From Candidatus Eremiobacterota bacterium (GTDB taxonomy: Bacteria; Vulcanimicrobiota; CADAWZ01; Ess09-12): 64,000 bases of DNA. Shown piece by piece: positions 1 through 64,000 of this stretch. The notes under the pieces are model-generated. The model saw nothing but the letters and a program-made list of their open reading frames with translations. It had not been told where the DNA came from and searched no databases. The stretch lies in contig JAVHLM010000021.1 in NCBI GenBank assembly GCA_031082125.1, forward strand, positions 62,001 through 126,000, in the 5' to 3' direction. Numbering within the stretch: position 1 is the first letter of the stretch; every line of letters starts with the position of its first letter. Made by a program: the position numbers and the translations under genes.

Positions 1-561
1 CTTCGCCTGATAGACAAAGTCATTGATCAGGAGATCGAGCCTCAGTCTGTTTGAAATGCCAAAGGCAGTGGCGAAGCGCATGCATATGGTATTTTTTGAG
101 TGCATCAGGTGATTCTCCGCGTCGGTCTTTGTTTTTCCATAAATGGTGAGGGGACTCAGCAAGGTTTCCTCCTTGCAGATTTCCCCGATGATGGCGCCAT
201 AGTTGCTGCCCGTGGAGGCGAAGATTATCGGGACCCTGTGATCCCGTGTTCTCTCGAGAAGCACGGTGCCATGAAAATTTATGTCCTCGGCGAGCTGGGG
301 GCTCTTCTTGCAGGCAGGGTATCCCACTATTGCGGCAAGATGAATTATGATATCTATCCCGCCGAGAGATTCCTTGAGCTTCTCCCTGTCCCTGATGTCT
401 CCCCGCAAGAACTCGAATTTCCTGTGCGAGAAGAGGGGCAGGAGCCCCCTTCCGCCGTGAATGAGGCTGTCAAGCACCCTGACGCTGTGCCCTTTTTCAA
501 GGAGCAGCGGAATCAGCGCGCACCCTACATACCCAGCACCGCCCGTAACAAGTATCTTCAT
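1..561 (-). CDS. NAD-dependent sugar epimerase/dehydratase, 3' end outside window
   Basis: This is an extended short-chain dehydrogenase/reductase of the kind that acts on nucleotide sugars. The minus-strand translation starts MKILVTGGAGYVG, which contains the Rossmann glycine motif GGAGYVG. It has an acidic residue after the second strand (VLDSL) and the catalytic YxxxK as YGKTK near residue 140. About 187 residues are visible before the gene runs off the left edge. Its ATG overlaps the stop of the upstream glycosyltransferase by 4 bp, so the two are probably co-translated and act in surface-glycan or cell-envelope sugar synthesis. The exact substrate cannot be read. Confidence 0.85.
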   Translation of the reverse strand, partial: MKILVTGGAGYVGCALIPLLLEKGHSVRVLDSLIHGGRGLLPLFSHRKFEFLRGDIRDREKLKESLGGIDIIIHLAAIVGYPACKKSPQLAEDINFHGTVLLERTRDHRVPIIFASTGSNYGAIIGEICKEETLLSPLTIYGKTKTDAENHLMHSKNTICMRFATAFGISNRLRLDLLINDFVYQAK

Positions 562-1286
562 GAAATGTCTCCTTTCTTCAGCAGCTTCTCAGGTTTTGTC
601 CCCAGCACCTCAAGGGCAAGCTTCACATAGCGGAAGTTCCTTGTGAAGTTGTTGGTCGAGGACCCGGCACCCCGCTTTTTCCACACTGTAGGGACCTCTT
701 CGACGCGGAATCCCGCACGAAGGGGCTTCACTGTTGTCTCTTCACCGATGTCCTGGAATGGCGCCTCCCAGATTATCCCCTTGGCCACTTCTTTTTTCAT
801 AAGCTTGAAGCCAAGGGTGAGGTCATGAATCTTTGTCCTGAAGAGCACTCCGAATATCACCTGGAAGCCCCGGTTCAGGAAATACTTGAGCGGGTCGTAT
901 CCCTCGGCGCCTCCCCCGGGGGCCCAGCGGCTGGCCACTACCATGTCTGCCCCGGTCTCTTCAATTTTTCTGACAAGCTCCGGCACAGTATGGGGATCCA
1001 TCTCGCCGTCGCCGTCCATCATGAGGATATAATCACCTTCCGCCATGCTGAACCCTTCGCGGAAGGCGAGGCCGTTTCCCGGGTACTCTCTCTGAACATG
1101 CACCTTCAGGAAGGGATACTCGTTCTCAAGCCTGCTGCAGATGTCTTTGGTCTTCTGCGGCGACTTTGGGGAAATCAATATGATTATCTCGAATATCTCC
1201 TCTCCGAGGAGATCTGCAAGCTGTTTCACCAGCTCGGCAACGACCTCTTCTTCAGCGAAAACGGCCAGTAAGATCGATAGTTTCAT
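558..1286 (-). CDS. Glycosyltransferase family 2 (DPM1/DPG synthase-like)
   Basis: This 242-residue GT-A fold glycosyltransferase starts MKLSILLAVFAEEE. It has the acidic metal/nucleotide-sugar motif DGDGEMDP near residue 91 and the MVVASRWAPGG segment typical of dolichol-phosphate/polyprenyl-phosphate sugar transferases. There are no C-terminal membrane helices, so it resembles the soluble DPM1 type. It probably transfers a sugar to a polyprenyl phosphate. It is first in a two-gene unit with the epimerase that overlaps its stop. No good ribosome binding site precedes the ATG. The family call is firm; donor and acceptor are unknown. Confidence 0.85.
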   Translation of the reverse strand: MKLSILLAVFAEEEVVAELVKQLADLLGEEIFEIIILISPKSPQKTKDICSRLENEYPFLKVHVQREYPGNGLAFREGFSMAEGDYILMMDGDGEMDPHTVPELVRKIEETGADMVVASRWAPGGGAEGYDPLKYFLNRGFQVIFGVLFRTKIHDLTLGFKLMKKEVAKGIIWEAPFQDIGEETTVKPLRAGFRVEEVPTVWKKRGAGSSTNNFTRNFRYVKLALEVLGTKPEKLLKKGDIS

Positions 1287-1416
1287 AGTTTCTGCGGCAC
1301 CAGATATTCTTATAGTAATAATTTGATTATAGATTCTTTTTTCCTACCTGGAAAAAGGCAAGAGCTGAAATGGACAGGCAAGGGGCATTCCAGGGTTTTC
1401 CGGTTTTCAAGGGCAG

Positions 1417-1445
1417 TTGATCAAGGCCCCTGTTCCTGTTATACT
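1417..1445 (+). promoter_or_regulatory. Promoter for the gene at 1482
   Basis: A -35 box TTGATC (1417-1422), a 17-bp spacer and a -10 box TATACT (1440-1445) place transcription initiation near 1452. This is downstream of an in-frame upstream start at 1323, so it supports ATG 1482 as the translation start. Confidence 0.7.
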
Positions 1446-1481
1446 CAAAAGTATACCAGGCGACAGAAAGACAGGCACCTG

Positions 1482-2738
1482 ATGATCATACACTCGAGAA
1501 TGTTCCTGAAAGGCTCCGCGCTCCTGGAAAAGACCGGAGAGGCCGATATTGTCGTGGGCATCATGTCCCGCAATGACAGCGGCACTGTCCGCCATGTGGC
1601 GGAGCAGGCGGCTTCAGGCCTGAGAATGTACCTCCGGGACCTGAAGGCTGTCATGGTGAACATGGACTGCGGCTCCACAGACGGCACCCCTGAGGAATTC
1701 CAGCGCGCCGACATCCACCGGGCCGTCACTTTCCTCACTCTCGACCATGGAAAGGATCACCTCCCGCCTGCCCATCTGCTCTTCAAGTGCGCTGAAGTTC
1801 TCAATGCCTCCCTTGTCATTGTGCTGAGCGGCGCTTCCCCTTCAATAACTCCTCTCTGGCCGCTGAGGCTTGCCTCGCCTCTCCTGGAAGGAGGCTGCCA
1901 GTACGTGAGTCCCCTCTACTATGAGAATCCCTGCCACCATGCCATGAGGGATTTTCTTGTCTTTCCCCTTTTCTCTTCCCTTTACGGTGTCAGGGTGAGG
2001 AACCCTTTTCCCGGTGACTATGCCGTCAACGGGAAAAGCCTTCCAGAGCTTCTCAACCCCGAATGTGAAGAGCTTCATATCACAGCAGGAGCAGCTTTTC
2101 CCCTCATGAGGGCTCTCCAGATGAAATGGGATATCGGCGAAAGCCTGCTGGGAACAAGGAAGGGCCGCCAGGAATTTTTCCCGGCCCTGGAAAGGCAGGC
2201 AGAGCACTTCACGGGGACTTTCGCTGTATTGCTGGACCGCACGGAGAAGCTCTTTTCGGAGCGGGGAGCTCCAGAGGCGCCCCGCCAGTTCGGTGAGGCC
2301 CGGTCGGAATATCTTCCCTTTGAAGGCGTGACGGCAGAATCCCTCTGGGAGCATTTCACGAAGGGCCTCAGGAACCTTGAGCACATGGCCTGCGAGGTCT
2401 TCTCCCGGCCCTCAATGAGAGCCATTGGAGAGCTTGCCGCCCTGCCCCTGAGGCTTGGGGCATTTCCCGGGAAGCTCTGGGCAAAGGTGGCTTCTGAGCT
2501 TATCCTTGCCATGATGGAGAGACGTGACGGGAAGGGGCCTGAAAGCGAGAAGTTTCAGGCAGGGGCAGCTTCGCTTCTGACAGCACTCCTCTGTGCCAGG
2601 CTCATGCCGGCGGTGAGGGATTCCACATGCCACTCTGTCGAGGCGATGGAGGAGATAGTTGCCGGCGGGGCCGGTGAGTTCCTGGAAGAAAGGCAGCCTT
2701 TCCTGGAGCGACTGAAAAGCTGCTATTTCCCCGGCTGA
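1482..2738 (+). CDS. Glycosyltransferase resembling glucosylglycerate/mannosylglycerate synthase
   Basis: This is a 418-residue GT-A glycosyltransferase. The N-terminal ADIVVGIMSRND and MDCGSTDGT segments match the glucosylglycerate/mannosylglycerate synthase-like group, as does the later FPGDYAVNG (usually GGDFGFSG). In characterised members the product is a compatible solute or a glycolipid precursor. The start is placed at 1482 because a promoter sits at 1417-1445; the 53 residues that an in-frame start at 1323 would add lie upstream of the transcription start and look non-coding. The gene ends tail-to-tail with the next minus-strand gene, overlapping by 16 bp. Substrate assignment is inference. 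Confidence 0.75.
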   Translation: MIIHSRMFLKGSALLEKTGEADIVVGIMSRNDSGTVRHVAEQAASGLRMYLRDLKAVMVNMDCGSTDGTPEEFQRADIHRAVTFLTLDHGKDHLPPAHLLFKCAEVLNASLVIVLSGASPSITPLWPLRLASPLLEGGCQYVSPLYYENPCHHAMRDFLVFPLFSSLYGVRVRNPFPGDYAVNGKSLPELLNPECEELHITAGAAFPLMRALQMKWDIGESLLGTRKGRQEFFPALERQAEHFTGTFAVLLDRTEKLFSERGAPEAPRQFGEARSEYLPFEGVTAESLWEHFTKGLRNLEHMACEVFSRPSMRAIGELAALPLRLGAFPGKLWAKVASELILAMMERRDGKGPESEKFQAGAASLLTALLCARLMPAVRDSTCHSVEAMEEIVAGGAGEFLEERQPFLERLKSCYFPG

Positions 2739-4378
2739 GGCGTCTGCTGCGGCGCCTGGGCCCCCGGCATATACTTCCCCAGCTGCTCTTCCAGGAGCTT
2801 TTTCAGGAGATCGCCTGTCTTGCCTGCTTCCTTGCTGCCCTCCTCCTTGGGAACGTGCTGAAGCACTTCCATGTAGGCCTTCACGAGGTCGTCGGCACTC
2901 TTGATCTCCCGGGCTTTCCCTTCTTTCGAGGGCTGGAAGTAGAACTTCCCGCCCTTTGAGAGCATGTCGTAAGCGCCGAGGGGAGAGAGGGGCGTCTTCG
3001 CGCCGTCCTGGCCCGCCGTGTACATGCTGCCGCCATATCTGGTGTTGAGGTCTGCAAGGTGGATCAGGAGATCCTTCGTGGCCTGGCTGTCCTTCAGGGC
3101 ATCCTTGGCCCATTGGACGCTTTCCTGCATGCCTGATTTGGCAATTTCACCGGTAATTTCCTTATAGATGGTGCCGAGCTGCTGGAGATTCCTGATCTCG
3201 ACCGGCTTTGCGTTCTTGCTCCCTTTCAGATAGATCCCTTCGCCTTTGCTGAGGCTCTGGTATGCCTCCATAGGGCTGAGGGGCTTCTCCGAGGGGCCCT
3301 TATCAGTTTTGCCGTAGATGTTCCCGCCGAATTTTCCCGTTATCTCCTGGAGGTGCGACAGGACCTGCTGGCCCTGGGTGCTGTTCTGGAGGGCATCCTG
3401 GACCCAGGCCATCCCCTGGTCCTTCACGGCTTCAATGGCGCTCTCCTTGATGACCTGCTGGTAGACGGTCCCCAGGCCCTGAAGGTTCTTGATCTCCAGG
3501 GGCTCTGCATCCTTCCCCCCCTTGAAATAGACTGTTTTCCCCATCAGGACGTCCTTGTAAGCGTCAAGAGGGGTGAGGGGCGTGAGGGAATCTCCGCTTT
3601 TCCGGTAGATGTCGCCGCCATGGGATTTGGCAAGCTCCCCGAGGTGGGCCATTACCTTCTGGCCGTATTCGCTGCTTTTCAGGGACTCGGTCATGGAGTC
3701 CAGGACGCCTGTGGCCTCCTGCTTTGCAGCCTCTGCGATTACTTCCTTGTAAAGGGTGCCGAACTCCTTGACGTTTTTCACCTCGATATAATCAGTGGCC
3801 GATGACCCCCTGAAGTAGAAGCTCTGTCCCTTGAGAAGGATGTTATAGGCATCCTTGGCGCTGAGGGGCTCCGTGGAGGGGCCCTTGTCGGTCTTGGCGT
3901 AGATATTCCCTCCGTAGCGCTGCGCAACCTCGGAGAGCCGCACAAGCGATGACTCGCCGATGCGCTGGAAGTCCTCCATCGAGGAGATGCCCTGGGATTC
4001 CTGGGAGATGACCTTCTCCTGGGGCGGCTTGTCCTGCAAGGGCGGTTCCGCCGTCCTCGTGCCGCATCCTGCCGTGCCAAGGAGTGTGAGGCCGATGAAG
4101 AGCCCCACCATCGAGTTTTTGAGCCACTTCCCCAGCACTCCCCCGAAGGGGCTCACTTTTTCTCCCGCGGCGGCGCCTGTTCCGGGAGGTATTTCCCTGC
4201 TCTCTGCCGGCATCCCTTTCCAGGTGAGGCCCTTTTCCAGGGACCTGTCCTGCTGCAGGGTTACCGTGTCGCCCTGCAGGGCATTTTCCGTGCTGCCTGG
4301 CGCGCCCTGCCCCGGCGGCAGCTGCAGCTCCCGGGGAAACCATGGTAATGCATCATTTTTCCTTATATCCATAGGCAT
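2723..4378 (-). CDS. Membrane-anchored protein with four ~97-residue repeats
   Basis: The function is not recognised. With the chosen start it has 551 residues. An N-terminal Pro/Gly/Gln-rich segment of about 80 residues precedes one hydrophobic stretch ending in a lipobox-like GTAGC near residue 105. Four tandem repeats of about 97 residues follow. Each has a YGG(N/D)IY core, a KTDKGP-like loop, PLSPxxAY, a KG-x-x-YFKG strand and an EIKNLxxLGTxY helix. The protein ends Pro/Gln-rich. A strong promoter at 4445-4473 rules out an upstream start at 4552 despite its good SD, so ATG 4378 or 4372 is preferred. A GTG at 4138 would give a classic lipoprotein signal and cannot be excluded. It is probably exported or surface-anchored. 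Confidence 0.75.
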   Translation of the reverse strand: MPMDIRKNDALPWFPRELQLPPGQGAPGSTENALQGDTVTLQQDRSLEKGLTWKGMPAESREIPPGTGAAAGEKVSPFGGVLGKWLKNSMVGLFIGLTLLGTAGCGTRTAEPPLQDKPPQEKVISQESQGISSMEDFQRIGESSLVRLSEVAQRYGGNIYAKTDKGPSTEPLSAKDAYNILLKGQSFYFRGSSATDYIEVKNVKEFGTLYKEVIAEAAKQEATGVLDSMTESLKSSEYGQKVMAHLGELAKSHGGDIYRKSGDSLTPLTPLDAYKDVLMGKTVYFKGGKDAEPLEIKNLQGLGTVYQQVIKESAIEAVKDQGMAWVQDALQNSTQGQQVLSHLQEITGKFGGNIYGKTDKGPSEKPLSPMEAYQSLSKGEGIYLKGSKNAKPVEIRNLQQLGTIYKEITGEIAKSGMQESVQWAKDALKDSQATKDLLIHLADLNTRYGGSMYTAGQDGAKTPLSPLGAYDMLSKGGKFYFQPSKEGKAREIKSADDLVKAYMEVLQHVPKEEGSKEAGKTGDLLKKLLEEQLGKYMPGAQAPQQTPQPGK

Positions 4379-4380
4379 AC

Positions 4381-4399
4381 AGGGGAAGCAGCTTCCCCT
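4381..4399. promoter_or_regulatory. Perfect 19-bp palindrome in the 5' leader of the repeat-protein gene
   Basis: The sequence AGGGGAAGC-A-GCTTCCCCT has 9-bp arms around one central base. It lies between the promoter and the ATG at 4378 and contains or adjoins the purine-rich ribosome binding site. It could be an operator, or an RNA hairpin that hides the binding site. Function is inferred only. Confidence 0.5.
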
Positions 4400-4444
4400 C
4401 CTCCTCTCAGAAGACGTACAGAGAAATAGAAGGCCTCTGAAATG

Positions 4445-4473
4445 ATTATAGGGGAAGGGAAAGGTTCCGTCAA
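4445..4473 (-). promoter_or_regulatory. Near-consensus promoter for the four-repeat protein
   Basis: On the minus strand the -35 box is TTGACG (4468-4473), the spacer is 17 bp and the -10 box is TATAAT (4445-4450). Transcription should start near 4438, about 60 nt upstream of the ATG at 4378. Confidence 0.8.
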
Positions 4474-4714
4474 TTACCATTTCGTTAATAAATCGAGACT
4501 TCTGCCTTCTCGCTTCACCACCGTCAATTCCACGGAGAGCGAGCTTATTCATTCAGTACCTCCCTGCAGCAGATAATCCCCCGCAATGCAATCCGATATC
4601 CCGGATCTGCCCGAGAAGGTATTTCCCTGCCCTCCGCCTAAATCTCCCAGGTGCGGCATTAAGGTCCGGCCGCTTGAGAAGTAAGGAAAACCGTCTCCAC
4701 TGGGGGAAATATCA

Positions 4715-6016
4715 ATGATCATTCCTTCAATAGACCTCATGCAAGGCGAAGCGGTGCAGTTCGTGGGGGGAGAAGAGTCGCCTGACATGGTGCGCCTCGG
4801 CGATCCCCTGCAGCTTCTCAAAAAATTCAGCATTGCCGGAGAAGTGACCCTCGTGGACCTGGACGCGGCCCTCGAGAAAGGCTCGAACGAGGAGCTCATC
4901 CTGAAAATGCTCGCCTTGGCGCCCTGCAGAGTGGGAGGCGGGATAAGGACCACGAGAAAAGCAAGGGCTTACCTTGACGGCGGGGCCGCGAAAGTCATCA
5001 TAGGCACCAAGGCTGAGCCAGCATTCCTCAAGGAGCTGCCCCCTGAGAGGGTCATCGCCGCCATTGACTGCGCCAACGGCCGTGTGGTAATAAACGGCTG
5101 GCGCGAGAAAACTCTCTATTCCCTGAAGGAGAGGATGGAGATCATCAGGGACTACGTGAGCGGCTTTCTGGTAACCTGCGTGGAAAGAGAGGGACGGCAG
5201 GCAGGAATGGACATGGGATTCCTGGAGGTGCTGGCCTCGATGGGGGGCATGGATCTCACCCTTGCAGGGGGCATCTTTAAGACCGCCGAGATAAGGAGGG
5301 CCGACGAAAGGGGAGTCAATACCCAGGTGGGGATGGCCTTCCACACGGGGAAGCTGCTTCTTGCCGATGCCATTGCGGCGCCCCTCAGGCCCTCTGACCG
5401 CCCTGACGGCCTCTGGCCCACGGTGGTGGCCGATGAGAGGGGCACGGTGCTCGGCCTTGTATACTCAGGCCCCGATTCCCTCAGGAAGGCCGTGGCGGAG
5501 AGGAAAGGGGTGTATCACTCCCGGGGGCGGGGAATCTGGGTGAAAGGCGCGCAGTCAGGGAACTGGCAGGAGCTCGTCTCAATCACTCCCGACTGTGACA
5601 GGGACACGCTCCTCTTCACCGTCCGCCAGCATGGCGAGGGATTCTGCCATCGCCGGTCTTACTCTTGCTTTGGGGAGGCCAGAGGCCTCCAGGCCCTTGA
5701 AAAACGCATCATGCAGAAGCTTCAGAAGCCTGAAGAGGGCTCCTACACCAGAAGGCTCGCCTCAGAAAAGGGCCTTCTCAAAGCGAAGCTCCTCGAGGAG
5801 GCAGGGGAGCTTGCCAGGGCGAAGGGAGACGAAGTGACGGCCGAGGCCGCCGATCTCCTTTATTTCACGATGGTGGCAATGGCCAGGGCAGGCGTGACCC
5901 TCTCCTCGGTGGAGGAGGAGCTTGCGAGGAGGGCCTTGAAGGTCACGAGAAGGCCGGGCAATGCCAAAGGGAGGAGCCGTGGAAAGAGCACCCTGTCTTT
6001 ACCTGGGAACCTCTGA
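4715..6016 (+). CDS. HisA-HisI-HisE fusion, histidine biosynthesis
   Basis: This 433-residue protein joins three histidine enzymes. Residues 1-225 are HisA (ProFAR isomerase barrel): IDL with Asp7, VDLDAAL at 47-53, VGGGIR at 73-78, Asp118 in AIDCANG and Thr154. The usual TDI after strand 6 reads TCV, but the catalytic Asp pair is kept. Residues 229-320 are HisI (phosphoribosyl-AMP cyclohydrolase), with DCDRD at 293-297 and metal Cys311 and Cys318. Residues 335-415 are HisE (phosphoribosyl-ATP pyrophosphatase), with LLEEAGEL and EAADLLYF. The HisI-HisE part looks more like fungal HIS4 (LGLVYS, EGFCH, SCFGE, EGSYTRRL, LKVTRR) than ordinary bacterial HisIE. A purine-rich SD precedes the ATG. 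No other his gene is adjacent. Confidence 0.93.
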   Translation: MIIPSIDLMQGEAVQFVGGEESPDMVRLGDPLQLLKKFSIAGEVTLVDLDAALEKGSNEELILKMLALAPCRVGGGIRTTRKARAYLDGGAAKVIIGTKAEPAFLKELPPERVIAAIDCANGRVVINGWREKTLYSLKERMEIIRDYVSGFLVTCVEREGRQAGMDMGFLEVLASMGGMDLTLAGGIFKTAEIRRADERGVNTQVGMAFHTGKLLLADAIAAPLRPSDRPDGLWPTVVADERGTVLGLVYSGPDSLRKAVAERKGVYHSRGRGIWVKGAQSGNWQELVSITPDCDRDTLLFTVRQHGEGFCHRRSYSCFGEARGLQALEKRIMQKLQKPEEGSYTRRLASEKGLLKAKLLEEAGELARAKGDEVTAEAADLLYFTMVAMARAGVTLSSVEEELARRALKVTRRPGNAKGRSRGKSTLSLPGNL

Positions 6017-6898
6017 TAAGCCTTCAGCGCTCCCGTCCCCCTTGAGAAAATCCCAGTGAAGAGCGATGACGAGCTCTTCTGCCGCTTCGATGTCAGGCTC
6101 CTCAGGGAGGGGCGACTCATTCATGAGGCGGGGGAGCAGCGCTTCCTGCTGTGATGACCACTGGACAAGCTCCTCATAGGACATGGCACCTTGGCGAATC
6201 CTTTTGAGCCATTCGGCATCGGGCCTCTTCACCAGGACCTCCCCGGTGGCAAGGATTTCCTGGCCCATCACAAGAAGCCTGCACAGATGCATGGCATGCT
6301 TGGTGTCATAGCCGTAAAGCTCCTCGAGCTTTGCCCTTGCGGCGTTGCGGTTCCGCCTCCATGCCAGATAGTGGTTCCAGTGCTTTATGGCGGCCTGGTA
6401 ATGGTGCTCGGCGTCAAGGTGGGGGAAGCGGTAGCGGCCCTCCACCATTTCCGCGCCGAAGTCAGCAGGCGAAGGCTGTCTTTCCGGCGGCGACTGAAGC
6501 CACCGGTGATGGCGCTCTATCCTCTTGAGCTGCGCTGCGGCGTATGAGCTGAAGCGCTCGCCCACGCGCCGCGACAGAAAGATCCGCCGCCCTTCAAGAA
6601 GCCTTCCGCCCGGGGCATTCACGAAGAGGACATGCTCAGGGTCCGCAAAGAGCGTCTCAATGATGTTGGGATTTCCCTGGAGGGCCAGCCTCACGAACTT
6701 GGCGAGGGAATAGACAACGTGGTCGTGGCCGATGCTTTCATGCTGATCAAAGGTGCGAAGGCCCAGGAGAAACTCCCTGGGGGGGATGCAGATGCCCCTG
6801 GTGTCTTCATCGCTGTCGTCGCCGGCAAGGCCGTATGCCCTGCTGCCGCAGAGCACGCGCAGGATGAGGTTGCGCTCCCAGAATTCCTCTTCCTTCAT
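5999..6898 (-). CDS. Predicted nucleotidyltransferase (YcgL/COG3541-like, pol beta superfamily)
   Basis: This 299-residue protein carries the minimal nucleotidyltransferase signature GSRAYGL at 18-24, followed by the metal-binding acidic pair in SDEDTRG (Asp30, Asp32). The following HDHVVYSLAKFVRLALQGNP and PNIIETLF segments are characteristic of the YcgL/COG3541 family. Substrate and role are unknown for the family; some relatives occur in phage or stress loci. The 3' end overlaps the histidine fusion gene by 18 bp tail-to-tail. It is divergent from the Clp1-like gene. Confidence 0.85.
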   Translation of the reverse strand: MKEEEFWERNLILRVLCGSRAYGLAGDDSDEDTRGICIPPREFLLGLRTFDQHESIGHDHVVYSLAKFVRLALQGNPNIIETLFADPEHVLFVNAPGGRLLEGRRIFLSRRVGERFSSYAAAQLKRIERHHRWLQSPPERQPSPADFGAEMVEGRYRFPHLDAEHHYQAAIKHWNHYLAWRRNRNAARAKLEELYGYDTKHAMHLCRLLVMGQEILATGEVLVKRPDAEWLKRIRQGAMSYEELVQWSSQQEALLPRLMNESPLPEEPDIEAAEELVIALHWDFLKGDGSAEGLSEVPR

Positions 6899-7046
6899 AG
6901 GGCTCCTTTCTCACCGAGGGCAAGGCGGATCCTTACGACATAATCATCTATTCGCCTCTTTTCCGCTCTTTCCTCGATACCAGGGATCTCCGGTGAGCGA
7001 TGAGCTCTTCCAAGGGAAAAAGGGCAGAGTCGTCGAAGTATGGTCC

Positions 7047-7940
7047 ATGGAATTCATAGTCCCCGCTGAATGGTATATAATCCCGGAGCGCGTGAAAAAG
7101 TACCGCACTGCCGTGGTGCTTGGCGGCACCGATTCGGGAAAGTCCACCTTTGTCCGCTTTCTCTCGTCGGAGCTCGCAAAGGAGGGGATCCCCGTAGGAA
7201 TTGTTGACCTGGATGTAGGCCAGTCCGACATCGGCCCCCCCGCCACCTTCGGTCTTGCCCTTCCCCGGGCTCCTTTTCGCTCTTACGGCGATCTTCCTGT
7301 GGAGTCCCTTTTTTTCCTGGGCACCAAGACCCCCTGGGGAAATACCCTGAGGGGAGTGGCCGGTGCGGCGAGGCTTTCGGCCCTCTCGGCTGCCAGGGGC
7401 ACCCGGTGCATAGTCATCAATACCACGGGATGGATATATGGACGGAGCGCGAAAGTCTACAAGCAGGCCAAGCTCGAGATGCTGAACCCCGGGCTCATTG
7501 TGGCGTTCCAGAGGGACAGGGAGCTTGACCCGGTCCTTCTGCCTTACCGGCATGTCACCGCTACGGAGGTCCTTATCCTCCCTGTGTCGCCTCACATCAA
7601 GGTGCGGTCCATGGAGATGCGGATGCGCACCAGGGCGGAAAAGTTTTCCCGTTACCTGGAGGGAAGCAGGGCCTGCACCCTGCGCCTCTCCAGCCTTGCC
7701 CTTGCGGGTGCCCACAGAGATGAGCTCTCGTGCGAAGATCTTCTCGGGCGCATAGTGGGGCTCCACGACAAGGAGCGGAACTGCCTGGGGATCGGCGTCT
7801 TCCTGGGCACCAGGGGCGACGGCACCATTGCCGTGCAGGCCCATGGGGACCATGTCTCGCGCCTTGCCCTCCTCCACGTGGGAAGAGCGCGCCTCGAGGA
7901 GGAGAACCTCCTGGCCATGGGAATCCTGAGGCCCCAATAG
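7047..7940 (+). CDS. Clp1/Grc3-like polynucleotide 5'-hydroxyl kinase
   Basis: A P-loop kinase of 298 residues. It has GGTDSGKST at 26-34 and the family-specific DLDVGQSDIGPP at 54-65, both hallmarks of the Clp1_P domain shared by archaeal and eukaryotic RNA/DNA 5'-kinases (Clp1, Nol9/Grc3). The C-terminal half is a beta-rich region as in Clp1 relatives. The ATG at 7047 is used here. A GTG at 6993 is preceded by a better SD (AGGGA) and would add 18 residues. The gene stands alone between a divergent nucleotidyltransferase and an MFS transporter. Such kinases are uncommon in bacteria; RNA repair or processing is an inference. Confidence 0.8.
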   Translation: MEFIVPAEWYIIPERVKKYRTAVVLGGTDSGKSTFVRFLSSELAKEGIPVGIVDLDVGQSDIGPPATFGLALPRAPFRSYGDLPVESLFFLGTKTPWGNTLRGVAGAARLSALSAARGTRCIVINTTGWIYGRSAKVYKQAKLEMLNPGLIVAFQRDRELDPVLLPYRHVTATEVLILPVSPHIKVRSMEMRMRTRAEKFSRYLEGSRACTLRLSSLALAGAHRDELSCEDLLGRIVGLHDKERNCLGIGVFLGTRGDGTIAVQAHGDHVSRLALLHVGRARLEEENLLAMGILRPQ

Positions 7941-8136
7941 GATTCACCCCGGGCGCCCTTGAATAGAGATCCATGAGATCTGCCCGGGAGAAAAGAGAAT
8001 TCCAGAAGGAGGAAGGCTGTGAAAAGATATGTTCCAGTCACAGCAGTGCGCATATTTTTCAGCGCCGCCTTCTCGTAGACCTCCAGAAGAGGCACATTGC
8101 AGTATCTCCACCCGGTGTCGAAGCAGAGGACCCGCT

Positions 8137-9258
8137 ATGAAAAGGCTCAATATTCTGAACTGCCTCATGAAGTTTTTCCAGGGGAGCATCTTTTTCTACC
8201 CGGCCCTCCTGCTGAAGGAGCTCCATTTCGGAGGATGGGAGATAGGGATTCTCCTCTCCATCTATTCGCTCACGCCCCTCCTCTTTTCCATCCCTGCAGG
8301 CGTCCTGAACGACAGGGTGAATTCACGGTTCCTCATCACCCTGGCCCTCGCGGGATACTCCCTTTTTTACTGCGGTCTCATCTTTTTCAAGTCCTTCCAC
8401 GGGCTCATCGCGGTCTTCATCATAGGCGGCGCTTCGGCAAACTTTTTCAATGTCTCGGTCCAGGCCCTGGCCCTCAAGTTCGTCGATGACAGGGAGAGGG
8501 GCAGAAGCCTCGGGTTCTTCCAGGGAATGGCCTACCTGAGCTATGCCCTCGGGCTTGTGGGAGGCGGCTTCATGATGACCTCCCATCAGCTTGTGGCCCT
8601 GCTTGCCCTCTCGGCGGCAGCCAATCTCTTCCTTGCCGTCTACGCACTGTTCCTTGGGAGCAGCACCCTGGTGAGCATCAACATGCTCGAGTACCTGCAG
8701 GATTTCAGGAGGCCCCGGGTCCTCATCTTCTGCCTTGTCTACTCTGTCTTTGCCATCCACTGGGGCTCCGAGGCGAGCACCCTTTTCCTGTTCCTGGAAG
8801 GGCATTTCGGCTTCACCAAGTTCCAGTCGGGCCTCTACATGCTGGCACCCCTCATAGTCCTGACCATCACGACGATCATGGCGGGGAAGGTCATGGATCG
8901 GAATCACATTGATACGTGGAAGATCATGGAGACAGGGTTTTTTGCCTCGGGGCTCGGGATGATCCTGATGGTGAACCACAATGTCTATCTTTCGGCCTCC
9001 ATGAGGATGGTTCATGAGTTCGGCGACGGCATTGCCGCCGTGGCTTTTCTCGTGGGCCTCTCGCGCCTTTTCAGATCAGACCGGATCGGCGGTCTCTCGT
9101 CGGCAGCGACGTTCACCAACATCATCGCAAGCTCCATGGGAGCCCTGATATTCAGCAAGGTGGGCGAAGTCACCTCATACAGTGTTCCAGTGATCTGTGC
9201 CGGCATCTCGGCCCTTCTGGCGAGCTTTCTTCTCTACCGCTTCAGGGCGAGCTTCTGA
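8137..9258 (+). CDS. MFS transporter
   Basis: The protein has 373 residues and about 11-12 hydrophobic helices in the major facilitator arrangement. The loop between helices 2 and 3 reads GVLNDRVNSR, a variant of the usual GxLaDRxGRR motif. An AGAGGA ribosome binding site lies 5 nt before the ATG at 8137; in-frame sequence from 8029 looks non-coding. No substrate-specific motif was recognised. It converges on the transglutaminase gene with a 17-bp overlap. Confidence 0.85.
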   Translation: MKRLNILNCLMKFFQGSIFFYPALLLKELHFGGWEIGILLSIYSLTPLLFSIPAGVLNDRVNSRFLITLALAGYSLFYCGLIFFKSFHGLIAVFIIGGASANFFNVSVQALALKFVDDRERGRSLGFFQGMAYLSYALGLVGGGFMMTSHQLVALLALSAAANLFLAVYALFLGSSTLVSINMLEYLQDFRRPRVLIFCLVYSVFAIHWGSEASTLFLFLEGHFGFTKFQSGLYMLAPLIVLTITTIMAGKVMDRNHIDTWKIMETGFFASGLGMILMVNHNVYLSASMRMVHEFGDGIAAVAFLVGLSRLFRSDRIGGLSSAATFTNIIASSMGALIFSKVGEVTSYSVPVICAGISALLASFLLYRFRASF

Positions 9259-11185
9259 GCTCAATGCTTCCCAGGGTCTTTTCAAAGTCCAGCAGCGCCT
9301 CGGAGAACAATTCCACAGGATAAGAGAGCACCGCGAGGAAGACCCTGTCCCTGCTGGCGACTGCCACGGCTTTCCCCTTGTATTCACGGCCCTTGCACTC
9401 TCCTGACCAGGAGAGCTCAAAGAGGTTGCAGTGCTCTGTGGAATTATAGCGCGGGGCGCCAAACACCAGGTTTTTCACGCTCTTTTCAAGCTCCGATCGG
9501 GCAAGCTCCTCGATTGCCTGCGGCGAGGCGGAGAAGGTGCTGTAAACGGGGAACAGGGCGATGCGGCTCCCTCCGGGAGAGTCAAGGAAAAGGCGCGAGG
9601 CGCCTGCGGTGCCTGCGGTCCATCCTGCCGGTTTCTGCAGGGTGATGCCCCAGAGGAGGTGGTCTATCCTGTCGCCGTTTCCTCTCATGAACGTGGAGGG
9701 ATCAGCGGGGATAAAAGTGCTGTCGCCCGCAGTGACAGACAGCACCGAGATAGCGGTGTTGCTCAGCATTTTCACCAGTTTCACCGTGCTCTGTATGGTA
9801 GGCTTCCCTTCCGAATCGGCCCCCAGGAAGATATAGCAGGCAGGAATGCCCACCCTGTTGAGAGTGGCGTCCACGGGGACCCACTGGCCATTGTAGGCTT
9901 CAGCCCAGGCATGGAAGCCGAATGAGCTGCCGGTGAACACGAGGCCGCTCGCCTGCCGTGCAGGGATCGAGAGGGCCCTGCACAGGGCGCAGAAAAGCGT
10001 GGCATGCTCCGTGCAGTCCCCTGACTCGCTCCTGAGGGTCTCTGTGGCCGATTGCAGCGCCACCTTGCTCTCCACCTTCCTGAGGTGCTCGTAAACCCAT
10101 GTGCAGAGCAGCTCTATCCTCTTCCCCGTCTCTTTCTCATCGCCCGCAATCTCCCGGGCCTTCTTTTTGATGAGGGGATCACCGCTCTCGATGAGCACTG
10201 AAGGCTTCAGATAAGGAGCAAGGCTTTCAGCGCTCTCTTTTTTCCCGCCGGTGCCCGGCCTTATCTCATGGAGGGTCACGGCATAGTTCCTGCTGTCTTT
10301 CTCCACGGTCTGGTACAGGCAGTTCTCCAGGACTTCCCCCGGCTCGTCACACTCAATGCGCATGGTGAGCTTCATCCGGGAGATGTCGGCGAGAGGGGGG
10401 ATGAGCTGCGCCACGGCGATCCTGTTTGAATAGGTTCCTGCCGAGACGAATTTGGAAGCCTTTTCCTTTGAGGTCCTCAGGGCCGTGAGGGTCACGGTCT
10501 TCATCTTGAGGTTCCGCCCTTTTTCATCAACCCAGAGCCATATGGGTATCCCCGGGATGGCCGAGCTCTGAACCTTCACGAGATAGCATTCCACAGGGGA
10601 TCCTTCTATCTCGATCCTGTCACGCTTCAGGACCTCCACGTCCTCTCTCTCGAGAGTGCCTTTCTCCTCGTAGATCACTTTCACCGAGAACCTGTTGCCG
10701 ACCCTCAGGCCCCTGTGCTTCACCAAGAGGCCGCTTGTGCTGAAGACGCATCCCTTTACATAAGGTATCCGCTTTACCGTCACGGTGGAGCCGAGTTTTT
10801 TCCTGAAGGCGATATCCTTGCCCGTGATGATGATCTCCGTGGTGATGACCTGCCCCTCTTCGCGGTTCTCCTCCTTGAAATAGAGAGGCTTCATGTCCAT
10901 TCCCAGGTAAGCGTTCGTAATGGTGACGACATTACTCTTCTTCTCGTCGATGGCAAGCCGGCCCTCTGAGTACTCGCGGAAGTGGTAGCACTTCTTCCCC
11001 TGAAATGTCGAGGTCTCTAACACCACGTGCTCCCTGCCGATTTTCTGGCCGTTGAGAAAGATCTCAAACCACCCGTCATCAACAAGGACATCCCTGGCCC
11101 AGGCCCTGTTCCCCTGGAGAATGGCAATGAAAAAAAGAGCCGCTAAGCAGAAAATCGCGATGAAAGAGGGACGGGAACGCTTCAT
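9242..11185 (-). CDS. Exported transglutaminase-like protein
   Basis: This 647-residue protein begins with a signal peptide (KRSRPSFIAIFCLAALFFIA, then a likely cut after GNRAWA). A large beta-rich N-terminal region of about 300 residues resembles the DUF3857-type/outer-surface part of many bacterial transglutaminase-like proteins. The transglutaminase core has its triad at about Cys389 (SGDCTEHA), His424 (FGFHAWAEA) and Asp439 (PVDATLN). The last 150 residues form a separate domain. Family members act as cysteine proteases or cross-linkers in the envelope; the substrate here is unknown. It is transcribed alone and is divergent from the pilin-like gene. Confidence 0.88.
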   Translation of the reverse strand: MKRSRPSFIAIFCLAALFFIAILQGNRAWARDVLVDDGWFEIFLNGQKIGREHVVLETSTFQGKKCYHFREYSEGRLAIDEKKSNVVTITNAYLGMDMKPLYFKEENREEGQVITTEIIITGKDIAFRKKLGSTVTVKRIPYVKGCVFSTSGLLVKHRGLRVGNRFSVKVIYEEKGTLEREDVEVLKRDRIEIEGSPVECYLVKVQSSAIPGIPIWLWVDEKGRNLKMKTVTLTALRTSKEKASKFVSAGTYSNRIAVAQLIPPLADISRMKLTMRIECDEPGEVLENCLYQTVEKDSRNYAVTLHEIRPGTGGKKESAESLAPYLKPSVLIESGDPLIKKKAREIAGDEKETGKRIELLCTWVYEHLRKVESKVALQSATETLRSESGDCTEHATLFCALCRALSIPARQASGLVFTGSSFGFHAWAEAYNGQWVPVDATLNRVGIPACYIFLGADSEGKPTIQSTVKLVKMLSNTAISVLSVTAGDSTFIPADPSTFMRGNGDRIDHLLWGITLQKPAGWTAGTAGASRLFLDSPGGSRIALFPVYSTFSASPQAIEELARSELEKSVKNLVFGAPRYNSTEHCNLFELSWSGECKGREYKGKAVAVASRDRVFLAVLSYPVELFSEALLDFEKTLGSIELRSSP

Positions 11186-11390
11186 TCCCCCTTATTCTCC
11201 AGATGAAGCTTATTCCCTCCGTGCATGGGCCGCACCTGTTATTTTCCCTGTAGGTCTTTTGCCATGCAAAATAGGTCTTTTGGACGAATGCTCCCGGTCT
11301 TGTTTTGCAGTATGATATAATCAGAGAGCAGCATTATTATATTATTTGCTGCCGAGAGCTGATATTGTTCATGGGGTGAAGAGACTTGCA

Positions 11391-11410
11391 GCCAGGAGGA
11401 GGCTCCTGGC
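11391..11410. promoter_or_regulatory. Hairpin in the 5' leader of the pilin-like gene
   Basis: An 8-bp perfect stem GCCAGGAG/CTCCTGGC closes a GAGG loop and ends 35 nt before the ATG at 11446. There is no T-tract, so it is not a terminator. Upstream lie a TATAAT-like -10 near 11314 and two copies of TAGGTCTTTTG 19 bp apart (about 11252 and 11271). It may be a leader structure; no known riboswitch consensus was seen. Confidence 0.4.
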
Positions 11411-11445
11411 AGGCATATTTTCAAGAGAAAGGAGGTGATACCGAT

Positions 11446-11868
11446 ATGAATCTCTCGAGAAGGCGAAGGATATGCAGGAAGGGTGGCTTCACCCTTGTAG
11501 AGCTGATGACTGTTATATTCATCATGGCCCTCCTTATGGTCACGGCCATCCCTGTATACAGGAAAGGCATTGACCGCACCCACCTGAGCGTCTGCCAGGC
11601 AAACCTGAGGAATATCACGACGGCCCTCCAGGCTTACCAGTATGAAAAAAAGGAGTTCCCCACTACCCTCTCCGATCTTCCCTCCGGCTCTTATATAAAG
11701 ATTATTCCAAGCTGCCCCTTTACCCACACCGATACCTACTCGGCAGGCTATATCGTCGATAATGACTGCGGCGAGTTCACCATCTGCTGCAAGGGCACAA
11801 ACCATGCTTCTCTCGGTTTCAAAGCCGATGAGCCGTATTATGTCTTCTCCAGGGGGCTGGGGCCCTAG
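11446..11868 (+). CDS. Type IV pilin-like/pseudopilin protein
   Basis: This 140-residue protein has a class III prepilin signal: a basic leader, then KGGFTLVELMTVIFIMALLM, with cleavage expected after the Gly and the conserved Glu at +5. The rest is a small globular head with four cysteines and the pseudopilin-like SYIKIIPSCP strand. A full AAAGGAGGTGAT ribosome binding site ends 6 nt before the ATG. No pilus assembly genes are nearby, so it is probably an orphan minor pilin or a type II secretion-like pseudopilin assembled by a machine encoded elsewhere. Confidence 0.88.
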   Translation: MNLSRRRRICRKGGFTLVELMTVIFIMALLMVTAIPVYRKGIDRTHLSVCQANLRNITTALQAYQYEKKEFPTTLSDLPSGSYIKIIPSCPFTHTDTYSAGYIVDNDCGEFTICCKGTNHASLGFKADEPYYVFSRGLGP

Positions 11869-12015
11869 GGTAAAAATAAAACGCACTAATTCATATCATT
11901 CCAGGCGGAGGCAGTCTGAAAAGGCTGTCTCTTCATATTAGCGGGAAGGCCCCGAGAGAGGAATTTTGCCGCCGATAGGAAAATGGTATCTATCTTACCG
12001 TGAAAGGAGCGGACC

Positions 12016-12597
12016 ATGTCGCATTTTTACTGTCATGATTCCTCTTACGTTGACGAGGGCGCCGAGGTGGGCGAAGGAACGAAGATATGGCATTTCAGCC
12101 ACGTGCAGGGCGGGGCCAGAATAGGGAAGGGGTGCTCCATCGGGCAGAATGTCAACATCGGCTCCAAGGGCGTCGTGGGGGATTTCGTCAAGATCCAGAA
12201 CAACGTCTCGATTTATGACAATGTGATTCTTGAGGACTACGTGTTCTGCGGCCCCTCGATGGTCTTCACCAACGTGATAAATCCCAGGAGCCACATCAAC
12301 AGGAAGTCTGAGTACAAGTCCACCCTCGTGAAGCAGGGCTCGACGCTGGGGGCGAACAGCACAATCCTCTGCGGGATAACGCTGGGGAAATACTGCTTTG
12401 TGGGCGCCGGCGCCGTCGTGACAAAGGATGTGCCCGATTACGCGCTGATGGTGGGAAACCCCGCGAAGCAGACAGGGTGGATGTGCTCGTGCGGCATCAA
12501 GCTCCCCAAGGGCGAGAATCCCGTCTGCGGCGTCTGCGGAGCCGAATATGTCCTTGCCGGCAACAGGCTCTCACCCCGTGAAAAGGTGCTCTCGTGA
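12016..12597 (+). CDS. Left-handed beta-helix N-acetyltransferase (WbpD/WlbB-like)
   Basis: A 193-residue hexapeptide-repeat acyltransferase. Repeated (I/V)GxG-type hexapeptides run from residue 10 to 130, followed by [20 protein letters not shown], the acetyl-CoA and trimer segment of UDP-2-acetamido-3-amino-2,3-dideoxy-glucuronate N-acetyltransferases. The C-terminus adds a probable zinc ribbon (CSCG...CGVCG), also common in this group. It makes a 2,3-diacetamido sugar for surface glycans. SD AAAGGAG precedes the ATG. The next gene overlaps by 4 bp, suggesting co-translation. Confidence 0.88.
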
Positions 12598-13769
12598 AGC
12601 TGCTGTTCCCCCGGGGATATTTTTACCGCTGCAGGGGCTGCGGCCGGTGCTGCAGGGACTGGAACATTCACGTCGATGAAGCCACATACCAGGCACTGGG
12701 TGCCGCGCCTTTCATCGGCCGCCTGAAGGAGGGGAAGGGCTGCGACCTCTTCCGTGTCAGCGAAGAAGATGGCTCGGTGTCAACGGTGAGAAGGGACGAC
12801 GGCCGCTGCATCTTCCTTGACGATAAAGCGCTCTGCGACATTCATGGTGAGCTGGGGTACGGCGCCAAGCCCCTTGTATGCCGCCAGTTCCCTTTCAAGC
12901 TCAAGCCGACGCCTGACGGCGTATTCGTGGGCGTTTCCTTTTACTGCGAGTCCTGCCAGCGAAACGTCGGCGATCCCCTCGAGAGCTATTCCGGGGGACT
13001 TGAGGGCATTCTTGGCGAGCACCGGTTCAGCGCTGTCAACGATGAGAATATCCTGCTGGACCAGTGCATATCGCTTGACTGGGAGGGCTACAGGGCGCTG
13101 GAAAGCTTTGTCATGGAGCGCCTCGATGCAGGCGCCTCCCTTGAAGGGGGCCTCATTGACGCTCTTTCCAGGGTGTGCCTGCTGGTGATGGAGTGCCGGA
13201 AGGAGGGCATTACGGGCCTCAGTGCCGATTTACTGGCCGGCAGGCTTGAGAGGATTGCGGCTCAGCCGCTTGCTCACGATCCCATGCTCGAGGAGCTCAG
13301 CTCCTTCTTTACCATGGCCGTCGTGGGTGTGCTGGAATCCTCTTCCCCTGAGGAAGCCCGGGCCAATACCGATGCCCTGCTCCAGGGGGGGACCCTGAAA
13401 AGCGGCCTCTTCGAAAAGGAGATCGCGATGGCAGGGTTCTTCCCCTATTACCGCGCCCACCCCTCACCCTGGAAGCATGACTTTACCCGGCGCTATGTAG
13501 ATCACCTTGTCTTCAGGAAGTTCCTTGCCGGCCCTGAGCCCGTCATCTGCAACCTGGCGGCTCTCCTCGTGGCGTACAGCCTCCTGGAGTTCTACCTGTA
13601 TCTCTCGGCATACCAGGAGGGAAAGGTGTCTCCCGGAGAGGAAGACATGTTCATTGCCTACGGCATAGTGGAGAAGGGCTTCGCCGCTCATACGCGCACC
13701 ATGGTGCCTTTTTTCAGGGCTTTTGCCGACGGCTTCATCGACCAGCTTGCCGCCGCGGGAGGGGCCTAG
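12594..13769 (+). CDS. YkgJ-type cysteine-cluster (zinc/iron chelating) protein
   Basis: This 391-residue protein starts at a GTG that overlaps the previous stop. The N-terminus [11 protein letters not shown], then [20 protein letters not shown] and YCESC, is the cysteine pattern of the YkgJ/CxxCxxCC family, thought to bind zinc or an Fe-S cluster. The C-terminal 250 residues are helical and unassigned, as in the long FliB-like or lysine-N-methylase-like members. The role is unknown. It converges on mnmG with a 4-bp overlap. Confidence 0.8.
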
Positions 13770-15637
13770 AGAGGCTCCTTTCTCCTCAGGTGCATCATGA
13801 GAGTCCATATGGCGGCCGGCGTGATCCCCGATATCCTTGAGGCCTGTCCGAGCGAGAGGGGCCTTGCCTTCTCAAGCTTCTGCACCACTTCGTTTGAAAG
13901 TCCTGGAATTGCCTGGTAGCCGAAATCATTGGGGATTTTTATCTCTTCAAGGTGCCTGAAGCGCTCTATGTCGTGAACTTGTCGCTCCACGAAGCCCGCG
14001 TATTTTATGGCGAGCTCAACCTGGTAGCGCTCATCTTCCGAGAGCGTGCTCCCTATTCCCGCCAGCTCAATGACCCTGTCATAGGTGGCCTCGGGTCTCC
14101 TGAGGAGCTCTTCAAGCGTCGTGGTCTTTTTCATGGCGCTCGTACCCCATTGGGCCAGCTTCTCATTCACTTCCGCCCGGGGATTGAGCCTGGCGCTTCT
14201 CAGCCGCACTCTCTCCGCATCGATATGCTCCTCTTTCCCGCAGATCCGCCTGTAGCTCTCTTCCGGGACAAGCCCCAGCCCGTAACCGATTTTCCCGAGG
14301 CGCAGGTCGGCATTGTCCTCCCTGAGGAGGAGGCGGTACTCGCACCGCGAGCAGAACATCCTGTAAGGCTCCTCGGTTCCCTTCGTGACCAGGTCATCGA
14401 TGAGGACGCCGATATAGGCCTGCGACCTGTCAAGCACTAGGGAGTCTCTGCCCTGCACCTTGAGGGCGGCGTTTATTCCTGCCATGAGCCCCTGGGCTGC
14501 CGCTTCCTCGTAGCCCGTCGTGGCATTTATCTGCCCCGCGAAGTAGAGGCACTCCACGGCCTTGGTCTCGAGGGTGGGGAAGAGCTGGCGCGGGTCGGAA
14601 TAGTCGTGCTCGATCCCATAGCCGGGCCGCAGGATCTCCACCTCTTCGAGGCCCCTGATGGACCTGAGCATCTTTATCTGGATGTCCAGCGGGAGGCTCG
14701 TGGAGAGGCCGTTGGGGTAGTACTCGACGGAATCGAGGCCCTCAGGCTCAAGGAAGACATGGTGGCTCTCCCTGTCTGCAAAGCGCGTCACCTTGTCCTC
14801 GATGGAAGGGCAGTAGCGGACGCCTGTCCCGGTGATTATGCCCGTGAAGAGAGGCGAGCGGTCCAGGCCGCTCCTTATGATGGCATGGGTCTTCTCGCTC
14901 GTGGCGGTAATATGGCATGGCACCTGGGGAAGGGTGATTCTTTCCGTGGAAAACGAGAAGGCCATGGGAGGGTCGTCGCCGGGCTGCACCGTGAGCCCTG
15001 AAAAATCGATGGTCCTGCGGTCCAGGCGCGGCGTCGTGCCGGTCTTGAATCTCCCGAGGGTGAAGCCCAGTTCCCTCATGCTCTCCGGGAGGTCCTCGGA
15101 GGCGAGATCGCCCAGGCGCCCCCCGGGGAAATGGACGAGGCCTATGTGGATGAGGCCCCGGAGGAAGGTACCCGGCGTGATGATGACGGCCTTACCGAAG
15201 AAGGACTCACCTGTCGTGTCAGTGACGCCCTGCACCATCTTTCCCTCGACGAGGATCTTTGAGACCAGGCTCTGCCGAAGGTGGAGCCTGGCCGTAGTGC
15301 TCAGGATTCTTTTCATGTAGCTGCCATAGAGGTCCCTGTCCACCTGGGCTCTCAGGCCCCTCGCAGCGGGGCCCTTGCTCATGTTGAGGCGCCGGAACTG
15401 GATGCCGCTCGCATCGGCCGCTTTCCCCATCTCGCCGCCCAGGGCATCGATCTCCCTCACGAGGTGGCCCTTGCCCACGCCGCCTATTGCGGGGTTGCAC
15501 GAGAGGTAGCCGAGAGTGTCCATGTTGAGGGTGAGAAGCAGGGTGCGGCAGCCCATCCTTGCAGAGGCCAGCGCCGCCTCGCTGCCGGCGTGGCCTGCTC
15601 CCACGACGATAACCTCATAGTCATTTTCCTGTGCCAT
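13766..15637 (-). CDS. mnmG: tRNA uridine-5-carboxymethylaminomethyl synthesis enzyme MnmG
   Basis: This 623-residue protein matches full-length MnmG/GidA. The FAD-binding motif VGAGHAGSEAA is at 11-21. The MnmG signatures YCPSIEDKV, PGYGIEHDY and GQINATTGYEEA are present, and the C-terminal helical domain that binds MnmE and tRNA is complete. With MnmE it modifies U34 of several tRNAs in the cytoplasm. A promoter at 15665-15693 lies about 30 bp upstream, and GGAG precedes the ATG. mnmE is not in the window. Confidence 0.98.
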   Translation of the reverse strand: MAQENDYEVIVVGAGHAGSEAALASARMGCRTLLLTLNMDTLGYLSCNPAIGGVGKGHLVREIDALGGEMGKAADASGIQFRRLNMSKGPAARGLRAQVDRDLYGSYMKRILSTTARLHLRQSLVSKILVEGKMVQGVTDTTGESFFGKAVIITPGTFLRGLIHIGLVHFPGGRLGDLASEDLPESMRELGFTLGRFKTGTTPRLDRRTIDFSGLTVQPGDDPPMAFSFSTERITLPQVPCHITATSEKTHAIIRSGLDRSPLFTGIITGTGVRYCPSIEDKVTRFADRESHHVFLEPEGLDSVEYYPNGLSTSLPLDIQIKMLRSIRGLEEVEILRPGYGIEHDYSDPRQLFPTLETKAVECLYFAGQINATTGYEEAAAQGLMAGINAALKVQGRDSLVLDRSQAYIGVLIDDLVTKGTEEPYRMFCSRCEYRLLLREDNADLRLGKIGYGLGLVPEESYRRICGKEEHIDAERVRLRSARLNPRAEVNEKLAQWGTSAMKKTTTLEELLRRPEATYDRVIELAGIGSTLSEDERYQVELAIKYAGFVERQVHDIERFRHLEEIKIPNDFGYQAIPGLSNEVVQKLEKARPLSLGQASRISGITPAAIWTLMMHLRRKEPL

Positions 15638-15664
15638 GGATTCTCCTCCACCCGCGTAACCCCC

Positions 15665-15693
15665 ATTGTAGCAGATTTGCCGCCCCCAGGCAA
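15665..15693 (-). promoter_or_regulatory. mnmG promoter
   Basis: On the minus strand -35 TTGCCT (15688-15693), a 17-bp spacer and -10 TACAAT (15665-15670) lie just upstream of the mnmG start. Confidence 0.65.
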
Positions 15694-15747
15694 TAAGAAT
15701 GTTTTTTTCCCCCTGCGGAGAACCATTATGGACAGGAGAAAAGAAAA

Positions 15748-17958
15748 ATGAAGAGGGACTTCAGGGAGCCTGCCATCCACCTGCTTCTTGCCGCTGTCAT
15801 GGTGATGCTGATATTTTACCCCGCATCGGCGGGGAAGGCCCTTATCTACAGCGGCGATTTCACGGGGTCCGATGCCCTCGATCTCAACATTCCCCTGAAG
15901 TTCAACCTTGGTGCTGCCCTCCGCTCGGGAGAGCTTCCGCTGTGGACTCCCCTTCTTCTGAATGGCTATCCCCTCCTTGGCGAAGGGCAGACGGGGATCT
16001 TTTATCCCCCGAACCTGCTGTTTTCACTGCTGCCAATGCTCTGGTGCGCCAACGGGCTCATTTTTTTTCACCTGCTTCTCGCCGCTTCCGGGCTCTACGC
16101 ATACGGGAGGCTCAAGGGGCTCTCCTGGGAGGCCGCCACCTTCTCTTCGCTTGTCTTCTCCTTCTCGGGCTTTTACGTGCTTCACCTTCGCCATCTCAAC
16201 ATGCTTGAGGCAGCCTCGTGGTTTCCCTGGCTTTTCTATTTCGCCGGGCTTCACCTCTCGTCGCGGAAGCCTGCCGCCCTCCTCTCCTGGTCTGCGGTGC
16301 TTGCCCTGCAGTGGCTCTGCGGCCATCCTGCCATAACCTACCTGGGGCTTTTCGGCGTGGCCCTTCTTTATGGCGCCACCTTTATAAAGGATATAAGAAA
16401 GGGAAAGTCCTTCCTTCTGCCCCTGTCATTTATCGGCGCCGCCTCTCTCTCAGGGCTCCTGGCCGCCGTGCAGCTTCTTCCCACTCTTGAGCTCGTGCCC
16501 CTCTCCCTGCGCTCCTCCCTGACCCGCAGCGACGTGGCTCACTTCCCTTTCGCCCTGGAGTCCCTCTGGCATTTTATAAATCCCTATTTCATGGGGAACC
16601 CTGCCCGGGGCGCCTACCCGCTCTCCGCCATTGTCAGCAAGGGTGTTTTCTGGGAAAACTGCGCCTATATAGGGATTCTCCCCCTTCTGATGGCCTTCGG
16701 GGCCCTCCGGTGGTGGAAGGAGGACGGCCGCGTGAGGGGCTTTTCCCTTTTTGTCATTTCAGGAATCGTGCTGGCTCTTGGCCCTGCCACCCCCCTTTAT
16801 GGCCTGCTTCTGAAGGTCATTCCCGGCTTCCACCTTTTCAGGTTTCCCGCCCGGTTCCTGGTCTATGCCCTTTTCGGCCTCGTGCTTCTCGCGGGAGTTT
16901 TCTGGGACAGGATTGCCCCTGCCGTCAAGGGGAGCAGGGCCAGGCTTGCCATGTTCTGCCTTGTGTTTCTCGTGAGCTCTGCCAACCTCGCATGGTTCTG
17001 CCGCTCATTCAATGCCTTTCTCGAGCCCTCATGGTGCGGTCCTCCTCCCACGCTTCGCAGTGTTTTGCAGGGTCATGACGGCAGCCGCATTTACAGCTTT
17101 GCAGCCCTCCTCTCCTGGCAGCGCGCTTATATAAAAGACAGGGGATGGATGGGCCCCAGGGAGAATCTTGACCGTTACCGCTCCCTCCTTGCCCCTGACT
17201 ATAACCTCCTTTTCGGCGTTCCCCAGGTGGGAGAGAAGACTTGGTGCGAGGGGGGGATGGCTCCCTCGCGCATGGCAGAGCTTGCCGGGATAGTTGAAAG
17301 GGAGGCCATGCCCCTCTACGGCGGCAAGGTCATCCTTGTTCCCGACGGGATGATAAGGCTCCTCAGGCTTCAGCACACAGGCTTCATCTGCTCCGTGGAT
17401 ATGCTTGCCCACCCAGCCCTTGAGCGCATAGCGGGAAGCGATGACGGGAAAGAAGTGAACGTGTACCGCATAAAAGGCTCCCTTCCCAGGGCATCCATGG
17501 TATACCGCCACCGGGTTTTTTACGACAGTGATGAGCTTCGCGGGGCCCTTCTTGACCCTTCATTCGCGCCTGAGCAGGAGGTGCTTCTTGAGGAGGAGCC
17601 CGCCATCGTGCCCCGGGGAACCGGGGTGGGGAAGGTGGAGCTGCTCCGCGAATCTCTCAATGGTCTTGAATACTCGGTTTCCACCGATCATGACGGCTTC
17701 CTTTTCCTCGCCGACACATGGTTTCCCGGGTGGAAAGCTTCTGTTGACGGCGTCCCTGCGAAGATATTCAGAGCTGATTATGCTTTCCGTGCGGTAGCCG
17801 TGAGGGCGGGGACCCACAGGGTAGCTTTTTCTTACAGGCCCGCGTCGCTTGAGCAGGGAGCCCTTCTATCCCTGGCCGGTCTGTTGCTGCTCTCAATCCT
17901 GGGATGGAAGACCCGCCAGAGCCCGCGGGAAAAACCCGGGACAGCTCCCTCGTTTTAA
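15748..17958 (+). CDS. YfhO-family multi-spanning membrane protein
   Basis: This 736-residue protein has about 11 membrane helices in its first 420 residues and a large extracytoplasmic C-terminal domain. The first loop after helix 1 (SGDFTGSDALDLNIPLKF, LPLWTPLLLNGYPLL) and the C-terminal FLFLADTWFPGWKASVDG are diagnostic of YfhO (PF09586-type) GT-C-like proteins. In Gram-positive bacteria relatives glycosylate lipoteichoic acid from polyprenyl-phosphate sugars. AGGAG precedes the ATG. It converges on the POT transporter gene with 11 bp between stops. Confidence 0.88.
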   Translation: MKRDFREPAIHLLLAAVMVMLIFYPASAGKALIYSGDFTGSDALDLNIPLKFNLGAALRSGELPLWTPLLLNGYPLLGEGQTGIFYPPNLLFSLLPMLWCANGLIFFHLLLAASGLYAYGRLKGLSWEAATFSSLVFSFSGFYVLHLRHLNMLEAASWFPWLFYFAGLHLSSRKPAALLSWSAVLALQWLCGHPAITYLGLFGVALLYGATFIKDIRKGKSFLLPLSFIGAASLSGLLAAVQLLPTLELVPLSLRSSLTRSDVAHFPFALESLWHFINPYFMGNPARGAYPLSAIVSKGVFWENCAYIGILPLLMAFGALRWWKEDGRVRGFSLFVISGIVLALGPATPLYGLLLKVIPGFHLFRFPARFLVYALFGLVLLAGVFWDRIAPAVKGSRARLAMFCLVFLVSSANLAWFCRSFNAFLEPSWCGPPPTLRSVLQGHDGSRIYSFAALLSWQRAYIKDRGWMGPRENLDRYRSLLAPDYNLLFGVPQVGEKTWCEGGMAPSRMAELAGIVEREAMPLYGGKVILVPDGMIRLLRLQHTGFICSVDMLAHPALERIAGSDDGKEVNVYRIKGSLPRASMVYRHRVFYDSDELRGALLDPSFAPEQEVLLEEEPAIVPRGTGVGKVELLRESLNGLEYSVSTDHDGFLFLADTWFPGWKASVDGVPAKIFRADYAFRAVAVRAGTHRVAFSYRPASLEQGALLSLAGLLLLSILGWKTRQSPREKPGTAPSF

Positions 17959-17969
17959 ATCAGTGAGAG

Positions 17970-19337
17970 CTATCCGGTTTTTGTTTCCCGGGCTTTCTGC
18001 CTGTCCCTCAAGGAAGTGACGACATTGAAGGCAAGGAGCGCGAGGAAGGCTGCAAAGCCTATGCCGGCAAAGACATACCAGATATAATGGGCATGGGCGT
18101 ACTGGGAAGGGAGGGCCGTGCCGTTGGCAATGGCCTGCTGCCATGCGGTGTGGGCTTCGGGGGAAAGCTTGTCGGGATCGGGGCACCATGCGTTCAGAAG
18201 GTACCCCGAGATGCCGAAGCCCAGCAGGTTCCCGAAGAAGCTGTTCAGGTGCGAGTAGCCCATGTAGAGGCCTGTTTCCCCCGGAGGCGCCTGTTTCGAC
18301 GCGTATTCCAGGAACCGCGGCGAGAGAAAGCATTCCGCGAAGCCCTGGAGGGCGATTCCTGCAATCAGCACGGCTGTCACGGGATGTATGGCGAAGCCCA
18401 GGAAAGGGATACTGGAGCCCCATATTTTGACGGCCGAGGGGCTCAGGCTCATGGTAAGCGAAGAGAAGGGGATCAGAAAGAGGGCTATCGCTATGGACTG
18501 CACGGGCCTGAGGTTCCTCACGAGCTGGGTGACGGGAAGGACAAAGAGGATGACCACCAGGGGGTTCACATTGGCATACCACTCAGGCGATGCCGATTCA
18601 CCGACGGTGCGGAGCACGTACTTGGGCATGGTGGCGTAAAGCTGGTGCTGTATGGCCCAGAATCCCCCCACGATGATGATGATGGCCATGAACCTCAGGT
18701 TTTTCACTACCTTCAGGAGGCCCTGCCAGATCTCCCTGAAGCTTTTCCCCACGCCGGTCGTGTCCACGTTCTTATAAAGGATGAGTATGATGACCAGGGC
18801 GGCTATGCACATGAGCGCCGAGGCGATATTGATATACTCTATGCCCAGGCCGGTCCTGAGGGGCTTGGCGAGGGTCTTGCCGGAAAAGGAGCCGATGTTG
18901 ACCATCTGGTAGAAAATGGAAAACGCCCTGGCCCGGTTGGCCTCGTCTGAGCACTTGGCCACCGTTCCCGTGATGACGGACTTGATGAAAGAGCCTCCCA
19001 CCATGATGATGGCGAGGGCCATGATGGTCGTGGGCTTTGTCTGGAAGAGCCCCAGCATGCCGTAGCCGATTGCAAGGAGGATGAACGCAAGCGCGAGAGC
19101 TTTTCTGAAGCCTATCCTGTCGGCCCAGGCGCCGCTAATGGTGGGGGCGAAGTAAAGGAGCGCGGCGAAGACTCCCGATATCCAGCCGGCCTCTATGTCA
19201 TTGAAGCCGATGAGGTTCGTGAGGTAGAGGGTGAGGGAGATGAACATCCCGTAATAGGCTGCCCGCTCCAGAAGCTCCACGGAGTTTGCAGTCCAGAACT
19301 CCCTGGAGAATCTCCAGGTAAGCTGTCCCTCCGGCAT
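17970..19337 (-). CDS. POT/PTR-family (proton-dependent oligopeptide-type) transporter
   Basis: This 455-residue membrane protein has the PTR2-type start SVELLERAAYYGMFISLTLY (the usual ERFsYYGM) and the SGAWADRIGFRKAL loop, with about 12 helices. Family members import di- or tripeptides, or nitrate, with protons. The canonical ExxER on helix 1 is present as ELLER. SD AAAGGAG lies 8 nt before the ATG and a promoter at 19367-19394. No adjacent peptide-use genes were seen. Confidence 0.85.
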   Translation of the reverse strand: MPEGQLTWRFSREFWTANSVELLERAAYYGMFISLTLYLTNLIGFNDIEAGWISGVFAALLYFAPTISGAWADRIGFRKALALAFILLAIGYGMLGLFQTKPTTIMALAIIMVGGSFIKSVITGTVAKCSDEANRARAFSIFYQMVNIGSFSGKTLAKPLRTGLGIEYINIASALMCIAALVIILILYKNVDTTGVGKSFREIWQGLLKVVKNLRFMAIIIIVGGFWAIQHQLYATMPKYVLRTVGESASPEWYANVNPLVVILFVLPVTQLVRNLRPVQSIAIALFLIPFSSLTMSLSPSAVKIWGSSIPFLGFAIHPVTAVLIAGIALQGFAECFLSPRFLEYASKQAPPGETGLYMGYSHLNSFFGNLLGFGISGYLLNAWCPDPDKLSPEAHTAWQQAIANGTALPSQYAHAHYIWYVFAGIGFAAFLALLAFNVVTSLRDRQKARETKTG

Positions 19338-19366
19338 GGAAGATCTCCTTTCACGTGGTAAGGGTT

Positions 19367-19394
19367 ATTATAGCAGATTGGCGGCCGTTGGCAA
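19367..19394 (-). promoter_or_regulatory. Promoter of the POT transporter gene
   Basis: Minus-strand -35 TTGCCA (19389-19394), a 16-bp spacer and -10 TATAAT (19367-19372), about 30 bp upstream of the start codon at 19337. Confidence 0.75.
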
Positions 19395-19421
19395 GAGGCC
19401 ATGCTCCCCGGTGACAGCCTG

Positions 19422-19694
19422 TCAGAGCGCAGAGCCGTCCTTATCAGAAGGCCGCGCTCCGATGAGCCGCCTCAGCAGGAGCACCTCCAGGGTACCCAGC
19501 ACCAGCAGCACCGCGGTCACGAAATACCGTTCCCCGGCCTTGGGGCCTTCTGCCGCTTCATCAAAGGGAATGCATACCACGAGGGCAAAAACAAGAAAGC
19601 ATACCGCCGCCAGGTTGGCGATGGCTATGACAGTCACCACTATCTTCGCTGAAGCGTTCATGAAGAGCCTCTTGTCGTTTCCATGCCTCACCAT
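19422..19694 (-). CDS. Small two-helix membrane protein
   Basis: This is a predicted 90-residue protein with two clear hydrophobic helices (AKIVVTVIAIANLAAVCFLV and YFVTAVLLVLGTLEVLLL) separated by a short acidic loop. The N-terminus is basic and the C-terminus ends in a charged tail. The ATG at 19694 follows a GGGGGG stretch; the ATG three codons earlier is an alternative. It sits alone between the POT gene and the nine-repeat gene. No family was recognised. Confidence 0.55.
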   Translation of the reverse strand: MVRHGNDKRLFMNASAKIVVTVIAIANLAAVCFLVFALVVCIPFDEAAEGPKAGERYFVTAVLLVLGTLEVLLLRRLIGARPSDKDGSAL

Positions 19695-19762
19695 GCCCCC
19701 CATGATGGAATATCATACATTCACGACATCGACTGCTTTTCCTTTGATTTTTACAAAACAGC

Positions 19763-19814
19763 AACAAAATATTAACATAATGTTTGTTAACAAATTAACT
19801 GTTTATGATATACT
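19763..19814 (+). promoter_or_regulatory. Promoter of the nine-repeat protein gene, with AT-rich upstream element
   Basis: The -35 box is TTAACA (19787-19792), the spacer 16 bp and the -10 TATACT (19809-19814). An upstream element AACAAAATATTAAC begins at 19763, 24 bp before the -35. A very similar arrangement precedes the gene at 22056. Confidence 0.7.
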
Positions 19815-19846
19815 AGGATCAAGCACAGAGAAAAGGAGAGGATACC

Positions 19847-21385
19847 ATGACCATACAAGCCCTTCCCTGGATGAGCACCTCGGCAGCCCCCGCCAATGAA
19901 GGACTCGAAAGCACTCCGCCTCAGGTCCGGCCCGGGCTTGCGGCGGCAGAATCCTCCCTGCAGGTTCTTTTTCTCAGGGACAGCGTGGACAGGCGCTTCC
20001 AGGGCTATCATGGAATAATCGCCGCTGAGTATGCCGATGCCCTTGACGCCCGGAGAGATGCACCGAGCGACGGGGAGCTCAGGATGCTCTTCGGGGCCTG
20101 GTCAGGCGAGATATCATCGCTTCTCAAGTCAAGGAGCGACGTGAAGATAGGCGATCTGGCCAGGCTCTCCCACAGGCCCGATCTCCTCGCGAAAGTCCTC
20201 TCCACCCTCAACAGCCGGCCCGATCTCCCCTTCGCAAGCCTCATGCATAAGAACTGCGAGGGGAAGCTCTCCCTGGACATGACCGAGCTTGACACCGGCT
20301 TCAGGGTGATGAGCAACCTTGAAAACGAGGCGCCCATAGAAAAATACCGTGACGAGGACCTGGAGCTCATTTTCGGCATGCAGGGAAAGATGGTCAGGGA
20401 TTTTCTCACCGCGAGGAAAGACATCAGGCTCAACGAGATCATCGCTGTGAGAAACGACAAGAGGGGGCTCCCCGAGCTCTGCCGCCTCCTTGCCGAGAGA
20501 AGGGACTTCGCCATAGGCGACGTGCTTCACCGATCTCCCGACGGCACCGTTTCCATCACCTGGTCGGTGAGCGATGACATCTCCAGGGAGATCATGGGCA
20601 CACGAAGGGATGTAAAGCCCAAGGAGCTCTCGAGGCTTTTTGCCTACCTGGTGAAGGCCTTTGACGGGAACCCCCAGATGGCCAGGAGAGCCTACCTGCA
20701 CACGGCAAAGCTTCTCAAGCAGCGCTCCGACATCTCTCCCGACTCGGTGGGCAGGATGGTCTCCCGGATGTCCGATCAGCTCGAGATGGTAAGGCCCCAG
20801 GGACCGATGGCCGGCCGTTTGATGAATGCCACCAAGCTCGAGATGATCGAGAGCTCCGCCGAGCTTCTCAGCACGAGAAGAGACCTGGGCACCGACGACA
20901 TGACCAGGCTCTCGGAAAGCATGATAACGAGCTTTGGAGACAAGAACGACGCATTTTCGCTGAGGCGCATAGGAAAAGGCTTCAAAAACGCCGCGGAGAT
21001 GCTGAGGAAGCGACCCGACGCAGGGATAGGTCAGGTCCAGTCCCTTCTCTGCACCCTTGACTTTGCCGTCCCGGGCAGGAACCGCTACGCCATGGAAAAC
21101 AAAGCCTCTCTTTTCGGCACGGTCTCGAAGGCGCTCGCCGCAAAGCCGTACCTTCAGCCGGAGCAGGTCCAGGGCCTCATCTTCAACAAAGCCTGGGGAA
21201 GAGGCTTTGACAACGGCTTCTCGCTCTTGTGCTCGGTGAACAGGATCCTGTCGGCTCTCCCGGGCTCTTCCAGGGAACCAGGGCAGAAGGAGGCTCCCGG
21301 GGCCAAGGAGATCCAGGGGGGAAAGGACACCGGGGGGGAGCAGCAGAGCCCCGGGGCCCAGGTGGAAAAGGGCGGGGAGGAGTAG
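19847..21385 (+). CDS. Protein with about nine R-x-D-type helical repeats, function unknown
   Basis: The family is not recognised. The 512-residue protein has no signal peptide or membrane helix. From residue 80 to 450 it repeats, every 30-60 residues, a motif close to LLxxRxD(I/V)xxxD(L/I)xRL: LLKSRSDVKIGDLARL, FLTARKDIRLNEIIAV, LLAERRDFAIGDVLHR, IMGTRRDVKPKELSRL, LLKQRSDISPDSVGRM, LLSTRRDLGTDDMTRL, MLRKRPDAGIGQVQSL and weaker copies. The spacers are helical, so an alpha-solenoid is likely. The last 50 residues are a Gly/Gln/Glu-rich tail. GGAGAGG precedes the ATG and a promoter lies at 19763-19814. It may be a secreted or scaffold protein; this is inference. Confidence 0.8.
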   Translation: MTIQALPWMSTSAAPANEGLESTPPQVRPGLAAAESSLQVLFLRDSVDRRFQGYHGIIAAEYADALDARRDAPSDGELRMLFGAWSGEISSLLKSRSDVKIGDLARLSHRPDLLAKVLSTLNSRPDLPFASLMHKNCEGKLSLDMTELDTGFRVMSNLENEAPIEKYRDEDLELIFGMQGKMVRDFLTARKDIRLNEIIAVRNDKRGLPELCRLLAERRDFAIGDVLHRSPDGTVSITWSVSDDISREIMGTRRDVKPKELSRLFAYLVKAFDGNPQMARRAYLHTAKLLKQRSDISPDSVGRMVSRMSDQLEMVRPQGPMAGRLMNATKLEMIESSAELLSTRRDLGTDDMTRLSESMITSFGDKNDAFSLRRIGKGFKNAAEMLRKRPDAGIGQVQSLLCTLDFAVPGRNRYAMENKASLFGTVSKALAAKPYLQPEQVQGLIFNKAWGRGFDNGFSLLCSVNRILSALPGSSREPGQKEAPGAKEIQGGKDTGGEQQSPGAQVEKGGEE

Positions 21386-21476
21386 AGGAGCCGGGACGGC
21401 CATGCCTGTGCCGGGTGACAGGAAAACCCCGCTCCATCACAGAAGAGCATGGCAGTCCTACACTTGAGAGAGCACC

Positions 21477-21869
21477 ATGAGCGAGACACTTTTCCCCCTC
21501 CCTGAGGATGCGAAACCCTGGCCCAGGGGAATCCGGGAGCCTGAGCCCCATGCGCAGCCTGTAAAAGCGAAAAATATCAAAGACGGGCGTTATTTCAGCA
21601 CGTGGCCAGACGGGGGGATCCGTGTCTTCGGCCTTTTCGAGGAGGGCTGGCTTGTGGAATGGATATACTTCCATGAGGAGCAGGACTCCGGCTATGCCCG
21701 CTCTGACAGGTGGCCCTGGTGTGCCCAGTATTATTATGCGAACGGCACCGCCGAGGATTTCAACATGTGGGATGACAGCTCCAGGCCCTATGATGCCGGG
21801 ATGACCTTCGAGGAGTGGGTGAAAGAGCAGGTTGCATCCATGCTGAAGTGGGCTCCCAGGAGGCGATAG
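21477..21869 (+). CDS. Hypothetical 130-residue acidic, Trp-rich protein
   Basis: The family is not recognised. The protein is soluble, acidic and unusually rich in aromatic residues (nine Trp, many Tyr), with a central segment FSTWPDGGIRVFGLFEEGW that suggests a small beta-sheet fold. It has no signal peptide. The ATG follows a GAGAG ribosome binding site. It lies 91 bp downstream of the nine-repeat gene on the same strand and may be co-transcribed with it, for example as a small partner. Confidence 0.65.
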   Translation: MSETLFPLPEDAKPWPRGIREPEPHAQPVKAKNIKDGRYFSTWPDGGIRVFGLFEEGWLVEWIYFHEEQDSGYARSDRWPWCAQYYYANGTAEDFNMWDDSSRPYDAGMTFEEWVKEQVASMLKWAPRRR

Positions 21870-21965
21870 CTCTTGGGATGAAATACATGCAGGCCCTGTC
21901 TTCCGGCAAGGGCACCAGGCGCCATGGCCCTGTGCCTGTTCGTGACGCAATCTTAAAAGATATGT

Positions 21966-22017
21966 AACAAAAAATTAAACAAAAGGCCTTAACAATCATG
22001 CGTGGTGATATTATAAT
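21966..22017 (+). promoter_or_regulatory. Promoter of the CHAP-like gene, with AT-rich upstream element
   Basis: -35 TTAACA (21989-21994), an exact 17-bp spacer and a consensus -10 TATAAT (22012-22017). The upstream element AACAAAAAATTAAAC starts at 21966, 23 bp before the -35, matching the spacing at 19763-19787. Confidence 0.8.
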
Positions 22018-22055
22018 AGAGAGAGAATAGTGAGGAAAAACTCCGGGAGAGACCT

Positions 22056-23183
22056 ATGACGGACCGTATCGACTTTTCAGGATCTGATCCGCTCTCTGCA
22101 GCCCGCTTCCGGGAGCCGGTCGATTCCAGGCGCGTCGAGCGGGATGCCGCGCTTGAAAGAAGTGAGCCTGATTCAATGGAAGCGGTAGATCCCTCCCGGG
22201 CCTCTGAGCTTACCCGCTTTCATAATATGGTCCTCCAGGACATCGACAGGCTCCGATACCCGGCCGCATTACCCGATCTCACCGCGGCTCAGGCGCAACA
22301 GACTCATACTTCTGCAGGCTCACAGGACCCGGTTGACTATGATATGCCACTCCCGTCGGGAGAGCAGAGCCCTGCCGGCACAGATCAGAATCCTGCTGCA
22401 ACCGGGGAGCCCCCCGGCCCGCTCAACGGACAAGCCCCTGCAGCCCAGGGACCTGTGGCGAGTGCCCCGCAGGCGGCTCCAAAGAAATATTACCATGGCT
22501 CCCCGGAGGAGCAGCTCCTGCAGGCAAAGCTTGATAAAGCGAAGCGCTCGGGAAACAAGGCGCAGGCAAGAACTGCCAGGGAGAACCTTAAAGTTTACTG
22601 GCGCAAGATTGTCGATGAGGAATACGGCTCCCTCACCAGGGAGAGCTTTCCCAGGGAGCTGAAGCGTCTTAAGCAATCCTATAAAGAGAATCCCAATGAC
22701 TTCCAGGTTCAGTACAGGCTCCATGCGCTGTCATTGAGAGCCAAAGCCTGCGGCGATAATACCGCGATCAAGGAGATAGAGAAGATAAGGAACGGCTCCC
22801 TCAAAAGGTCTTCTCCCACCGGGAATGCCATCGCTGATTATGCCGACACCCACGTGGGAGGAAACGGGCACCAGTGCTACGCTTATGTGGCAGATGCCCT
22901 TGAGAGCGCGGGGATCAAAGTCTGGGGGGAATCGGCTTACATGGCGGCCGATCAGCTTGCCAGGAATCCAAAAGTCCGCGAGATAAAGGGAATCAAGGCC
23001 GATCAGCTCTCATCCCTTCCCAAGGGCGCCATCGTGGTGTGGAATCATGGCGACGGGCACCCCGACGGGCATATCTCCATAGCTCTCGGCAACGGCAAGG
23101 AAGTGAGCGACATAGTGAGAACGCAGCTCACCGATTATGGCACGTCGTTCCGGGTCTTTGCGCCCGTTGACCTGGTCGAGTGA
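22056..23183 (+). CDS. Protein with C-terminal CHAP/NlpC-P60-like amidase domain
   Basis: This 375-residue protein has a disordered Pro/Ala/Gln-rich N-terminal half (to about residue 145), a charged helical middle and a C-terminal papain-like domain of about 110 residues. The likely nucleophile is Cys274 in GHQCYAYVADAL and the catalytic His about 339 in DGHISIALG, with LPKGAIVVWNHG between, the order seen in CHAP and NlpC/P60 peptidoglycan hydrolases. No signal peptide is present, so export would need a non-Sec route, or the target may be intracellular. Promoter at 21966-22017. Confidence 0.75.
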   Translation: MTDRIDFSGSDPLSAARFREPVDSRRVERDAALERSEPDSMEAVDPSRASELTRFHNMVLQDIDRLRYPAALPDLTAAQAQQTHTSAGSQDPVDYDMPLPSGEQSPAGTDQNPAATGEPPGPLNGQAPAAQGPVASAPQAAPKKYYHGSPEEQLLQAKLDKAKRSGNKAQARTARENLKVYWRKIVDEEYGSLTRESFPRELKRLKQSYKENPNDFQVQYRLHALSLRAKACGDNTAIKEIEKIRNGSLKRSSPTGNAIADYADTHVGGNGHQCYAYVADALESAGIKVWGESAYMAADQLARNPKVREIKGIKADQLSSLPKGAIVVWNHGDGHPDGHISIALGNGKEVSDIVRTQLTDYGTSFRVFAPVDLVE

Positions 23184-23300
23184 CGGGAACCGGCTCTCCT
23201 CCCGCAGGGTCATGGTGATTCCGGCCGAAGGTCCCCTCCTTGGATCTCTCCGGCATCGCGCCTCCGGGTGATATATGGAGCAGTGAAGGGCATATTGACT

Positions 23301-23339
23301 GATAAAAACAAGCAGCCCGAGACTCACGTCCCGGGCTGC
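23301..23339 (-). terminator. Intrinsic terminator for the small gene at 23360-23662
   Basis: An 8-bp perfect stem GCAGCCCG/CGGGCTGC (23312-23339) is followed on the minus strand by TTGTTTTTATC. It lies 20 bp beyond the stop of the minus-strand gene. It may also slow plus-strand transcription from the CHAP gene, although no T-tract follows in that direction. Confidence 0.8.
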
Positions 23340-23359
23340 CGCTCCAGGCTCATATTTTT

Positions 23360-23662
23360 CTAATGACGAATGCTTTCCCAGATACTCTCCAAGGCCCCCA
23401 GTATGCTCTTTTTACGAAACACCTCGTCTCTTGTGTAATCCATGGAGCCCCTCTTTACCGCGCGATCCTGATCTCCGTCCATGGCGTCTTCAAGCCTGCG
23501 ACGGTACCCGAATACCTCGGCCCCCCCCTTCATTGCTCCGTATGCCCCATCTGCAGCGGTATGGAGGTTTCCGTACCCGACAGCCGCCCTTGAAGCGCCA
23601 TTCATTGCTCCTGACATTGAGATGCTTCCGATAGTCTGAGCATAGTCGCCCCGGTCTCCCAT
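23360..23662 (-). CDS. Small leaderless Gly/Ala-rich protein
   Basis: This is a 100-residue protein of unknown family. Its N-terminal half is Gly/Ala/Ser-rich with alternating small and aromatic residues (MSGAMNGASRAAVGYGN, ADGAYGAMKGGAEVFGY). The C-terminal half is charged and helical. It has no signal peptide or membrane helix. AGGAGG lies upstream of the ATG, a promoter is at 23717-23744 and a terminator at 23301-23339, so it is a complete stand-alone transcription unit and very likely real. It lies between the CHAP and HNH genes. Confidence 0.75.
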   Translation of the reverse strand: MGDRGDYAQTIGSISMSGAMNGASRAAVGYGNLHTAADGAYGAMKGGAEVFGYRRRLEDAMDGDQDRAVKRGSMDYTRDEVFRKKSILGALESIWESIRH

Positions 23663-23716
23663 AGGTCACAGCCTCCTCTTTGGATTTTTCCCACCAGAGT
23701 TCATCATACCAGGAGC

Positions 23717-23744
23717 ATATTACCAATTTGTGACGAAATTGTAA
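23717..23744 (-). promoter_or_regulatory. Promoter of the small leaderless protein gene
   Basis: Minus-strand -35 TTACAA (23739-23744), a 16-bp spacer and -10 TAATAT (23717-23722), about 55 bp upstream of the start codon. The surrounding TGTTACAATTT and CACAAATTGG sequence is AT-rich like the other promoters in this block. Confidence 0.55.
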
Positions 23745-23825
23745 CATTTGTGTGCCTTTATTGGACTTTTGCCGTCAATGCGGGCGGGCCTGTCCGGGGT
23801 ACTGCTGCAATTAACATTACTGCCA

Positions 23826-26180
23826 CTAGAGCCTTTTCCTGCCGCGCGGGAAGATGAAGGTGAGACCATGGGGCGCCAGGCCCCTGATGATGAGGTGGCC
23901 CTCGTGGAGGCACCGCAGGTGGTGGGCCCTGCAGAGGGTGATGAGGTTCGCTTCGGTTGTGGGGCCGCCATGGGAGCGGTATTGAATATGATGGCCGTGG
24001 AGGTTGCGGCGGCAACGGCAGCCGGGGGCCTGGCACTGGTAGCGGTCCCGGGCAAGGACGCGGCTGTGGAGGTCTTTTTTCTCTGGGTGGTCCCGGGCGG
24101 CAAGGAAGGCATCAAGGAGGGCCTCGATGAAGAGGGGAAGGAGCGCCGCATCTGAAGCCTCGGGGCCGGGGTCTCCCTTGGAAGCGTGAGCGCCCCGGGA
24201 TGCTTCCCAGAGTCTCGCCGCGTGGTTCCAGAGGGGGATGAGGTCCCGTTTGAGGAAGAAGTTGATGAGGGCGCCCCTCTCTGAGAGGTTTGATCCGAAG
24301 GTCCCCTCTTTTGAGATCTCTCCCGAGAGGATGGAGAGGATCTCAGGGAGTTCGGGGTGCTCCCCGCCACCGGTGACCTGCCAGATGACGGCGGGGTTCT
24401 CCTCCCATGCAGACAATGAGCCTCCTTCCACGGTTTTCTGCTGTGCACAAATCTGTACTCCGGCGTCAAAACCATTGTCCCCACTGGGTTCCGTGGCATT
24501 AGAGAGTGCAAGGGAAACCCTCTTGACGGACCTCCCCGTGACGGCCACCTCGAAGGCCTCGGGATGGATGTCCCACTTTTTGTGGACCGCCCTCTTCGCG
24601 AAGCGGAGGAACCCATCGACCGCCTGCAAGAGGGTAGCCACCGGGACCTCCTGGGCATAGGAGAGCCATGCCCCATGGGCGCGGGTCCCCTCAATAAAGA
24701 CCCTGGCAAGATGCCGCGCCTGCTCGGGGGTGAGCTTCCCCACCTCTACAAGGTCCAGCATATCGGGATACTCAAGATAGCTCCTTTCCATTTTTATAAG
24801 AGAATACGCGGTGCTGCGGGACATCCCGAGGCGCTCCCGGGTGTAATGCCCGAGGGAGAGGAAGAGCATGTCCTTGTAGAGGCCGAAATTGTTGAGGGTC
24901 CGAAGGAGGCGCCCCTGGTAGAACGAGAGGGAGTGGCGCAGGGAAGCCATCTTCCGGAGGCGGGCGACCGTCTCGAAGGGATCGGCGGGAGGGCGCACCC
25001 GGGTGCCATCGGGAGTAACGATGGTATCCCTGGTGGGGAGCTCATCCCAGGGAGCGACTCCCTCAGAGCTATCGTTGTCCGATGCTGAAGAGCCTGAGCC
25101 CTCGGGGAGCATGTGGCGCCCGGGAGCTTCGAGCTCCGAAGGAAGCTCCACCGCGACAGGCTTCCATGGCAAAAACTCCCAAAGATGAGAGACCTCTTCG
25201 AGGTCCTTGTGGACCTGGCGGGCCAGTTCCTTGTCCCGCTCGCCGAAGGAGGCCTCGTCATCGAGGGAGCTGATTGCCCCTGCCAGGGCGCCCACGAGAA
25301 GGGCTTTCTCCTCTATTCCGGAATGGCGCTGAAGCTCCGGCTTCTCTGTCCCGATGGTGCCGGGAGCATTGATTGCATCGCTGCCTGCTGTCCCCATGTG
25401 GCGGCAGAGAGCTGCGCCCTGGCTTTCTATGCCCTGGGTCCCGATGCCATCGAGTGGCGCCGAGGCGGCGAACTCGGCAAGAAGGGCCTCCACGAAAGAC
25501 TCCGAAGAGAGCTCCGCCTCCTCCATTCTGCGGAAGACCTCGAGGGCCCGGTCCCACTTCGCGGCAACGGAGAAAGGAACCCGCGCGCTTACGGCGAGGC
25601 TCTCTGTGCCCTCTTCATCGTCATCCCCGGCGACGAATGCGTTGATGCCGCTCCCCACGGCTTTACAACGCTTCACCTCCTCTTCTAGTCCTCTGATAGT
25701 GGAATCCATGGCTTTTCGGAGCCACTCCGCCTCGGTCTCAGGGGTCACGACCTGGAAAAGGAACCGCAGCGCGCTCTTGCGCAGAAGCCCCTTCTCGAGA
25801 GCCTCCCTGATGAGGGGGAGCTTCTGAAGGGCCTTCGCGTTCCGCATCAGCTCATAGCCGCTCCTGGAAGAGATCCCCAGCTCCTCACGCACAAAATCGC
25901 CGACACGCACATAGCCGAGCTTCTCGAGCTTCCCGTTGAGGGAGAGAAGGGCCTCCCCGATGAGGAGATCAAGCTTGCCACCAGCCTGGGAGAGGCACCA
26001 GAGGTTCCAGTCCAGGACCTCGGCGGTGAGATCGCGGAATATGTGCCGGCAGTTGGAGCGCGTGAGCACCTCGTCGGCGCCGTACGTGACCAGCGGGAGG
26101 CCGGGGCAAGCCCTGAAGACCTGCCCGCCCTCCATGACGGCCTCGTAGCCGGGATACTCTCGGATCACGCCGGTATTCAC
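23826..26180 (-). CDS. Large HNH endonuclease-domain protein with duplicated helical N-terminal module
   Basis: The 784-residue protein starts at GTG 26180, set by AAAGGAGG 7 nt upstream and a consensus promoter just beyond. The C-terminal 60 residues are an HNH nuclease: RDRYQCQAPGC, HGHHIQYRSHGG, ANLITLCRAHH. The N-terminal 600 residues contain a duplicated helix-turn-helix-like module: VREELGISSRSGYELMRN near residue 100 and TRERLGMSRSTAYSLIKM near 440, each followed by a long helical repeat and an acidic variable region. This resembles the DUF222-HNH type architecture that is multicopy in some genomes. A mobile or defence-related role is possible but unproven. Confidence 0.8.
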   Translation of the reverse strand: MNTGVIREYPGYEAVMEGGQVFRACPGLPLVTYGADEVLTRSNCRHIFRDLTAEVLDWNLWCLSQAGGKLDLLIGEALLSLNGKLEKLGYVRVGDFVREELGISSRSGYELMRNAKALQKLPLIREALEKGLLRKSALRFLFQVVTPETEAEWLRKAMDSTIRGLEEEVKRCKAVGSGINAFVAGDDDEEGTESLAVSARVPFSVAAKWDRALEVFRRMEEAELSSESFVEALLAEFAASAPLDGIGTQGIESQGAALCRHMGTAGSDAINAPGTIGTEKPELQRHSGIEEKALLVGALAGAISSLDDEASFGERDKELARQVHKDLEEVSHLWEFLPWKPVAVELPSELEAPGRHMLPEGSGSSASDNDSSEGVAPWDELPTRDTIVTPDGTRVRPPADPFETVARLRKMASLRHSLSFYQGRLLRTLNNFGLYKDMLFLSLGHYTRERLGMSRSTAYSLIKMERSYLEYPDMLDLVEVGKLTPEQARHLARVFIEGTRAHGAWLSYAQEVPVATLLQAVDGFLRFAKRAVHKKWDIHPEAFEVAVTGRSVKRVSLALSNATEPSGDNGFDAGVQICAQQKTVEGGSLSAWEENPAVIWQVTGGGEHPELPEILSILSGEISKEGTFGSNLSERGALINFFLKRDLIPLWNHAARLWEASRGAHASKGDPGPEASDAALLPLFIEALLDAFLAARDHPEKKDLHSRVLARDRYQCQAPGCRCRRNLHGHHIQYRSHGGPTTEANLITLCRAHHLRCLHEGHLIIRGLAPHGLTFIFPRGRKRL

Positions 26181-26240
26181 AATAGTCCTCCTTTCATGAA
26201 TCTTTAAAGACAGATTGGATACGTTTGAATCCCTATAAAT

Positions 26241-26269
26241 ATTATACAAAAATGAGGCTGTCATGTCAA
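26241..26269 (-). promoter_or_regulatory. Exact consensus sigma-70 promoter for the HNH gene
   Basis: On the minus strand TTGACA (26264-26269), 17 bp, TATAAT (26241-26246) match the bacterial consensus at all twelve positions. The expected leader is about 55 nt to GTG 26180. In-frame sequence extending to 26432 cannot be translated from this transcript. Confidence 0.9.
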
Positions 26270-26397
26270 AAGGTTCGTCTGCAGAAATGCCTGTCATTAC
26301 TGCTATTGAAGGCCATCGCCGGATGTAGTCTGGAGGGCCGTAGAGACCCGTGGTGCGATTTTTTTTGCCTGAAGCCCCTGAAAATCTCTCCAGCGCA

Positions 26398-26430
26398 GAA
26401 AAAAGGCCTCCTGCGGCAGGGCCGGGAGGC
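26398..26430 (-). terminator. Intrinsic terminator of the YYxNG-repeat gene
   Basis: On the minus strand GCCTCC-CGGC-CCT-GCCG-CA-GGAGGC forms a two-part stem followed by C and six T residues. It lies about 95 bp beyond the stop at 26524. Apart from this terminator and the HNH promoter, the 343-bp interval 26181-26523 shows no gene. Confidence 0.8.
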
Positions 26431-26523
26431 ACGGGAGGAAAAGAGGGAATGAAAATAACAATTTTACCGCATTCTCAAGCCATACGCTCCTGTTCCTGAA
26501 TCATGCCGCCCCGGGATGATCCG

Positions 26524-27069
26524 CTATTGTAACCAGTGGGAGCCGTCCTCGAGATCTATGCAGAGGAAGCGGTCATGGCCAAGGTCCAGAAACAGCACGG
26601 CGCTCGCCCTTCCGCATGAGAGTCTCACTATGACGGAGCCGCAGGCCATTCCAAGAGATACCCTTATGGTGACGGGCCCGCCGGCCTTGCTCCCGTTCTC
26701 GTAATAGGTATCCCCGGAAGAGGTCATCGCCCTGGCGCCATTGGAATAATAGGCATTCCCCGAGCTGTCAAGGAGTATCGCGCCATTTGAGTAATAAGCA
26801 TTCCCGGAGCTCGTCATGAGCCGGCTCCCGTTGGGATAGTATGAATTCCCCGAGGTATCGTAAGCACTGGCCCCGTTGCGGTAGTATGCGGCGCCCGATG
26901 AAGTGCGGGTTTTTGCCCCGTTTGAATAATAGACATTTCCGGAATAGTCGGAGAGCCTCGCGCCGTTGGGGAAGTAAGCTTCCCCCGAAGAAGACGCCGG
27001 AGCCGATAATGCGAACACAAAGAGAATCATCAGGACAAGCATCACTGATGCACTTCTGGCAGAGCGCAT
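26524..27069 (-). CDS. Exported protein with seven 15-residue YYxNG repeats
   Basis: This 181-residue protein begins with a signal peptide (MRSARSASVMLVLMILFVFA, likely cut after LSAPAS). Seven tandem 15-residue repeats follow (about residues 29-133). The consensus is GNxYYxNGAxxxxSS, reminiscent of MORN or YwqK-type YxxNG repeats but shorter and strictly periodic. A C-terminal hydrophobic/cysteine-containing segment of about 45 residues ends in SHWLQ. AAGGAGGG lies 7 nt before ATG 27069. The repeat probably forms a small extracellular beta-structure; ligand unknown. It is followed by its own terminator. Confidence 0.8.
   Translation of the reverse strand: MRSARSASVMLVLMILFVFALSAPASSSGEAYFPNGARLSDYSGNVYYSNGAKTRTSSGAAYYRNGASAYDTSGNSYYPNGSRLMTSSGNAYYSNGAILLDSSGNAYYSNGARAMTSSGDTYYENGSKAGGPVTIRVSLGMACGSVIVRLSCGRASAVLFLDLGHDRFLCIDLEDGSHWLQ
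26671..26985 (-). repeat. Seven tandem 45-bp coding repeats (15 residues each)
   Basis: The units encode GEAYFPNGA..., GNVYYSNGA..., GAAYYRNGA..., GNSYYPNGS..., GNAYYSNGA... twice and GDTYYENGS. DNA copies have diverged at synonymous and variable positions while the YY-x-NG core is kept, so the repeat is under protein-level selection rather than freshly amplified. Confidence 0.8.
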
Positions 27070-27138
27070 TGCAAAACCCTCCTTATCGAATTGATTATCT
27101 TGCAAAAAGCCCGGCTCCTTGTGCCGGCAGCTGATTCC

Positions 27139-27600
27139 CTAAGGGCTCGCGAACTTCTTCACCGTGAGCTTGCCTCCCTGGGCCCAGTTCAGAAAGGCGA
27201 CAAAAAGTAATCGGCAATCCTGCCGGTATTCATAAGGATGTAAAGGACCTTTGTTTCGTCGGTAAGCCACATCTCAGGCCTGTAATGGGTTTTAAGGTCC
27301 CGGACATCCGATATCTGATAATAGATGCATTCCTTTACCTTTTCGAGGCAGAAAAGGATCCCGTCTTCAAGCCTGGCCTGCCTGGAATCACAGAGAAATA
27401 CAATACTGCCGGGGCCGTTGAGAGGGATGGTTATCGAGGAGCCGCCAAATTCCATTCACCATCAGTGCCTCGGTGCAGGCAGGATTGCTCTGGAGCACCT
27501 TTTCAATACACTCAAGGGCATCATTGCGGTTTCCTCTTGCGAGCAGTGTGTGAGCTCCCTGAGCAGGTAAGTTTCAGATGACGTGCTGCTCCTGCCTCCC
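27139..27600 (-). pseudogene. Decayed TPR-containing gene with at least three frameshifts
   Basis: Consecutive minus-strand segments in different frames read as one protein. They are ETYLLRELTH; then a TPR-like unit LLARGNRNDALECIEKVLQ...ACTEALMVNGIWRLL (about 27575-27460); then GSIVFLCDSRQARLEDGI... to IADY (27455-27200); then LFVAFLNWAQGGKLTVKKF, ending at a TAG at 27139-27141. Each segment keeps the GC-rich third positions of neighbouring genes, but the joins need frame changes. No start with an SD was found. It is probably a recently inactivated TPR-domain gene, or a sequence with assembly errors. Confidence 0.6.
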
Positions 27601-27759
27601 AAAAGGCTGCCCATAATTACTCACTCCGGAGGGCAGGAGTTTTGATTTGCATGGAGTTCTGCCCCGGAACAATTATTCGAAAGCATCTCGAAAAGTCCCG
27701 GGAGATTCACTTCCTGTTCCCCGCTCTGACGCACCGCCTCCCGGCTTCCCGGGAATCTG

Positions 27760-27791
27760 CCCCCTTTCACCGCTTTTCGCCGGGAGATTTC
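27760..27791 (+). repeat. 32-bp direct repeat, copy 1
   Basis: The sequence beginning CCCCCTTTCACCGC and ending GGGAGATTTC is identical over 32 bp to 28895-28926. The two copies flank the Tat-deaminase gene. No other copy was seen in the window. Similarity weakens just upstream (GCTTCCCGG and ATCT are shared). Confidence 0.9.
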
Positions 27792-27820
27792 TGGACTTTT
27801 CCGGAGATTTCTTGTATACT
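27792..27820 (+). promoter_or_regulatory. Possible promoter of the Tat-deaminase gene
   Basis: TGGACT (27792-27797), 17 bp and TATACT (27815-27820) directly abut repeat copy 1. The leader to the ATG at 27978 would be about 150 nt. Apart from this and the repeat, the 27601-27977 interval shows no gene. Confidence 0.5.
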
Positions 27821-27977
27821 ATCTGCGGGGGCCGGGGGCAGTCGAGACCAGGCTTTCTCACCTCCGGGAGAATTGAGGATTACCCGAGCCTTCACCGCGA
27901 CGGTCTCCTGGAGAATATCGGGCAGTGCCGGCGCCTTGCCGGCCTGCGGAATCAGGCTTATCAATGGAGGCGAGAAC

Positions 27978-28604
27978 ATGCAGGAGTCAAGACGTGTTTT
28001 TTTCAAGGCTGCGGCAAGGACCGGAGCGGTCCTTTTGGCGACGACAGTCTCTTTGCCGGCCCATCGGGTGCTTGCCCTGGAAAAGACGGAATCCGGGAAC
28101 TGGAACCCCCCTTCGGAACTGAAGGGTCTTCCCCTCAATCATCAGCAGATCCTGAAACATCTGAGGACGGCCAATGAAGTCGCCAAGGAAACGGCGGAAT
28201 TCGGCCACCACCCCTTTGGCGCAGTGCTTGTGGCGCCGGATGGCGAGAGGGTGCTGATGAAACAGGGAAACCTCAGTACGATCCAGCATGCCGAAACAGA
28301 GCTCTCACGGCGGGCCTTTGAGCAGTACAACCCCGATTACTTGTGGGGATGTACCCTGGTGACGACCTTCGAACCTTGCGTCATGTGCGCCGGAAACGTC
28401 TATTGGGCCAACATCGGAAACCTGGTCTATGGCGTTGAGGAGACCACATTGAAGAAACTGACCGGCGCCAACAAGAACAACCCCACGATGAGCATGCCGT
28501 GCCGCACGATCTTCAAGGCGGGGCAAAAGCCCATCCTGGTGGCAGGCCCCTTTCCGGAACTGGAAGGCGAACTGGTCGCCCCCCACAAGAACTTCTGGAA
28601 ATGA
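27978..28604 (+). CDS. Tat-exported cytidine/guanine deaminase-like protein
   Basis: This 208-residue protein starts with a twin-arginine signal: SRRVFFKAAARTGAVLLA, with a probable cut after HRVLA. The mature part has the zinc deaminase motifs HAE (QHAETELSRRAF) and PCVMCAG, and the order and spacing match the nucleoside/tRNA-adenosine deaminase superfamily (guanine deaminase, TadA-like). GGAGG lies 7 nt before ATG 27978; in-frame upstream sequence is non-coding. Export of such a deaminase is unusual. It may scavenge extracellular nucleobases or act on another amine. Repeat copies flank it. Confidence 0.85.
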   Translation: MQESRRVFFKAAARTGAVLLATTVSLPAHRVLALEKTESGNWNPPSELKGLPLNHQQILKHLRTANEVAKETAEFGHHPFGAVLVAPDGERVLMKQGNLSTIQHAETELSRRAFEQYNPDYLWGCTLVTTFEPCVMCAGNVYWANIGNLVYGVEETTLKKLTGANKNNPTMSMPCRTIFKAGQKPILVAGPFPELEGELVAPHKNFWK

Positions 28605-28894
28605 AGCTGCCCCGTCGCGGATTCCTGAGATAATGCGGCTCTTACTGCAATGTCTCCCTGGGAAAAGCGAGATGACATCAAGCCGCCGGAGTCGGCACCG
28701 AGGGGCGCACCTGCACCACCAGGACTCCTATGCCGATTACTATTTCCTCGATGTTTCTCGGGCGCAGCTAAAAAGCGAAGGAGCGGGGCAGGAAGGGCTC
28801 TGGTTCTGCCCCTGCCGCCTCAGGGCTTTCTGCCCGATATCCCGCCCTTTTCCCCGAACTGACACGGCGCTTCCCGGTATCTATCTTTCTTTGT

Positions 28895-28926
28895 CCCCCT
28901 TTCACCGCTTTTCGCCGGGAGATTTC
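28895..28926 (+). repeat. 32-bp direct repeat, copy 2
   Basis: Identical to 27760-27791 and in the same orientation, 1,135 bp apart. Confidence 0.9.
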
Positions 28927-29429
28927 CATGCATCATGGTTCGCCTTTCGTGGCAGACAGGGTGAGATGATGAATCCATGGGTGCGGGCAAAATCCTTGTA
29001 CCTGCCCAGAACCACTACATTTTGTTTGCAGGCTTTCACAATACATAAGCCCTTTGAACCTCTGGCATATCCCCCCAGAGAGATTTACCCTCCCCTTGAG
29101 GATCGGGGGCACTCACCCCTTGCGCACCTGGAGCCTGACCTCCGGAAAGATCGCCTCCACCCTCTGTGCCGCAGGGCACAGACCCGGAAGAGCCTGTCGC
29201 GTATAATAAAATCAGAGAAGATGAAGAGAGAAAGGAATACAAAAGTCACGATATGGTCCTCCGAACCTGCACGCGAAGGCGTTGCCCCCACCCGGAGGAC
29301 CTACATGGGAAACAAGGCCGATTCACATAAAAGCCTGCCGAGTCCTCCGGGAAATGAGGCAGGCTCTTTTCTAGCCCGGGGCAGGACTGAGGAGATCTTT
29401 ACGCTGCACTTGCCATCACGTCCCGGAGA

Positions 29430-29477
29430 GCCGCACACGGAGGACGCCGCACACGGAGGACGCCACACACAGAGGAT
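29430..29477 (+). repeat. Three tandem 16-bp repeats
   Basis: The first two copies of GCCGCACACGGAGGAC (29430-29445, 29446-29461) are identical; the third (29462-29477) has three substitutions. They lie in non-coding sequence about 190 bp upstream of lhr. Confidence 0.8.
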
Positions 29478-29663
29478 GCTACAGGCTGAATCTGTAGCTC
29501 TCTTCAAATCCCGCGAGGAGCCTCCTGGCGGGCAATCAGATTACGGAGGGCTGTCGTGAGGAAAAGGGAGGATAAGCTCTCCCCTCATAGGGAGCAGCCA
29601 CACCATCTTGCCCCCTGTGCTATAATCAATGAGGCGGCACTCTGTTCTAGGACCTGGAGCACC

Positions 29664-32600
29664 ATGCAAAAAGAGCAGTCTTCCCTCTCCCTCTTCCACC
29701 CCCTTGTGGCCTGCTGGTTCTCCGAAAGAATCGGCACTCCCACGGAGGTGCAGGCCGCCGCTTGGCCGCAGATTGCCTCGGGCTCCCACCTCCTCATCAC
29801 GGCGCCCACGGGAAGCGGGAAAACTCTCACGGCCTTTCTCTGGGCCCTTGACCGCCTCGCCACGGGGAAGAGCAGCGGGGGCTTCACATCGGTGCTCTAT
29901 GTCTCACCGCTGAAAGCCCTGAACAATGACATAAGGCGGAACCTGATGACGCCTCTCGGAGAGCTCAGAGATCTCTTCGAGAAAGAGGGGGAGCCCTTTC
30001 CCGGGATAAGGGTCCTCACCCGGAGCGGGGACACGCCCCAGGAGGAAAGGCGCCGCTTACAGCGCCATCCCCCCGAGCTGCTGATCACCACCCCCGAGAG
30101 CCTGAACCTCATGCTGAGCTCCGCCGGGGGCCGCACGGTCCTCGGGAGCCTTTCGACGGTGATACTCGACGAAATCCATGCCCTTTTTGCCACCAGGAGG
30201 GGAGCTTACCTTATGACGGCCGTGGAGCGGCTGGTGCGCCTGTCGGGGGAATTCCAGCGCATCGCCCTCTCCGCCACCATCAGGCCCGCTGACAAAGTCG
30301 CCGCTTTCATAGGAGGATACTCGCTCTCCATGGACGGCGCGGAACCCCGTTATGAGGCCCGTCCGGTAACAATCATAAGCTCCGGCATGAGAAAAAAGTA
30401 CGATCTCTCTGTCCATTTCCCCGAGAAAGCCGCTCTCGACAGGGACAGGGAAAATTTCTGGCAGCCCTTTGCCGATGCCTTCAGGGAGAGGATCGCGCGC
30501 AACCGCTCCACCCTTCTCTTTACCAACAGCAGAAGGCTCGCTGAGAAGATGACCCTCGCGATAAACTGCGAAGGAAGCCTTGCCTATGCCCACCACGGCT
30601 CTCTCTCGCGGGAAATAAGGGAAGTGGTGGAGCAGAAGCTGAAAGCCGGCGATCTCAAAGCGATAGTGGCGACAAGCTCCCTGGAGATGGGGATCGATAT
30701 CGGCTCACTTGACGAGGTGATCCTGATCCAGTCACCCTTTTCCATCTCGTCGGCAGTGCAGCGGCTGGGGAGGGCGGGGCACCAGGTGGGCGAGGTGAGC
30801 CGCGGCAGGCTCGTTCCCGTCAATTCCCACGATTTCGTCAGCGCGGCAGTGCTCACCAGAGCGGTCATGGAACATGATATTGAATCCCTGGCACCTGTAG
30901 AATGTCCTCTTGATGTGCTCGCTCAGATCCTCATCTCGATGACCGCAATGGAGCCATGGGACATCGATGAGCTCTTTGCCCAGATAAGGACCTGCTTCTC
31001 TTACCGGCGCCTCGGCAGGGAAGTATTCAACAGCGTGCTGGAGATGCTCGCAGGCCGCTATCAGAAGAGCAGGATCAGGGAGCTTGCACCCCGTGTCTCC
31101 ATCGACAGGCTCGACAACACCGTCACCGCGAGGGAGGGGGCTATTAAGGTCGTGTACCGCTGCGGCGGGGTGATCCCTGACCGCGGCTATTTCCATATGC
31201 GGCAAAGTGATACAGGCGCGCTCCTCGGCGAGCTCGACGAGGAGTTCGTGTGGGAGAACCCCGAGGGGAGCATTTTCACGCTGGGGACCCAGAGCTGGAA
31301 GGTGGAGCGGATCACCCACAACGATGTCTTCGTCCAGCCTTCAAAAGTCTCGGGACCCCTGCCGCCCTTCTGGAAAGGAGAGCACTACGGGCGTGATTTC
31401 CACTTTTCAGCGAGGATCGGGGAGTTTCTCGAGGAGGCCGAGGCCCGCCTCAAGAGGGGGAGCCTCGCTGAATTCAGTGATGAGCTGAAAAAGAATCATT
31501 TCATGGACGACTGCGCGGCCCGGGAATTGATTGCCTTCCTCATGCGTCAGCGTGAGGCCACGGGGCGCGATCTTCCCCACCGCCACCATATACTGATAGA
31601 GCAGGTGAATTCGGGGCCAGACAGGCCCCCTGTGAGTCAGATCGTGCTCCACACCCTGTGGGGAGGCCGTGTCAACAGGCCCTATGCCCTGGCACTCCAG
31701 GCCGCGTGGATTGAACAGTTCGCCTATAAACCGGAGGTCCACGCGTCCGACGATTCTGTCATCATCATCTCGACTCATGAAGTAAGCGGTGATGAGATCC
31801 TCGCCCTGGTGAGCGGAGGGACCCTCCTGCCGCTCCTTCGCAGGCAGCTTGAGAGCTCGGGCTTTTTCTGCGCCAGGTTCAGGGAGTCTGCCCGGCGGGC
31901 TCTTCTGATAACCCCTTTCAGAATGAACCAGCGGATGCCCCTGTGGCTCTCGAGGCTCCGCTCACAGACGCTGCTGAACGCTGTCAGGCACTTTGATGAT
32001 TTCCCCGTCATGCTCGAGACCTGGCGGTCGTGCATCAATGATGAGTTCGACATGGAAAGCCTCTCGAAGGTCCTCGCGGAGCTTGAAGCAGGAGTTATCG
32101 GGTGGACGGAAGTCACGATGGCCCATGGGAGCCCCTTCGCCCAGGCCGTCACATGGGAGCAGATCAATATATACATGTACAGGGAAGATCTGCCGGCCCC
32201 CGGCGGGCCATCGGGCCTGCGGGAGGACCTGATAAAATCCGTGGTGTTCTCGCCTGGCTTCCGCCCTGCCGTGCCTGCTGAAATTGTGAGCCTCTATGAA
32301 AGGAAGCGCCAGAGGCTCTTTCCGGGCTATTCACCTGCCACGCCGAGGGATTTGCTCGAATGGGTGAAAGAGAGGCTTCTTATCCCTGAAGATGAATGGA
32401 ATGCCCTTCAGGATGCCGTAAAAAGGGATCATGGGATAAGCCCCTCCGACATTACCGTTGCGGTTGCCCGCAAACTTGCAAAGGTGTGCCTCAGGGGGGC
32501 GCACCAACCGCTGATTGCCGCCCGGGAAGAGCTCCCGCGGATAATGGAGACCCTGTATAAAGAGGGATCACCGGCAACGATAAAGCCTTATGACGAAGAG

Positions 32601-34184
32601 GGAAGCTTCCCTGACATTGAGGCCGCGGTACCGGGATATAAGCCCGCCGGGGCAGGCTCCTCCGAAGGGATATCCTCGGCAGTGCTGGGTGAATGGCTGC
32701 AGTTCTACGGCCCCAGGCCGTCGGCATTCATCGGGTCCTCGCTGGGAACAGGGAATCCGGAGCCCATGCTCGGGGAGCTTGCCGATGAGCAGAAGATCAT
32801 CACCGGGAGGCTCATCGCCGGCGACGACAGGGAGCTGGTCTGCGAAAGCGGAAATTTCGAGGCCCTCCTCAGGATGAGCCGGGCCGCCGCAGTGCCGGTC
32901 TTTGAGCCTCTCGGCCTCGAAATGCTTCCCCTTTTTCTTGCCCATTACCATGGCCTCACCATGCCAAGGAATGATATTGATGGCTTGTACAATGCCCTTG
33001 AACAGCTCACCTGGTATCCCCTCTCTGCCGCGCTGTGGGAGTCGGAGATCTTTCCCGCCCGCTTTCCTCTTTACAGCCCCTCGTGGCTTGACACCCTGAT
33101 GGCAGAGGGCGAGGTGCGGTGGATTGGCACAAAACCGGAGCACATTGCCTTCTCCTTCCAGGGAGACACCGATCTTGCAGGGAGCCGGGGAGAGGCCGGG
33201 GAAGGCCGGGAACTCTCTGCCCGGGGGAAGGGGGCGCCGGGCTTTGAGAGCCTCCTCCCTGACAATGAACGGCGCGCTGATTTTCCGTCGCTTGTGCGGA
33301 TTTCAGGGTACGATCCGGAAACGCTTGCCGCGAGGCTCTGGGATGCGGTATGGAAAGGGCAGGTCACCAATGACACTTTCATCGCCCTCCGCCGCGGTAT
33401 TGAAACGGGCTTCAGGTATCCCGGGCCTCCTGAAGCTTCCCATGATGAGGGGCGAAGGGGAAGAGGGCACCGCCGCAGGGGCATGGGAGCAGCAAAGGAG
33501 AGGAAGGCCGCGGGAAGATCAGCCGGGAACTGGTACCGCCTCGGGAGAGAGGGGCTTCCCGGAGACCTGCTTGATCTTGAGGAGCAGCACAAGGAGCGCG
33601 TAAGGCTTCTGCTTGACCGTTACGGCATCCTGTTCCGTGAGCTCCTCGCAAAAGAGCTCCCTGCCTTCAGGTGGCCAGCCCTCTTCCGCACTCTCCGCCT
33701 GATGGAGCTTTCAGGCGAGGTCCTCGCGGGGTGCTTTTTCAACGGGATTCCGGGACCCCAGTTCATGGCGCCCCATGCCTTCAGGATGCTGAAAAGAGAG
33801 CTGCCCGGCAGGGCTCTTTACTCTGTCAACGCCATGGATCCCGTGTCGATATGCGGCCTTCAGCTTGACGCGCTGAAAGGGCGGCTGCCGAAGCGTCTCC
33901 CCGGCACCCACTGCGTTTACCGCGGCACGGAACTTGCCCTGGTATCGGAGCGGAACGGCGCTTCCCTTACCTTTAAAGTGAAGCCTGATAATCCCGATCT
34001 CGAGGAGCTTCTTTCGCCGCTCCGGCGCCTGATGACACGTTCCTTTCAGCCTCTTCACCGGATTGTCGTGGAAACGATAAACGGCCTTGATGCAACCGGA
34101 AGTCCCTATCTGGATGCCTTTCAAGCATATTTTGATGTGGAGAGGGATTTCAGGACGCTGATCCTCTACGGGAAGCGGCAGTGA
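29664..34184 (+). CDS. lhr: Large ATP-dependent helicase Lhr
   Basis: This 1,506-residue superfamily 2 helicase is close to the length of full-size Lhr (about 1,540 in E. coli). Walker A APTGSGKT is at 47-54, TTPESLN at about 142-148, DEIH at 169-172, SAT in IALSATIRPADK, and motif VI in QRLGRAGHQVGE. The Lhr-specific winged-helix and C-terminal regions follow. Near residue 1255-1290 there is an Arg/Gly/Lys-rich insertion (GRRGRGHRRRG) that looks flexible. Lhr unwinds DNA or RNA-DNA 3'-to-5' in repair, and E. coli Lhr has a glycosylase-active C-terminus. ATG 29664 follows GGAG; the 36 in-frame codons before it are not supported. Confidence 0.95.
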   Translation: MQKEQSSLSLFHPLVACWFSERIGTPTEVQAAAWPQIASGSHLLITAPTGSGKTLTAFLWALDRLATGKSSGGFTSVLYVSPLKALNNDIRRNLMTPLGELRDLFEKEGEPFPGIRVLTRSGDTPQEERRRLQRHPPELLITTPESLNLMLSSAGGRTVLGSLSTVILDEIHALFATRRGAYLMTAVERLVRLSGEFQRIALSATIRPADKVAAFIGGYSLSMDGAEPRYEARPVTIISSGMRKKYDLSVHFPEKAALDRDRENFWQPFADAFRERIARNRSTLLFTNSRRLAEKMTLAINCEGSLAYAHHGSLSREIREVVEQKLKAGDLKAIVATSSLEMGIDIGSLDEVILIQSPFSISSAVQRLGRAGHQVGEVSRGRLVPVNSHDFVSAAVLTRAVMEHDIESLAPVECPLDVLAQILISMTAMEPWDIDELFAQIRTCFSYRRLGREVFNSVLEMLAGRYQKSRIRELAPRVSIDRLDNTVTAREGAIKVVYRCGGVIPDRGYFHMRQSDTGALLGELDEEFVWENPEGSIFTLGTQSWKVERITHNDVFVQPSKVSGPLPPFWKGEHYGRDFHFSARIGEFLEEAEARLKRGSLAEFSDELKKNHFMDDCAARELIAFLMRQREATGRDLPHRHHILIEQVNSGPDRPPVSQIVLHTLWGGRVNRPYALALQAAWIEQFAYKPEVHASDDSVIIISTHEVSGDEILALVSGGTLLPLLRRQLESSGFFCARFRESARRALLITPFRMNQRMPLWLSRLRSQTLLNAVRHFDDFPVMLETWRSCINDEFDMESLSKVLAELEAGVIGWTEVTMAHGSPFAQAVTWEQINIYMYREDLPAPGGPSGLREDLIKSVVFSPGFRPAVPAEIVSLYERKRQRLFPGYSPATPRDLLEWVKERLLIPEDEWNALQDAVKRDHGISPSDITVAVARKLAKVCLRGAHQPLIAAREELPRIMETLYKEGSPATIKPYDEEGSFPDIEAAVPGYKPAGAGSSEGISSAVLGEWLQFYGPRPSAFIGSSLGTGNPEPMLGELADEQKIITGRLIAGDDRELVCESGNFEALLRMSRAAAVPVFEPLGLEMLPLFLAHYHGLTMPRNDIDGLYNALEQLTWYPLSAALWESEIFPARFPLYSPSWLDTLMAEGEVRWIGTKPEHIAFSFQGDTDLAGSRGEAGEGRELSARGKGAPGFESLLPDNERRADFPSLVRISGYDPETLAARLWDAVWKGQVTNDTFIALRRGIETGFRYPGPPEASHDEGRRGRGHRRRGMGAAKERKAAGRSAGNWYRLGREGLPGDLLDLEEQHKERVRLLLDRYGILFRELLAKELPAFRWPALFRTLRLMELSGEVLAGCFFNGIPGPQFMAPHAFRMLKRELPGRALYSVNAMDPVSICGLQLDALKGRLPKRLPGTHCVYRGTELALVSERNGASLTFKVKPDNPDLEELLSPLRRLMTRSFQPLHRIVVETINGLDATGSPYLDAFQAYFDVERDFRTLILYGKRQ

Positions 34185-34370
34185 AAGTCTAAAGCCTCGC
34201 TCATTGACGGAGTTCAGGGTCAGGATCCGGAGAATCAAGAGGGATGAAAGGCGGGCTTGCAGAAGTCGTATGAGCGCCCTGAGGCCAGGGAGGGAGAGGC
34301 ACTGGTAGAGGAGCGTGGCACTGATACCAGGGTGACAGAGAGCAGACAGAACCTGCGGGAGGAAAAGCAT

Positions 34371-34871
34371 ATGTCCGGGAGATTCGAGGAATACTATGTA
34401 AGAAGGACAGAGCGCGCGCCTGATCCCCGCTTTATGGAAGAGCATAAAGGTCTCTCTTTGATGGAGGCCCCGGCCGGCACCTATGTCCTTCTGCACCGCA
34501 ATGAGGACCTGCTGGATTTCAGCGGCAATGAGTGCAGGCATTATTCCCTCATGACAGGCGAAGCGATCTATACAGGCGTTCAGGAAAATGTAGGCGCCTT
34601 TCATTACGAGCACTGGAAGGAAGGGGCACTTGAGAGGCTTCTGTCATACAATTCAGATTACTTCTGGCACAAGGTGGAAGGCACCGCTGAGGAATGGGAA
34701 TCGAAGGTGCTGTTCACCGAGGAAGGCCTCAGATCCTCACTCCAATGCTATGACGAAGAGTTTCATGAGAGAATCAGGCAGGCCTGGGAGAAAAAAGAGA
34801 TCAAGGAGGGCGATCAATTCCCGCCGATAAGCGAGACGGAGGCCTATCAGGGCCTGCTGGGATCTCTATAA
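34371..34871 (+). CDS. Hypothetical 166-residue protein
   Basis: No family was recognised. The protein is soluble, acidic and aromatic-rich, with segments GTYVLLHRNEDLLDFSGNEC and EKKEIKEGDQFPPISETEAY. GGGAGGAAAAG ends just before ATG 34371 and sets the start; in-frame sequence from 34257 is weaker. It lies 186 bp after lhr on the same strand. It resembles neither neighbour. Confidence 0.7.
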   Translation: MSGRFEEYYVRRTERAPDPRFMEEHKGLSLMEAPAGTYVLLHRNEDLLDFSGNECRHYSLMTGEAIYTGVQENVGAFHYEHWKEGALERLLSYNSDYFWHKVEGTAEEWESKVLFTEEGLRSSLQCYDEEFHERIRQAWEKKEIKEGDQFPPISETEAYQGLLGSL

Positions 34872-34895
34872 GCAGAAATCCTGGAGATTAACACT

Positions 34896-34979
34896 GTGCG
34901 AGCAAGGATGTCCTTTCTTTTTATAGCAGCGATTCTATGGGGAGCAATGGCATTCTGTCAATGCGCCGTCCCCCCCTGA
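34896..34979 (+). CDS. Possible 27-residue signal-peptide-like small protein
   Basis: GTG 34896 (or ATG 34908) opens a frame that reads MSFLFIAAILWGAMAFCQC and stops at TGA 34977. GGAG lies 9 nt upstream of the GTG. The product is a short hydrophobic signal with a lipobox-like MAFC and almost no mature part. It could be a tiny lipoprotein, a leader peptide or a remnant. Evidence is limited to composition and the ribosome binding site. Confidence 0.3.
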   Translation: MRARMSFLFIAAILWGAMAFCQCAVPP

Positions 34980-35003
34980 TTCTCTCAACAGCCTGTCCTT
35001 GTT

Positions 35004-35078
35004 AACAAAATTTAAACATTTCCGGCGGATTTGTTCACAAAGTGAGGGTCTTGTAAACAGAATGTTAATTATTTTAAT
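35004..35078 (+). promoter_or_regulatory. AT-rich promoter region of the Gln-rich protein gene
   Basis: An upstream element AACAAAATTTAAAC begins at 35004, similar to those at 19763 and 21966. The best core is TTGTAA (35051-35056), 16 bp, TTTAAT (35073-35078). The 336-bp gap 34872-35207 also holds a possible tiny gene (34896) and a leader peptide (35150). Confidence 0.5.
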
Positions 35079-35149
35079 AAAAAGCTTCCACTTTTCATAT
35101 TTATTTTACAAAAATCCCATTTACATGAAAACCAGATGAGGTGAAATAC

Positions 35150-35188
35150 ATGGTACAGCAAAGGAAAAATTCCGGGGAATTGCAATAG
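35150..35188 (+). CDS. Possible 12-residue leader peptide
   Basis: GAGGTGAAATAC ATG starts MVQQRKNSGELQ followed by TAG, 19 nt before the ATG at 35208. The ribosome binding site is as good as that of the main gene. It may couple or tune translation of the Gln-rich protein. No hairpin or attenuator was seen. Confidence 0.35.
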   Translation: MVQQRKNSGELQ

Positions 35189-35207
35189 AATAACAGGGGG
35201 TGTCACG

Positions 35208-36833
35208 ATGGACGGGATAAAAGGGATAGGTCAGAGTGGGCAGGTTACGCAGGCTGATCTCCAGAAGCTCGGGCAGCAGGGAGGAAAGCCGACGGGAGCA
35301 GGCGATTCTACATCGCTGATGGGAATACCCAAGTTCGTGGACGGCTTCCAGGTGTCGCCCGATCTCCAGGACGAGGGGGGCCTGCAGGGCCAGCAGGGCA
35401 CGAACATGCTTGATGATGCCAAGAACCTCCTGAACCAGAATGGAATCAACCCTGATCAGCAGAACCAGGACCTCCAGAACTACATGAACGCCGCGCAGAA
35501 ACAGAATGAGGACATGATGAAGCAGATGGCCAACGCCCAGAAGGCAGCCGCTGCCGGGCAGCTCGCAAACGGCATCATGTCGGGGATAGGGAACCTCCTG
35601 AAAGGCCTCAAGGGGGGCGGCGACAAAGGCGGCGGCGGCGGGAGCAAGGGCGGCGGCGGAAAATGCGATGACAAGGGTGCCGGGGCGCCTAAGGAGTCCA
35701 ACCCCCAGCAGGGAAACAACCAGGTAAAGGCCGACAAGAACGATCCCAATGCCGAGGCGAAGCTCAAGGCCGAGGGCGCCAAGCAGGGCGACATCAAGGA
35801 CGGCCAGAAACAGGACGGCGCCGAGAACCAGGCAAAGGCCCAGGAAGCAGGCAAGCAGAAGCAGGACGCCCAGGATACGAAGTCTCAGCTCGAGGGCGAG
35901 AAGCCCACGCAGGAGCAGGCGGTCAACGACGATAAAAACAATATCAAGGACGGCCAGGACCAGCAGAAGGAAGGCAAGGAAACCCAGAAGGAGGGCAAGC
36001 AGGAGCAGGAGACCGGCAAGCAGGAGAAGGCCCAGGGCAAGCAGCAGCAACAGGCTGGAAAGCAGGAGCAGACCCAGGGCAAGCAGCAGCAGCAGACGGG
36101 CAAGCAGCAGCAGCAGGCCGGAAAGCAGCAGGAGCAGTCCGGCGAGCAGCAGAAGTCCCAGGGCGAGTCGATGAAGGCTGCCGCCGCGGCAGATCCCGAA
36201 GGGGGCGGAGCCCAGCAGGCCCAGGGCGAGCAGATGGTGCAGCAGGGCGAGCAGCAGAAGACCCAGGGCCAGCAGCAGGATCAGCAGGGCAAGCAGACGG
36301 AGCAGCAAGGCAAGCAGCAGGAGGACAAGGGCAAGCAGACCGAGACCCAGGGCAAGCAGACTGAGGACAAGGGCAAGCAGACTGAGGACAAGGGCAAGCA
36401 GACTGAAACTCAGGGCAAGCAGACCGAGGACCAGGGCAAACAGACCGAAGAGACGGGCAAGCAGAATCTGGGTCAGGATCAGAAAGACCTTGAAAATACC
36501 AACCAGGGTATCCAGGACAACGCTGAAAAGGCCAAGCAGGCCGCCGGAGACCAGGCGGCAAACCAGAACGCCGCTGAGAAGAACAAGGCCAACGAGAACA
36601 CGGCGGGGCAGAACGAGCAGAAGCTCAACGAGGCTGCCGAGAAAGTCAAGCCTACCCAGGGTCAGCAGCCCGGCACTGGCACGCAGCCCGGCACACAGCC
36701 CGGCACACAGCCCGGCACGCAGCCCGGCACGCAGCCCGGCACGCAGCCCGGCACGCAGCCCGGGACACAGCCCGGCACGCAGCCCGGCACGCAGCCGGTA
36801 AAACCACCGGGTCAGCAGCCGGGCGGTGGCTGA
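35208..36833 (+). CDS. Low-complexity Gln/Lys/Gly-rich protein, N-terminal part ending at in-frame TGA
   Basis: This 541-residue protein is of unknown family and has no signal peptide. Residues 1-130 are helical and Gln/Asn-rich (QNYMNAAQKQNEDMMKQMAN). A Gly/Lys hinge follows, then about 300 residues of GKQ-based repeats (GKQTEDK, GKQEQ) that should form long charged helices or stay disordered. A helical stretch and ten TQPG units come next. AGGGGGTG precedes the ATG. The TGA at 36831-36833 falls in a Gly-rich linker, and the same frame stays open to 37649, so the natural product may be about 813 residues. Confidence 0.75.
   Translation: MDGIKGIGQSGQVTQADLQKLGQQGGKPTGAGDSTSLMGIPKFVDGFQVSPDLQDEGGLQGQQGTNMLDDAKNLLNQNGINPDQQNQDLQNYMNAAQKQNEDMMKQMANAQKAAAAGQLANGIMSGIGNLLKGLKGGGDKGGGGGSKGGGGKCDDKGAGAPKESNPQQGNNQVKADKNDPNAEAKLKAEGAKQGDIKDGQKQDGAENQAKAQEAGKQKQDAQDTKSQLEGEKPTQEQAVNDDKNNIKDGQDQQKEGKETQKEGKQEQETGKQEKAQGKQQQQAGKQEQTQGKQQQQTGKQQQQAGKQQEQSGEQQKSQGESMKAAAAADPEGGGAQQAQGEQMVQQGEQQKTQGQQQDQQGKQTEQQGKQQEDKGKQTETQGKQTEDKGKQTEDKGKQTETQGKQTEDQGKQTEETGKQNLGQDQKDLENTNQGIQDNAEKAKQAAGDQAANQNAAEKNKANENTAGQNEQKLNEAAEKVKPTQGQQPGTGTQPGTQPGTQPGTQPGTQPGTQPGTQPGTQPGTQPGTQPVKPPGQQPGGG
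36328..36460 (+). repeat. Tandem 21-bp repeats encoding GKQTEDK-like heptads
   Basis: Near-identical units of GACAAGGGCAAGCAGACTGAG and variants encode GKQTE(D/T)(K/Q). They are the cleanest part of a longer GKQ-rich tract that starts near 35990. Confidence 0.8.
36667..36797 (+). repeat. Ten tandem 12-bp repeats encoding TQPG
   Basis: Units ACGCAGCCCGGC or ACACAGCCCGGC repeat ten times, the last reading TQPV. The near identity at DNA level suggests recent expansion and length instability. Confidence 0.85.
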
Positions 36834-37649
36834 GGAAGCCAGAGCGGCGGTGGTTCACCGTCATCAGGCGGAGGAAACAGCGGCGGCGGCGGCAGTAAAG
36901 GCAGCGGCGGCGGCGGCGGCGGGATGCCCTCGATGGGCGGCGGCATGCCGATAATGGGCCAGCCTCCCAAGACGCCGGAGCAGCTCAGGAAAGAGATGGA
37001 GGCCATGGGCATCAAGTCCCCCTGGGACCTGATGGCCCAGATGGGCCAGAACCAGCAGAACCAGAACGGCGTGAACAACCAGGGCCAGCAGGGGCAGCAG
37101 GGCCAGCAGAGTCTGCAGAACCTCGGGCAGATAGCGTCGAGCGGCGATATGATGGGCGTGATGAACTATGGCAAGGCGCCTCAGCAGACGCAGCAGGTCC
37201 AGCCCACCACAGGAACAGGGTCATCCAACCTGGCTCAGATGGGCGCCTCCGGCGACATGATGGGCGTCATGCAGGGCGGCAAGCCCCAGGGCGGGACTGC
37301 TGCAGAGGGACTTATGGGAGCAGCACCTGCGGGCGATGGACTGGCGTCAGCGCCGGCAGTCACCGAGACAGCTCCCACCGAAGGCCCGCAGCAGGCCAGG
37401 GGCACCGGCGAGGCCTCTATAGAGGAAGCTGACGATTCAGTCACGGTGAATCTCGGGGATTTCGAGGACGTGAGCGGAGGGGGGTCAACAGTGGCCCCGT
37501 CAGGGAGCGGCGGCGTCATTGACCAGGGGATTGATGCATCGTCGGTCGGGGCATCCGATGACGAAGGGGGTAACAGATTCCCTCCGAACCTTGTCACGGG
37601 CTCAAAGATATTCAGCTCGCTGATGAAGTCGCTGAACGGGGATTCCTAG
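36834..37649 (+). CDS. C-terminal continuation of the Gln-rich protein after the in-frame TGA
   Basis: Immediately after TGA 36831-36833 the same frame continues GSQSGGGSPSSGGG and a poly-Gly stretch, then MPSMGGGMPIMG (first ATG 36924), a short helical segment KTPEQLRKEMEAMGIKSPWD, more Gln/Asn-rich sequence and two copies of a SGDMMGVM motif (LGQIASSGDMMGVM, LAQMGASGDMMGVM). It ends in an acidic region and SKIFSSLMKSLNGDS. No SD was seen before ATG 36924, which favours read-through, or a mutation or error at the TGA, over separate initiation. Confidence 0.65.
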   Translation, partial: GSQSGGGSPSSGGGNSGGGGSKGSGGGGGGMPSMGGGMPIMGQPPKTPEQLRKEMEAMGIKSPWDLMAQMGQNQQNQNGVNNQGQQGQQGQQSLQNLGQIASSGDMMGVMNYGKAPQQTQQVQPTTGTGSSNLAQMGASGDMMGVMQGGKPQGGTAAEGLMGAAPAGDGLASAPAVTETAPTEGPQQARGTGEASIEEADDSVTVNLGDFEDVSGGGSTVAPSGSGGVIDQGIDASSVGASDDEGGNRFPPNLVTGSKIFSSLMKSLNGDS

Positions 37650-37664
37650 CAGGAGCGCATGGAG

Positions 37665-37700
37665 AAGGGGCTCGCGGCACGCGGGCCCCTTTTATTTTTT
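37665..37700 (+). terminator. Intrinsic terminator after the Gln-rich protein gene
   Basis: The stem AAGGGGC/GCCCCTT with an inner CGCG/CGCG pairing is followed by TTATTTTTT. It overlaps the 3' end of the convergent cysteine desulfidase gene by a few bases. Confidence 0.8.
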
Positions 37701-38981
37701 GCCCCGGTCTTTCTCTTTCATGATGTCCACGATTGTCTCGTCCATGTGCTCCATGCCGATCTCGGTGATGCGCGTGAGGTTGCGGATGGTCTCCTCGGCC
37801 GTGTGCCCCACGAAGCCCTCCAGTCCGTCGATGCCATAATGGTGGATTCCCAGGTAGGCGGCCCTGATTGCGGCATCTGTGGAGCTCACCACCTTGAAGG
37901 CGCAGCCGCTTTTCGCGCCGTCACAGATCATTCCCCCTATGTCGCTCACCATGTTGTTGATGGCAGTAGTTATCCCCTCCAGGTCCCTCCCGTTCTTCTG
38001 GTAGACCAGTGCCGCCGTGGCGCCAATCCCCGCGGCTATGGCGCACCCGCATATGGGAGCCAGCTCCCCGATGAAGACCTTCACGTAGGCGTTGAGAAGG
38101 TGTGAGAGGGCGATGCTTTTCAGAATGGTCCTCTCGTCAATGGAAAAGTGCTTGCCCACGTTGTAAGGGACAAGGGTGGCAACGATCCCCTGGTTGCCGC
38201 TTCCCCCGCTCGCCATGGCAGGCTTCGCCATCCCGTCCATCCGGGCATCTACGGCGCATGAGGTAAGGATTTTTGTCGAGGAGAAGACATCGTTCTGCAG
38301 GAACCCCTTGGTGAGAAGGTCCAGCAGATAGGAGCCCACCTTCTTGATGTGGACTCCTTCCTGGGAGAGGGCAAGGTTCATTGCCACACCCTCCGACAGG
38401 TATCTCATGTCTTCTTCATCGATTGCCTCCGCCAGGGTGATAAGGTCATCAATCGAGAGCTTGCTGAGCTCGTCCTTGTAAGGGGCATGGCTATGCTCGC
38501 AGGAATTGCCCTTTTCATCAATGAGGACCCTGCCGTCGCGCTCCAGGTAGACCACATTCGTGTGGCTCCCGGCGATGATGCAAGTGCTCCTGTGGTGGGC
38601 TGTCTCCATATCGACCTTTACATAGAAGGTGGTGCACCGGGGATGGACTTTTATGGAAGCCCGTTTCTCCTCTATCAGACGGCCTGCCAGGGCAAGCTGC
38701 TCTTCTGTCACCTTGCTCAGGATCTCCATTTTTTTCGAGGGATCCCCGATGATGCAGCCCAGCGTGCCGGCAATGAGGTTCCCCTTCCTGCCACCCGTGT
38801 TGGGCACCGTGACCGCAAGGCCGTTCTTGTAGGTCCCCTGGTTCACCACGAAGCTTATCTTCTCAAAAGGCTCTTCAATACCCTCGGCGGCAATGCTCCC
38901 CGCGTAGGCCAGGGAGATGGGCTCGGTGCATCCCATGGCCGGGAATACCTCGTGGGCAATCACTTCCTTGTAAACATTCAT
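37692..38981 (-). CDS. cyuA: L-cysteine desulfidase-like protein (CyuA/YhaM, UPF0597)
   Basis: This 429-residue protein matches the CyuA/YhaM family, which uses a [4Fe-4S] cluster to split L-cysteine to sulfide, pyruvate and ammonia. Visible family segments are PAMGCTEPISLAYAGS at the N-terminus, VPNTGGRKGN, the MASGGSGNQGIVATLVP core and CGCAIAAGIGATA. Cysteines in MGCTEP, PICGCA and MICDGAK-SGC are candidate cluster ligands. It is the last gene of a minus-strand train that starts at 44003. It is cytoplasmic. Confidence 0.92.
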   Translation of the reverse strand: MNVYKEVIAHEVFPAMGCTEPISLAYAGSIAAEGIEEPFEKISFVVNQGTYKNGLAVTVPNTGGRKGNLIAGTLGCIIGDPSKKMEILSKVTEEQLALAGRLIEEKRASIKVHPRCTTFYVKVDMETAHHRSTCIIAGSHTNVVYLERDGRVLIDEKGNSCEHSHAPYKDELSKLSIDDLITLAEAIDEEDMRYLSEGVAMNLALSQEGVHIKKVGSYLLDLLTKGFLQNDVFSSTKILTSCAVDARMDGMAKPAMASGGSGNQGIVATLVPYNVGKHFSIDERTILKSIALSHLLNAYVKVFIGELAPICGCAIAAGIGATAALVYQKNGRDLEGITTAINNMVSDIGGMICDGAKSGCAFKVVSSTDAAIRAAYLGIHHYGIDGLEGFVGHTAEETIRNLTRITEIGMEHMDETIVDIMKEKDRGKK

Positions 38982-39019
38982 TGACAGCTTACCGCCTCTC
39001 CCCTGAGGGGAGTGCCTTT

Positions 39020-39226
39020 TTATTTCCCTGGCTCCTCGTCATCAGGATCGGGCTCGTCTTCTTCGACGATCTCCTCATCCTCTTCGACGGGCTCCTCGAA
39101 GTCGTCGAGGGTATAGCCTTCCCGCTCCAGGATGTCTTCCATCATCTCGAGAAGATCCCTCACGGCGAGAGCCATCTCGGCAAAATCATTGACGTCAATC
39201 TCTATGGTTTCCTTTTCTTCTTCCAT
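39020..39226 (-). CDS. Small acidic protein
   Basis: This 68-residue protein is very acidic (MEEEKETIEIDVNDFAEM, then two Glu/Asp-rich stretches ending DPDDEEPGK). AGAGAGGA lies 4 nt before ATG 39226; an ATG at 39250 would add eight residues. It sits between adenosine deaminase and cysteine desulfidase in the same operon, 38 bp from the latter. No family was recognised; a small chaperone-like or regulatory role is speculation. Confidence 0.6.
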   Translation of the reverse strand: MEEEKETIEIDVNDFAEMALAVRDLLEMMEDILEREGYTLDDFEEPVEEDEEIVEEDEPDPDDEEPGK

Positions 39227-39277
39227 GGGTTCCTCTCTCTTTCTTTCCATAACAATGCACAGGCTCTCTTCATTCTC

Positions 39278-40315
39278 TCAGGCTCCCTTTTCTTCCTTCC
39301 ACGAGGGGTGGAGGGAGAATTCCCCGGCGCGCTTCTCCTTCTCCCCGCGGGAGCACCACGAGGATTCTATGGCATTCAGGATGAGCTTCCTGATATCTTC
39401 CCTGGTGAGGCCGAAAGCTCTCATGAGAGCCCTGTATTCCCCTGCAAGAGACGTTCCGAACATGGCGGGGTCGTCGGTATTGACGGTCACCTTGAGGCCC
39501 AGCCTGAAATAGCGGGCCACGGGATGCTCTTCAAGCGAAGCTACCACGCCTGTCGCCACGTTCGAGAGAGGGCACAGCTCCAGGGGCACCTGGCGCTCAC
39601 CGAGGTAGCGTACAAGGTCATCGTCTTCAAAGGCGCGGGTCCCGTGTCCTATCCTCTCCACTCCAAGGCTCCTGAGAGCCCCCCAGATGCTCGGGGCCCC
39701 GGCGGCCTCCCCGGCATGGGCCGTGGTGTGAAAGCCCAGGCGCTCCGCCTTTTTATAGACGCGGGTAAAGGCTTCAGGGGGATACTGCTGCTCCGATCCG
39801 CCTATCCCGATGCCGATTATCCCCAGGTGGCGCACCTCTGTCGCTTCGTCCAGGGTCCGCTCGCCGCGGCAGGGCCCGAAGTCCCTCACAAGGTCGGCGA
39901 TGAGGGCCACCTCGATTTCCGGCACTTTTGAAAGCCCCCCTCTTATGGCTTCGGCGATGAGAGAAGTCGAGAGGTTCCGGCGGGAGAAGTCGCCGGGGGA
40001 GAAAAAACACTCGGCATACCTTATGCCCTGCGCCGCAAGGTGGCGGGCCACTGCCTCCGAGAAGAGGGTGAAGTCCTCGTACTCTCTGATGAAGCTGTTT
40101 TTCCAGCTCCACGTGGCAATGAACTGCGGGAAGCTCCTGTAGACGAACTTTTCCCTGAGGGCTCCGAGCGAGGGCACATCGCCTGTGCCGCCGTACTTTT
40201 CCACGAGCGTCCAGAGGGTATCGAGGGGGATTGCCCCTTCAAGGTGAAGGTGGAGCTCCACCTTGGGGATCCTTTCAAGCCACTCCAGGGTGCCGTCATG
40301 ATGCCTTTCCTCCAT
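39278..40315 (-). CDS. add: Adenosine deaminase family protein
   Basis: This 345-residue TIM-barrel hydrolase has HLHLEGAIP near residue 20, TAHAGEAAGA (catalytic Glu and metal His), GHGTRAF, LCPLSNVATG and VNTDDPAMFG, all adenosine-deaminase motifs in the right order. The C-terminal SSW segment is the usual helix. It converts adenosine to inosine, although the family also includes adenine and other aminohydrolases (6-methylthio- or futalosine-type). It is 33 bp downstream of the ABC permease gene and probably co-transcribed. Confidence 0.93.
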   Translation of the reverse strand: MEERHHDGTLEWLERIPKVELHLHLEGAIPLDTLWTLVEKYGGTGDVPSLGALREKFVYRSFPQFIATWSWKNSFIREYEDFTLFSEAVARHLAAQGIRYAECFFSPGDFSRRNLSTSLIAEAIRGGLSKVPEIEVALIADLVRDFGPCRGERTLDEATEVRHLGIIGIGIGGSEQQYPPEAFTRVYKKAERLGFHTTAHAGEAAGAPSIWGALRSLGVERIGHGTRAFEDDDLVRYLGERQVPLELCPLSNVATGVVASLEEHPVARYFRLGLKVTVNTDDPAMFGTSLAGEYRALMRAFGLTREDIRKLILNAIESSWCSRGEKEKRAGEFSLHPSWKEEKGA

Positions 40316-40348
40316 GGTCCCTCCTAATCGTCAAAGCTTTATACCGTC

Positions 40349-41143
40349 TTAAATATTCACATTCATGGCGCTCCCTGACTCATAGCGGCGGAGCCCCCTG
40401 TAAAAAACCAGGGAAAGAAGGATTATAAAGGCCAGGCTCGCCAGGGCAAGGCCGGGGAGGCTCTCCCAGCGCATGTGCTTCACGATGTCAAGGGGGACTG
40501 CCCCGATGAGGGCCGCGGGGAGCACCGTGAGGACCACGAACTTGACCCCGCCCTGGTAAATGTCGCCGGGGTACATGGCAAGGGCCAGGATCGAGTTGTA
40601 AAGCTGCGCCGCAAGCTGCGCCGCGTTCCCCATCCAGAAGCTCAGGCTCCCGAAGAGGGAGAACACCGAGACCATGATGGCCGCCGAGCAGAGGGACGTG
40701 AGGGCCCAGAGAAGCCATGCTTCTGCACTGTGGGGGCCTGCAATGATGAAGGTGATGATCCCGAACACAAGGTCGCCCCATGCCGAAAAGAGTGAGCGTG
40801 ACGCCAGTATATGGAGAAGCACGTTTCTGGGGAGCACGAGATAGTAATCCAGGCGCCCCCTGGCGATGTGGTCGGCAAGCTTTGAGCAGTTCCCGAAAAA
40901 TCCCAGGGCGATTCCGTAGGCGGTGGTGATAATGGAAAAGAGGAGGAGCATGTCTTTGAGCTGCCAGGAGCCAATCTTTGAGAAGCGGTGAAAGAAGAGG
41001 ATCCAGAAGGTGAACATGATGGCGTCGTTCACCATCATTCCAAGGGCCTGGCTGATGAAGCTCACGCGGTATTCCATCGCCGAGGAGATGTTGAGCCTCC
41101 ATAGTGAGAGAAGGAACCGCAGCTCTCCTGCCAAACGATTCAT
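40349..41143 (-). CDS. ABC-2 type exporter permease (second)
   Basis: This 264-residue protein with six hydrophobic helices resembles the COG3694 group of ABC-2 permeases. Segments include AMEYRVSFISQALGMMVND, the GRLDYYLVLPRN coupling-like motif after helix 2, and MYPGDIYQGGVKFVV. GGAGGATAGGAG precedes ATG 41143, five bases after the stop of the preceding permease gene, so no longer N-terminus is needed. It forms the transporter with the permease and ATPase upstream. The substrate is unknown; relatives are linked to antibiotic or lipid export. Confidence 0.85.
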   Translation of the reverse strand: MNRLAGELRFLLSLWRLNISSAMEYRVSFISQALGMMVNDAIMFTFWILFFHRFSKIGSWQLKDMLLLFSIITTAYGIALGFFGNCSKLADHIARGRLDYYLVLPRNVLLHILASRSLFSAWGDLVFGIITFIIAGPHSAEAWLLWALTSLCSAAIMVSVFSLFGSLSFWMGNAAQLAAQLYNSILALAMYPGDIYQGGVKFVVLTVLPAALIGAVPLDIVKHMRWESLPGLALASLAFIILLSLVFYRGLRRYESGSAMNVNI

Positions 41144-41147
41144 ACTC

Positions 41148-41969
41148 CTATCCTCCGTTGATAGCCACGTGTCGCAGGCTTTTTTTAAAGGCCGCCGCCA
41201 GCGCAATACCTATGAGGACAATCCAGCATAACTGGGAAGCGGTAAGGGCCCACCACCGGGCCATGGAAAAGTCCACGAAGAGCTTTGCCGGGCCGTACAG
41301 GACCAGGTTGAAGGGGAGCGCCAGGCTTATCTGCCTGAGCCACTGGGGGAAAAAGTCCAGGGGGAAGAGAAGGCCCCCCAGGATAAAGAGAATCTTGCCG
41401 TAAATGAGCTGGATCCCGGTGATGTCCTCGGTAAAGAAAGCCATGAGCCCTATGAGCCCCTCAAGGCAGAAATCCAGGATAAAGGCCAACATGAGCGACA
41501 CGATGAAGGGAACGATATAAAGGGGAGAGAGGGATGGTGGTCCCACGAAGGCCGTCATGAGGAGCCCGCCCATCACAAGGTTGATGGTGAGCCTCACGAG
41601 GCTCTCGCCTCCCTGGAAGGCAAAGTGGTAAAGGAGGTAATTGAGGGGCCTGCTCATCGAGTAGGCCAGGGTCCCCTCCTTCACCTCGTCGGAGATGGTT
41701 CCCGAGAAAGGGGAGCGGCTCATGATGAGGGACTCGGTGACGACGAGATACCAGAGGGTCTGCGCCATCGATAGCCCTTCGATTCTGGACGCCCCCGCCG
41801 AAAGGTACGTGGCCTTCCAGAGGTGGACGAATATATAAAGAATGACCAGGATAAAGATGCTGCGCAGCAGGAGCTCCCCGCCGTAGGCCAGGCTGTTCTG
41901 CACGTTGATGAGGGCTATGGCGCCGTACCGCCCGAACTCACGGAAGATCCTTGCGGTCATCGCCCTCAA
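41148..41969 (-). CDS. ABC-2 type exporter permease (first)
   Basis: This 273-residue protein has six hydrophobic helices and resembles the COG4587 ABC-2 permeases that pair with COG3694 partners. The SDEVKEGTLAYSMSRPLNYL segment after helix 2 is the typical conserved loop. Its start overlaps the end of the ATPase gene by 32 bp, which implies translational coupling. Confidence 0.85.
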   Translation of the reverse strand: MRAMTARIFREFGRYGAIALINVQNSLAYGGELLLRSIFILVILYIFVHLWKATYLSAGASRIEGLSMAQTLWYLVVTESLIMSRSPFSGTISDEVKEGTLAYSMSRPLNYLLYHFAFQGGESLVRLTINLVMGGLLMTAFVGPPSLSPLYIVPFIVSLMLAFILDFCLEGLIGLMAFFTEDITGIQLIYGKILFILGGLLFPLDFFPQWLRQISLALPFNLVLYGPAKLFVDFSMARWWALTASQLCWIVLIGIALAAAFKKSLRHVAINGG

Positions 41970-42963
41970 CCCCCCTTTCCTGCGGGGGAGCCTCGTAAAT
42001 GCTCCTTATGATCTCCTCGAGAGGCGGGTCCACAATGGTGATGTCTGCTACGGTCCTCTCATTCATGAGGCGCTGTATCACTTTTTCCACGGGCGTCACA
42101 TCGGTCATGAATGATATCTTGGCGCCGTACCCGCTGGTCTTGAGCACGTCGGCGCCCTCGACGTTGAATCCCTCCTCAAGCGCCTCGGCAAAGCGCACGT
42201 TGATGATCTTGCGGTTGAAGTAGCGGCGCTTCAGGGCCGATACCCTGTTGTCATATATCACCTGACCGTGGTTGATGATGATGACGCGCTTGCAGAGGCT
42301 TTCGATGTCGCCGGCATCGTGGCTCGTGAGAAATATGGTGGTCCCTTCCTTCTCGTGGAGCCCTTTCAGGATGGCGCGGATCTGCTGCTTCGCCACGACG
42401 TCAAGGCCTATCGTGGGCTCGTCCAGGAAGATGATCTCGGGCCCATGGAGGAGCGAGGCCACGATCTCGCACTTCATGCGCTGCCCCAGGGAGAGCTTCC
42501 TCACGGGCGTCGTGACAATATCTCCTATGTCGAAAGCTTCCACAAGGAAAGCGAGGCGCTTTTTGAAAATGCCCTTCTCAATCTCGTAGATCCGCGCGAA
42601 GAGAGAGAAGGTATCGCCGGGAGGGAGGTGGTACCAGAGCTGGGGCTTCTGCCCGAAGACGCTTCCTATGCGGCAGGCGATCTTCTTCTGATCCTTCCAG
42701 GGGGTGAAGCCCATCACCCTGGCTTCCCCGCCCGTAGGGTAAAGGATTCCTGTGAGCATCTTGATGGTTGTCGATTTTCCCGCGCCGTTGGGGCCGATGA
42801 AGGCAAGAAGCTCCCCCTTCGGAAGCTCAAAGGAGATGCCTTTCACGGCCTCTACTGTTTTCCGCTTCGGCCTCACAAGGGTTTTTATGCTCCCTGCAAG
42901 GCCCGGCTCCTTCTGGGTAACGGAAAAGGACTTGCAGAGGCCCTGCACTGTTATGATGGGCAT
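41938..42963 (-). CDS. ABC-2 exporter ATP-binding protein (NatA/COG4586-like)
   Basis: This 341-residue ATPase has Walker A IGPNGAGKSTTIKML, Q-loop FGQKPQLWYHLP, signature LSLGQRMK, Walker B IIFLDEPTIGLD and the H-loop TSHDAGDIE. The extended C-terminal domain of about 100 residues is typical of COG4586 ATPases. GAGGAG lies 5 nt before ATG 42963; a GTG two codons earlier is too close to the SD. The start overlaps the end of the threonine aldolase gene by 13 bp. Confidence 0.93.
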   Translation of the reverse strand: MPIITVQGLCKSFSVTQKEPGLAGSIKTLVRPKRKTVEAVKGISFELPKGELLAFIGPNGAGKSTTIKMLTGILYPTGGEARVMGFTPWKDQKKIACRIGSVFGQKPQLWYHLPPGDTFSLFARIYEIEKGIFKKRLAFLVEAFDIGDIVTTPVRKLSLGQRMKCEIVASLLHGPEIIFLDEPTIGLDVVAKQQIRAILKGLHEKEGTTIFLTSHDAGDIESLCKRVIIINHGQVIYDNRVSALKRRYFNRKIINVRFAEALEEGFNVEGADVLKTSGYGAKISFMTDVTPVEKVIQRLMNERTVADITIVDPPLEEIIRSIYEAPPQERGVEGDDRKDLP

Positions 42964-44003
42964 CGGCACTCCTCGTGGATTATCTTCTCAGCCCTCGCGA
43001 CGGCCTCTTTCACGAGCTCCCCTGTGATATGGCGGTGCGTGACAAAGCGGAGCATGGAGTGAGCGGTCACCGATGCCATCACGCCTTTTTCCTTCAGCTT
43101 TTCCGCAAGATTCTTCGCAGGAATACCTGTCCCGCTGATATCCACGTACACCATGTTTGTCTCTACCCGCTCCATGTCGATGGAAAAGCCGGGCAGGCGC
43201 GCCAGGCCTCCGGCAAGAAGCTTCGCGTTGGCATGATCTTTTGAGAGCCTCTCTATCATCGTGGAGAGGGCCACGATTCCGCAGGCCGCCAGGATGCCTG
43301 CCTGGCGCATGGCGCCTCCGAGCCTCTTTCGCACGCGCCGCGCCCTCTCGATAAAAGGCCTGTCGCCTACGACGAGGGAGCCCACGGGGCAGCTCAGGCC
43401 CTTGCTGAGGCAGAAGGTCAGGGATTCAACGGTCTTAGCGTATTCCGCCGCGGGGACTCCCGTGGCGACCTGGGCGTTGAAGATCCGGGCGCCGTCCAGG
43501 TGGACTGCAAGGCCCTCCTGGTGGGCAGTTTCGCAGAGGGCCCTGTGGAGCTCAAGGGGGGTGACGCGACCCTGGCCCCTGTTGTGGGTATTCTCGAGGC
43601 AGAGAACCCTTGGGGTGGGCATGTGGAGGTTACGGGGCCTGATGGCGCCCTTCACCTCGGCAGGGTCCAGCAGTCCTACCCGGGACGGCACGGGCCGCGG
43701 AGTAAGGCCTGCCATGGAGCAGAATGCCCCGGCCTCGTAGAACCAGATATGGCTCTCGGGGTCGATGATAACCTCGTCGCCGGGGCCTGCGAGGGCCATC
43801 AGGCCGCAGAGGTTTCCCATGGTCCCCGAGGTGACGAAAAGGGCGGCCTCCTTGCCGAAGAGGGCCGAGGCCCTCTCTTCAAGCTCATTCACCGTGGGAT
43901 CCATACCCATCATGTCATCGCCGAGAGGGGCGCGGCGCATCGCGTCATACATCTCCTCCGTGGGCAGGGTCTGCGTGTCTGAGTAGAGATTGATCATTTC
44001 CAT
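42951..44003 (-). CDS. ltaE: Low-specificity L-threonine aldolase
   Basis: This 350-residue PLP enzyme of fold type I splits L-threonine or allo-threonine to glycine and acetaldehyde. Family motifs are YSDTQTLPTEEMYDAM, GDDMMGMDPTVNELE, VTSGTMGN, ENTHNRGQG, HLDGARIFNA and the PLP-lysine segment CLSKGLSCPVGS. CAGGAG precedes the ATG. It heads a minus-strand train with the ABC-2 exporter, adenosine deaminase, a small acidic protein and cysteine desulfidase. The mix suggests amino-acid/nucleoside salvage, but a common pathway is not evident. Confidence 0.93.
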   Translation of the reverse strand: MEMINLYSDTQTLPTEEMYDAMRRAPLGDDMMGMDPTVNELEERASALFGKEAALFVTSGTMGNLCGLMALAGPGDEVIIDPESHIWFYEAGAFCSMAGLTPRPVPSRVGLLDPAEVKGAIRPRNLHMPTPRVLCLENTHNRGQGRVTPLELHRALCETAHQEGLAVHLDGARIFNAQVATGVPAAEYAKTVESLTFCLSKGLSCPVGSLVVGDRPFIERARRVRKRLGGAMRQAGILAACGIVALSTMIERLSKDHANAKLLAGGLARLPGFSIDMERVETNMVYVDISGTGIPAKNLAEKLKEKGVMASVTAHSMLRFVTHRHITGELVKEAVARAEKIIHEECRCPS

Positions 44004-44062
44004 TGTCGTTCTCCTGAAATGAGTATTTCATGCGGTTTTCCACCGGTGGCGCGGTAAAGCAG

Positions 44063-44105
44063 GAGGAGCAGGCATGCCGCGCTGCTCCTCTCTTTTCTTT
44101 TTTGA
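44063..44105 (+). terminator. Terminator-like hairpin pointing against the flanking genes
   Basis: A perfect 9-bp stem GAGGAGCAG/CTGCTCCTC (44063-44071, 44082-44090) is followed on the plus strand by TCTTTTCTTTTTT. Both flanking genes are on the minus strand, where no T-tract follows the stem, so it would stop antisense transcription. Confidence 0.5.
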
Positions 44106-44122
44106 CGGCTCCCTTTCCTCTG

Positions 44123-45328
44123 TTACGGGTTCACAATGGATCCCATAAAGAGGGGCATCTGGGTTTTTCTGTCCACAATCGCGAAGAAGAAGGGCCTGTC
44201 TGCCTTGAACACGAAGGGCTTTTCTTCTCCCATCGGCGCGCCCCTGGCCACCAGGACGGCAGTGACGGCAGCCGCTTCAGTTCCCTCCTCGTTCACCTCG
44301 ACGAAGGTTTTGTGGATCACCTTGGATATAAAAGCCTTTCCGCTCACCATTTCGGAAAAATCAGCATTGGCGCCGAAGGCCTTCTTCATGCCGAGGGCTT
44401 TGAGGGAATCGTTGAGGGCGGTGGAATATTCACATTTGAAGCGGGGGATGAAGAGGGTGCCCTGGGCCGACTTCAGGCTGTGGGTCCATTCGCTCCAGTT
44501 CTCGAAGGTAAGGGCGCCATGAAACTCCCCGAGCGTAGATTGCTCTGAAGGCAGGAAGACATACATGAAGAACCTCTTGTTCCCGTAAGGAAGGGCCACT
44601 GCCTGGAAAGCCCTGTCGCTGTAATAGAGGTATTTTCCCTTCTGCATCATCATAGGCACCTTTTTGGCGCCTCTTGCCGTGGCGAAATCCATGGGCTTCG
44701 TGAGGGCCTTGTCAAATTTTGCCGTCCATGTGCCTTTAAAATATATGGCATTGACAAGGATAAGGATGACGTCATTCTCTATACGGTCGATGATTGACGT
44801 GATTTTTCCCTTGGTGCTCTTCGAGACCCAGGCGTTGATCGCCGAGGCCACAAGCTCATTGCTCACCTCGGCGCCGAAAAACTCCTTGTTTCTTTTCACG
44901 AACTCCGGCTTGAGGGTAAGGCCCTTCCGTGCCCAGAGGGAGTTGGCAATCTCGAGGGTCACGGAAGGATCGGCCTTCCGAAGGTCGTCCAGGAGCTTCC
45001 TGTTCTCCTCGTTGACCTTGTCTATGCCCAGGCCTTTGAGGCCGAGGACATCTGCCATTTCGCTCTGCGTCTCCCTGGCCGCACCGTTGTAAGTCATTGC
45101 GAGGGCTATGGCGATGCTTGCCGGCGAGATGAAGACATTTTTTCCCTTCTCAGCTTTGAGCACCTCAGGGTAGAGATTGAAGCCGAAGCCGCTGTATCTG
45201 GAAGCGAGGTCAGCCTCCGACCCCTGACAGGCTCCGTCCTGCGTCATGGCCCCGCATGGCACCCATGCGAGCAGAAAGAGAAGAATACCTGCTGTCACAG
45301 TGAGCGCTGCTTTTTTCACGAGAGTCAT
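44123..45328 (-). CDS. Secreted serpin (serine/cysteine protease inhibitor)
   Basis: This 401-residue protein starts with a signal peptide (MTLVKKAALTVTAGILLFLL, cut near PCGA). The serpin core is complete: NVFISPASIAIALAMTYNGA, LVNAIYFKGTW, LPRF-like LFIPRFKCEY, and the C-terminal DRPFFFAIVDRKTQMPLFMG. The reactive loop at 347-366 reads EEGTEAAAVTAVLVARGAPM; its small-residue hinge (GTEAAAVTAV) is that of inhibitory serpins. Counting 17 from the hinge Glu puts P1 near Arg-Gly, so a trypsin-like target is possible. It has its own promoter (45428-45456). Confidence 0.95.
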   Translation of the reverse strand: MTLVKKAALTVTAGILLFLLAWVPCGAMTQDGACQGSEADLASRYSGFGFNLYPEVLKAEKGKNVFISPASIAIALAMTYNGAARETQSEMADVLGLKGLGIDKVNEENRKLLDDLRKADPSVTLEIANSLWARKGLTLKPEFVKRNKEFFGAEVSNELVASAINAWVSKSTKGKITSIIDRIENDVILILVNAIYFKGTWTAKFDKALTKPMDFATARGAKKVPMMMQKGKYLYYSDRAFQAVALPYGNKRFFMYVFLPSEQSTLGEFHGALTFENWSEWTHSLKSAQGTLFIPRFKCEYSTALNDSLKALGMKKAFGANADFSEMVSGKAFISKVIHKTFVEVNEEGTEAAAVTAVLVARGAPMGEEKPFVFKADRPFFFAIVDRKTQMPLFMGSIVNP

Positions 45329-45427
45329 CTCCTTTCATGGGGGAGTGTTTTTTCTCCCTCCCTCTCATACCTCTGATCTCCCTGAAATATTTCCTCTTTT
45401 CCGGGATGTTGCCATTTTGCTTCTGAT

Positions 45428-45456
45428 ATATTACCGGAATAAGAACGAAATGTTAA
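45428..45456 (-). promoter_or_regulatory. Serpin gene promoter with TTAACA -35
   Basis: Minus-strand TTAACA (45451-45456), 17 bp and TAATAT (45428-45433). The sequence just upstream, GTTTACAGAACG, resembles the AT-rich flank of the promoters at 21989 and 35051. The leader is about 95 nt. Confidence 0.75.
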
Positions 45457-45791
45457 CGTTCTGTAAACGGCAGCCCCCTTTGCTTGAATAAAAATCAAAT
45501 TGTTGCCAGATTGCTCTTTTTATTGCCGATTTGTAAAAATACTGCCGTTGTTTTATGGAAAAGCCCGGGTGGCGCGGAACTTCCTCACGACCGTGATGAG
45601 AGCTCCATAAAGTAGTTCGCCGGCCCTCTCCTTATCCCTCCCGCTGAGCAGGCTCGCAGGGAAAAAGGATTTCCGGGAGCCTTTAATGAATTAAAAATCA
45701 TCAGAAAATTTACCACCATATCATAAAGAGAGAAAAATCCTTCCACGGGGTAATGTTCTGATGCCCAGTAATCCCATCGCCAGGAGCATTT
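45457..45791. other. Intergenic region before the lysine/tricarboxylate operon
   Basis: This AT-rich stretch shows no gene. It must hold the operon promoter. TTGCTC, 17 bp, TAAAAA near 45510-45540 is one weak candidate, and the AT-rich sequence at 45680-45725 is another; neither is convincing. Confidence 0.4.
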
Positions 45792-47117
45792 ATGAAGCAT
45801 AAGATCGGGATCCGGCGCGAAGACAAGAACCAGTGGGAGCGGCGGGCGCCCCTGTCTCCCGAGCAGATCCAGCATCTGATTGAAAAGGACGGCCTGGAGG
45901 TCATCGTTCAACCCTCGCCGATCCGCGTATTTCCCGATGAGGCATACGGGAAGGCGGGAGCCACCATCGATGAAGACCTCTCCCGTTGCTCTGTGGTCAT
46001 TGGGATTAAAGAGATACCTCCTTCCCTCCTTCATGAGAGAACTACCTATATTTTCTTCTCCCACACCATCAAGGGCCAGTCCCATAATATGCCCATGCTC
46101 CGGAGGCTCAGGGAGCTCCGCTGCCAGGTCATTGATTTTGAGCTTATCAAGGACGAGAATGACCGGAGGCTCATATTCTTCGGATATTACGCGGGGCTTG
46201 CCGGGATGATTGACATGCTGTGGGCTCTGGGCCAGCGCCTTCTGTGGGAGGGAATGGACACGCCCTTCAAGCAGATTCTGCCTGCCCACAAGTATGCAAA
46301 TCTTGAGGAAGCCCGCAGAGCTATTATCAGAATCGCCGATCTGATAGGACGGGATGGCCTGCCGGAGAGCCTTGTCCCCCTGGTGTGCGGTTTTACAGGC
46401 TACGGAAGGGTATCGCAGGGTGCCCAGGAGATCTACGATCTCCTCCCGGTGCAGGAGATCCCCCCTTCTCACCTTCCCAGTCTCTTCGAAAGGGCCAGTC
46501 TTCTGCCGAATATCCTCTTCAAGACAGTGTTCAGGGAAGAGAATACCGTCGAGCCCGTGTGGCCCGACCGCTCATTCGACCTGCAGGATTATTACCGCTC
46601 CCCGGAGCACTACCGCTCCCGCTTCTCCCGCTTCCTTCCCTCTCTTACGGTCATCGCAAACTGCATCTACTGGGAGCCCCGGTATCCCAAGCTCATCACG
46701 AAAAAGGATATGAAGGATCTTTATGAAAGTGAGAAAACGCCTCGCCTGAGGGTTATCGGCGATATTTCCTGCGATGTCGATGGAGCGATTGAAGCCACCG
46801 TCAAGTACACCACCCCGAGCAGCCCCGTGTTCGTCTACAACCCTGAGACAGGAGAGGCCACCGACGGATGGGAGGGCAGGGGGCCCGTCGTCCTTGCAGT
46901 GGATAACCTTCCCTGCGAGCTCCCCGTCGAATCATCGAGGATGTTCGGGGAAGTGCTCCTTGCCTGGGTGCCTCACCTTGCAAGGGCAGACTATGAAGGG
47001 CCCGTCGAAGGTTGTGAGCTTCCCCTCCCGGTGAAGAAGGCATTAATCCTCTACAAGGGCGAGTTTACCGAGGCATACCGTCATATGGAAGATTTCCTCA
47101 AAGAAAAATCCCATTGA
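45792..47117 (+). CDS. Lysine-ketoglutarate reductase (AASS N-terminal type)
   Basis: This 441-residue protein closely follows the LKR half of animal/plant AASS. Shared segments are IGIRREDKNQWERRAPLSP, VQPSPIRVFPDEAY, FFSHTIKGQSHNMPML, VIDFELI and the CGFTGYGRVSQGAQEI Rossmann region, then CIYWEPRYPKLIT, GDISCDVDGAIE and VDNLPCELP. It joins lysine and 2-oxoglutarate to saccharopine with NAD(P)H, or runs in reverse. It is the first gene of a train reaching at least to 60725 and is followed after 33 bp by its partner. In animals both halves are one protein; here they are separate. Confidence 0.92.
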   Translation: MKHKIGIRREDKNQWERRAPLSPEQIQHLIEKDGLEVIVQPSPIRVFPDEAYGKAGATIDEDLSRCSVVIGIKEIPPSLLHERTTYIFFSHTIKGQSHNMPMLRRLRELRCQVIDFELIKDENDRRLIFFGYYAGLAGMIDMLWALGQRLLWEGMDTPFKQILPAHKYANLEEARRAIIRIADLIGRDGLPESLVPLVCGFTGYGRVSQGAQEIYDLLPVQEIPPSHLPSLFERASLLPNILFKTVFREENTVEPVWPDRSFDLQDYYRSPEHYRSRFSRFLPSLTVIANCIYWEPRYPKLITKKDMKDLYESEKTPRLRVIGDISCDVDGAIEATVKYTTPSSPVFVYNPETGEATDGWEGRGPVVLAVDNLPCELPVESSRMFGEVLLAWVPHLARADYEGPVEGCELPLPVKKALILYKGEFTEAYRHMEDFLKEKSH

Positions 47118-47150
47118 ATGCAATAATTAAATTCCGGAGGTCGCCGCCCT

Positions 47151-48488
47151 ATGAAGAAAAAAGTGCTTCTCCTGGGAGCAGGGCTTGTCGCAAAGCCCCT
47201 GGTGAGATATTTCTTCGAAAAGACAGGTCATGAAGTCATCATTGCCACCCGTACCGTAAAAAAGGCCGACGATCTCATCGAAGGCCACCCCCGGGGCAGG
47301 GCGCTGGCCCTCGATGCGCTGGCAGATGCCGGGGGCCTTAAAAAGGCCGTGCAGGAAGCGGATCTGGTGATAAGCCTCCTGCCCGCCGTGCACCATCTCA
47401 TCGTGGCGGAGCAATGCCTCGAGGCCGGCAAGCCCCTGGTGACCACGTCCTATGTGAGCCCCGGCATGGCGGCGCTTCATGATGAGGCCCGGCAGGCAGG
47501 GCTCCTGTTCCTGAACGAGATGGGCCTCGATCCCGGCATCGATCACATGACAGCGATGAAGCTCTTTGACGAGGCCGCCGGGAAAGGAGGCCGCATCACC
47601 GGCTTTATCTCTTACTGCGGAGGGCTCCCCGCCCCTGAAGCCAACACCAACCCCTTCGGCTACAAGTTTTCCTGGAGCCCCAGGGCGGTATTGCTCGCGG
47701 CAAAAAGGCCTGCGCATTTTCTCCGCGACGGAAAGGAAGTGAAGGTCTCCTCTGAAGATCTCTTCCTCAACTGCGAAAAGGTGGTCATCCCTGGCCTTGG
47801 AGAGTTCGAGGGGTACCCGAACAGGGATTCCATGAGCTATCTTGCGACCTATAACCTCACCGGCATGAAGACAATGTTCCGGGGCACCCTGAGGAACAAG
47901 ACCCATTGCGAGAGCTGGAAGCAGATAGTGGACCTGGGCCTCCTTGACGAGGAAAAGCTCCATGACCTCCCGGGAAAGACTTACCGCCAATTTATGGCAG
48001 AATTGCTGGGAGTGACGGAGGAGCATGTTGAAAAAGAGATGGCCTCGCGCCTCAAGATTTCAAAGGATTCCCTGCTGATACAGAAGCTCGAGTGGCTCGG
48101 CTTCCTGGGAAGCGACATGATACCGCTTCAGGAGGCCTGCGCTCTCGACGTGCTGAGCCACAGGCTCAATGAGAAGCTCAAGTATGAAAAAGGGGAAAGG
48201 GACATGGTGGTCCTGCAGCACGAGGTCACCGTCGAGTACCCCTCGGAAAAGAGAAGCGAGAGGCGCTTCAGCACCCTCATCGATTACGGCATTCCCCATG
48301 GGGATTCTGCGATGGCCCGCACCGTGAGCCTGCCGGCGGCCATCGCCTCCCGGATGATCCTGGACGGGGAGGTGTCCCTCACGGGCGTCCATATCCCTGT
48401 GCAGAAGGAGTTCTATGAGCCCGTGCTCGCGGAACTTCAGGATCTGGGGATCCTCTTCGAAGAGAGAACGGCAGAGCTTTTGGCATAG
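47151..48488 (+). CDS. Saccharopine dehydrogenase, glutamate-forming (AASS C-terminal/Lys9 type)
   Basis: This 445-residue protein matches the SDH half of AASS and fungal Lys9 in length and motifs: VLLLGAGLVAKPLV, LVISLLPAVHHLIVAEQCLE, NEMGLDPGIDHMTAMK, ISYCGGLPAPEANTNP, YKFSWSPRAVLL and EGYPNRDSMSYLATY. It oxidises saccharopine to glutamate and 2-aminoadipate semialdehyde, or catalyses the reverse in fungal lysine synthesis. With the preceding gene it gives a full saccharopine module. A GGAGG ribosome binding site precedes the ATG. Confidence 0.95.
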   Translation: MKKKVLLLGAGLVAKPLVRYFFEKTGHEVIIATRTVKKADDLIEGHPRGRALALDALADAGGLKKAVQEADLVISLLPAVHHLIVAEQCLEAGKPLVTTSYVSPGMAALHDEARQAGLLFLNEMGLDPGIDHMTAMKLFDEAAGKGGRITGFISYCGGLPAPEANTNPFGYKFSWSPRAVLLAAKRPAHFLRDGKEVKVSSEDLFLNCEKVVIPGLGEFEGYPNRDSMSYLATYNLTGMKTMFRGTLRNKTHCESWKQIVDLGLLDEEKLHDLPGKTYRQFMAELLGVTEEHVEKEMASRLKISKDSLLIQKLEWLGFLGSDMIPLQEACALDVLSHRLNEKLKYEKGERDMVVLQHEVTVEYPSEKRSERRFSTLIDYGIPHGDSAMARTVSLPAAIASRMILDGEVSLTGVHIPVQKEFYEPVLAELQDLGILFEERTAELLA

Positions 48489-48545
48489 AGCCGCCGGGAG
48501 AACCCCCGGAATCCATCGATAATTCACCAAGCGGGGAGTGATATA

Positions 48546-50093
48546 ATGGCACGGATATTCGAGCATCAGGGAAAGAGCCTCCTGGGAGCCTTCTCCATCA
48601 ATGTGCCTGAAGGGAGCACTGCAGGGACAGCGGAGGAAGCCGCAATAATTTTTGAAAAACTGCAGAAGCCTGTCGTCATCAAGGCGCAGACCTGGACTAC
48701 CGGGAGGGCCCAGTCGGGAGGGATAAAATTCGCGGGCTCGGCTGAAGAGGCCAGGGCTGCCGCCTCGGCCATTCTTGGAAGCACCATCAAGGGGTTCACC
48801 GTCACAGAGGTGAGGGTGGAGGAGAAGCTCGATATCGCCAGGGAGTTTTACGCGGGCGTCATCATCGACGATAACGGCAAGCAGCCCCTTCTCCTTTTCA
48901 GCTCCGTGGGGGGTACGGGAATCGAGGAGATTGCCGCCCTCCACCCCGATAAGGTGGTGAAATATCCCATAGATATCATCGAGGGGCTTGAAGAGTTCAA
49001 AGCCAGGGACCTTGTGAGGGAGACAGGAATCTCCGGGAAGCTCCAGGTGGACCTGGCATCCCTTCTCGTGAAGCTCTACAGGCTGTGCAGGAGTTACGAG
49101 ATGCGCTCGGCCGAGATAAATCCCCTCGTGCTGGCTTCAGACGGCAGGCTCTATGCGGCGGACTGCCACATGGCGCTTGATGACTATGCAGTCTTCAGGC
49201 ACCCCGACTGCGGCATCGAGATCGCGCGCGATCTTTCCAATCCCCCTTCGGCGCTTGATAAAATCGCCTTCAATGTCGAGAAGGGAGATTACCGGGGCAC
49301 CTTCTATTTCATCCAGCTCGAAAGGGATTTCAGCAGGGAGGAGAATTACGTGGGCTTTCACGGCGCCGGCGGCGGCGGCTCCATGATGAGCATGGATGCC
49401 GTGCTGGCTGCTGGCTTCAAAATTGCCAATTTCTGCGATACGAGCGGCAATCCCCCCGCCTCGAAGGTGTACCGCGCCGCGAAGATCATTCTCTCTCAGA
49501 GGCACATAGTGGGATATTTCGGCTCAGGCTCCGGCGTGGCGAGCCAGGAGCAGTTTCATTCCGCCAGGGGCCTCTTGAAGGCATTCATGGAGGATAACCT
49601 CCAGGTCCCGGCGGTGATCCGCCTGGGGGGCAACCAGGAGGAAAAGGCGATGGAGCTCTTTTCCCGCTTCGGCCCGCGCCTCGCGGTGCCCGTCGAGTGC
49701 TACGGCAAGGACACCTCTGCCGTCACCTGTGCCGGGCGCCTGAAAGCCCTCACTGCTGAGAGGGAAAAGCCCGAATCGCCGGTGAAGCCGGAGCGTGCCG
49801 CCGAAACCGTAAAGTCCTACAGCTTTAAAACGGTGACAGGGGGAGAGGTCTCCTTTGACTACACAAGATGCGGGGCCTGTGAGAGCAAAGCGTGCAGCGA
49901 GGAATGCATCCCGAAGATCCTGAAGCTGGAAGAGGGGAGACCCGTTCTTGCCATCACCGCCGAAGAGGCGGCAAAGGGAAAATGCATCGAGTGCCTGGCC
50001 TGTGAGCTTGAGTGCCTGGACAGGGGAAAAGGCGGGGCTCGCATAGATCTCCCCATCCCTGGCCTGGAGGAATACAGGGGGGAGGGCAGATGA
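48546..50093 (+). CDS. Acyl/citryl-CoA synthetase beta-like subunit fused to a C-terminal 2[4Fe-4S] ferredoxin domain
   Basis: This 515-residue protein has an ATP-grasp half (residues 1-220) and a CoA-ligase half (250-400) like succinyl-CoA or citryl-CoA synthetase beta subunits: IFEHQGKSLLGAF, VVIKAQTW, SAEINPLVL, ADCHMALDDYAVFRHPD and VGFHGAGGGGSMMSMDAVL. The nucleotide loop usually GGRGKAGG reads TTGRAQSGG. Residues about 435-490 add CGACESKACSEEC and CIECLACELEC, a pair of cysteine motifs typical of an 8-Cys ferredoxin, not part of the usual family. The alpha-subunit gene starts after 1 bp. Substrate (citrate, homocitrate or another) is inferred from context. Confidence 0.85.
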   Translation: MARIFEHQGKSLLGAFSINVPEGSTAGTAEEAAIIFEKLQKPVVIKAQTWTTGRAQSGGIKFAGSAEEARAAASAILGSTIKGFTVTEVRVEEKLDIAREFYAGVIIDDNGKQPLLLFSSVGGTGIEEIAALHPDKVVKYPIDIIEGLEEFKARDLVRETGISGKLQVDLASLLVKLYRLCRSYEMRSAEINPLVLASDGRLYAADCHMALDDYAVFRHPDCGIEIARDLSNPPSALDKIAFNVEKGDYRGTFYFIQLERDFSREENYVGFHGAGGGGSMMSMDAVLAAGFKIANFCDTSGNPPASKVYRAAKIILSQRHIVGYFGSGSGVASQEQFHSARGLLKAFMEDNLQVPAVIRLGGNQEEKAMELFSRFGPRLAVPVECYGKDTSAVTCAGRLKALTAEREKPESPVKPERAAETVKSYSFKTVTGGEVSFDYTRCGACESKACSEECIPKILKLEEGRPVLAITAEEAAKGKCIECLACELECLDRGKGGARIDLPIPGLEEYRGEGR

Positions 50094-50094
50094 C

Positions 50095-51003
50095 ATGGCA
50101 ATCCTGATTGATGAACACAAAAAAGTGCTGATCCAGGGAATCACGGGCCGCGAAGGGATGGCCCGCGCAAAGCTGATGATCGAGTACGGGACCTCTGTCG
50201 TTGCCGGCTGCACTCCCGGTAAGGGGGGGCAGGTGGTCCATGAAATCCCGGTCTACGATACGGTGAAAGAAGTGGTCAGGGAAAAAGGGACAATAGATAT
50301 AAGCGTCATCTTCGTTCCCGCGCCCCTCGTGCGGGATGCCGTCCTCGAGGCCTTTGACGCCGGCGTCAGGCTCGCCGTCATCATTCCCGACAGGGTGCCC
50401 GTCTATGATGTCATGGAGATAGCCCATTATGCGAAGAAGAACAATGCCCGCTTCCTGGGGCCCAACACCCTGGGGACCCTGAGCCCCGGGAAAGGCGTGC
50501 TCGGCATGATGGGCGGCAGGGCCGCAATGGCGAAGAAACTGTTCAACCCGGGGCCCGTGGGAATCACCTCCCGGAGCGGCGGCATCACCTCGTCCCTGGC
50601 CTATTATCTGAATAAAAACGGCATCGGGCAGACAACCCTCGTCCATGTGGGCGGAGACTCAATCGTGGGCCTTCCTCATCCCGAGATTGTGAGGCTCTTC
50701 CAGCATGATCCCGACACGAAGCTTGTCGTGATGTTCGGCGAGATTGGCGGCTCCCAGGAGGAGCAGGTGGCCGACCTCATTGATAAGGGGGAGTTCACCA
50801 AGCCCCTGGTAGCTTTCATCGGCGGCAAGGCGGCAAAGGAGGGGACAAGGTTCTCCCATGCCGGCGCCATTGTGGAGGGTAACCGGGGGAGCCATCACGG
50901 CAAGGTGAAAAGGCTCAGGGAGGTGGGAGCCCACGTCGTGGACGACTTCGACAAAATCCCGGAAGTCACGAAGAAAGTATTGGAAGAAACGGGAAGCATA
51001 TAA
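50095..51003 (+). CDS. Acyl/citryl-CoA synthetase alpha-like subunit
   Basis: This 302-residue protein matches succinyl-CoA/citryl-CoA synthetase alpha subunits. The CoA-binding Rossmann region is VLIQGITGREGMARA, then VAGCTPGKGG and LGPNTLGTLSPGKGVLGMMGG. The phosphohistidine loop is RFSHAGAIVEGNRG. It should form the ligase with the fused beta subunit; spacing of 1 bp implies coupled translation. It is followed at 25 bp by a citryl-CoA lyase-like gene, an order expected for two-step ATP citrate cleavage. Confidence 0.92.
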   Translation: MAILIDEHKKVLIQGITGREGMARAKLMIEYGTSVVAGCTPGKGGQVVHEIPVYDTVKEVVREKGTIDISVIFVPAPLVRDAVLEAFDAGVRLAVIIPDRVPVYDVMEIAHYAKKNNARFLGPNTLGTLSPGKGVLGMMGGRAAMAKKLFNPGPVGITSRSGGITSSLAYYLNKNGIGQTTLVHVGGDSIVGLPHPEIVRLFQHDPDTKLVVMFGEIGGSQEEQVADLIDKGEFTKPLVAFIGGKAAKEGTRFSHAGAIVEGNRGSHHGKVKRLREVGAHVVDDFDKIPEVTKKVLEETGSI

Positions 51004-51028
51004 ATACACAATCCATCAAGGGGGAGCC

Positions 51029-51805
51029 ATGGGAGACAATCATTGGAAAAGTGCAGTGACAAGCATTGAGCCCAACAAGGTCCTCATAAGGGGATATCCC
51101 ATCGAGGAGCTCATGGGCACCATAAGCTACGGCCAGGCCCTCTATCTCCTCCTCAAGGGGGAGCTTCCCCCTGGCAGCAGGGGCAAAATAATAGACGCCA
51201 TCCTCCTCTCGTCGGTCGATCACGGCCCCAAGGCCCCGTCGTGCAATGCGGCGATCATGGCCGCCTCGACGGGGGCGCCGATAAATGCCGCCCTCTCGGC
51301 AGGCATCCTCTCCATCAACCAGTTTCACGGGGGGGCCATAGAGAACTGCATGCATGCCATCCTGGAAGTGGAGAAGAAGATGAGGGAGAGGAGCCTCCCC
51401 CTCCGGGACGCGGTGAAAGAGCTTCTCTCGGAATACAAGTCGCGGAAAGAGAGGGTCGCAGGGTTAGGACACAGGATTCACACAAATGATCCAAGGACAG
51501 CGAAGCTCTTTGACCTGGCCCATCAATACGGCCTCTCAGGAAAGCATATCGAGATCCTCAAGGCCATGGAGGAGGAGCTCAAAAGCTCAGGCAAAGGGCT
51601 TCCCATCAACGTTGACGGCGCAATCGCGGCACTTCTCTGCGAGCTTGAGATTGAGCCCTCCCTGGCCAATGCCTTCTTCATCATGTCCAGGCTTCCGGGC
51701 CTCCTCGCCCATGTCAGGGAGGAGAAGGAGCGCTACAAGCCCATGAGGGTTATCGACACGGAGGACTGGGAATACGACGGGCCGCCTGAAAGGCACTTGA
51801 AATAG
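51029..51805 (+). CDS. Citryl-CoA lyase-like protein (citrate synthase superfamily)
   Basis: This 258-residue protein is short for a citrate synthase but fits citryl-CoA lyase and the C-terminal part of ATP-citrate lyase. Visible motifs are IRGYPIEELMGTISYGQALY, NAAIMAASTGAPINAALSAG, NQFHGGAIENCMHAI, GLGHRIHTNDPR (active-site His), LPINVDGAIAALLCELE and MSRLPGLLAHVREE (catalytic Glu/Asp region). It would split citryl-CoA, or a homologue such as homocitryl-CoA, to acetyl-CoA and a 2-oxoacid. The companion ligase genes sit directly upstream. Confidence 0.9.
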   Translation: MGDNHWKSAVTSIEPNKVLIRGYPIEELMGTISYGQALYLLLKGELPPGSRGKIIDAILLSSVDHGPKAPSCNAAIMAASTGAPINAALSAGILSINQFHGGAIENCMHAILEVEKKMRERSLPLRDAVKELLSEYKSRKERVAGLGHRIHTNDPRTAKLFDLAHQYGLSGKHIEILKAMEEELKSSGKGLPINVDGAIAALLCELEIEPSLANAFFIMSRLPGLLAHVREEKERYKPMRVIDTEDWEYDGPPERHLK

Positions 51806-51821
51806 GAAAGGAGCCATCACG

Positions 51822-52373
51822 ATGAAAGAAAGACTGAAAGAGCTTATCCCGGAATTCGGCCTGATAGGCGATGAGAGCCTGCGGGACAAAGTCATAGGCG
51901 TCTGGATCGATGCAATGAAGGGGGGGGGCTGGGAAATCGAAGACCTCGAGAAGATTCCCTTCACCCTCCTGATCCCCGACTGCCCCGCCAATTTCATCGA
52001 GCATACGAGAGGCGTGGTGCAGGTAAGCCACGGCGCGGCGAAAATCATGACGGGGCTTTACGGGAAGAGGCTCCCCCTCTCGATGGATTACCTTGTGGCC
52101 GGCGCCCTGCTCCACGACATCGGCAAATTGCTGGAATATGAGAGAAAGGACGGAAAGTACGTGCAGAGCAAGTGCGGCAAGGCCCTGAGGCATCCCTTCT
52201 CGGGGCTGGGAATCGCCTTCGGGAAAGGCATTCCCGACGAGGTGCTCCACATGATCGCCACCCACGCCAAGGAGGGCGACCTGGGGAAGCGCTCGCCGGA
52301 GTCACATATCATCCATCACGCTGATTTCACCAACTTCGAGAGCCTCAAGGCCTATATCGAGTCCGGCAGGTAG
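51822..52373 (+). CDS. HD-domain phosphohydrolase
   Basis: This 183-residue soluble protein has an HD domain: HTRGVVQVSHGAAKIM, GALLHDIGKLLEYE (the HD pair), then HPFSGLGIAF, HMIATHAKEG and HHADFTNFE, which supply further metal ligands. It may cleave a nucleotide, phosphomonoester or cyclic nucleotide. It lies 16-17 bp from genes on both sides within the metabolic train, so it is probably co-expressed. A metabolite-repair or signalling role is inference. Confidence 0.85.
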   Translation: MKERLKELIPEFGLIGDESLRDKVIGVWIDAMKGGGWEIEDLEKIPFTLLIPDCPANFIEHTRGVVQVSHGAAKIMTGLYGKRLPLSMDYLVAGALLHDIGKLLEYERKDGKYVQSKCGKALRHPFSGLGIAFGKGIPDEVLHMIATHAKEGDLGKRSPESHIIHHADFTNFESLKAYIESGR

Positions 52374-52390
52374 CAGAAAGGAGGAAGGCA

Positions 52391-53656
52391 ATGGGGAAGA
52401 CATTTGCCGAGAAGGCACTGGCAAAGAAGGTGCATAAGGAGGTCATACCCGGCGAGATTGTCGTCGTGGAGCCTGAATGGCTCCTGACCCATGACAACAC
52501 GTCGGCCATCGCCAAAACCTTCAAGTCCATAGGGGTGAGCAAGGTCAGGTATCCCGACCGCGCCGTCATCGTGCTGGACCACTGCGTCCCCGCGGCGACG
52601 GAGCAGTATGCCCAGAACCACAAGGCCGTGAGGGAGTTCGTGAAGGAACAGGGCATCAGGCATTTCTTCGACATCAACTACGGCGTGTGCCACCAGGTCT
52701 TTTGCGAAGAGGGCTTCGCCCTCCCCGGCGCCGTGATTCTGGGATCGGACTCCCACACCAACACTTACGGCGCCTTCGGGGCGCTTGCGGCCGGCATCGG
52801 CAGGAGCGAGGCGGCGGCAATCTACGCCACGGGGGAGATGTGGCTCATGGTGCCTGAAAGCATGAAGGTTGACGTGAGGGGCAGGTTCCCCCAGGGCACC
52901 CATGCCAAGGACCTCGCCCTCAGGATACTTGGCGACATAGGCGCCGACGGCGCCCTTTACAAATCGATGGAGTTCACCGGCGAGGCCATGAAGGCCCTGC
53001 CTCTCTCGCAGAGAATGATGCTCGCCAACATGTCGGCCGAGATGGGGGCGAAAAACGGCTTCTTCGCCCCCGACGAGCATACGCTGGCCTACCTCAAGGA
53101 GAGGGCCAAGGGCCCCTACGAGGTGATCCTTCCCGACGAGGACGCCCGGTACGAGAGCACCCTGGAGTATGATCTCTCGGTCCTCGTGCCGTACGTGGCA
53201 TGCCCCCACAGCGTGGACAACGTGAAGCCTGTCACGGAGGTGCAGGGAAAGACGATACACCAGGCCCTGCTGGGGACCTGCACGAACGGGAGGCTCGACG
53301 ATCTCTCCGTGGCGGCCGAGCTGCTGAAAGGAAGAAGAATCCACCCCGACGTGAGGCTCCTTGTCTTCCCGGCATCGTGGAAGGTCTACCGGGAAGCCAT
53401 TCACCACGGCGTCATCGACACCCTGATAGAGAGCGGGGCCGTGGTGATGAACCCCGGGTGCGGCCCCTGCCTGGGAGCCCACGAGGGAGTGCTGGCGCCG
53501 GGAGAGGTCTGCATGTCGTCGGCCAACAGGAATTTCAAGGGCAGAATGGGGTGCAAGGAAGGGGAGATATACCTGGGCTCCCCTGCAACCGTGGCGGCTT
53601 CGGCGCTGGCCGGGAAAATAGCCGACCCCAGAGAGCTTCTTGCCGCAGCACGATAA
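52391..53656 (+). CDS. Isopropylmalate/homoaconitate dehydratase large subunit-like (first)
   Basis: This 421-residue protein is a HACN/LeuC-type aconitase-superfamily large subunit. It has VVPAATEQYAQNHK-like and GSDSHTNTYGAFGALAAGIG segments and the cluster cysteines in GTCTNGRLDD and NPGCGPCLG. It hydrates or dehydrates a 2-hydroxy tri- or dicarboxylate; the specificity lies mostly in the partner encoded 12 bp downstream. It cannot be told from sequence alone whether the substrate is isopropylmalate, homocitrate, homoaconitate or citrate. Confidence 0.9.
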   Translation: MGKTFAEKALAKKVHKEVIPGEIVVVEPEWLLTHDNTSAIAKTFKSIGVSKVRYPDRAVIVLDHCVPAATEQYAQNHKAVREFVKEQGIRHFFDINYGVCHQVFCEEGFALPGAVILGSDSHTNTYGAFGALAAGIGRSEAAAIYATGEMWLMVPESMKVDVRGRFPQGTHAKDLALRILGDIGADGALYKSMEFTGEAMKALPLSQRMMLANMSAEMGAKNGFFAPDEHTLAYLKERAKGPYEVILPDEDARYESTLEYDLSVLVPYVACPHSVDNVKPVTEVQGKTIHQALLGTCTNGRLDDLSVAAELLKGRRIHPDVRLLVFPASWKVYREAIHHGVIDTLIESGAVVMNPGCGPCLGAHEGVLAPGEVCMSSANRNFKGRMGCKEGEIYLGSPATVAASALAGKIADPRELLAAAR

Positions 53657-53668
53657 CGGAGGTGTGCC

Positions 53669-54163
53669 ATGATAAAAGGAAAAGTCTGGAAATACGGAGA
53701 CAATGTCAATACCGACGTGATATTCCCCGGGAAATACACCTACACGGTCACTGAAAGGTCCGAGATGGCCAGGTACGCCCTCGAGGACCTGGACCCCCGC
53801 TTCGCCAAGGAGGTAAAAGCCGGCGACATCATCGTGGCGGGGAAGAATTTCGGCTGCGGCAGCTCCCGTGAGCAGGCCGCCATCTGCCTCAAACTGTCGG
53901 GCGTCGGCGCCATCATAGCCCCCTCCTTCTCCAGGATATTCTTCAGGAACGCCGTGAACGAGGGCCTTCCCCTCATCACGACCAAGGAGGCGCCGCAGCA
54001 TATCGCCGATAAGGAAGAAATCGAAGTGGACTTTGAAAAAGGAGAAATCCATGGAGCGGGGAAAACCTTCGGCTTCCCCCCTCTCCCCGCCAATGTCATG
54101 GAGATAATGAACGACGGGGGCCTCATCCCCCATTTGAAGAAAAAGCTCAAGGATCAGGCATAA
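53669..54163 (+). CDS. Isopropylmalate/homoaconitate dehydratase small subunit-like (first)
   Basis: This 164-residue LeuD/HacB-type subunit has [36 protein letters not shown] and [15 protein letters not shown]. The substrate-specificity loop after FPGK reads YTYT. In characterised small subunits this loop separates isopropylmalate isomerases (YLVY-like) from homoaconitases (YLRT-like); the last position Thr is closer to the homoaconitase type, but the third position is not Arg. It pairs with the gene just upstream. Confidence 0.9.
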
Positions 54164-54201
54164 TATCCCATGGGGCAGAAAACAACAAGGAGGAATGAAG
54201 G

Positions 54202-55341
54202 ATGGCAAAGTACAGGATAGCGTGGCTCCCCGGCGACGGCGTGGGCAAGGATGTCTGTGAGGCCGCAAAGATTGTGCTGGACCAGATGGCCCTTGACGCG
54301 GACTATATTCATGGCGACATAGGCTGGGAATGCTGGGTCAGGGAAGGCGACCCCCTTCCGCCAAGAACCATAGAGATTCTGAAGAGCACCGACTGCTGCC
54401 TCTTCGGGGCCATCACGTCGAAGGACAAGGAGGCCGCGGCGAAAGAGCTCGAGCCTTCGCTCCAGGGCAAGGGCCTCTCCTATTTCAGCCCTATCGTGCG
54501 CCTGCGCCAGGAATTCAACCTGAGGACCAACATGCGCCCCTGCAAGGCCTACAAGGGAAATCCTCTCAATTACCGCGACGACATCGATATCGTGATCTTC
54601 AGGGAGAACACCGAGGGGCTCTATGCCGGGATTGAATTTCACCCCATGCCCCAGGAGTTCGTGGACACCCTTGTGAAGCTTCACCCCAAGATGAAGCGCT
54701 TCAAGGACGTGCCCCTCGACGAGATGGCCTTCTCCAGCCGCCTGATGACAAAGAAAGGCTGCGAGAACATCGTGAGAGAAGGCTTCGAATTCGCGAAGAA
54801 ATACGGCTACAAGTCCGTCACCATCGTGGACAAGCCTAACGTGCTGAGGGAGACCGGCGGCCTCATGATCAGGACTGCCCGGGCAGTGGCAAAGAATTAC
54901 CCTGATATAGCCATGGGGGAGACCAACATCGACGCCATGTGCATGTGGCTCATCAAGAACCCCCAGGACTATTCGGTGCTTGTGGCCGAGAACATGTTCG
55001 GCGACATAATCTCGGACCTCTGTGCCCAGCTTGTGGGAGGCCTCGGGTTCGCCTCGAGCGCCAACATAGGCGATAAATACGCGGTCTTCGAGCCGACCCA
55101 CGGCTCTGCTCCCAAGTATGCGGGCAAATACAAGGTGAATCCCATGGCGATGCTTCTCACGGTCAAACTCATGCTTGATCACCTCGGTGAGGACAAGAAG
55201 GCCGCCGCCCTTGAATCGGCCATTGCCGAGGTCATAAGGGAAGGGAAAGTGAGGACCTACGATATGGGAGGGAGCAACACGACCCTCGAGGTGGCACAGG
55301 AAGTCGCCTCGAAGGTAAAGGCAGGGGCCGCCCTGTCATAA
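54202..55341 (+). CDS. Isocitrate/homoisocitrate dehydrogenase-family enzyme
   Basis: A 379-residue beta-decarboxylating dehydrogenase. The substrate site reads YFSPIVRLRQEFNLRTNMRP (residues 94-113). The Ser is kept, but the isocitrate-binding Asn expected two residues later is Ile98, so the substrate may not be isocitrate. The catalytic Lys (VDKPNVLRETGG) and metal Asp residues (NIDAM, FGDIISDL) are present. The cofactor loop HGSAPKYAGK has the Lys-Tyr pair associated with NADP in bacterial isocitrate dehydrogenases. It lies between two dehydratase gene pairs. Homoisocitrate or a related 3-carboxy-2-hydroxy acid is plausible. Confidence 0.88.
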   Translation: MAKYRIAWLPGDGVGKDVCEAAKIVLDQMALDADYIHGDIGWECWVREGDPLPPRTIEILKSTDCCLFGAITSKDKEAAAKELEPSLQGKGLSYFSPIVRLRQEFNLRTNMRPCKAYKGNPLNYRDDIDIVIFRENTEGLYAGIEFHPMPQEFVDTLVKLHPKMKRFKDVPLDEMAFSSRLMTKKGCENIVREGFEFAKKYGYKSVTIVDKPNVLRETGGLMIRTARAVAKNYPDIAMGETNIDAMCMWLIKNPQDYSVLVAENMFGDIISDLCAQLVGGLGFASSANIGDKYAVFEPTHGSAPKYAGKYKVNPMAMLLTVKLMLDHLGEDKKAAALESAIAEVIREGKVRTYDMGGSNTTLEVAQEVASKVKAGAALS

Positions 55342-55373
55342 AGGCAGAGAAGAGAGGGAAGGTGATAGCACAT

Positions 55374-56639
55374 ATGGGTATGACAATGATAGAGAAGATA
55401 CTCAAGAACCATACGAAAGATGAAGTGGCGCCGGGGAAAATCATCTGGCTGGACCTCGATGTGAGGTCGGCCAGGGACTTCGGCGGGGCGAGCGTGGTGA
55501 AGAATCTCAGGGAGCACTTCCCCGGCGGGAAGCTTGCCGATTCCGCGAAAACCTTCTTTACCTTTGACTGCGTCGTGCCGGCCAATACCATCGCCTACGC
55601 CGAAAACCAGCAGACATGCCGTGATTACGCCGCAGAGCAGGGCATCAGGCTCTATGATGTCGATGCGGGAATAGGCTCCCATGTGATGATAGAGGAAGGG
55701 ATAGCAATCCCCGGGGCCACCGTCGTCGGCACCGACAGCCACCTCAACATCATGGGAGCCCTGGGCGCCTTCGGCCAGGGGATGGGTGACGTCGATATCG
55801 CTTTCGCCTTCAAGACGGGAAGGACATGGTTCGAGGTCCCCAGGAGTATGAAGATAGTCCTGAAGGGAACCTATCAGTACCCCGCGACGGCCAAGGATCT
55901 GATCCTCTTCATCATTGGGAAGCTGGGCGCCTCGGGAGGCCTCGGGTACTCCGTGGAGCTTTACGGCCCGGCGATTGAGCGCATGACCCTTGCCGAGAGG
56001 ATCACCGTGGCGAGCATGGGGACGGAGATGGGGACCATCACGTTCCTCATGGAGCCCGGTGATGAGATCCTGGAGTATTCCAGGAAGCGCTCAGGAAAGG
56101 CTCATATAGAAAGAATCTCTGCCGATGCTGATGCTCACTATGACAAGGTCCTTGAGCTGGACGTGGCGGGCCTCGCCCCGCAGATAGCCCTGCCGCCCAA
56201 GCCTTCAAAGGTGAGCGCCGTGGCCGAGGTATCCGGCAAAAAGATCAACTCCGTGTTCATCGGCTCCTGCACCAACGGCACCTATGACGACATAAGGCTT
56301 GCCGCGGAGATCCTCAAGGGCGGGAAAGTCGCGCCCGGTGTCATGGCAAAAGTCGTGCCGGCCACGAAGGAGGTATATGGCAGAATGCTCAGTGAGGGGC
56401 TGCTGGAAACCTTCTTTTCGAGCGGCGTGATAGTCTCCAATCCCGGCTGCGGCGGCTGCGCCTCGGGCCAGATAGGGATGACGGGCAAAGGCGAGGTGCA
56501 GATAAGCACCTCCAACAGGAACTTCGCCGGCAAGCAGGGCTCGGGTGACACGTATCTCGCGAGCCCCGTGACTGCCGCCTGGTGCGCTCTCAAGGGGGAG
56601 ATCTGCGCCCCCGGGGTGAAGCCGGTGGCGGCCCGTTAG
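55374..56639 (+). CDS. Isopropylmalate/homoaconitate dehydratase large subunit-like (second)
   Basis: This 421-residue protein is from the same superfamily as the gene at 52391 but clearly divergent. It has VVPANTIAYAENQQTCRDYA, VVGTDSHLNIMGALGAFGQG, SCTNGTYDDIRL and NPGCGGCASGQIG with the three cluster cysteines. ATG 55374 is used because AAGGTGA is suitably placed; a GTG at 55362 and ATGs at 55380 and 55386 are alternatives. The second hydro-lyase pair suggests that two steps of one route use different enzymes, as in some homocitrate pathways, or that there are two routes. Confidence 0.9.
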   Translation: MGMTMIEKILKNHTKDEVAPGKIIWLDLDVRSARDFGGASVVKNLREHFPGGKLADSAKTFFTFDCVVPANTIAYAENQQTCRDYAAEQGIRLYDVDAGIGSHVMIEEGIAIPGATVVGTDSHLNIMGALGAFGQGMGDVDIAFAFKTGRTWFEVPRSMKIVLKGTYQYPATAKDLILFIIGKLGASGGLGYSVELYGPAIERMTLAERITVASMGTEMGTITFLMEPGDEILEYSRKRSGKAHIERISADADAHYDKVLELDVAGLAPQIALPPKPSKVSAVAEVSGKKINSVFIGSCTNGTYDDIRLAAEILKGGKVAPGVMAKVVPATKEVYGRMLSEGLLETFFSSGVIVSNPGCGGCASGQIGMTGKGEVQISTSNRNFAGKQGSGDTYLASPVTAAWCALKGEICAPGVKPVAAR

Positions 56640-56702
56640 CCTGTATTCCGGAGCATACCAGACGACATCAGCGGGGATCTCATATTTTGCGAGGAGGAGA
56701 CT

Positions 56703-57227
56703 ATGGAGACGACGGTAAAGGGAAGAGTATGGAAGATCTGCGACGCCGGGGGCCGGCTCATTGACGATATTGACACGGACCAGATATTTCACAATGCCCA
56801 CCTGGCCATCACCGATATAGGGAAAATGGGAGCCCACGCCTTCGGGAACCTGGAAGGATGGAAAGATTTTCCCTCAAAGGCGAAGCCTGGCGATATCCTC
56901 ATGGTAGGAGGCAACTTCGGCGCCGGCTCTTCCAGGCAGCACGCCGTGGACTGCTTCGCCTCCCTCGGTACAGGCCTCATCATCGCGGAATCCTATGGGG
57001 CAATTTATGAAAGGAACGCGATTAATTCGGGGTTTCCCATCCTGGCCTGTCCCGGTGTCAAGGAGCTCGCCATCAAAAACGGCGACAGCATTGAGGTGGA
57101 CCTCCGCACGGGGAAGATGAGAAATATGACAGAGGGCAGGGACCTGGGCCAGGCAAGGCCCTTCTCAGGCGTGCAGATGGATATCTACAGAGCGGGGAAC
57201 CTTTTTGACTACGCGCGCGGGATGTGA
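56703..57227 (+). CDS. Isopropylmalate/homoaconitate dehydratase small subunit-like (second)
   Basis: This 174-residue LeuD-type protein has KGRVWKICD, IDDIDTDQIFHNAHLAITDI, GGNFGAGSSRQHAVDCF and SYGAIYERNAINSGFP. The specificity-loop region reads HLAIT in place of the YLxY/YLRT type, so its substrate differs from that of the first pair or is less common. The N-terminus METTVKGRV follows AGGAGGAG. It is 63 bp downstream of its large subunit. Confidence 0.88.
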   Translation: METTVKGRVWKICDAGGRLIDDIDTDQIFHNAHLAITDIGKMGAHAFGNLEGWKDFPSKAKPGDILMVGGNFGAGSSRQHAVDCFASLGTGLIIAESYGAIYERNAINSGFPILACPGVKELAIKNGDSIEVDLRTGKMRNMTEGRDLGQARPFSGVQMDIYRAGNLFDYARGM

Positions 57228-57250
57228 ACGGGAGCTGAGGGGGAAAGACC

Positions 57251-58468
57251 ATGAAGTGCGTGAGACCGCCTGAGGCTGTCGCCTCGGCAGAGGAGCTTCT
57301 CTCCATCGATGACATGCTCTCCCCAGATGAGCGGATGGTGAGAGATGTGGTGCGGAGGTTTGTCGAGAAGGAGATTCTTCCCCTGGAGGCTGAGCATTTC
57401 GACAAGGGCACCTTTCCCCTTGACGTGGGGAGGCGCCTGGGATCGGAGCTGGGCCTCTTCGGGTGCACCCTCCCCGAGGAATACGGCGGATCGGGCGTAT
57501 CCCACACGGCATACGGCATCGCCAACGAGGAGCTGGAGTTCGGCGGGAGCGGGTGGCGGAGCCTCCTCTCGGTACAGAGCGGCCTCGTGATGTACCCTAT
57601 CTTCCAGTACGGCACGGAGGAGCAGAAGAGAAAATGGCTCCCCGGCCTTGCGGACGGCCGGTTCCTGGGATGCTTCGGCCTCACCGAGTCGGGATCGGGC
57701 TCGGATCCAGCTTCTATGAGGACCAGGATAAAGAAAGCGGGGAGCGACTTCATCGTGAACGGCACAAAAGCCTGGATCACCAACGGCAGCGTCGCTGACG
57801 TGGCCGTCGTGTGGGGAAGGGATGAGGAGGGCTCTGTCCAGGGCGTCCTTGTGGAGAAGGGCATGAAGGGCTTCACGGCACGCAACGAGGAGCACAAGTA
57901 CTCGCTGCGTGCCTCGGTGACGTCGTACCTCATGCTTGACGAGGTGAGAATCCCTGAGGCTAATGTGCTCCCCGGGGCACGGGGCCTGGGCGCCGCCCTC
58001 CGGTGCCTCAACCAGGCCCGCTACGGAATCTCCTGGGGTGCCGTGGGCTCGGCCCGCTTCTGCTTCAAGGAGGCGCTCTGCTATTCTCTCTCGAGGGAGC
58101 AGTTCGGCGCTCCAATCGCCTCCTTCCAGCTCCAGCAGGAAAAGCTCGCCTGGATGTTCTCCGAGATCTTCAAGGCGCGCCTCCTGTGCCTTCGCATCGG
58201 GAGACTCAAGGAGAAGTTCGGCCTTCACCATGCCCTTGTGTCCATGGCCAAGAGGAATAACGTCGCCATGGCAAGGGAATGCGCGAGGCTTGCCAGGGAG
58301 ATCCACGGTGCCTACGGGATCTCGGGCGATTACCCGGTATGGCGCCACATGGCTGACATGGAAAGCGTCTATACCTACGAAGGTACCCACGACATTCACA
58401 CCCTCATCATAGGCGAAGCCCTCACGGGAATCTCCGCCTTCAGGGGGGCGGGCGATGAGAGGCAATGA
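57251..58468 (+). CDS. gcdH: Glutaryl-CoA dehydrogenase
   Basis: This 405-residue acyl-CoA dehydrogenase has the GCDH pattern. It includes FGCTLPEEYGGSGVSHTAYG, FGLTESGSGSDP, ARYGISWGAVGSA (residues about 256-268), and YEGTHDIHTLIIG with the catalytic Glu near 377 followed by ALTGISAF. It oxidises and decarboxylates glutaryl-CoA to crotonyl-CoA, a step of lysine and tryptophan breakdown, and so points to a catabolic role for the saccharopine genes upstream. An ETF is needed but is not in the window. Its end overlaps the photolyase start by 4 bp. Confidence 0.92.
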   Translation: MKCVRPPEAVASAEELLSIDDMLSPDERMVRDVVRRFVEKEILPLEAEHFDKGTFPLDVGRRLGSELGLFGCTLPEEYGGSGVSHTAYGIANEELEFGGSGWRSLLSVQSGLVMYPIFQYGTEEQKRKWLPGLADGRFLGCFGLTESGSGSDPASMRTRIKKAGSDFIVNGTKAWITNGSVADVAVVWGRDEEGSVQGVLVEKGMKGFTARNEEHKYSLRASVTSYLMLDEVRIPEANVLPGARGLGAALRCLNQARYGISWGAVGSARFCFKEALCYSLSREQFGAPIASFQLQQEKLAWMFSEIFKARLLCLRIGRLKEKFGLHHALVSMAKRNNVAMARECARLAREIHGAYGISGDYPVWRHMADMESVYTYEGTHDIHTLIIGEALTGISAFRGAGDERQ

Positions 58469-59820
58469 TTCAGAAGGAGCGCATCCGCCATCTCAATGAG
58501 AAGACCGGGAGCCGCGGCGCATATGTCCTTTACTGGATGCAGGCCTCGCAGCGCGCCCAGGCAAACCATGCCCTGGAATACAGCATAAGAGAGGCCAACG
58601 CCACAGGGAAGCCCGTCATCGTTTACTTCGGCGTCATGGAGAGCTACCCGGCCGCCAATGCCCGTCATTACCGCTTCATGCTCGAGGGAATAAGCGAGGT
58701 CCGTGAGAGCCTGAGAAGGCGGGGGATTGCCATGGTCATCGCCAGGGAGGCTCCTTATGAAGGTGCCGTGCGCCTCTCGAAGGACGCGGCGCTGCTGGTG
58801 GCTGACAGGGGATATACTCTGCACCAGCGTGAGTGGCGTGCCTTCGTGGCAGAGAGAGCCCATTGCCGGGCAGTGGAGGTGGAAAGCGACGTGGTAGTCC
58901 CCGTGGAGACTGCCTCAATCAAGGAGGAATATGCGGCAGCGACGATAAGGCCGAAGATCAGGGAAAAGCTCCCTTATTTCATGGTCCCCCTCGGGGAGCA
59001 GGAGCCCCGCCTCCCTTCCCTGTCAATGGGCTTTGAGACGGCAGATCCCATGGAACTGGAGGGGCAGCTCCCCCTGGACAGGTCAGTGGAGCCTGTGGCA
59101 TCGATGAGGGGAGGCGCCTCTGAAGCTCAAAAAAGGCTCAGGCACTTCATTGCCCATCTGCTGGACGGATATGACGTGAAAAGAAACGATCCTGCCCTTG
59201 AGTTTCAGTCACAGATGAGCCCATATCTTCATTTCGGGCAGATCCCGCCTCTTCTTATCGCCCTGGAGGTTCAGAGGGCCGGCGGGCCCGGCGCCGAAGC
59301 CTACCTGGAGGAGCTTATCGTGAGGCGGGAGCTCTCGGTGAACTACCTCTGGTATAATCCCCGGTACGGCAGCTTCGAGGGCCTTCCCCCCTGGGCTGCC
59401 GGGACCCTTGAGAAGCATGGAGCAGACAGGCGTGAAGTTCTTTACTCCCTCGATGAGCTCGAGGCTGCAAAGACCCACGATCCTTACTGGAACGCTGCAC
59501 AGAAAGAGATGGTCATAAGGGGGAAGATGCATGGCTACATGCGGATGTACTGGGGGAAGAAGATCCTGGAGTGGAGCCCTTCTCCCCGTGAAGCCTTCGG
59601 GCGTGCATTGTATCTCAACGATAAATACGAGCTTGACGGGCGTGATCCCAACGGCTATACCGGCATTGCCTGGTGCTTCGGCAAGCATGACAGGCCCTGG
59701 AAGGAGCGGGGCATCTTCGGGACCGTGCGGTATATGAATGCCCGGGGCCTCGAGAGGAAATTCGACGCCCGCGCTTATGTGGCTAAAGTGAATTCAATCG
59801 AAAGAGGTGCCCGGCAATGA
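58465..59820 (+). CDS. phr: Class II CPD DNA photolyase
   Basis: This 451-residue protein is full-length class II. The N-terminal antenna domain has GAYVLYWMQASQRAQANHAL, and the FAD domain has ELIVRRELSVNYLWYNP, the DPYWNAAQKEMVIRGKMHGY helix and AWCFGKHDRPWKERGIFG with the class II tryptophans. It repairs cyclobutane pyrimidine dimers with blue light. ATG overlaps the gcdH stop (ATGA), and its own stop overlaps the next start, so a light-repair gene is embedded in a metabolic operon. Light exposure of the organism is implied. Confidence 0.96.
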   Translation: MIQKERIRHLNEKTGSRGAYVLYWMQASQRAQANHALEYSIREANATGKPVIVYFGVMESYPAANARHYRFMLEGISEVRESLRRRGIAMVIAREAPYEGAVRLSKDAALLVADRGYTLHQREWRAFVAERAHCRAVEVESDVVVPVETASIKEEYAAATIRPKIREKLPYFMVPLGEQEPRLPSLSMGFETADPMELEGQLPLDRSVEPVASMRGGASEAQKRLRHFIAHLLDGYDVKRNDPALEFQSQMSPYLHFGQIPPLLIALEVQRAGGPGAEAYLEELIVRRELSVNYLWYNPRYGSFEGLPPWAAGTLEKHGADRREVLYSLDELEAAKTHDPYWNAAQKEMVIRGKMHGYMRMYWGKKILEWSPSPREAFGRALYLNDKYELDGRDPNGYTGIAWCFGKHDRPWKERGIFGTVRYMNARGLERKFDARAYVAKVNSIERGARQ

Positions 59821-60725
59821 AAAGAATATTCGTAACCCTGCTTGCGGCGATGTTTCTTCTCTCTTCCGGTGCCCCGGCGGAAGATAATGCAAAGCCCGTC
59901 ACTTACGAGGTCGGCGAGGGGCGGAGTCTCACGGCCTATCTCTCCCTTCCCCATGGCTATAAGGAAGGAAAGAGGTGCCCCGCCATCTTCCTCATCCACG
60001 GCGGTGCCGGCGTGCGGAAAAAGGGCACGACGACGGGTGCCATGAAGACTCTTAATTTCCCTGCCGTCCAGGAGCACCTCGTGAAAAAGTACGTGGTCTT
60101 CTCCGCAGAGTATTTCTCTGATTATTTCGGCGATCCCCGGGAATTCCAGAGCATGAGCGCAGCCTTTGCGGCGATGCTCAGAGAGCCTTCCGTCGATCCC
60201 GCCAGGATAGCCGCAGTGGGCGTAAGCCACGGGGGATACCTCACGCTGATGACCGCAATGAATCCCGCCGTGAAGGTCAGGATCAAGGCCGCCGTCAGTG
60301 TTTCCGGCGTCGTAGACGTGGCCTCATGGGCCGACTACATGTTCGGCATCATGGATATTTTTTCCATAGCCCGGGGCAGCACGTCCGGGGAGAAGGAGGA
60401 GAAGCTGGATAACTTCACGTCGTATGTGACGGACCTGAAGAGCACTCTGGGATGGCCCCCCGATAAGGATGAAAAGACCGCGGAGAGCTACAGGGAGATT
60501 TCTGTCATCACTTACTGCGGGCGCCTGGCGGTGCCCCTCCTGGTGCTCCATGGCGATGCCGACCGGCTTGTCCCCCCAAGCCAGGCCAGGATGCTGAAAA
60601 AGGCCCTGGAAAAGGAGAAGAAAGCCTTTGAATACCATGAGGTGAAGGAGGGGGGCCACCTCATATTCGGCAAGGACACCAAGACCTGGGAGCACATCGA
60701 CGCCTTCCTGAAAAAGAATCTCTGA
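59817..60725 (+). CDS. Exported alpha/beta hydrolase (dienelactone hydrolase/prolyl oligopeptidase-like)
   Basis: This 302-residue protein has a signal peptide (MKRIFVTLLAAMFLLSSGAP) and an alpha/beta-hydrolase fold: IFLIHGGAG (oxyanion region), nucleophile in VGVSHGGYL, Asp in LVLHGDADRLVPP and His in EGGHLIFG. This order fits esterases, acyl-aminoacyl peptidases or dienelactone hydrolases. The natural substrate is unknown. It overlaps the photolyase stop by 4 bp. Confidence 0.88.
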   Translation: MKRIFVTLLAAMFLLSSGAPAEDNAKPVTYEVGEGRSLTAYLSLPHGYKEGKRCPAIFLIHGGAGVRKKGTTTGAMKTLNFPAVQEHLVKKYVVFSAEYFSDYFGDPREFQSMSAAFAAMLREPSVDPARIAAVGVSHGGYLTLMTAMNPAVKVRIKAAVSVSGVVDVASWADYMFGIMDIFSIARGSTSGEKEEKLDNFTSYVTDLKSTLGWPPDKDEKTAESYREISVITYCGRLAVPLLVLHGDADRLVPPSQARMLKKALEKEKKAFEYHEVKEGGHLIFGKDTKTWEHIDAFLKKNL

Positions 60726-60753
60726 TCGGCACGATAAGAAGGGACCGCTGATA

Positions 60754-63021
60754 TTGAAAGTCCATAAAGGTATCTCTTTTAAAGTAATTCTGGTCTCCCT
60801 CTTGATAGTGGCCTGTTCCTGTCAGCTGCCTGCAGCAGAAATCCTGAAGCGGATTACGGTAAAGGGAAAAGTGAGCTGCCAGGGGAGGGGCATTCCCCGG
60901 GTCCTGATGACTGATGGCGAGATTACCGCTCTCACTGATAAAAACGGAGAATACTCTCTGCAAAGCAGCTCAAACAGGAGATTTATCTACTACACCCTCC
61001 CTTCAGGATATGAATCGCCCGTGGAAAAGGGGCTGCCTGTCTTCTACAAAAGGATTGACAATGAAAAGGGAGAGGTGTGTGCCCGAAATTTTGAGCTGCT
61101 TAAAAGCCGAAGGAACCAGGAAGACCATGCCTTCATAGTAGTGGCAGATCCTCAGGTTATTGAGAGCTCCGAACTGGATTTACTGGCTTCTGTCGTGCGT
61201 GATATCAAGGATACGGTTTCCGGATTCGATCCCTCCGTTCCTGTCCACGGCATCTGCTGCGGGGATATGGTCTTTGACCGCCCAAATCTCTTTGATCCCT
61301 ATATCGCCACAATGTCGGGAGCGGGTATTCCCTTTTACCATGGGATCGGAAATCATGATATGGACTACTCAAATAAAACTCATGAAACCTCAAGCTGCAC
61401 CTATGAGAGCAGATTCGGCCCTCCCTATTACTCATTCAACAGAGGGAAAATTCACTACATTACCCTGAATGATGTCTTTTACTACGGCTATTCTTATCAC
61501 TACATGGGATACCTGGATCAGAAGCAGCTTGACTGGCTGGCGGCAGATTTAAAGCAGGTCCCGAAGAATGCCACCATAGCCGTCTCTCTGCATATCCCTA
61601 CAAGATATAATGAGTCAGAAGCAAAGCCTGGCCTGGAAGGGTTTCAGAAAAATGCCCTGGTGAATGCCCAGGCCCTCTATGATTTATTCAAGGGGTACAA
61701 GGTTCATATCATGGCCGGGCACAGCCATACGCAATGGAAAACCATAATCTCGGGCAATATCATGGAGCATACCAATGCCGCTGCAAGTGCCGCCTGGTGG
61801 CAGGGTGAGATCGGCCTTGACGGCACTCCTCAAGGATATACCGTTTATGAGGCGGACGGGGATAAGCTGACATGGTATTTTAAAGGTGTCAATAAATCCA
61901 GGATGCATCAATTCACCCTCTACCCAGCCGGGAGTGATGCGAAATATCCCTGCTCGTTCATCGCCAATGTCTTTAATCATGATCCCCTGTGGAAAGTCTA
62001 CTGGCTGGAGAATGGCGTTAATAAAGGCGAGATGGAGCAGTACTGGGGAGAAGATCCGGAAGCCGGAAAGCTTTATCCGCCCGGCGGCAATAAGAAATAT
62101 TCATGGCTCTCTGCCGGTGAGACCCATCATCTGTTTAAAGCTGAACCGACTGAGCAGGATGCCGATGTTTCAGTGATGGTGGTTGACAGGTTCGGCACTG
62201 CCTATACTCAGCACCTTTCCTCCAAAGCTCCCCCGGCCGCGCCGGAGCTCCCCGCAGCGCCGGTGAAGAGGAAATGGAAGATGGTGTGGAGCGATGAATT
62301 CAATGCCCCTGATGGCTCTCTCCCTGATCCGGCCAAATGGTGCTTCGACGTGGGCGGCCACGGCTTTGGAAACCACCAGCTCGAATATGACACAGCAAGG
62401 CCTGAGAACACCATCATCCACAAAGGCAACCTGGTCATTACCGCCTGCAGAGAGAAATACACGGGGCCTGACGGGGTGACACGGGATTATACATCTGCCC
62501 GTCTCAAGAGCGACAAGCTCTACTCGCAGAAGTACGGCCGCATTGAAGCCCGTATCAAGCTCCCGGAAGGCCAGGGCATGTGGCCCGCTTTCTGGATGCT
62601 CGGAAATGATATTGACCAGGCAGGATGGCCCTCCTGCGGCGAGATCGATATCATGGAAAATGTGGGCAATAAGCCCTCTTCCGCATACGGCACCATCCAT
62701 GGCCCCGGCTACTCGGGTTCAAAGGGGATAAGCCGCGAGTTCATATTGCCGAGCGGCCGGAAGTTCAGCGATGACTACCATGTCTTCAGCGTGGAATGGG
62801 AGCCCGACTCCATCCGTTTCAGCGTCGATGGCAAGGGGTATCACACCGTCAGCCGCGCCAGTCTTCCCGAAGGGGCGCGATGGGTTTACGATCATCCATT
62901 CTTCCTGCTGGTGAACCTGGCCGTGGGAGGAGACTGGCCCGGTCCCCCCGAGGAGACCACGCGGTTCCCCCAGAAGATGCTGGTAGACTGGATCAGGGCC
63001 TATGAGGCCGCCGGGGAATAG
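60754..63021 (+). CDS. Lipoprotein with calcineurin-like phosphoesterase and GH16 glucanase domains
   Basis: This 755-residue protein appears to start at TTG 60754, with AAGAAGGGA about 9 nt upstream. The N-terminus is a lipoprotein signal, VILVSLLIVACSC, with the lipobox IVAC. A small carboxypeptidase-like domain (to about 110) is followed by a metallophosphoesterase (VVADPQV, CCGDMVFD, GIGNHDMD, HIMAGHSHTQW) and a beta domain to about 500. The last 250 residues are GH16, with the catalytic GEIDIMENVG and the WSDEFNAPDGSLPD start. It is probably an outer-surface enzyme for beta-1,3- or mixed-link glucans carrying phosphate or other esters. A fusion of these two catalytic domains is unusual. 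Confidence 0.9.
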   Translation: MKVHKGISFKVILVSLLIVACSCQLPAAEILKRITVKGKVSCQGRGIPRVLMTDGEITALTDKNGEYSLQSSSNRRFIYYTLPSGYESPVEKGLPVFYKRIDNEKGEVCARNFELLKSRRNQEDHAFIVVADPQVIESSELDLLASVVRDIKDTVSGFDPSVPVHGICCGDMVFDRPNLFDPYIATMSGAGIPFYHGIGNHDMDYSNKTHETSSCTYESRFGPPYYSFNRGKIHYITLNDVFYYGYSYHYMGYLDQKQLDWLAADLKQVPKNATIAVSLHIPTRYNESEAKPGLEGFQKNALVNAQALYDLFKGYKVHIMAGHSHTQWKTIISGNIMEHTNAAASAAWWQGEIGLDGTPQGYTVYEADGDKLTWYFKGVNKSRMHQFTLYPAGSDAKYPCSFIANVFNHDPLWKVYWLENGVNKGEMEQYWGEDPEAGKLYPPGGNKKYSWLSAGETHHLFKAEPTEQDADVSVMVVDRFGTAYTQHLSSKAPPAAPELPAAPVKRKWKMVWSDEFNAPDGSLPDPAKWCFDVGGHGFGNHQLEYDTARPENTIIHKGNLVITACREKYTGPDGVTRDYTSARLKSDKLYSQKYGRIEARIKLPEGQGMWPAFWMLGNDIDQAGWPSCGEIDIMENVGNKPSSAYGTIHGPGYSGSKGISREFILPSGRKFSDDYHVFSVEWEPDSIRFSVDGKGYHTVSRASLPEGARWVYDHPFFLLVNLAVGGDWPGPPEETTRFPQKMLVDWIRAYEAAGE

Positions 63022-63067
63022 CGCCCCGGCAGCAGGGATAAGAGAGCCCCCTGGAGAAAATAAAATA

Positions 63068-63685
63068 ATGAAGAGCCAGTGGTCCTTTAAAAAGACGCGC
63101 ATTCTTACGGGGCTTGCCCTGGTGGCGGCCGTGAACTGCCTCTTTGAGACCACCATGGGAAATTTCCTCCACATGGTGAAGTTTCCCTTTACCGGCGCCG
63201 TCATGCTCGGTTTCAACGTCGTGGCCTATGTGCTGGCCCGCTGGATCTGCCCGAGACCTGGCGCCATCTCGGCAGTGGCCTTCATCACCGTGCTGGGGAA
63301 CATTGCCGTGGGAGCAGGGATGATAAAGCCCTTTGCCCTTGCCGCCATACTCTGCGAAGGCATCCTCATCGACATAGTCATTTTTGTCATCGGCTTCAGG
63401 CAGATGGGCGTCGTGGCCGCCTCGGTGGCCGCCTATTTCTTTGCCTTTCTCTACCCCCTTCTCACGGCCTTCCTGTTCGTGAGAAAAGAGGTGCCCAAGG
63501 CCCTGGCCTCACTGATCTCCGGTGTCCATGCCGATGCAGCGGTTCCTTTTGCTGTTTTCCTTGCCCTCATCTTACTCAAGCTTCTCATTTACTGCATAAT
63601 CGCCGTTTTCTTCGGGGTCCTCGGGTGGAGACTATTCCTGTTCATGGAGAAAGCCCGCAGTGCGCACGCCCTCTCGATGGAGTAA
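63068..63685 (+). CDS. Small multi-helix membrane protein (ECF S-component-like)
   Basis: This 205-residue protein has about six hydrophobic helices. The stretch TGAVMLGFNVVAYVLARWIC and ITVLGNIAVGAGMIKPFALA has the short-loop pattern of ECF transporter substrate-binding or related membrane proteins, but no ligand motif was recognised. ATG 63068 is used; GGAG lies about 11 nt upstream. It lies 46 bp after the phosphoesterase-GH16 gene and may be co-transcribed. ECF membership is a guess. Confidence 0.6.
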   Translation: MKSQWSFKKTRILTGLALVAAVNCLFETTMGNFLHMVKFPFTGAVMLGFNVVAYVLARWICPRPGAISAVAFITVLGNIAVGAGMIKPFALAAILCEGILIDIVIFVIGFRQMGVVAASVAAYFFAFLYPLLTAFLFVRKEVPKALASLISGVHADAAVPFAVFLALILLKLLIYCIIAVFFGVLGWRLFLFMEKARSAHALSME

Positions 63686-63716
63686 TGCCGTACGACGCTG
63701 TTTCGGCGCCACCGCC

Positions 63717-64000
63717 GTGATAGAAGATGTCTATTTCTTTGAGAGCAAGAAAAACCAGGTGAGCCTCCTCACCATATCGCAAAGCGGGGGACCTGCCCTC
63801 AAGGTGATTGGCAAGCTTTATTCCTGGGGCGAGAGGAAAAAGGAGGAGCGGGTGCTGCGAAATGCCGGGGAAAAGGGTCTTGCCGTGCCGTCAGTGCGTG
63901 CGGCGTGGAACAACATACTGTTCCTGGAGTATGTCCAGGGAAGCACCATGAGGAGCCTTCTCGGGGGGGGGCACGACCCTTGCGCCGCATCGGAAGCCCT
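63717..64000 (+). CDS. Kinase-fold protein, 3' end outside window
   Basis: A frame open to the right edge reads VIEDVYFFESKKNQVSLLTI, then ALKVIGKLYSWGERKKEERVL and LFLEYVQGSTMRSLL. The Lys in ALKVIGK, the Glu in the following helix and the LEYVQGxTM hinge are the pattern of small-molecule or LPS-type kinases (APH/Kdo-kinase-like). GTG 63717 is a possible start; a GTG at 63660 overlaps the previous gene and is also possible. Only 94 residues are visible. Confidence 0.6.
   Translation, partial: MIEDVYFFESKKNQVSLLTISQSGGPALKVIGKLYSWGERKKEERVLRNAGEKGLAVPSVRAAWNNILFLEYVQGSTMRSLLGGGHDPCAASEA

What the first reader, a model, noticed from the sequence alone, without database searches (positions are those of the whole stretch)
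4715..6016. Bacterial HisA-HisI-HisE fusion with a fungal HIS4-like HisIE part
Three histidine enzymes lie in one chain in the order HisA, HisI, HisE. The HisIE part carries signatures I recall from yeast HIS4 (RPDGLxxTxVVD, LGLVYS, EGFCH, SCFGE, SYTRRL, LKVTRR) rather than those of common bacterial HisIE. Fungal HIS4 has an unexplained N-terminal domain before HisIE, and weak similarity in position and motif suggests it could be a decayed HisA. This protein, with an intact HisA catalytic Asp pair, may show the ancestral arrangement.
Basis: partly seen in the sequence, partly recalled or inferred. Interest (0 to 1): 0.75.

Follow-up and report, generated by a model that had tools for sequence, protein, structure and literature searches.

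The report
Histidine fusion enzyme kin to yeast HIS4
A bacterium carries one protein that joins three consecutive histidine-making enzymes (HisA, HisI, HisE); it belongs to a widespread bacterial family from which the HisI-HisE part of yeast HIS4 apparently descends, which makes it likely that the unexplained front end of HIS4 is a worn-down HisA.

Summary
In detail: 4715-6016 (+) is one 433-aa ORF, HisA (1-214), HisI (248-319), HisE (326-406), with a confident full HisA barrel and HisIE fold. The fusion is not rare. At least 80 homologues (44-57% identity) occur in Planctomycetota, Myxococcota, Gemmatimonadota and other phyla, usually as hisF-hisAIE-hisD. One Gemmatimonadota order fuses HisD too (about 870-890 aa). 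In a HisIE tree, 28 stand-alone HisIE (plant included) lie on one side (99/96) and all HisAIE fusions plus two fungal HIS4 sequences, recalled from memory, on the other, with the fungi nested among fusions. AU tests are only borderline. Fungal HIS4 also shares the one-residue 'GFCH' insertion, the 'DRPDGL' junction and the 'TRRxGxAK' tail. So the ancestor of HIS4's front part very probably carried HisA. Direct profile similarity of the HIS4 N-terminus to HisA is collinear but weak. HIS4's HisD came from elsewhere. Limits: this copy is one of hundreds, is not the closest to fungi, is an orphan (no HisG, HisB, HisD or HisF found in its genome), and its HisA half is drifting while HisIE is not. 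A 2021 paper already noted HisAIE near HIS4.

The parts
4715..6016 (+). hisAIE gene, 433 aa, trifunctional HisA-HisI-HisE
   Evidence: AlphaFold2 mean pLDDT 90
4715..5356 (+). HisA domain (residues 1-214), full (beta-alpha)8 barrel
   Evidence: PF00977 E 6e-40; Foldseek to S. enterica HisA, TM of target 0.83
4733..4735 (+). Asp7, HisA catalytic acid/base (S. enterica D7)
   Evidence: invariant in 72 of 72 homologues
5066..5068 (+). Asp118 (S. enterica D129)
   Evidence: invariant in 72 of 72; alignment
5189..5191 (+). Glu159 in place of the loop-6 Asp (S. enterica D176)
   Evidence: Glu in 114 of 114 fused proteins; Asp in 79 of 81 readable unfused HisA/HisF-type proteins
5393..5413 (+). junction SDRPDGL between HisA and HisI, also in fungal HIS4
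5456..5671 (+). HisI domain (PRA-CH, residues 248-319)
   Evidence: PF01502 E 6e-22
5639..5650 (+). GFCH: one-residue insertion before the CH of HisI, shared with core HisAIE and fungal HIS4
   Evidence: 0 of 28 stand-alone HisIE and 0 of 17 outer HisAIE have it; note that GFCH was also one of the two search patterns
5690..5932 (+). HisE domain (PRA-PH, residues 326-406)
   Evidence: PF01503 E 5e-17
5936..5968 (+). tail LKVTRRPGNAK, shared with fungal HIS4 where it begins the linker to HisD

Best explanation
The gene encodes a trifunctional histidine enzyme. HisE removes pyrophosphate from PR-ATP, HisI opens the PR-AMP ring, and HisA isomerises ProFAR to PRFAR: steps 2, 3 and 4 in one chain, in the order HisA-HisI-HisE. 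It belongs to a bacterial HisAIE family spread over many phyla. The HisIE part of fungal HIS4 belongs to the same clade, so the ancestor of HIS4's front part was a HisA-HisI-HisE protein; the HIS4 N-terminal domain (160-220 aa, function unknown) is most likely what is left of its HisA, redundant because fungi have a separate ProFAR isomerase (HIS6, own knowledge). Shown: architecture, predicted fold, family, distribution, conservation. Strongly indicated: common clade of HisAIE and HIS4 HisIE. Inferred: enzymatic activities, decay of HisA in fungi. In this host the gene appears to be an orphan kept without the rest of the pathway; what it does there is not known, and the best guess is a horizontally gained relic or a partly repurposed enzyme whose HisA half is under relaxed selection.
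For: Domains and fold. The best 80 hits are the same fusion or begin in the hisF next to one. Operon context hisG-hisB-hisH-hisF-hisAIE-hisD in L064 and hisB-hisHF-hisAIE-hisD in L063; hisD directly downstream in most loci. In 12 such genomes the fusion is nearly always the only HisA. Tree: stand-alone HisIE against fusions plus fungi 99/96; fungi nested by branches 100/96, 96/85, 99/97. HMM of HisAIE-type HisIE: fungal 261-270 bits, stand-alone HisIE 89-153. Shared insertion, junction and tail. HIS4 N-terminus against HisA profile: scores 23.5 and 24.9, above all 150 column shuffles (max 20.9 and 23.1) and above 40 of 41 real protein pairs, with collinear alignment from HisA residue 13 to 114. 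Acanthamoeba has one chain with HisHF, HisA, HisI, HisE, HisD, HisG (PMC6029752). Orphan: no HisG, HisB, HisD; the only other PF00977 gene is WbuZ-like in a sugar-amidation-like cluster. HisA half differs at 9 of 76 conserved columns (family mean 1.8), HisIE half at 0 of 65.
Against: AU test: fungi with ordinary HisIE is not formally rejected (lnL 48 lower, p 0.069); fungi outside all fusions p 0.044; fungi just outside the core HisAIE clade is not rejected (p 0.62). The profile match of the N-terminus has a probability of only 5-9%, and single sequences give nothing. Pfam finds no HisA in recalled yeast HIS4. None of the three activities was tested by experiment.
Confidence: 0.8

Rival explanations
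1. HIS4's HisIE comes from a bacterial HisAIE, but its HisA was lost outright and the present N-terminal domain is an unrelated later addition.
For: Only weak profile similarity; Pfam detects nothing; PMC1963479 found no homologue of the domain; its low conservation fits a structural extension.
Against: The weak match is collinear in both fungal sequences, starts near the initiator Met and keeps the right order relative to HisI; the junction DRPDGL is kept.
Confidence: 0.15
2. Fungal HIS4 took its HisIE from ordinary stand-alone bacterial HisIE; the likeness to HisAIE is convergence or an artefact of recalled sequences.
For: AU p 0.069 for this grouping is not below 0.05.
Against: lnL 48 lower; over 100 bits more with the HisAIE-type model; three shared discrete traits; an independent network also put HIS4 near ProFAR-isomerase fusions (PMC8102479).
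Confidence: 0.05
3. The host does have a full histidine pathway, in an unassembled stretch, and the gene works in it as usual.
For: The assembly has 69 contigs and is 97.6% complete; one lost operon of about 8 kb would explain all absences. In the same his-family searches the B. subtilis control also gave no match, so negatives are not perfect.
Against: hisAIE lies in mid-contig without his neighbours; HisD is also absent from the four relatives of the same order and from 31 of 38 genomes in the relatives search; PF00977, which rings in all 14 controls, shows no true HisF.
Confidence: 0.3
4. In this host the protein has a new role (for instance the HisIE half acts on another nucleotide) and the HisA half is scaffold.
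For: No upstream or downstream pathway enzyme found; HisIE columns fully conserved while HisA columns drift; composition is native, so the gene is not recent.
Against: All core catalytic residues of HisA are still present; TrpF is encoded elsewhere, so no need for a PriA-like role; no candidate substrate.
Confidence: 0.2

Closest known systems
Bacterial trifunctional PRA-PH / PRA-CH / ProFAR isomerase proteins mentioned in PMC8102479 (Gammaproteobacteria, Spirochaetia)
   Same: Same three activities in one chain; put near fungal HIS4 in a sequence network.
   Different: That paper gives one sentence; no link to the HIS4 N-terminal domain, no operon context, no HisA-I-E-D fusion.
Fungal HIS4 (HisI-HisE-HisD with an N-terminal domain of unknown function; PMC1963479)
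   Same: HisIE 50% identical to the window protein; GFCH insertion, DRPDGL junction, TRRxGxAK tail.
   Different: No recognisable active HisA; carries HisD, which resembles other bacterial and plant HisD rather than the HisD next to hisAIE.
Acanthamoeba heptafunctional histidine protein (PMC6029752)
   Same: HisA together with HisI-HisE in one chain, listed in the same order, followed by HisD.
   Different: Also holds HisH, HisF and HisG; sequence not available here, so kinship untested.
Gemmatimonadota HisA-HisI-HisE-HisD fusion (L120 and 12 related loci)
   Same: Same HisAIE part; adds HisD like HIS4.
   Different: Window protein lacks HisD; this fusion and HIS4 gained HisD separately.
Ordinary bacterial HisIE (Shigella 6j2l) and plant HISN2 (7bgm)
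   Same: Same two domains.
   Different: Other side of the tree; no HisA, no GFCH insertion, no tail.

Membership tests
Bacterial HisAIE fusion family | HisA, HisI and HisE domains in one chain in that order | tested here: met
Bacterial HisAIE fusion family | HisIE part groups with other HisAIE, not with stand-alone HisIE | tested here: met
   99/96 branch; 295 bits against 89-153
Bacterial HisAIE fusion family | Glu in place of the loop-6 Asp of HisA | tested here: met
Bacterial HisAIE fusion family | gene in a histidine operon (hisF before, hisD after); typical, not strictly defining | tested here: not met
   neighbours are RlaP-like and CLP1-like genes; usual context
Fungal HIS4 | HisIE of the HIS4 type (GFCH insertion, DRPDGL, tail) | tested here: met
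   with fungal sequences from memory
Fungal HIS4 | C-terminal histidinol dehydrogenase domain | tested here: not met
   ORF ends 27 residues after HisE; no HisD found in the genome
Fungal HIS4 | N-terminal domain homologous to that of HIS4 | tested here: inconclusive
   weak collinear profile match
ProFAR isomerase (HisA) | catalytic D7 and D129 (S. enterica numbering), phosphate loops GGG and AGG | tested here: met
HisIE | enzymatic activity of each half | not testable with these tools
   needs complementation or assay

The most novel reading that the evidence does not exclude
The unexplained N-terminal domain of fungal HIS4 is a degenerate HisA barrel: HIS4 began as a bacterial HisA-HisI-HisE fusion, lost HisA activity because HIS6 supplied it, and was joined to a HisD from another source. 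The orphan in this window shows the same first step (HisA drifting, HisIE conserved) in a bacterium.
Probability: 0.7. Interest if true: 0.75.

Novelty: new member of a known kind. Interest (0 to 1): 0.6.

Why it matters
HIS4 is one of the most used genes of yeast genetics, yet 160-220 residues at its front have had no explanation. A bacterial family with the same HisIE and an intact HisA in that place turns the question into a simple fold comparison and tree. It also gives a route by which fungi obtained a multi-enzyme protein from bacteria, and shows that HisA-HisI-HisE-HisD fusions exist in bacteria, which a 2007 survey had not found.

Tried and rejected
Single fungal sequences against the HisA profile gave nothing. 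Idea that HIS4 arose from a whole bacterial HisA-I-E-D fusion or the hisAIE-hisD operon: rejected for the HisD part, since yeast HisD is 45-49% identical to Bacteroidota and gammaproteobacterial HisD but about 30-37% to hisAIE-linked HisD. PriA-like role (TrpF) in the host: a TrpF gene is present elsewhere. Contamination of the contig: rejected, tetranucleotide profile fits the genome (0.94 against 0.37-0.60 for other organisms). The C5 HisF-like gene as a true HisF: rejected, it is WbuZ-like beside a HisH/WbuY-like gene.

Full report
Observation. The ORF at 4715-6016 (+) is real: 433 aa, three Pfam domains in the order HisA, HisI, HisE. AlphaFold2 on a 34-sequence family alignment gives mean pLDDT 90 with only the last 16 residues disordered. 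Foldseek matches the first half to Salmonella HisA (TM of target about 0.83) and the second to Shigella HisIE (0.78). The HisA residues equivalent to S. enterica D7 and D129 are D7 and D118. The third acid, D176, is Glu159, a trait of the whole family: 114 of 114 fused proteins have Glu, 79 of 81 readable unfused HisA/HisF-type proteins have Asp (a regular-expression count).

Distribution. The same full fusion is in 9 other genomes of the phylum. A scan of 84,980 species genomes gave 401 relatives, and the best 80 are this fusion in Planctomycetota, Myxococcota, Gemmatimonadota, Pseudomonadota, Acidobacteriota, Spirochaetota, Actinomycetota and Armatimonadota, plus two MAGs labelled archaeal. 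Some of these hits begin in the neighbouring hisF and run on into the HisIE part of the fusion; they were left out of the alignments. The gene usually sits as hisF-hisAIE-hisD with overlapping ends. In L063 (Polyangiaceae) the order is hisB, fused HisHF, HisAIE, HisD. In 12 genomes examined the fusion is nearly always the only HisA. In L120 (Gemmatimonadota) HisD is fused as well, 890 aa without a stop, and 12 further loci of the same order carry the same four-domain frame at 63-65% identity; in one more genome the match is split between contigs.

Link to HIS4. All statements about fungi therefore rest on two recalled sequences, although both score as proper HisIE. With a model built from HisAIE-type HisIE they score 261-270 bits, the window 295, and stand-alone HisIE 89-153. 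In an IQ-TREE analysis of 91 sequences all 28 stand-alone HisIE, including plant HISN2, are one side of a branch (99/96), and the fungi nest among the fusions through branches of 100/96, 96/85 and 99/97. The AU tests are weaker: fungi with ordinary HisIE lnL 48 lower, p 0.069; fungi outside all fusions lnL 63 lower, p 0.044; fungi just outside the core fusions p 0.62. Independent traits agree: the one-residue insertion giving GFCH is in 43 of 43 core fusions, the window and both fungi, and in 0 of 28 stand-alone and 0 of 17 outer fusions. GFCH was one of the two search patterns, so its frequency in the core set is biased, but its absence elsewhere is not.

The N-terminal domain. PMC1963479 describes the fungal domain as 160-220 residues without any known homologue. 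Alignment with the window HisA is collinear (MVLPILPL with MIIPSIDL, YVSLVG with AVQFVG, FLNNGVSSLFIA with YLDGGAAKVIIG, VPKERVVV with PPERVIAA). A two-sequence profile scores 23.5 and 24.9 against a 72-sequence HisA profile, above 150 column shuffles (max 20.9 and 23.1) and above 40 of 41 unrelated real pairs. Probability values are only 5-9%. This is suggestive, not proof. The catalytic Asp and the GGG phosphate loop are not kept in either recalled sequence. The phylogenetic argument is the stronger one: if HIS4's HisIE comes from inside the fusion clade, its ancestor had HisA in exactly that place. Acanthamoeba has a single chain with HisHF, HisA, HisI, HisE, HisD and HisG (PMC6029752), so HisA joined to HisIE and HisD does exist in a eukaryote.

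HisD. Yeast HisD is 45-49% identical to Bacteroidota and gammaproteobacterial HisD and scores best with plant HisD in the PDB, but only about 30-37% to HisD next to hisAIE. The HisD of HIS4 therefore came from another source, and the Gemmatimonadota four-domain fusion is a parallel event.

The host. No HisG, HisB or HisD was found in the 7.43-Mb, 97.6% complete genome. The second PF00977 gene is WbuZ-like beside a HisH/WbuY-like gene. HisD is missing in the four relatives of the same order too. The contig fits the genome in composition. The gene does not group with the fusions of its own phylum, which suggests horizontal gain. Its HisA half departs from 9 of 76 strongly conserved columns (family mean 1.8, second highest of 72), its HisIE half from none of 65. 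So this copy is probably an orphan whose HisA is under relaxed or changed selection. Caveat: the B. subtilis control gave no match in the HisI, HisG, HisB and HisD searches, so absence is not absolutely certain.

Prior knowledge. [quoted passage not shown] New here, as far as the held literature shows, are the breadth and operon context of the family, the Glu signature, the bacterial HisA-I-E-D fusions (PMC1963479 found no HIS4-like protein in prokaryotes), the separate source of HisD, and the argument that the HIS4 N-terminus is relic HisA.

Noticed in passing
L120:3197-5866 and L125-L136: Bacterial HisA-HisI-HisE-HisD fusion, about 870-890 aa, in one order of Gemmatimonadota.
   Followed up: partly
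L063:1894-3249 and L045:6418-7998: L063 (Polyangiaceae) has HisH and HisF fused in one ORF (HIS7-like) directly before hisAIE; in L045 HisF is the C-terminal half of a 527-aa ORF of similar size.
   Followed up: partly
window 5999-7940: An RlaP-like nucleotidyltransferase (minus strand) next to a CLP1-type P-loop polynucleotide kinase (plus strand): possible RNA repair pair right after hisAIE.
   Followed up: no
window 2723-4552 (-): 609-aa protein with about four repeats of some 85-90 residues (motif NIYxKTDKGPS...PLSP..AY..LxKG..YFKG); no Pfam family above threshold.
   Followed up: no
L068, L078: HisAIE on contigs labelled as archaeal MAGs (Euryarchaeota, Halobacteriales); contamination or transfer.
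   Followed up: no
G152 contigs C669 and C704 (genome of L046): Two genes with HisA and HisI matches (HisAIE-type) in one Myxococcota genome.
   Followed up: no
L001 (G000 contig C5): Cluster with a putative N-acetyl sugar amidotransferase, a HisH-like and a WbuZ/HisF2-like gene in the host: probably sugar amidation, not histidine synthesis.
   Followed up: partly
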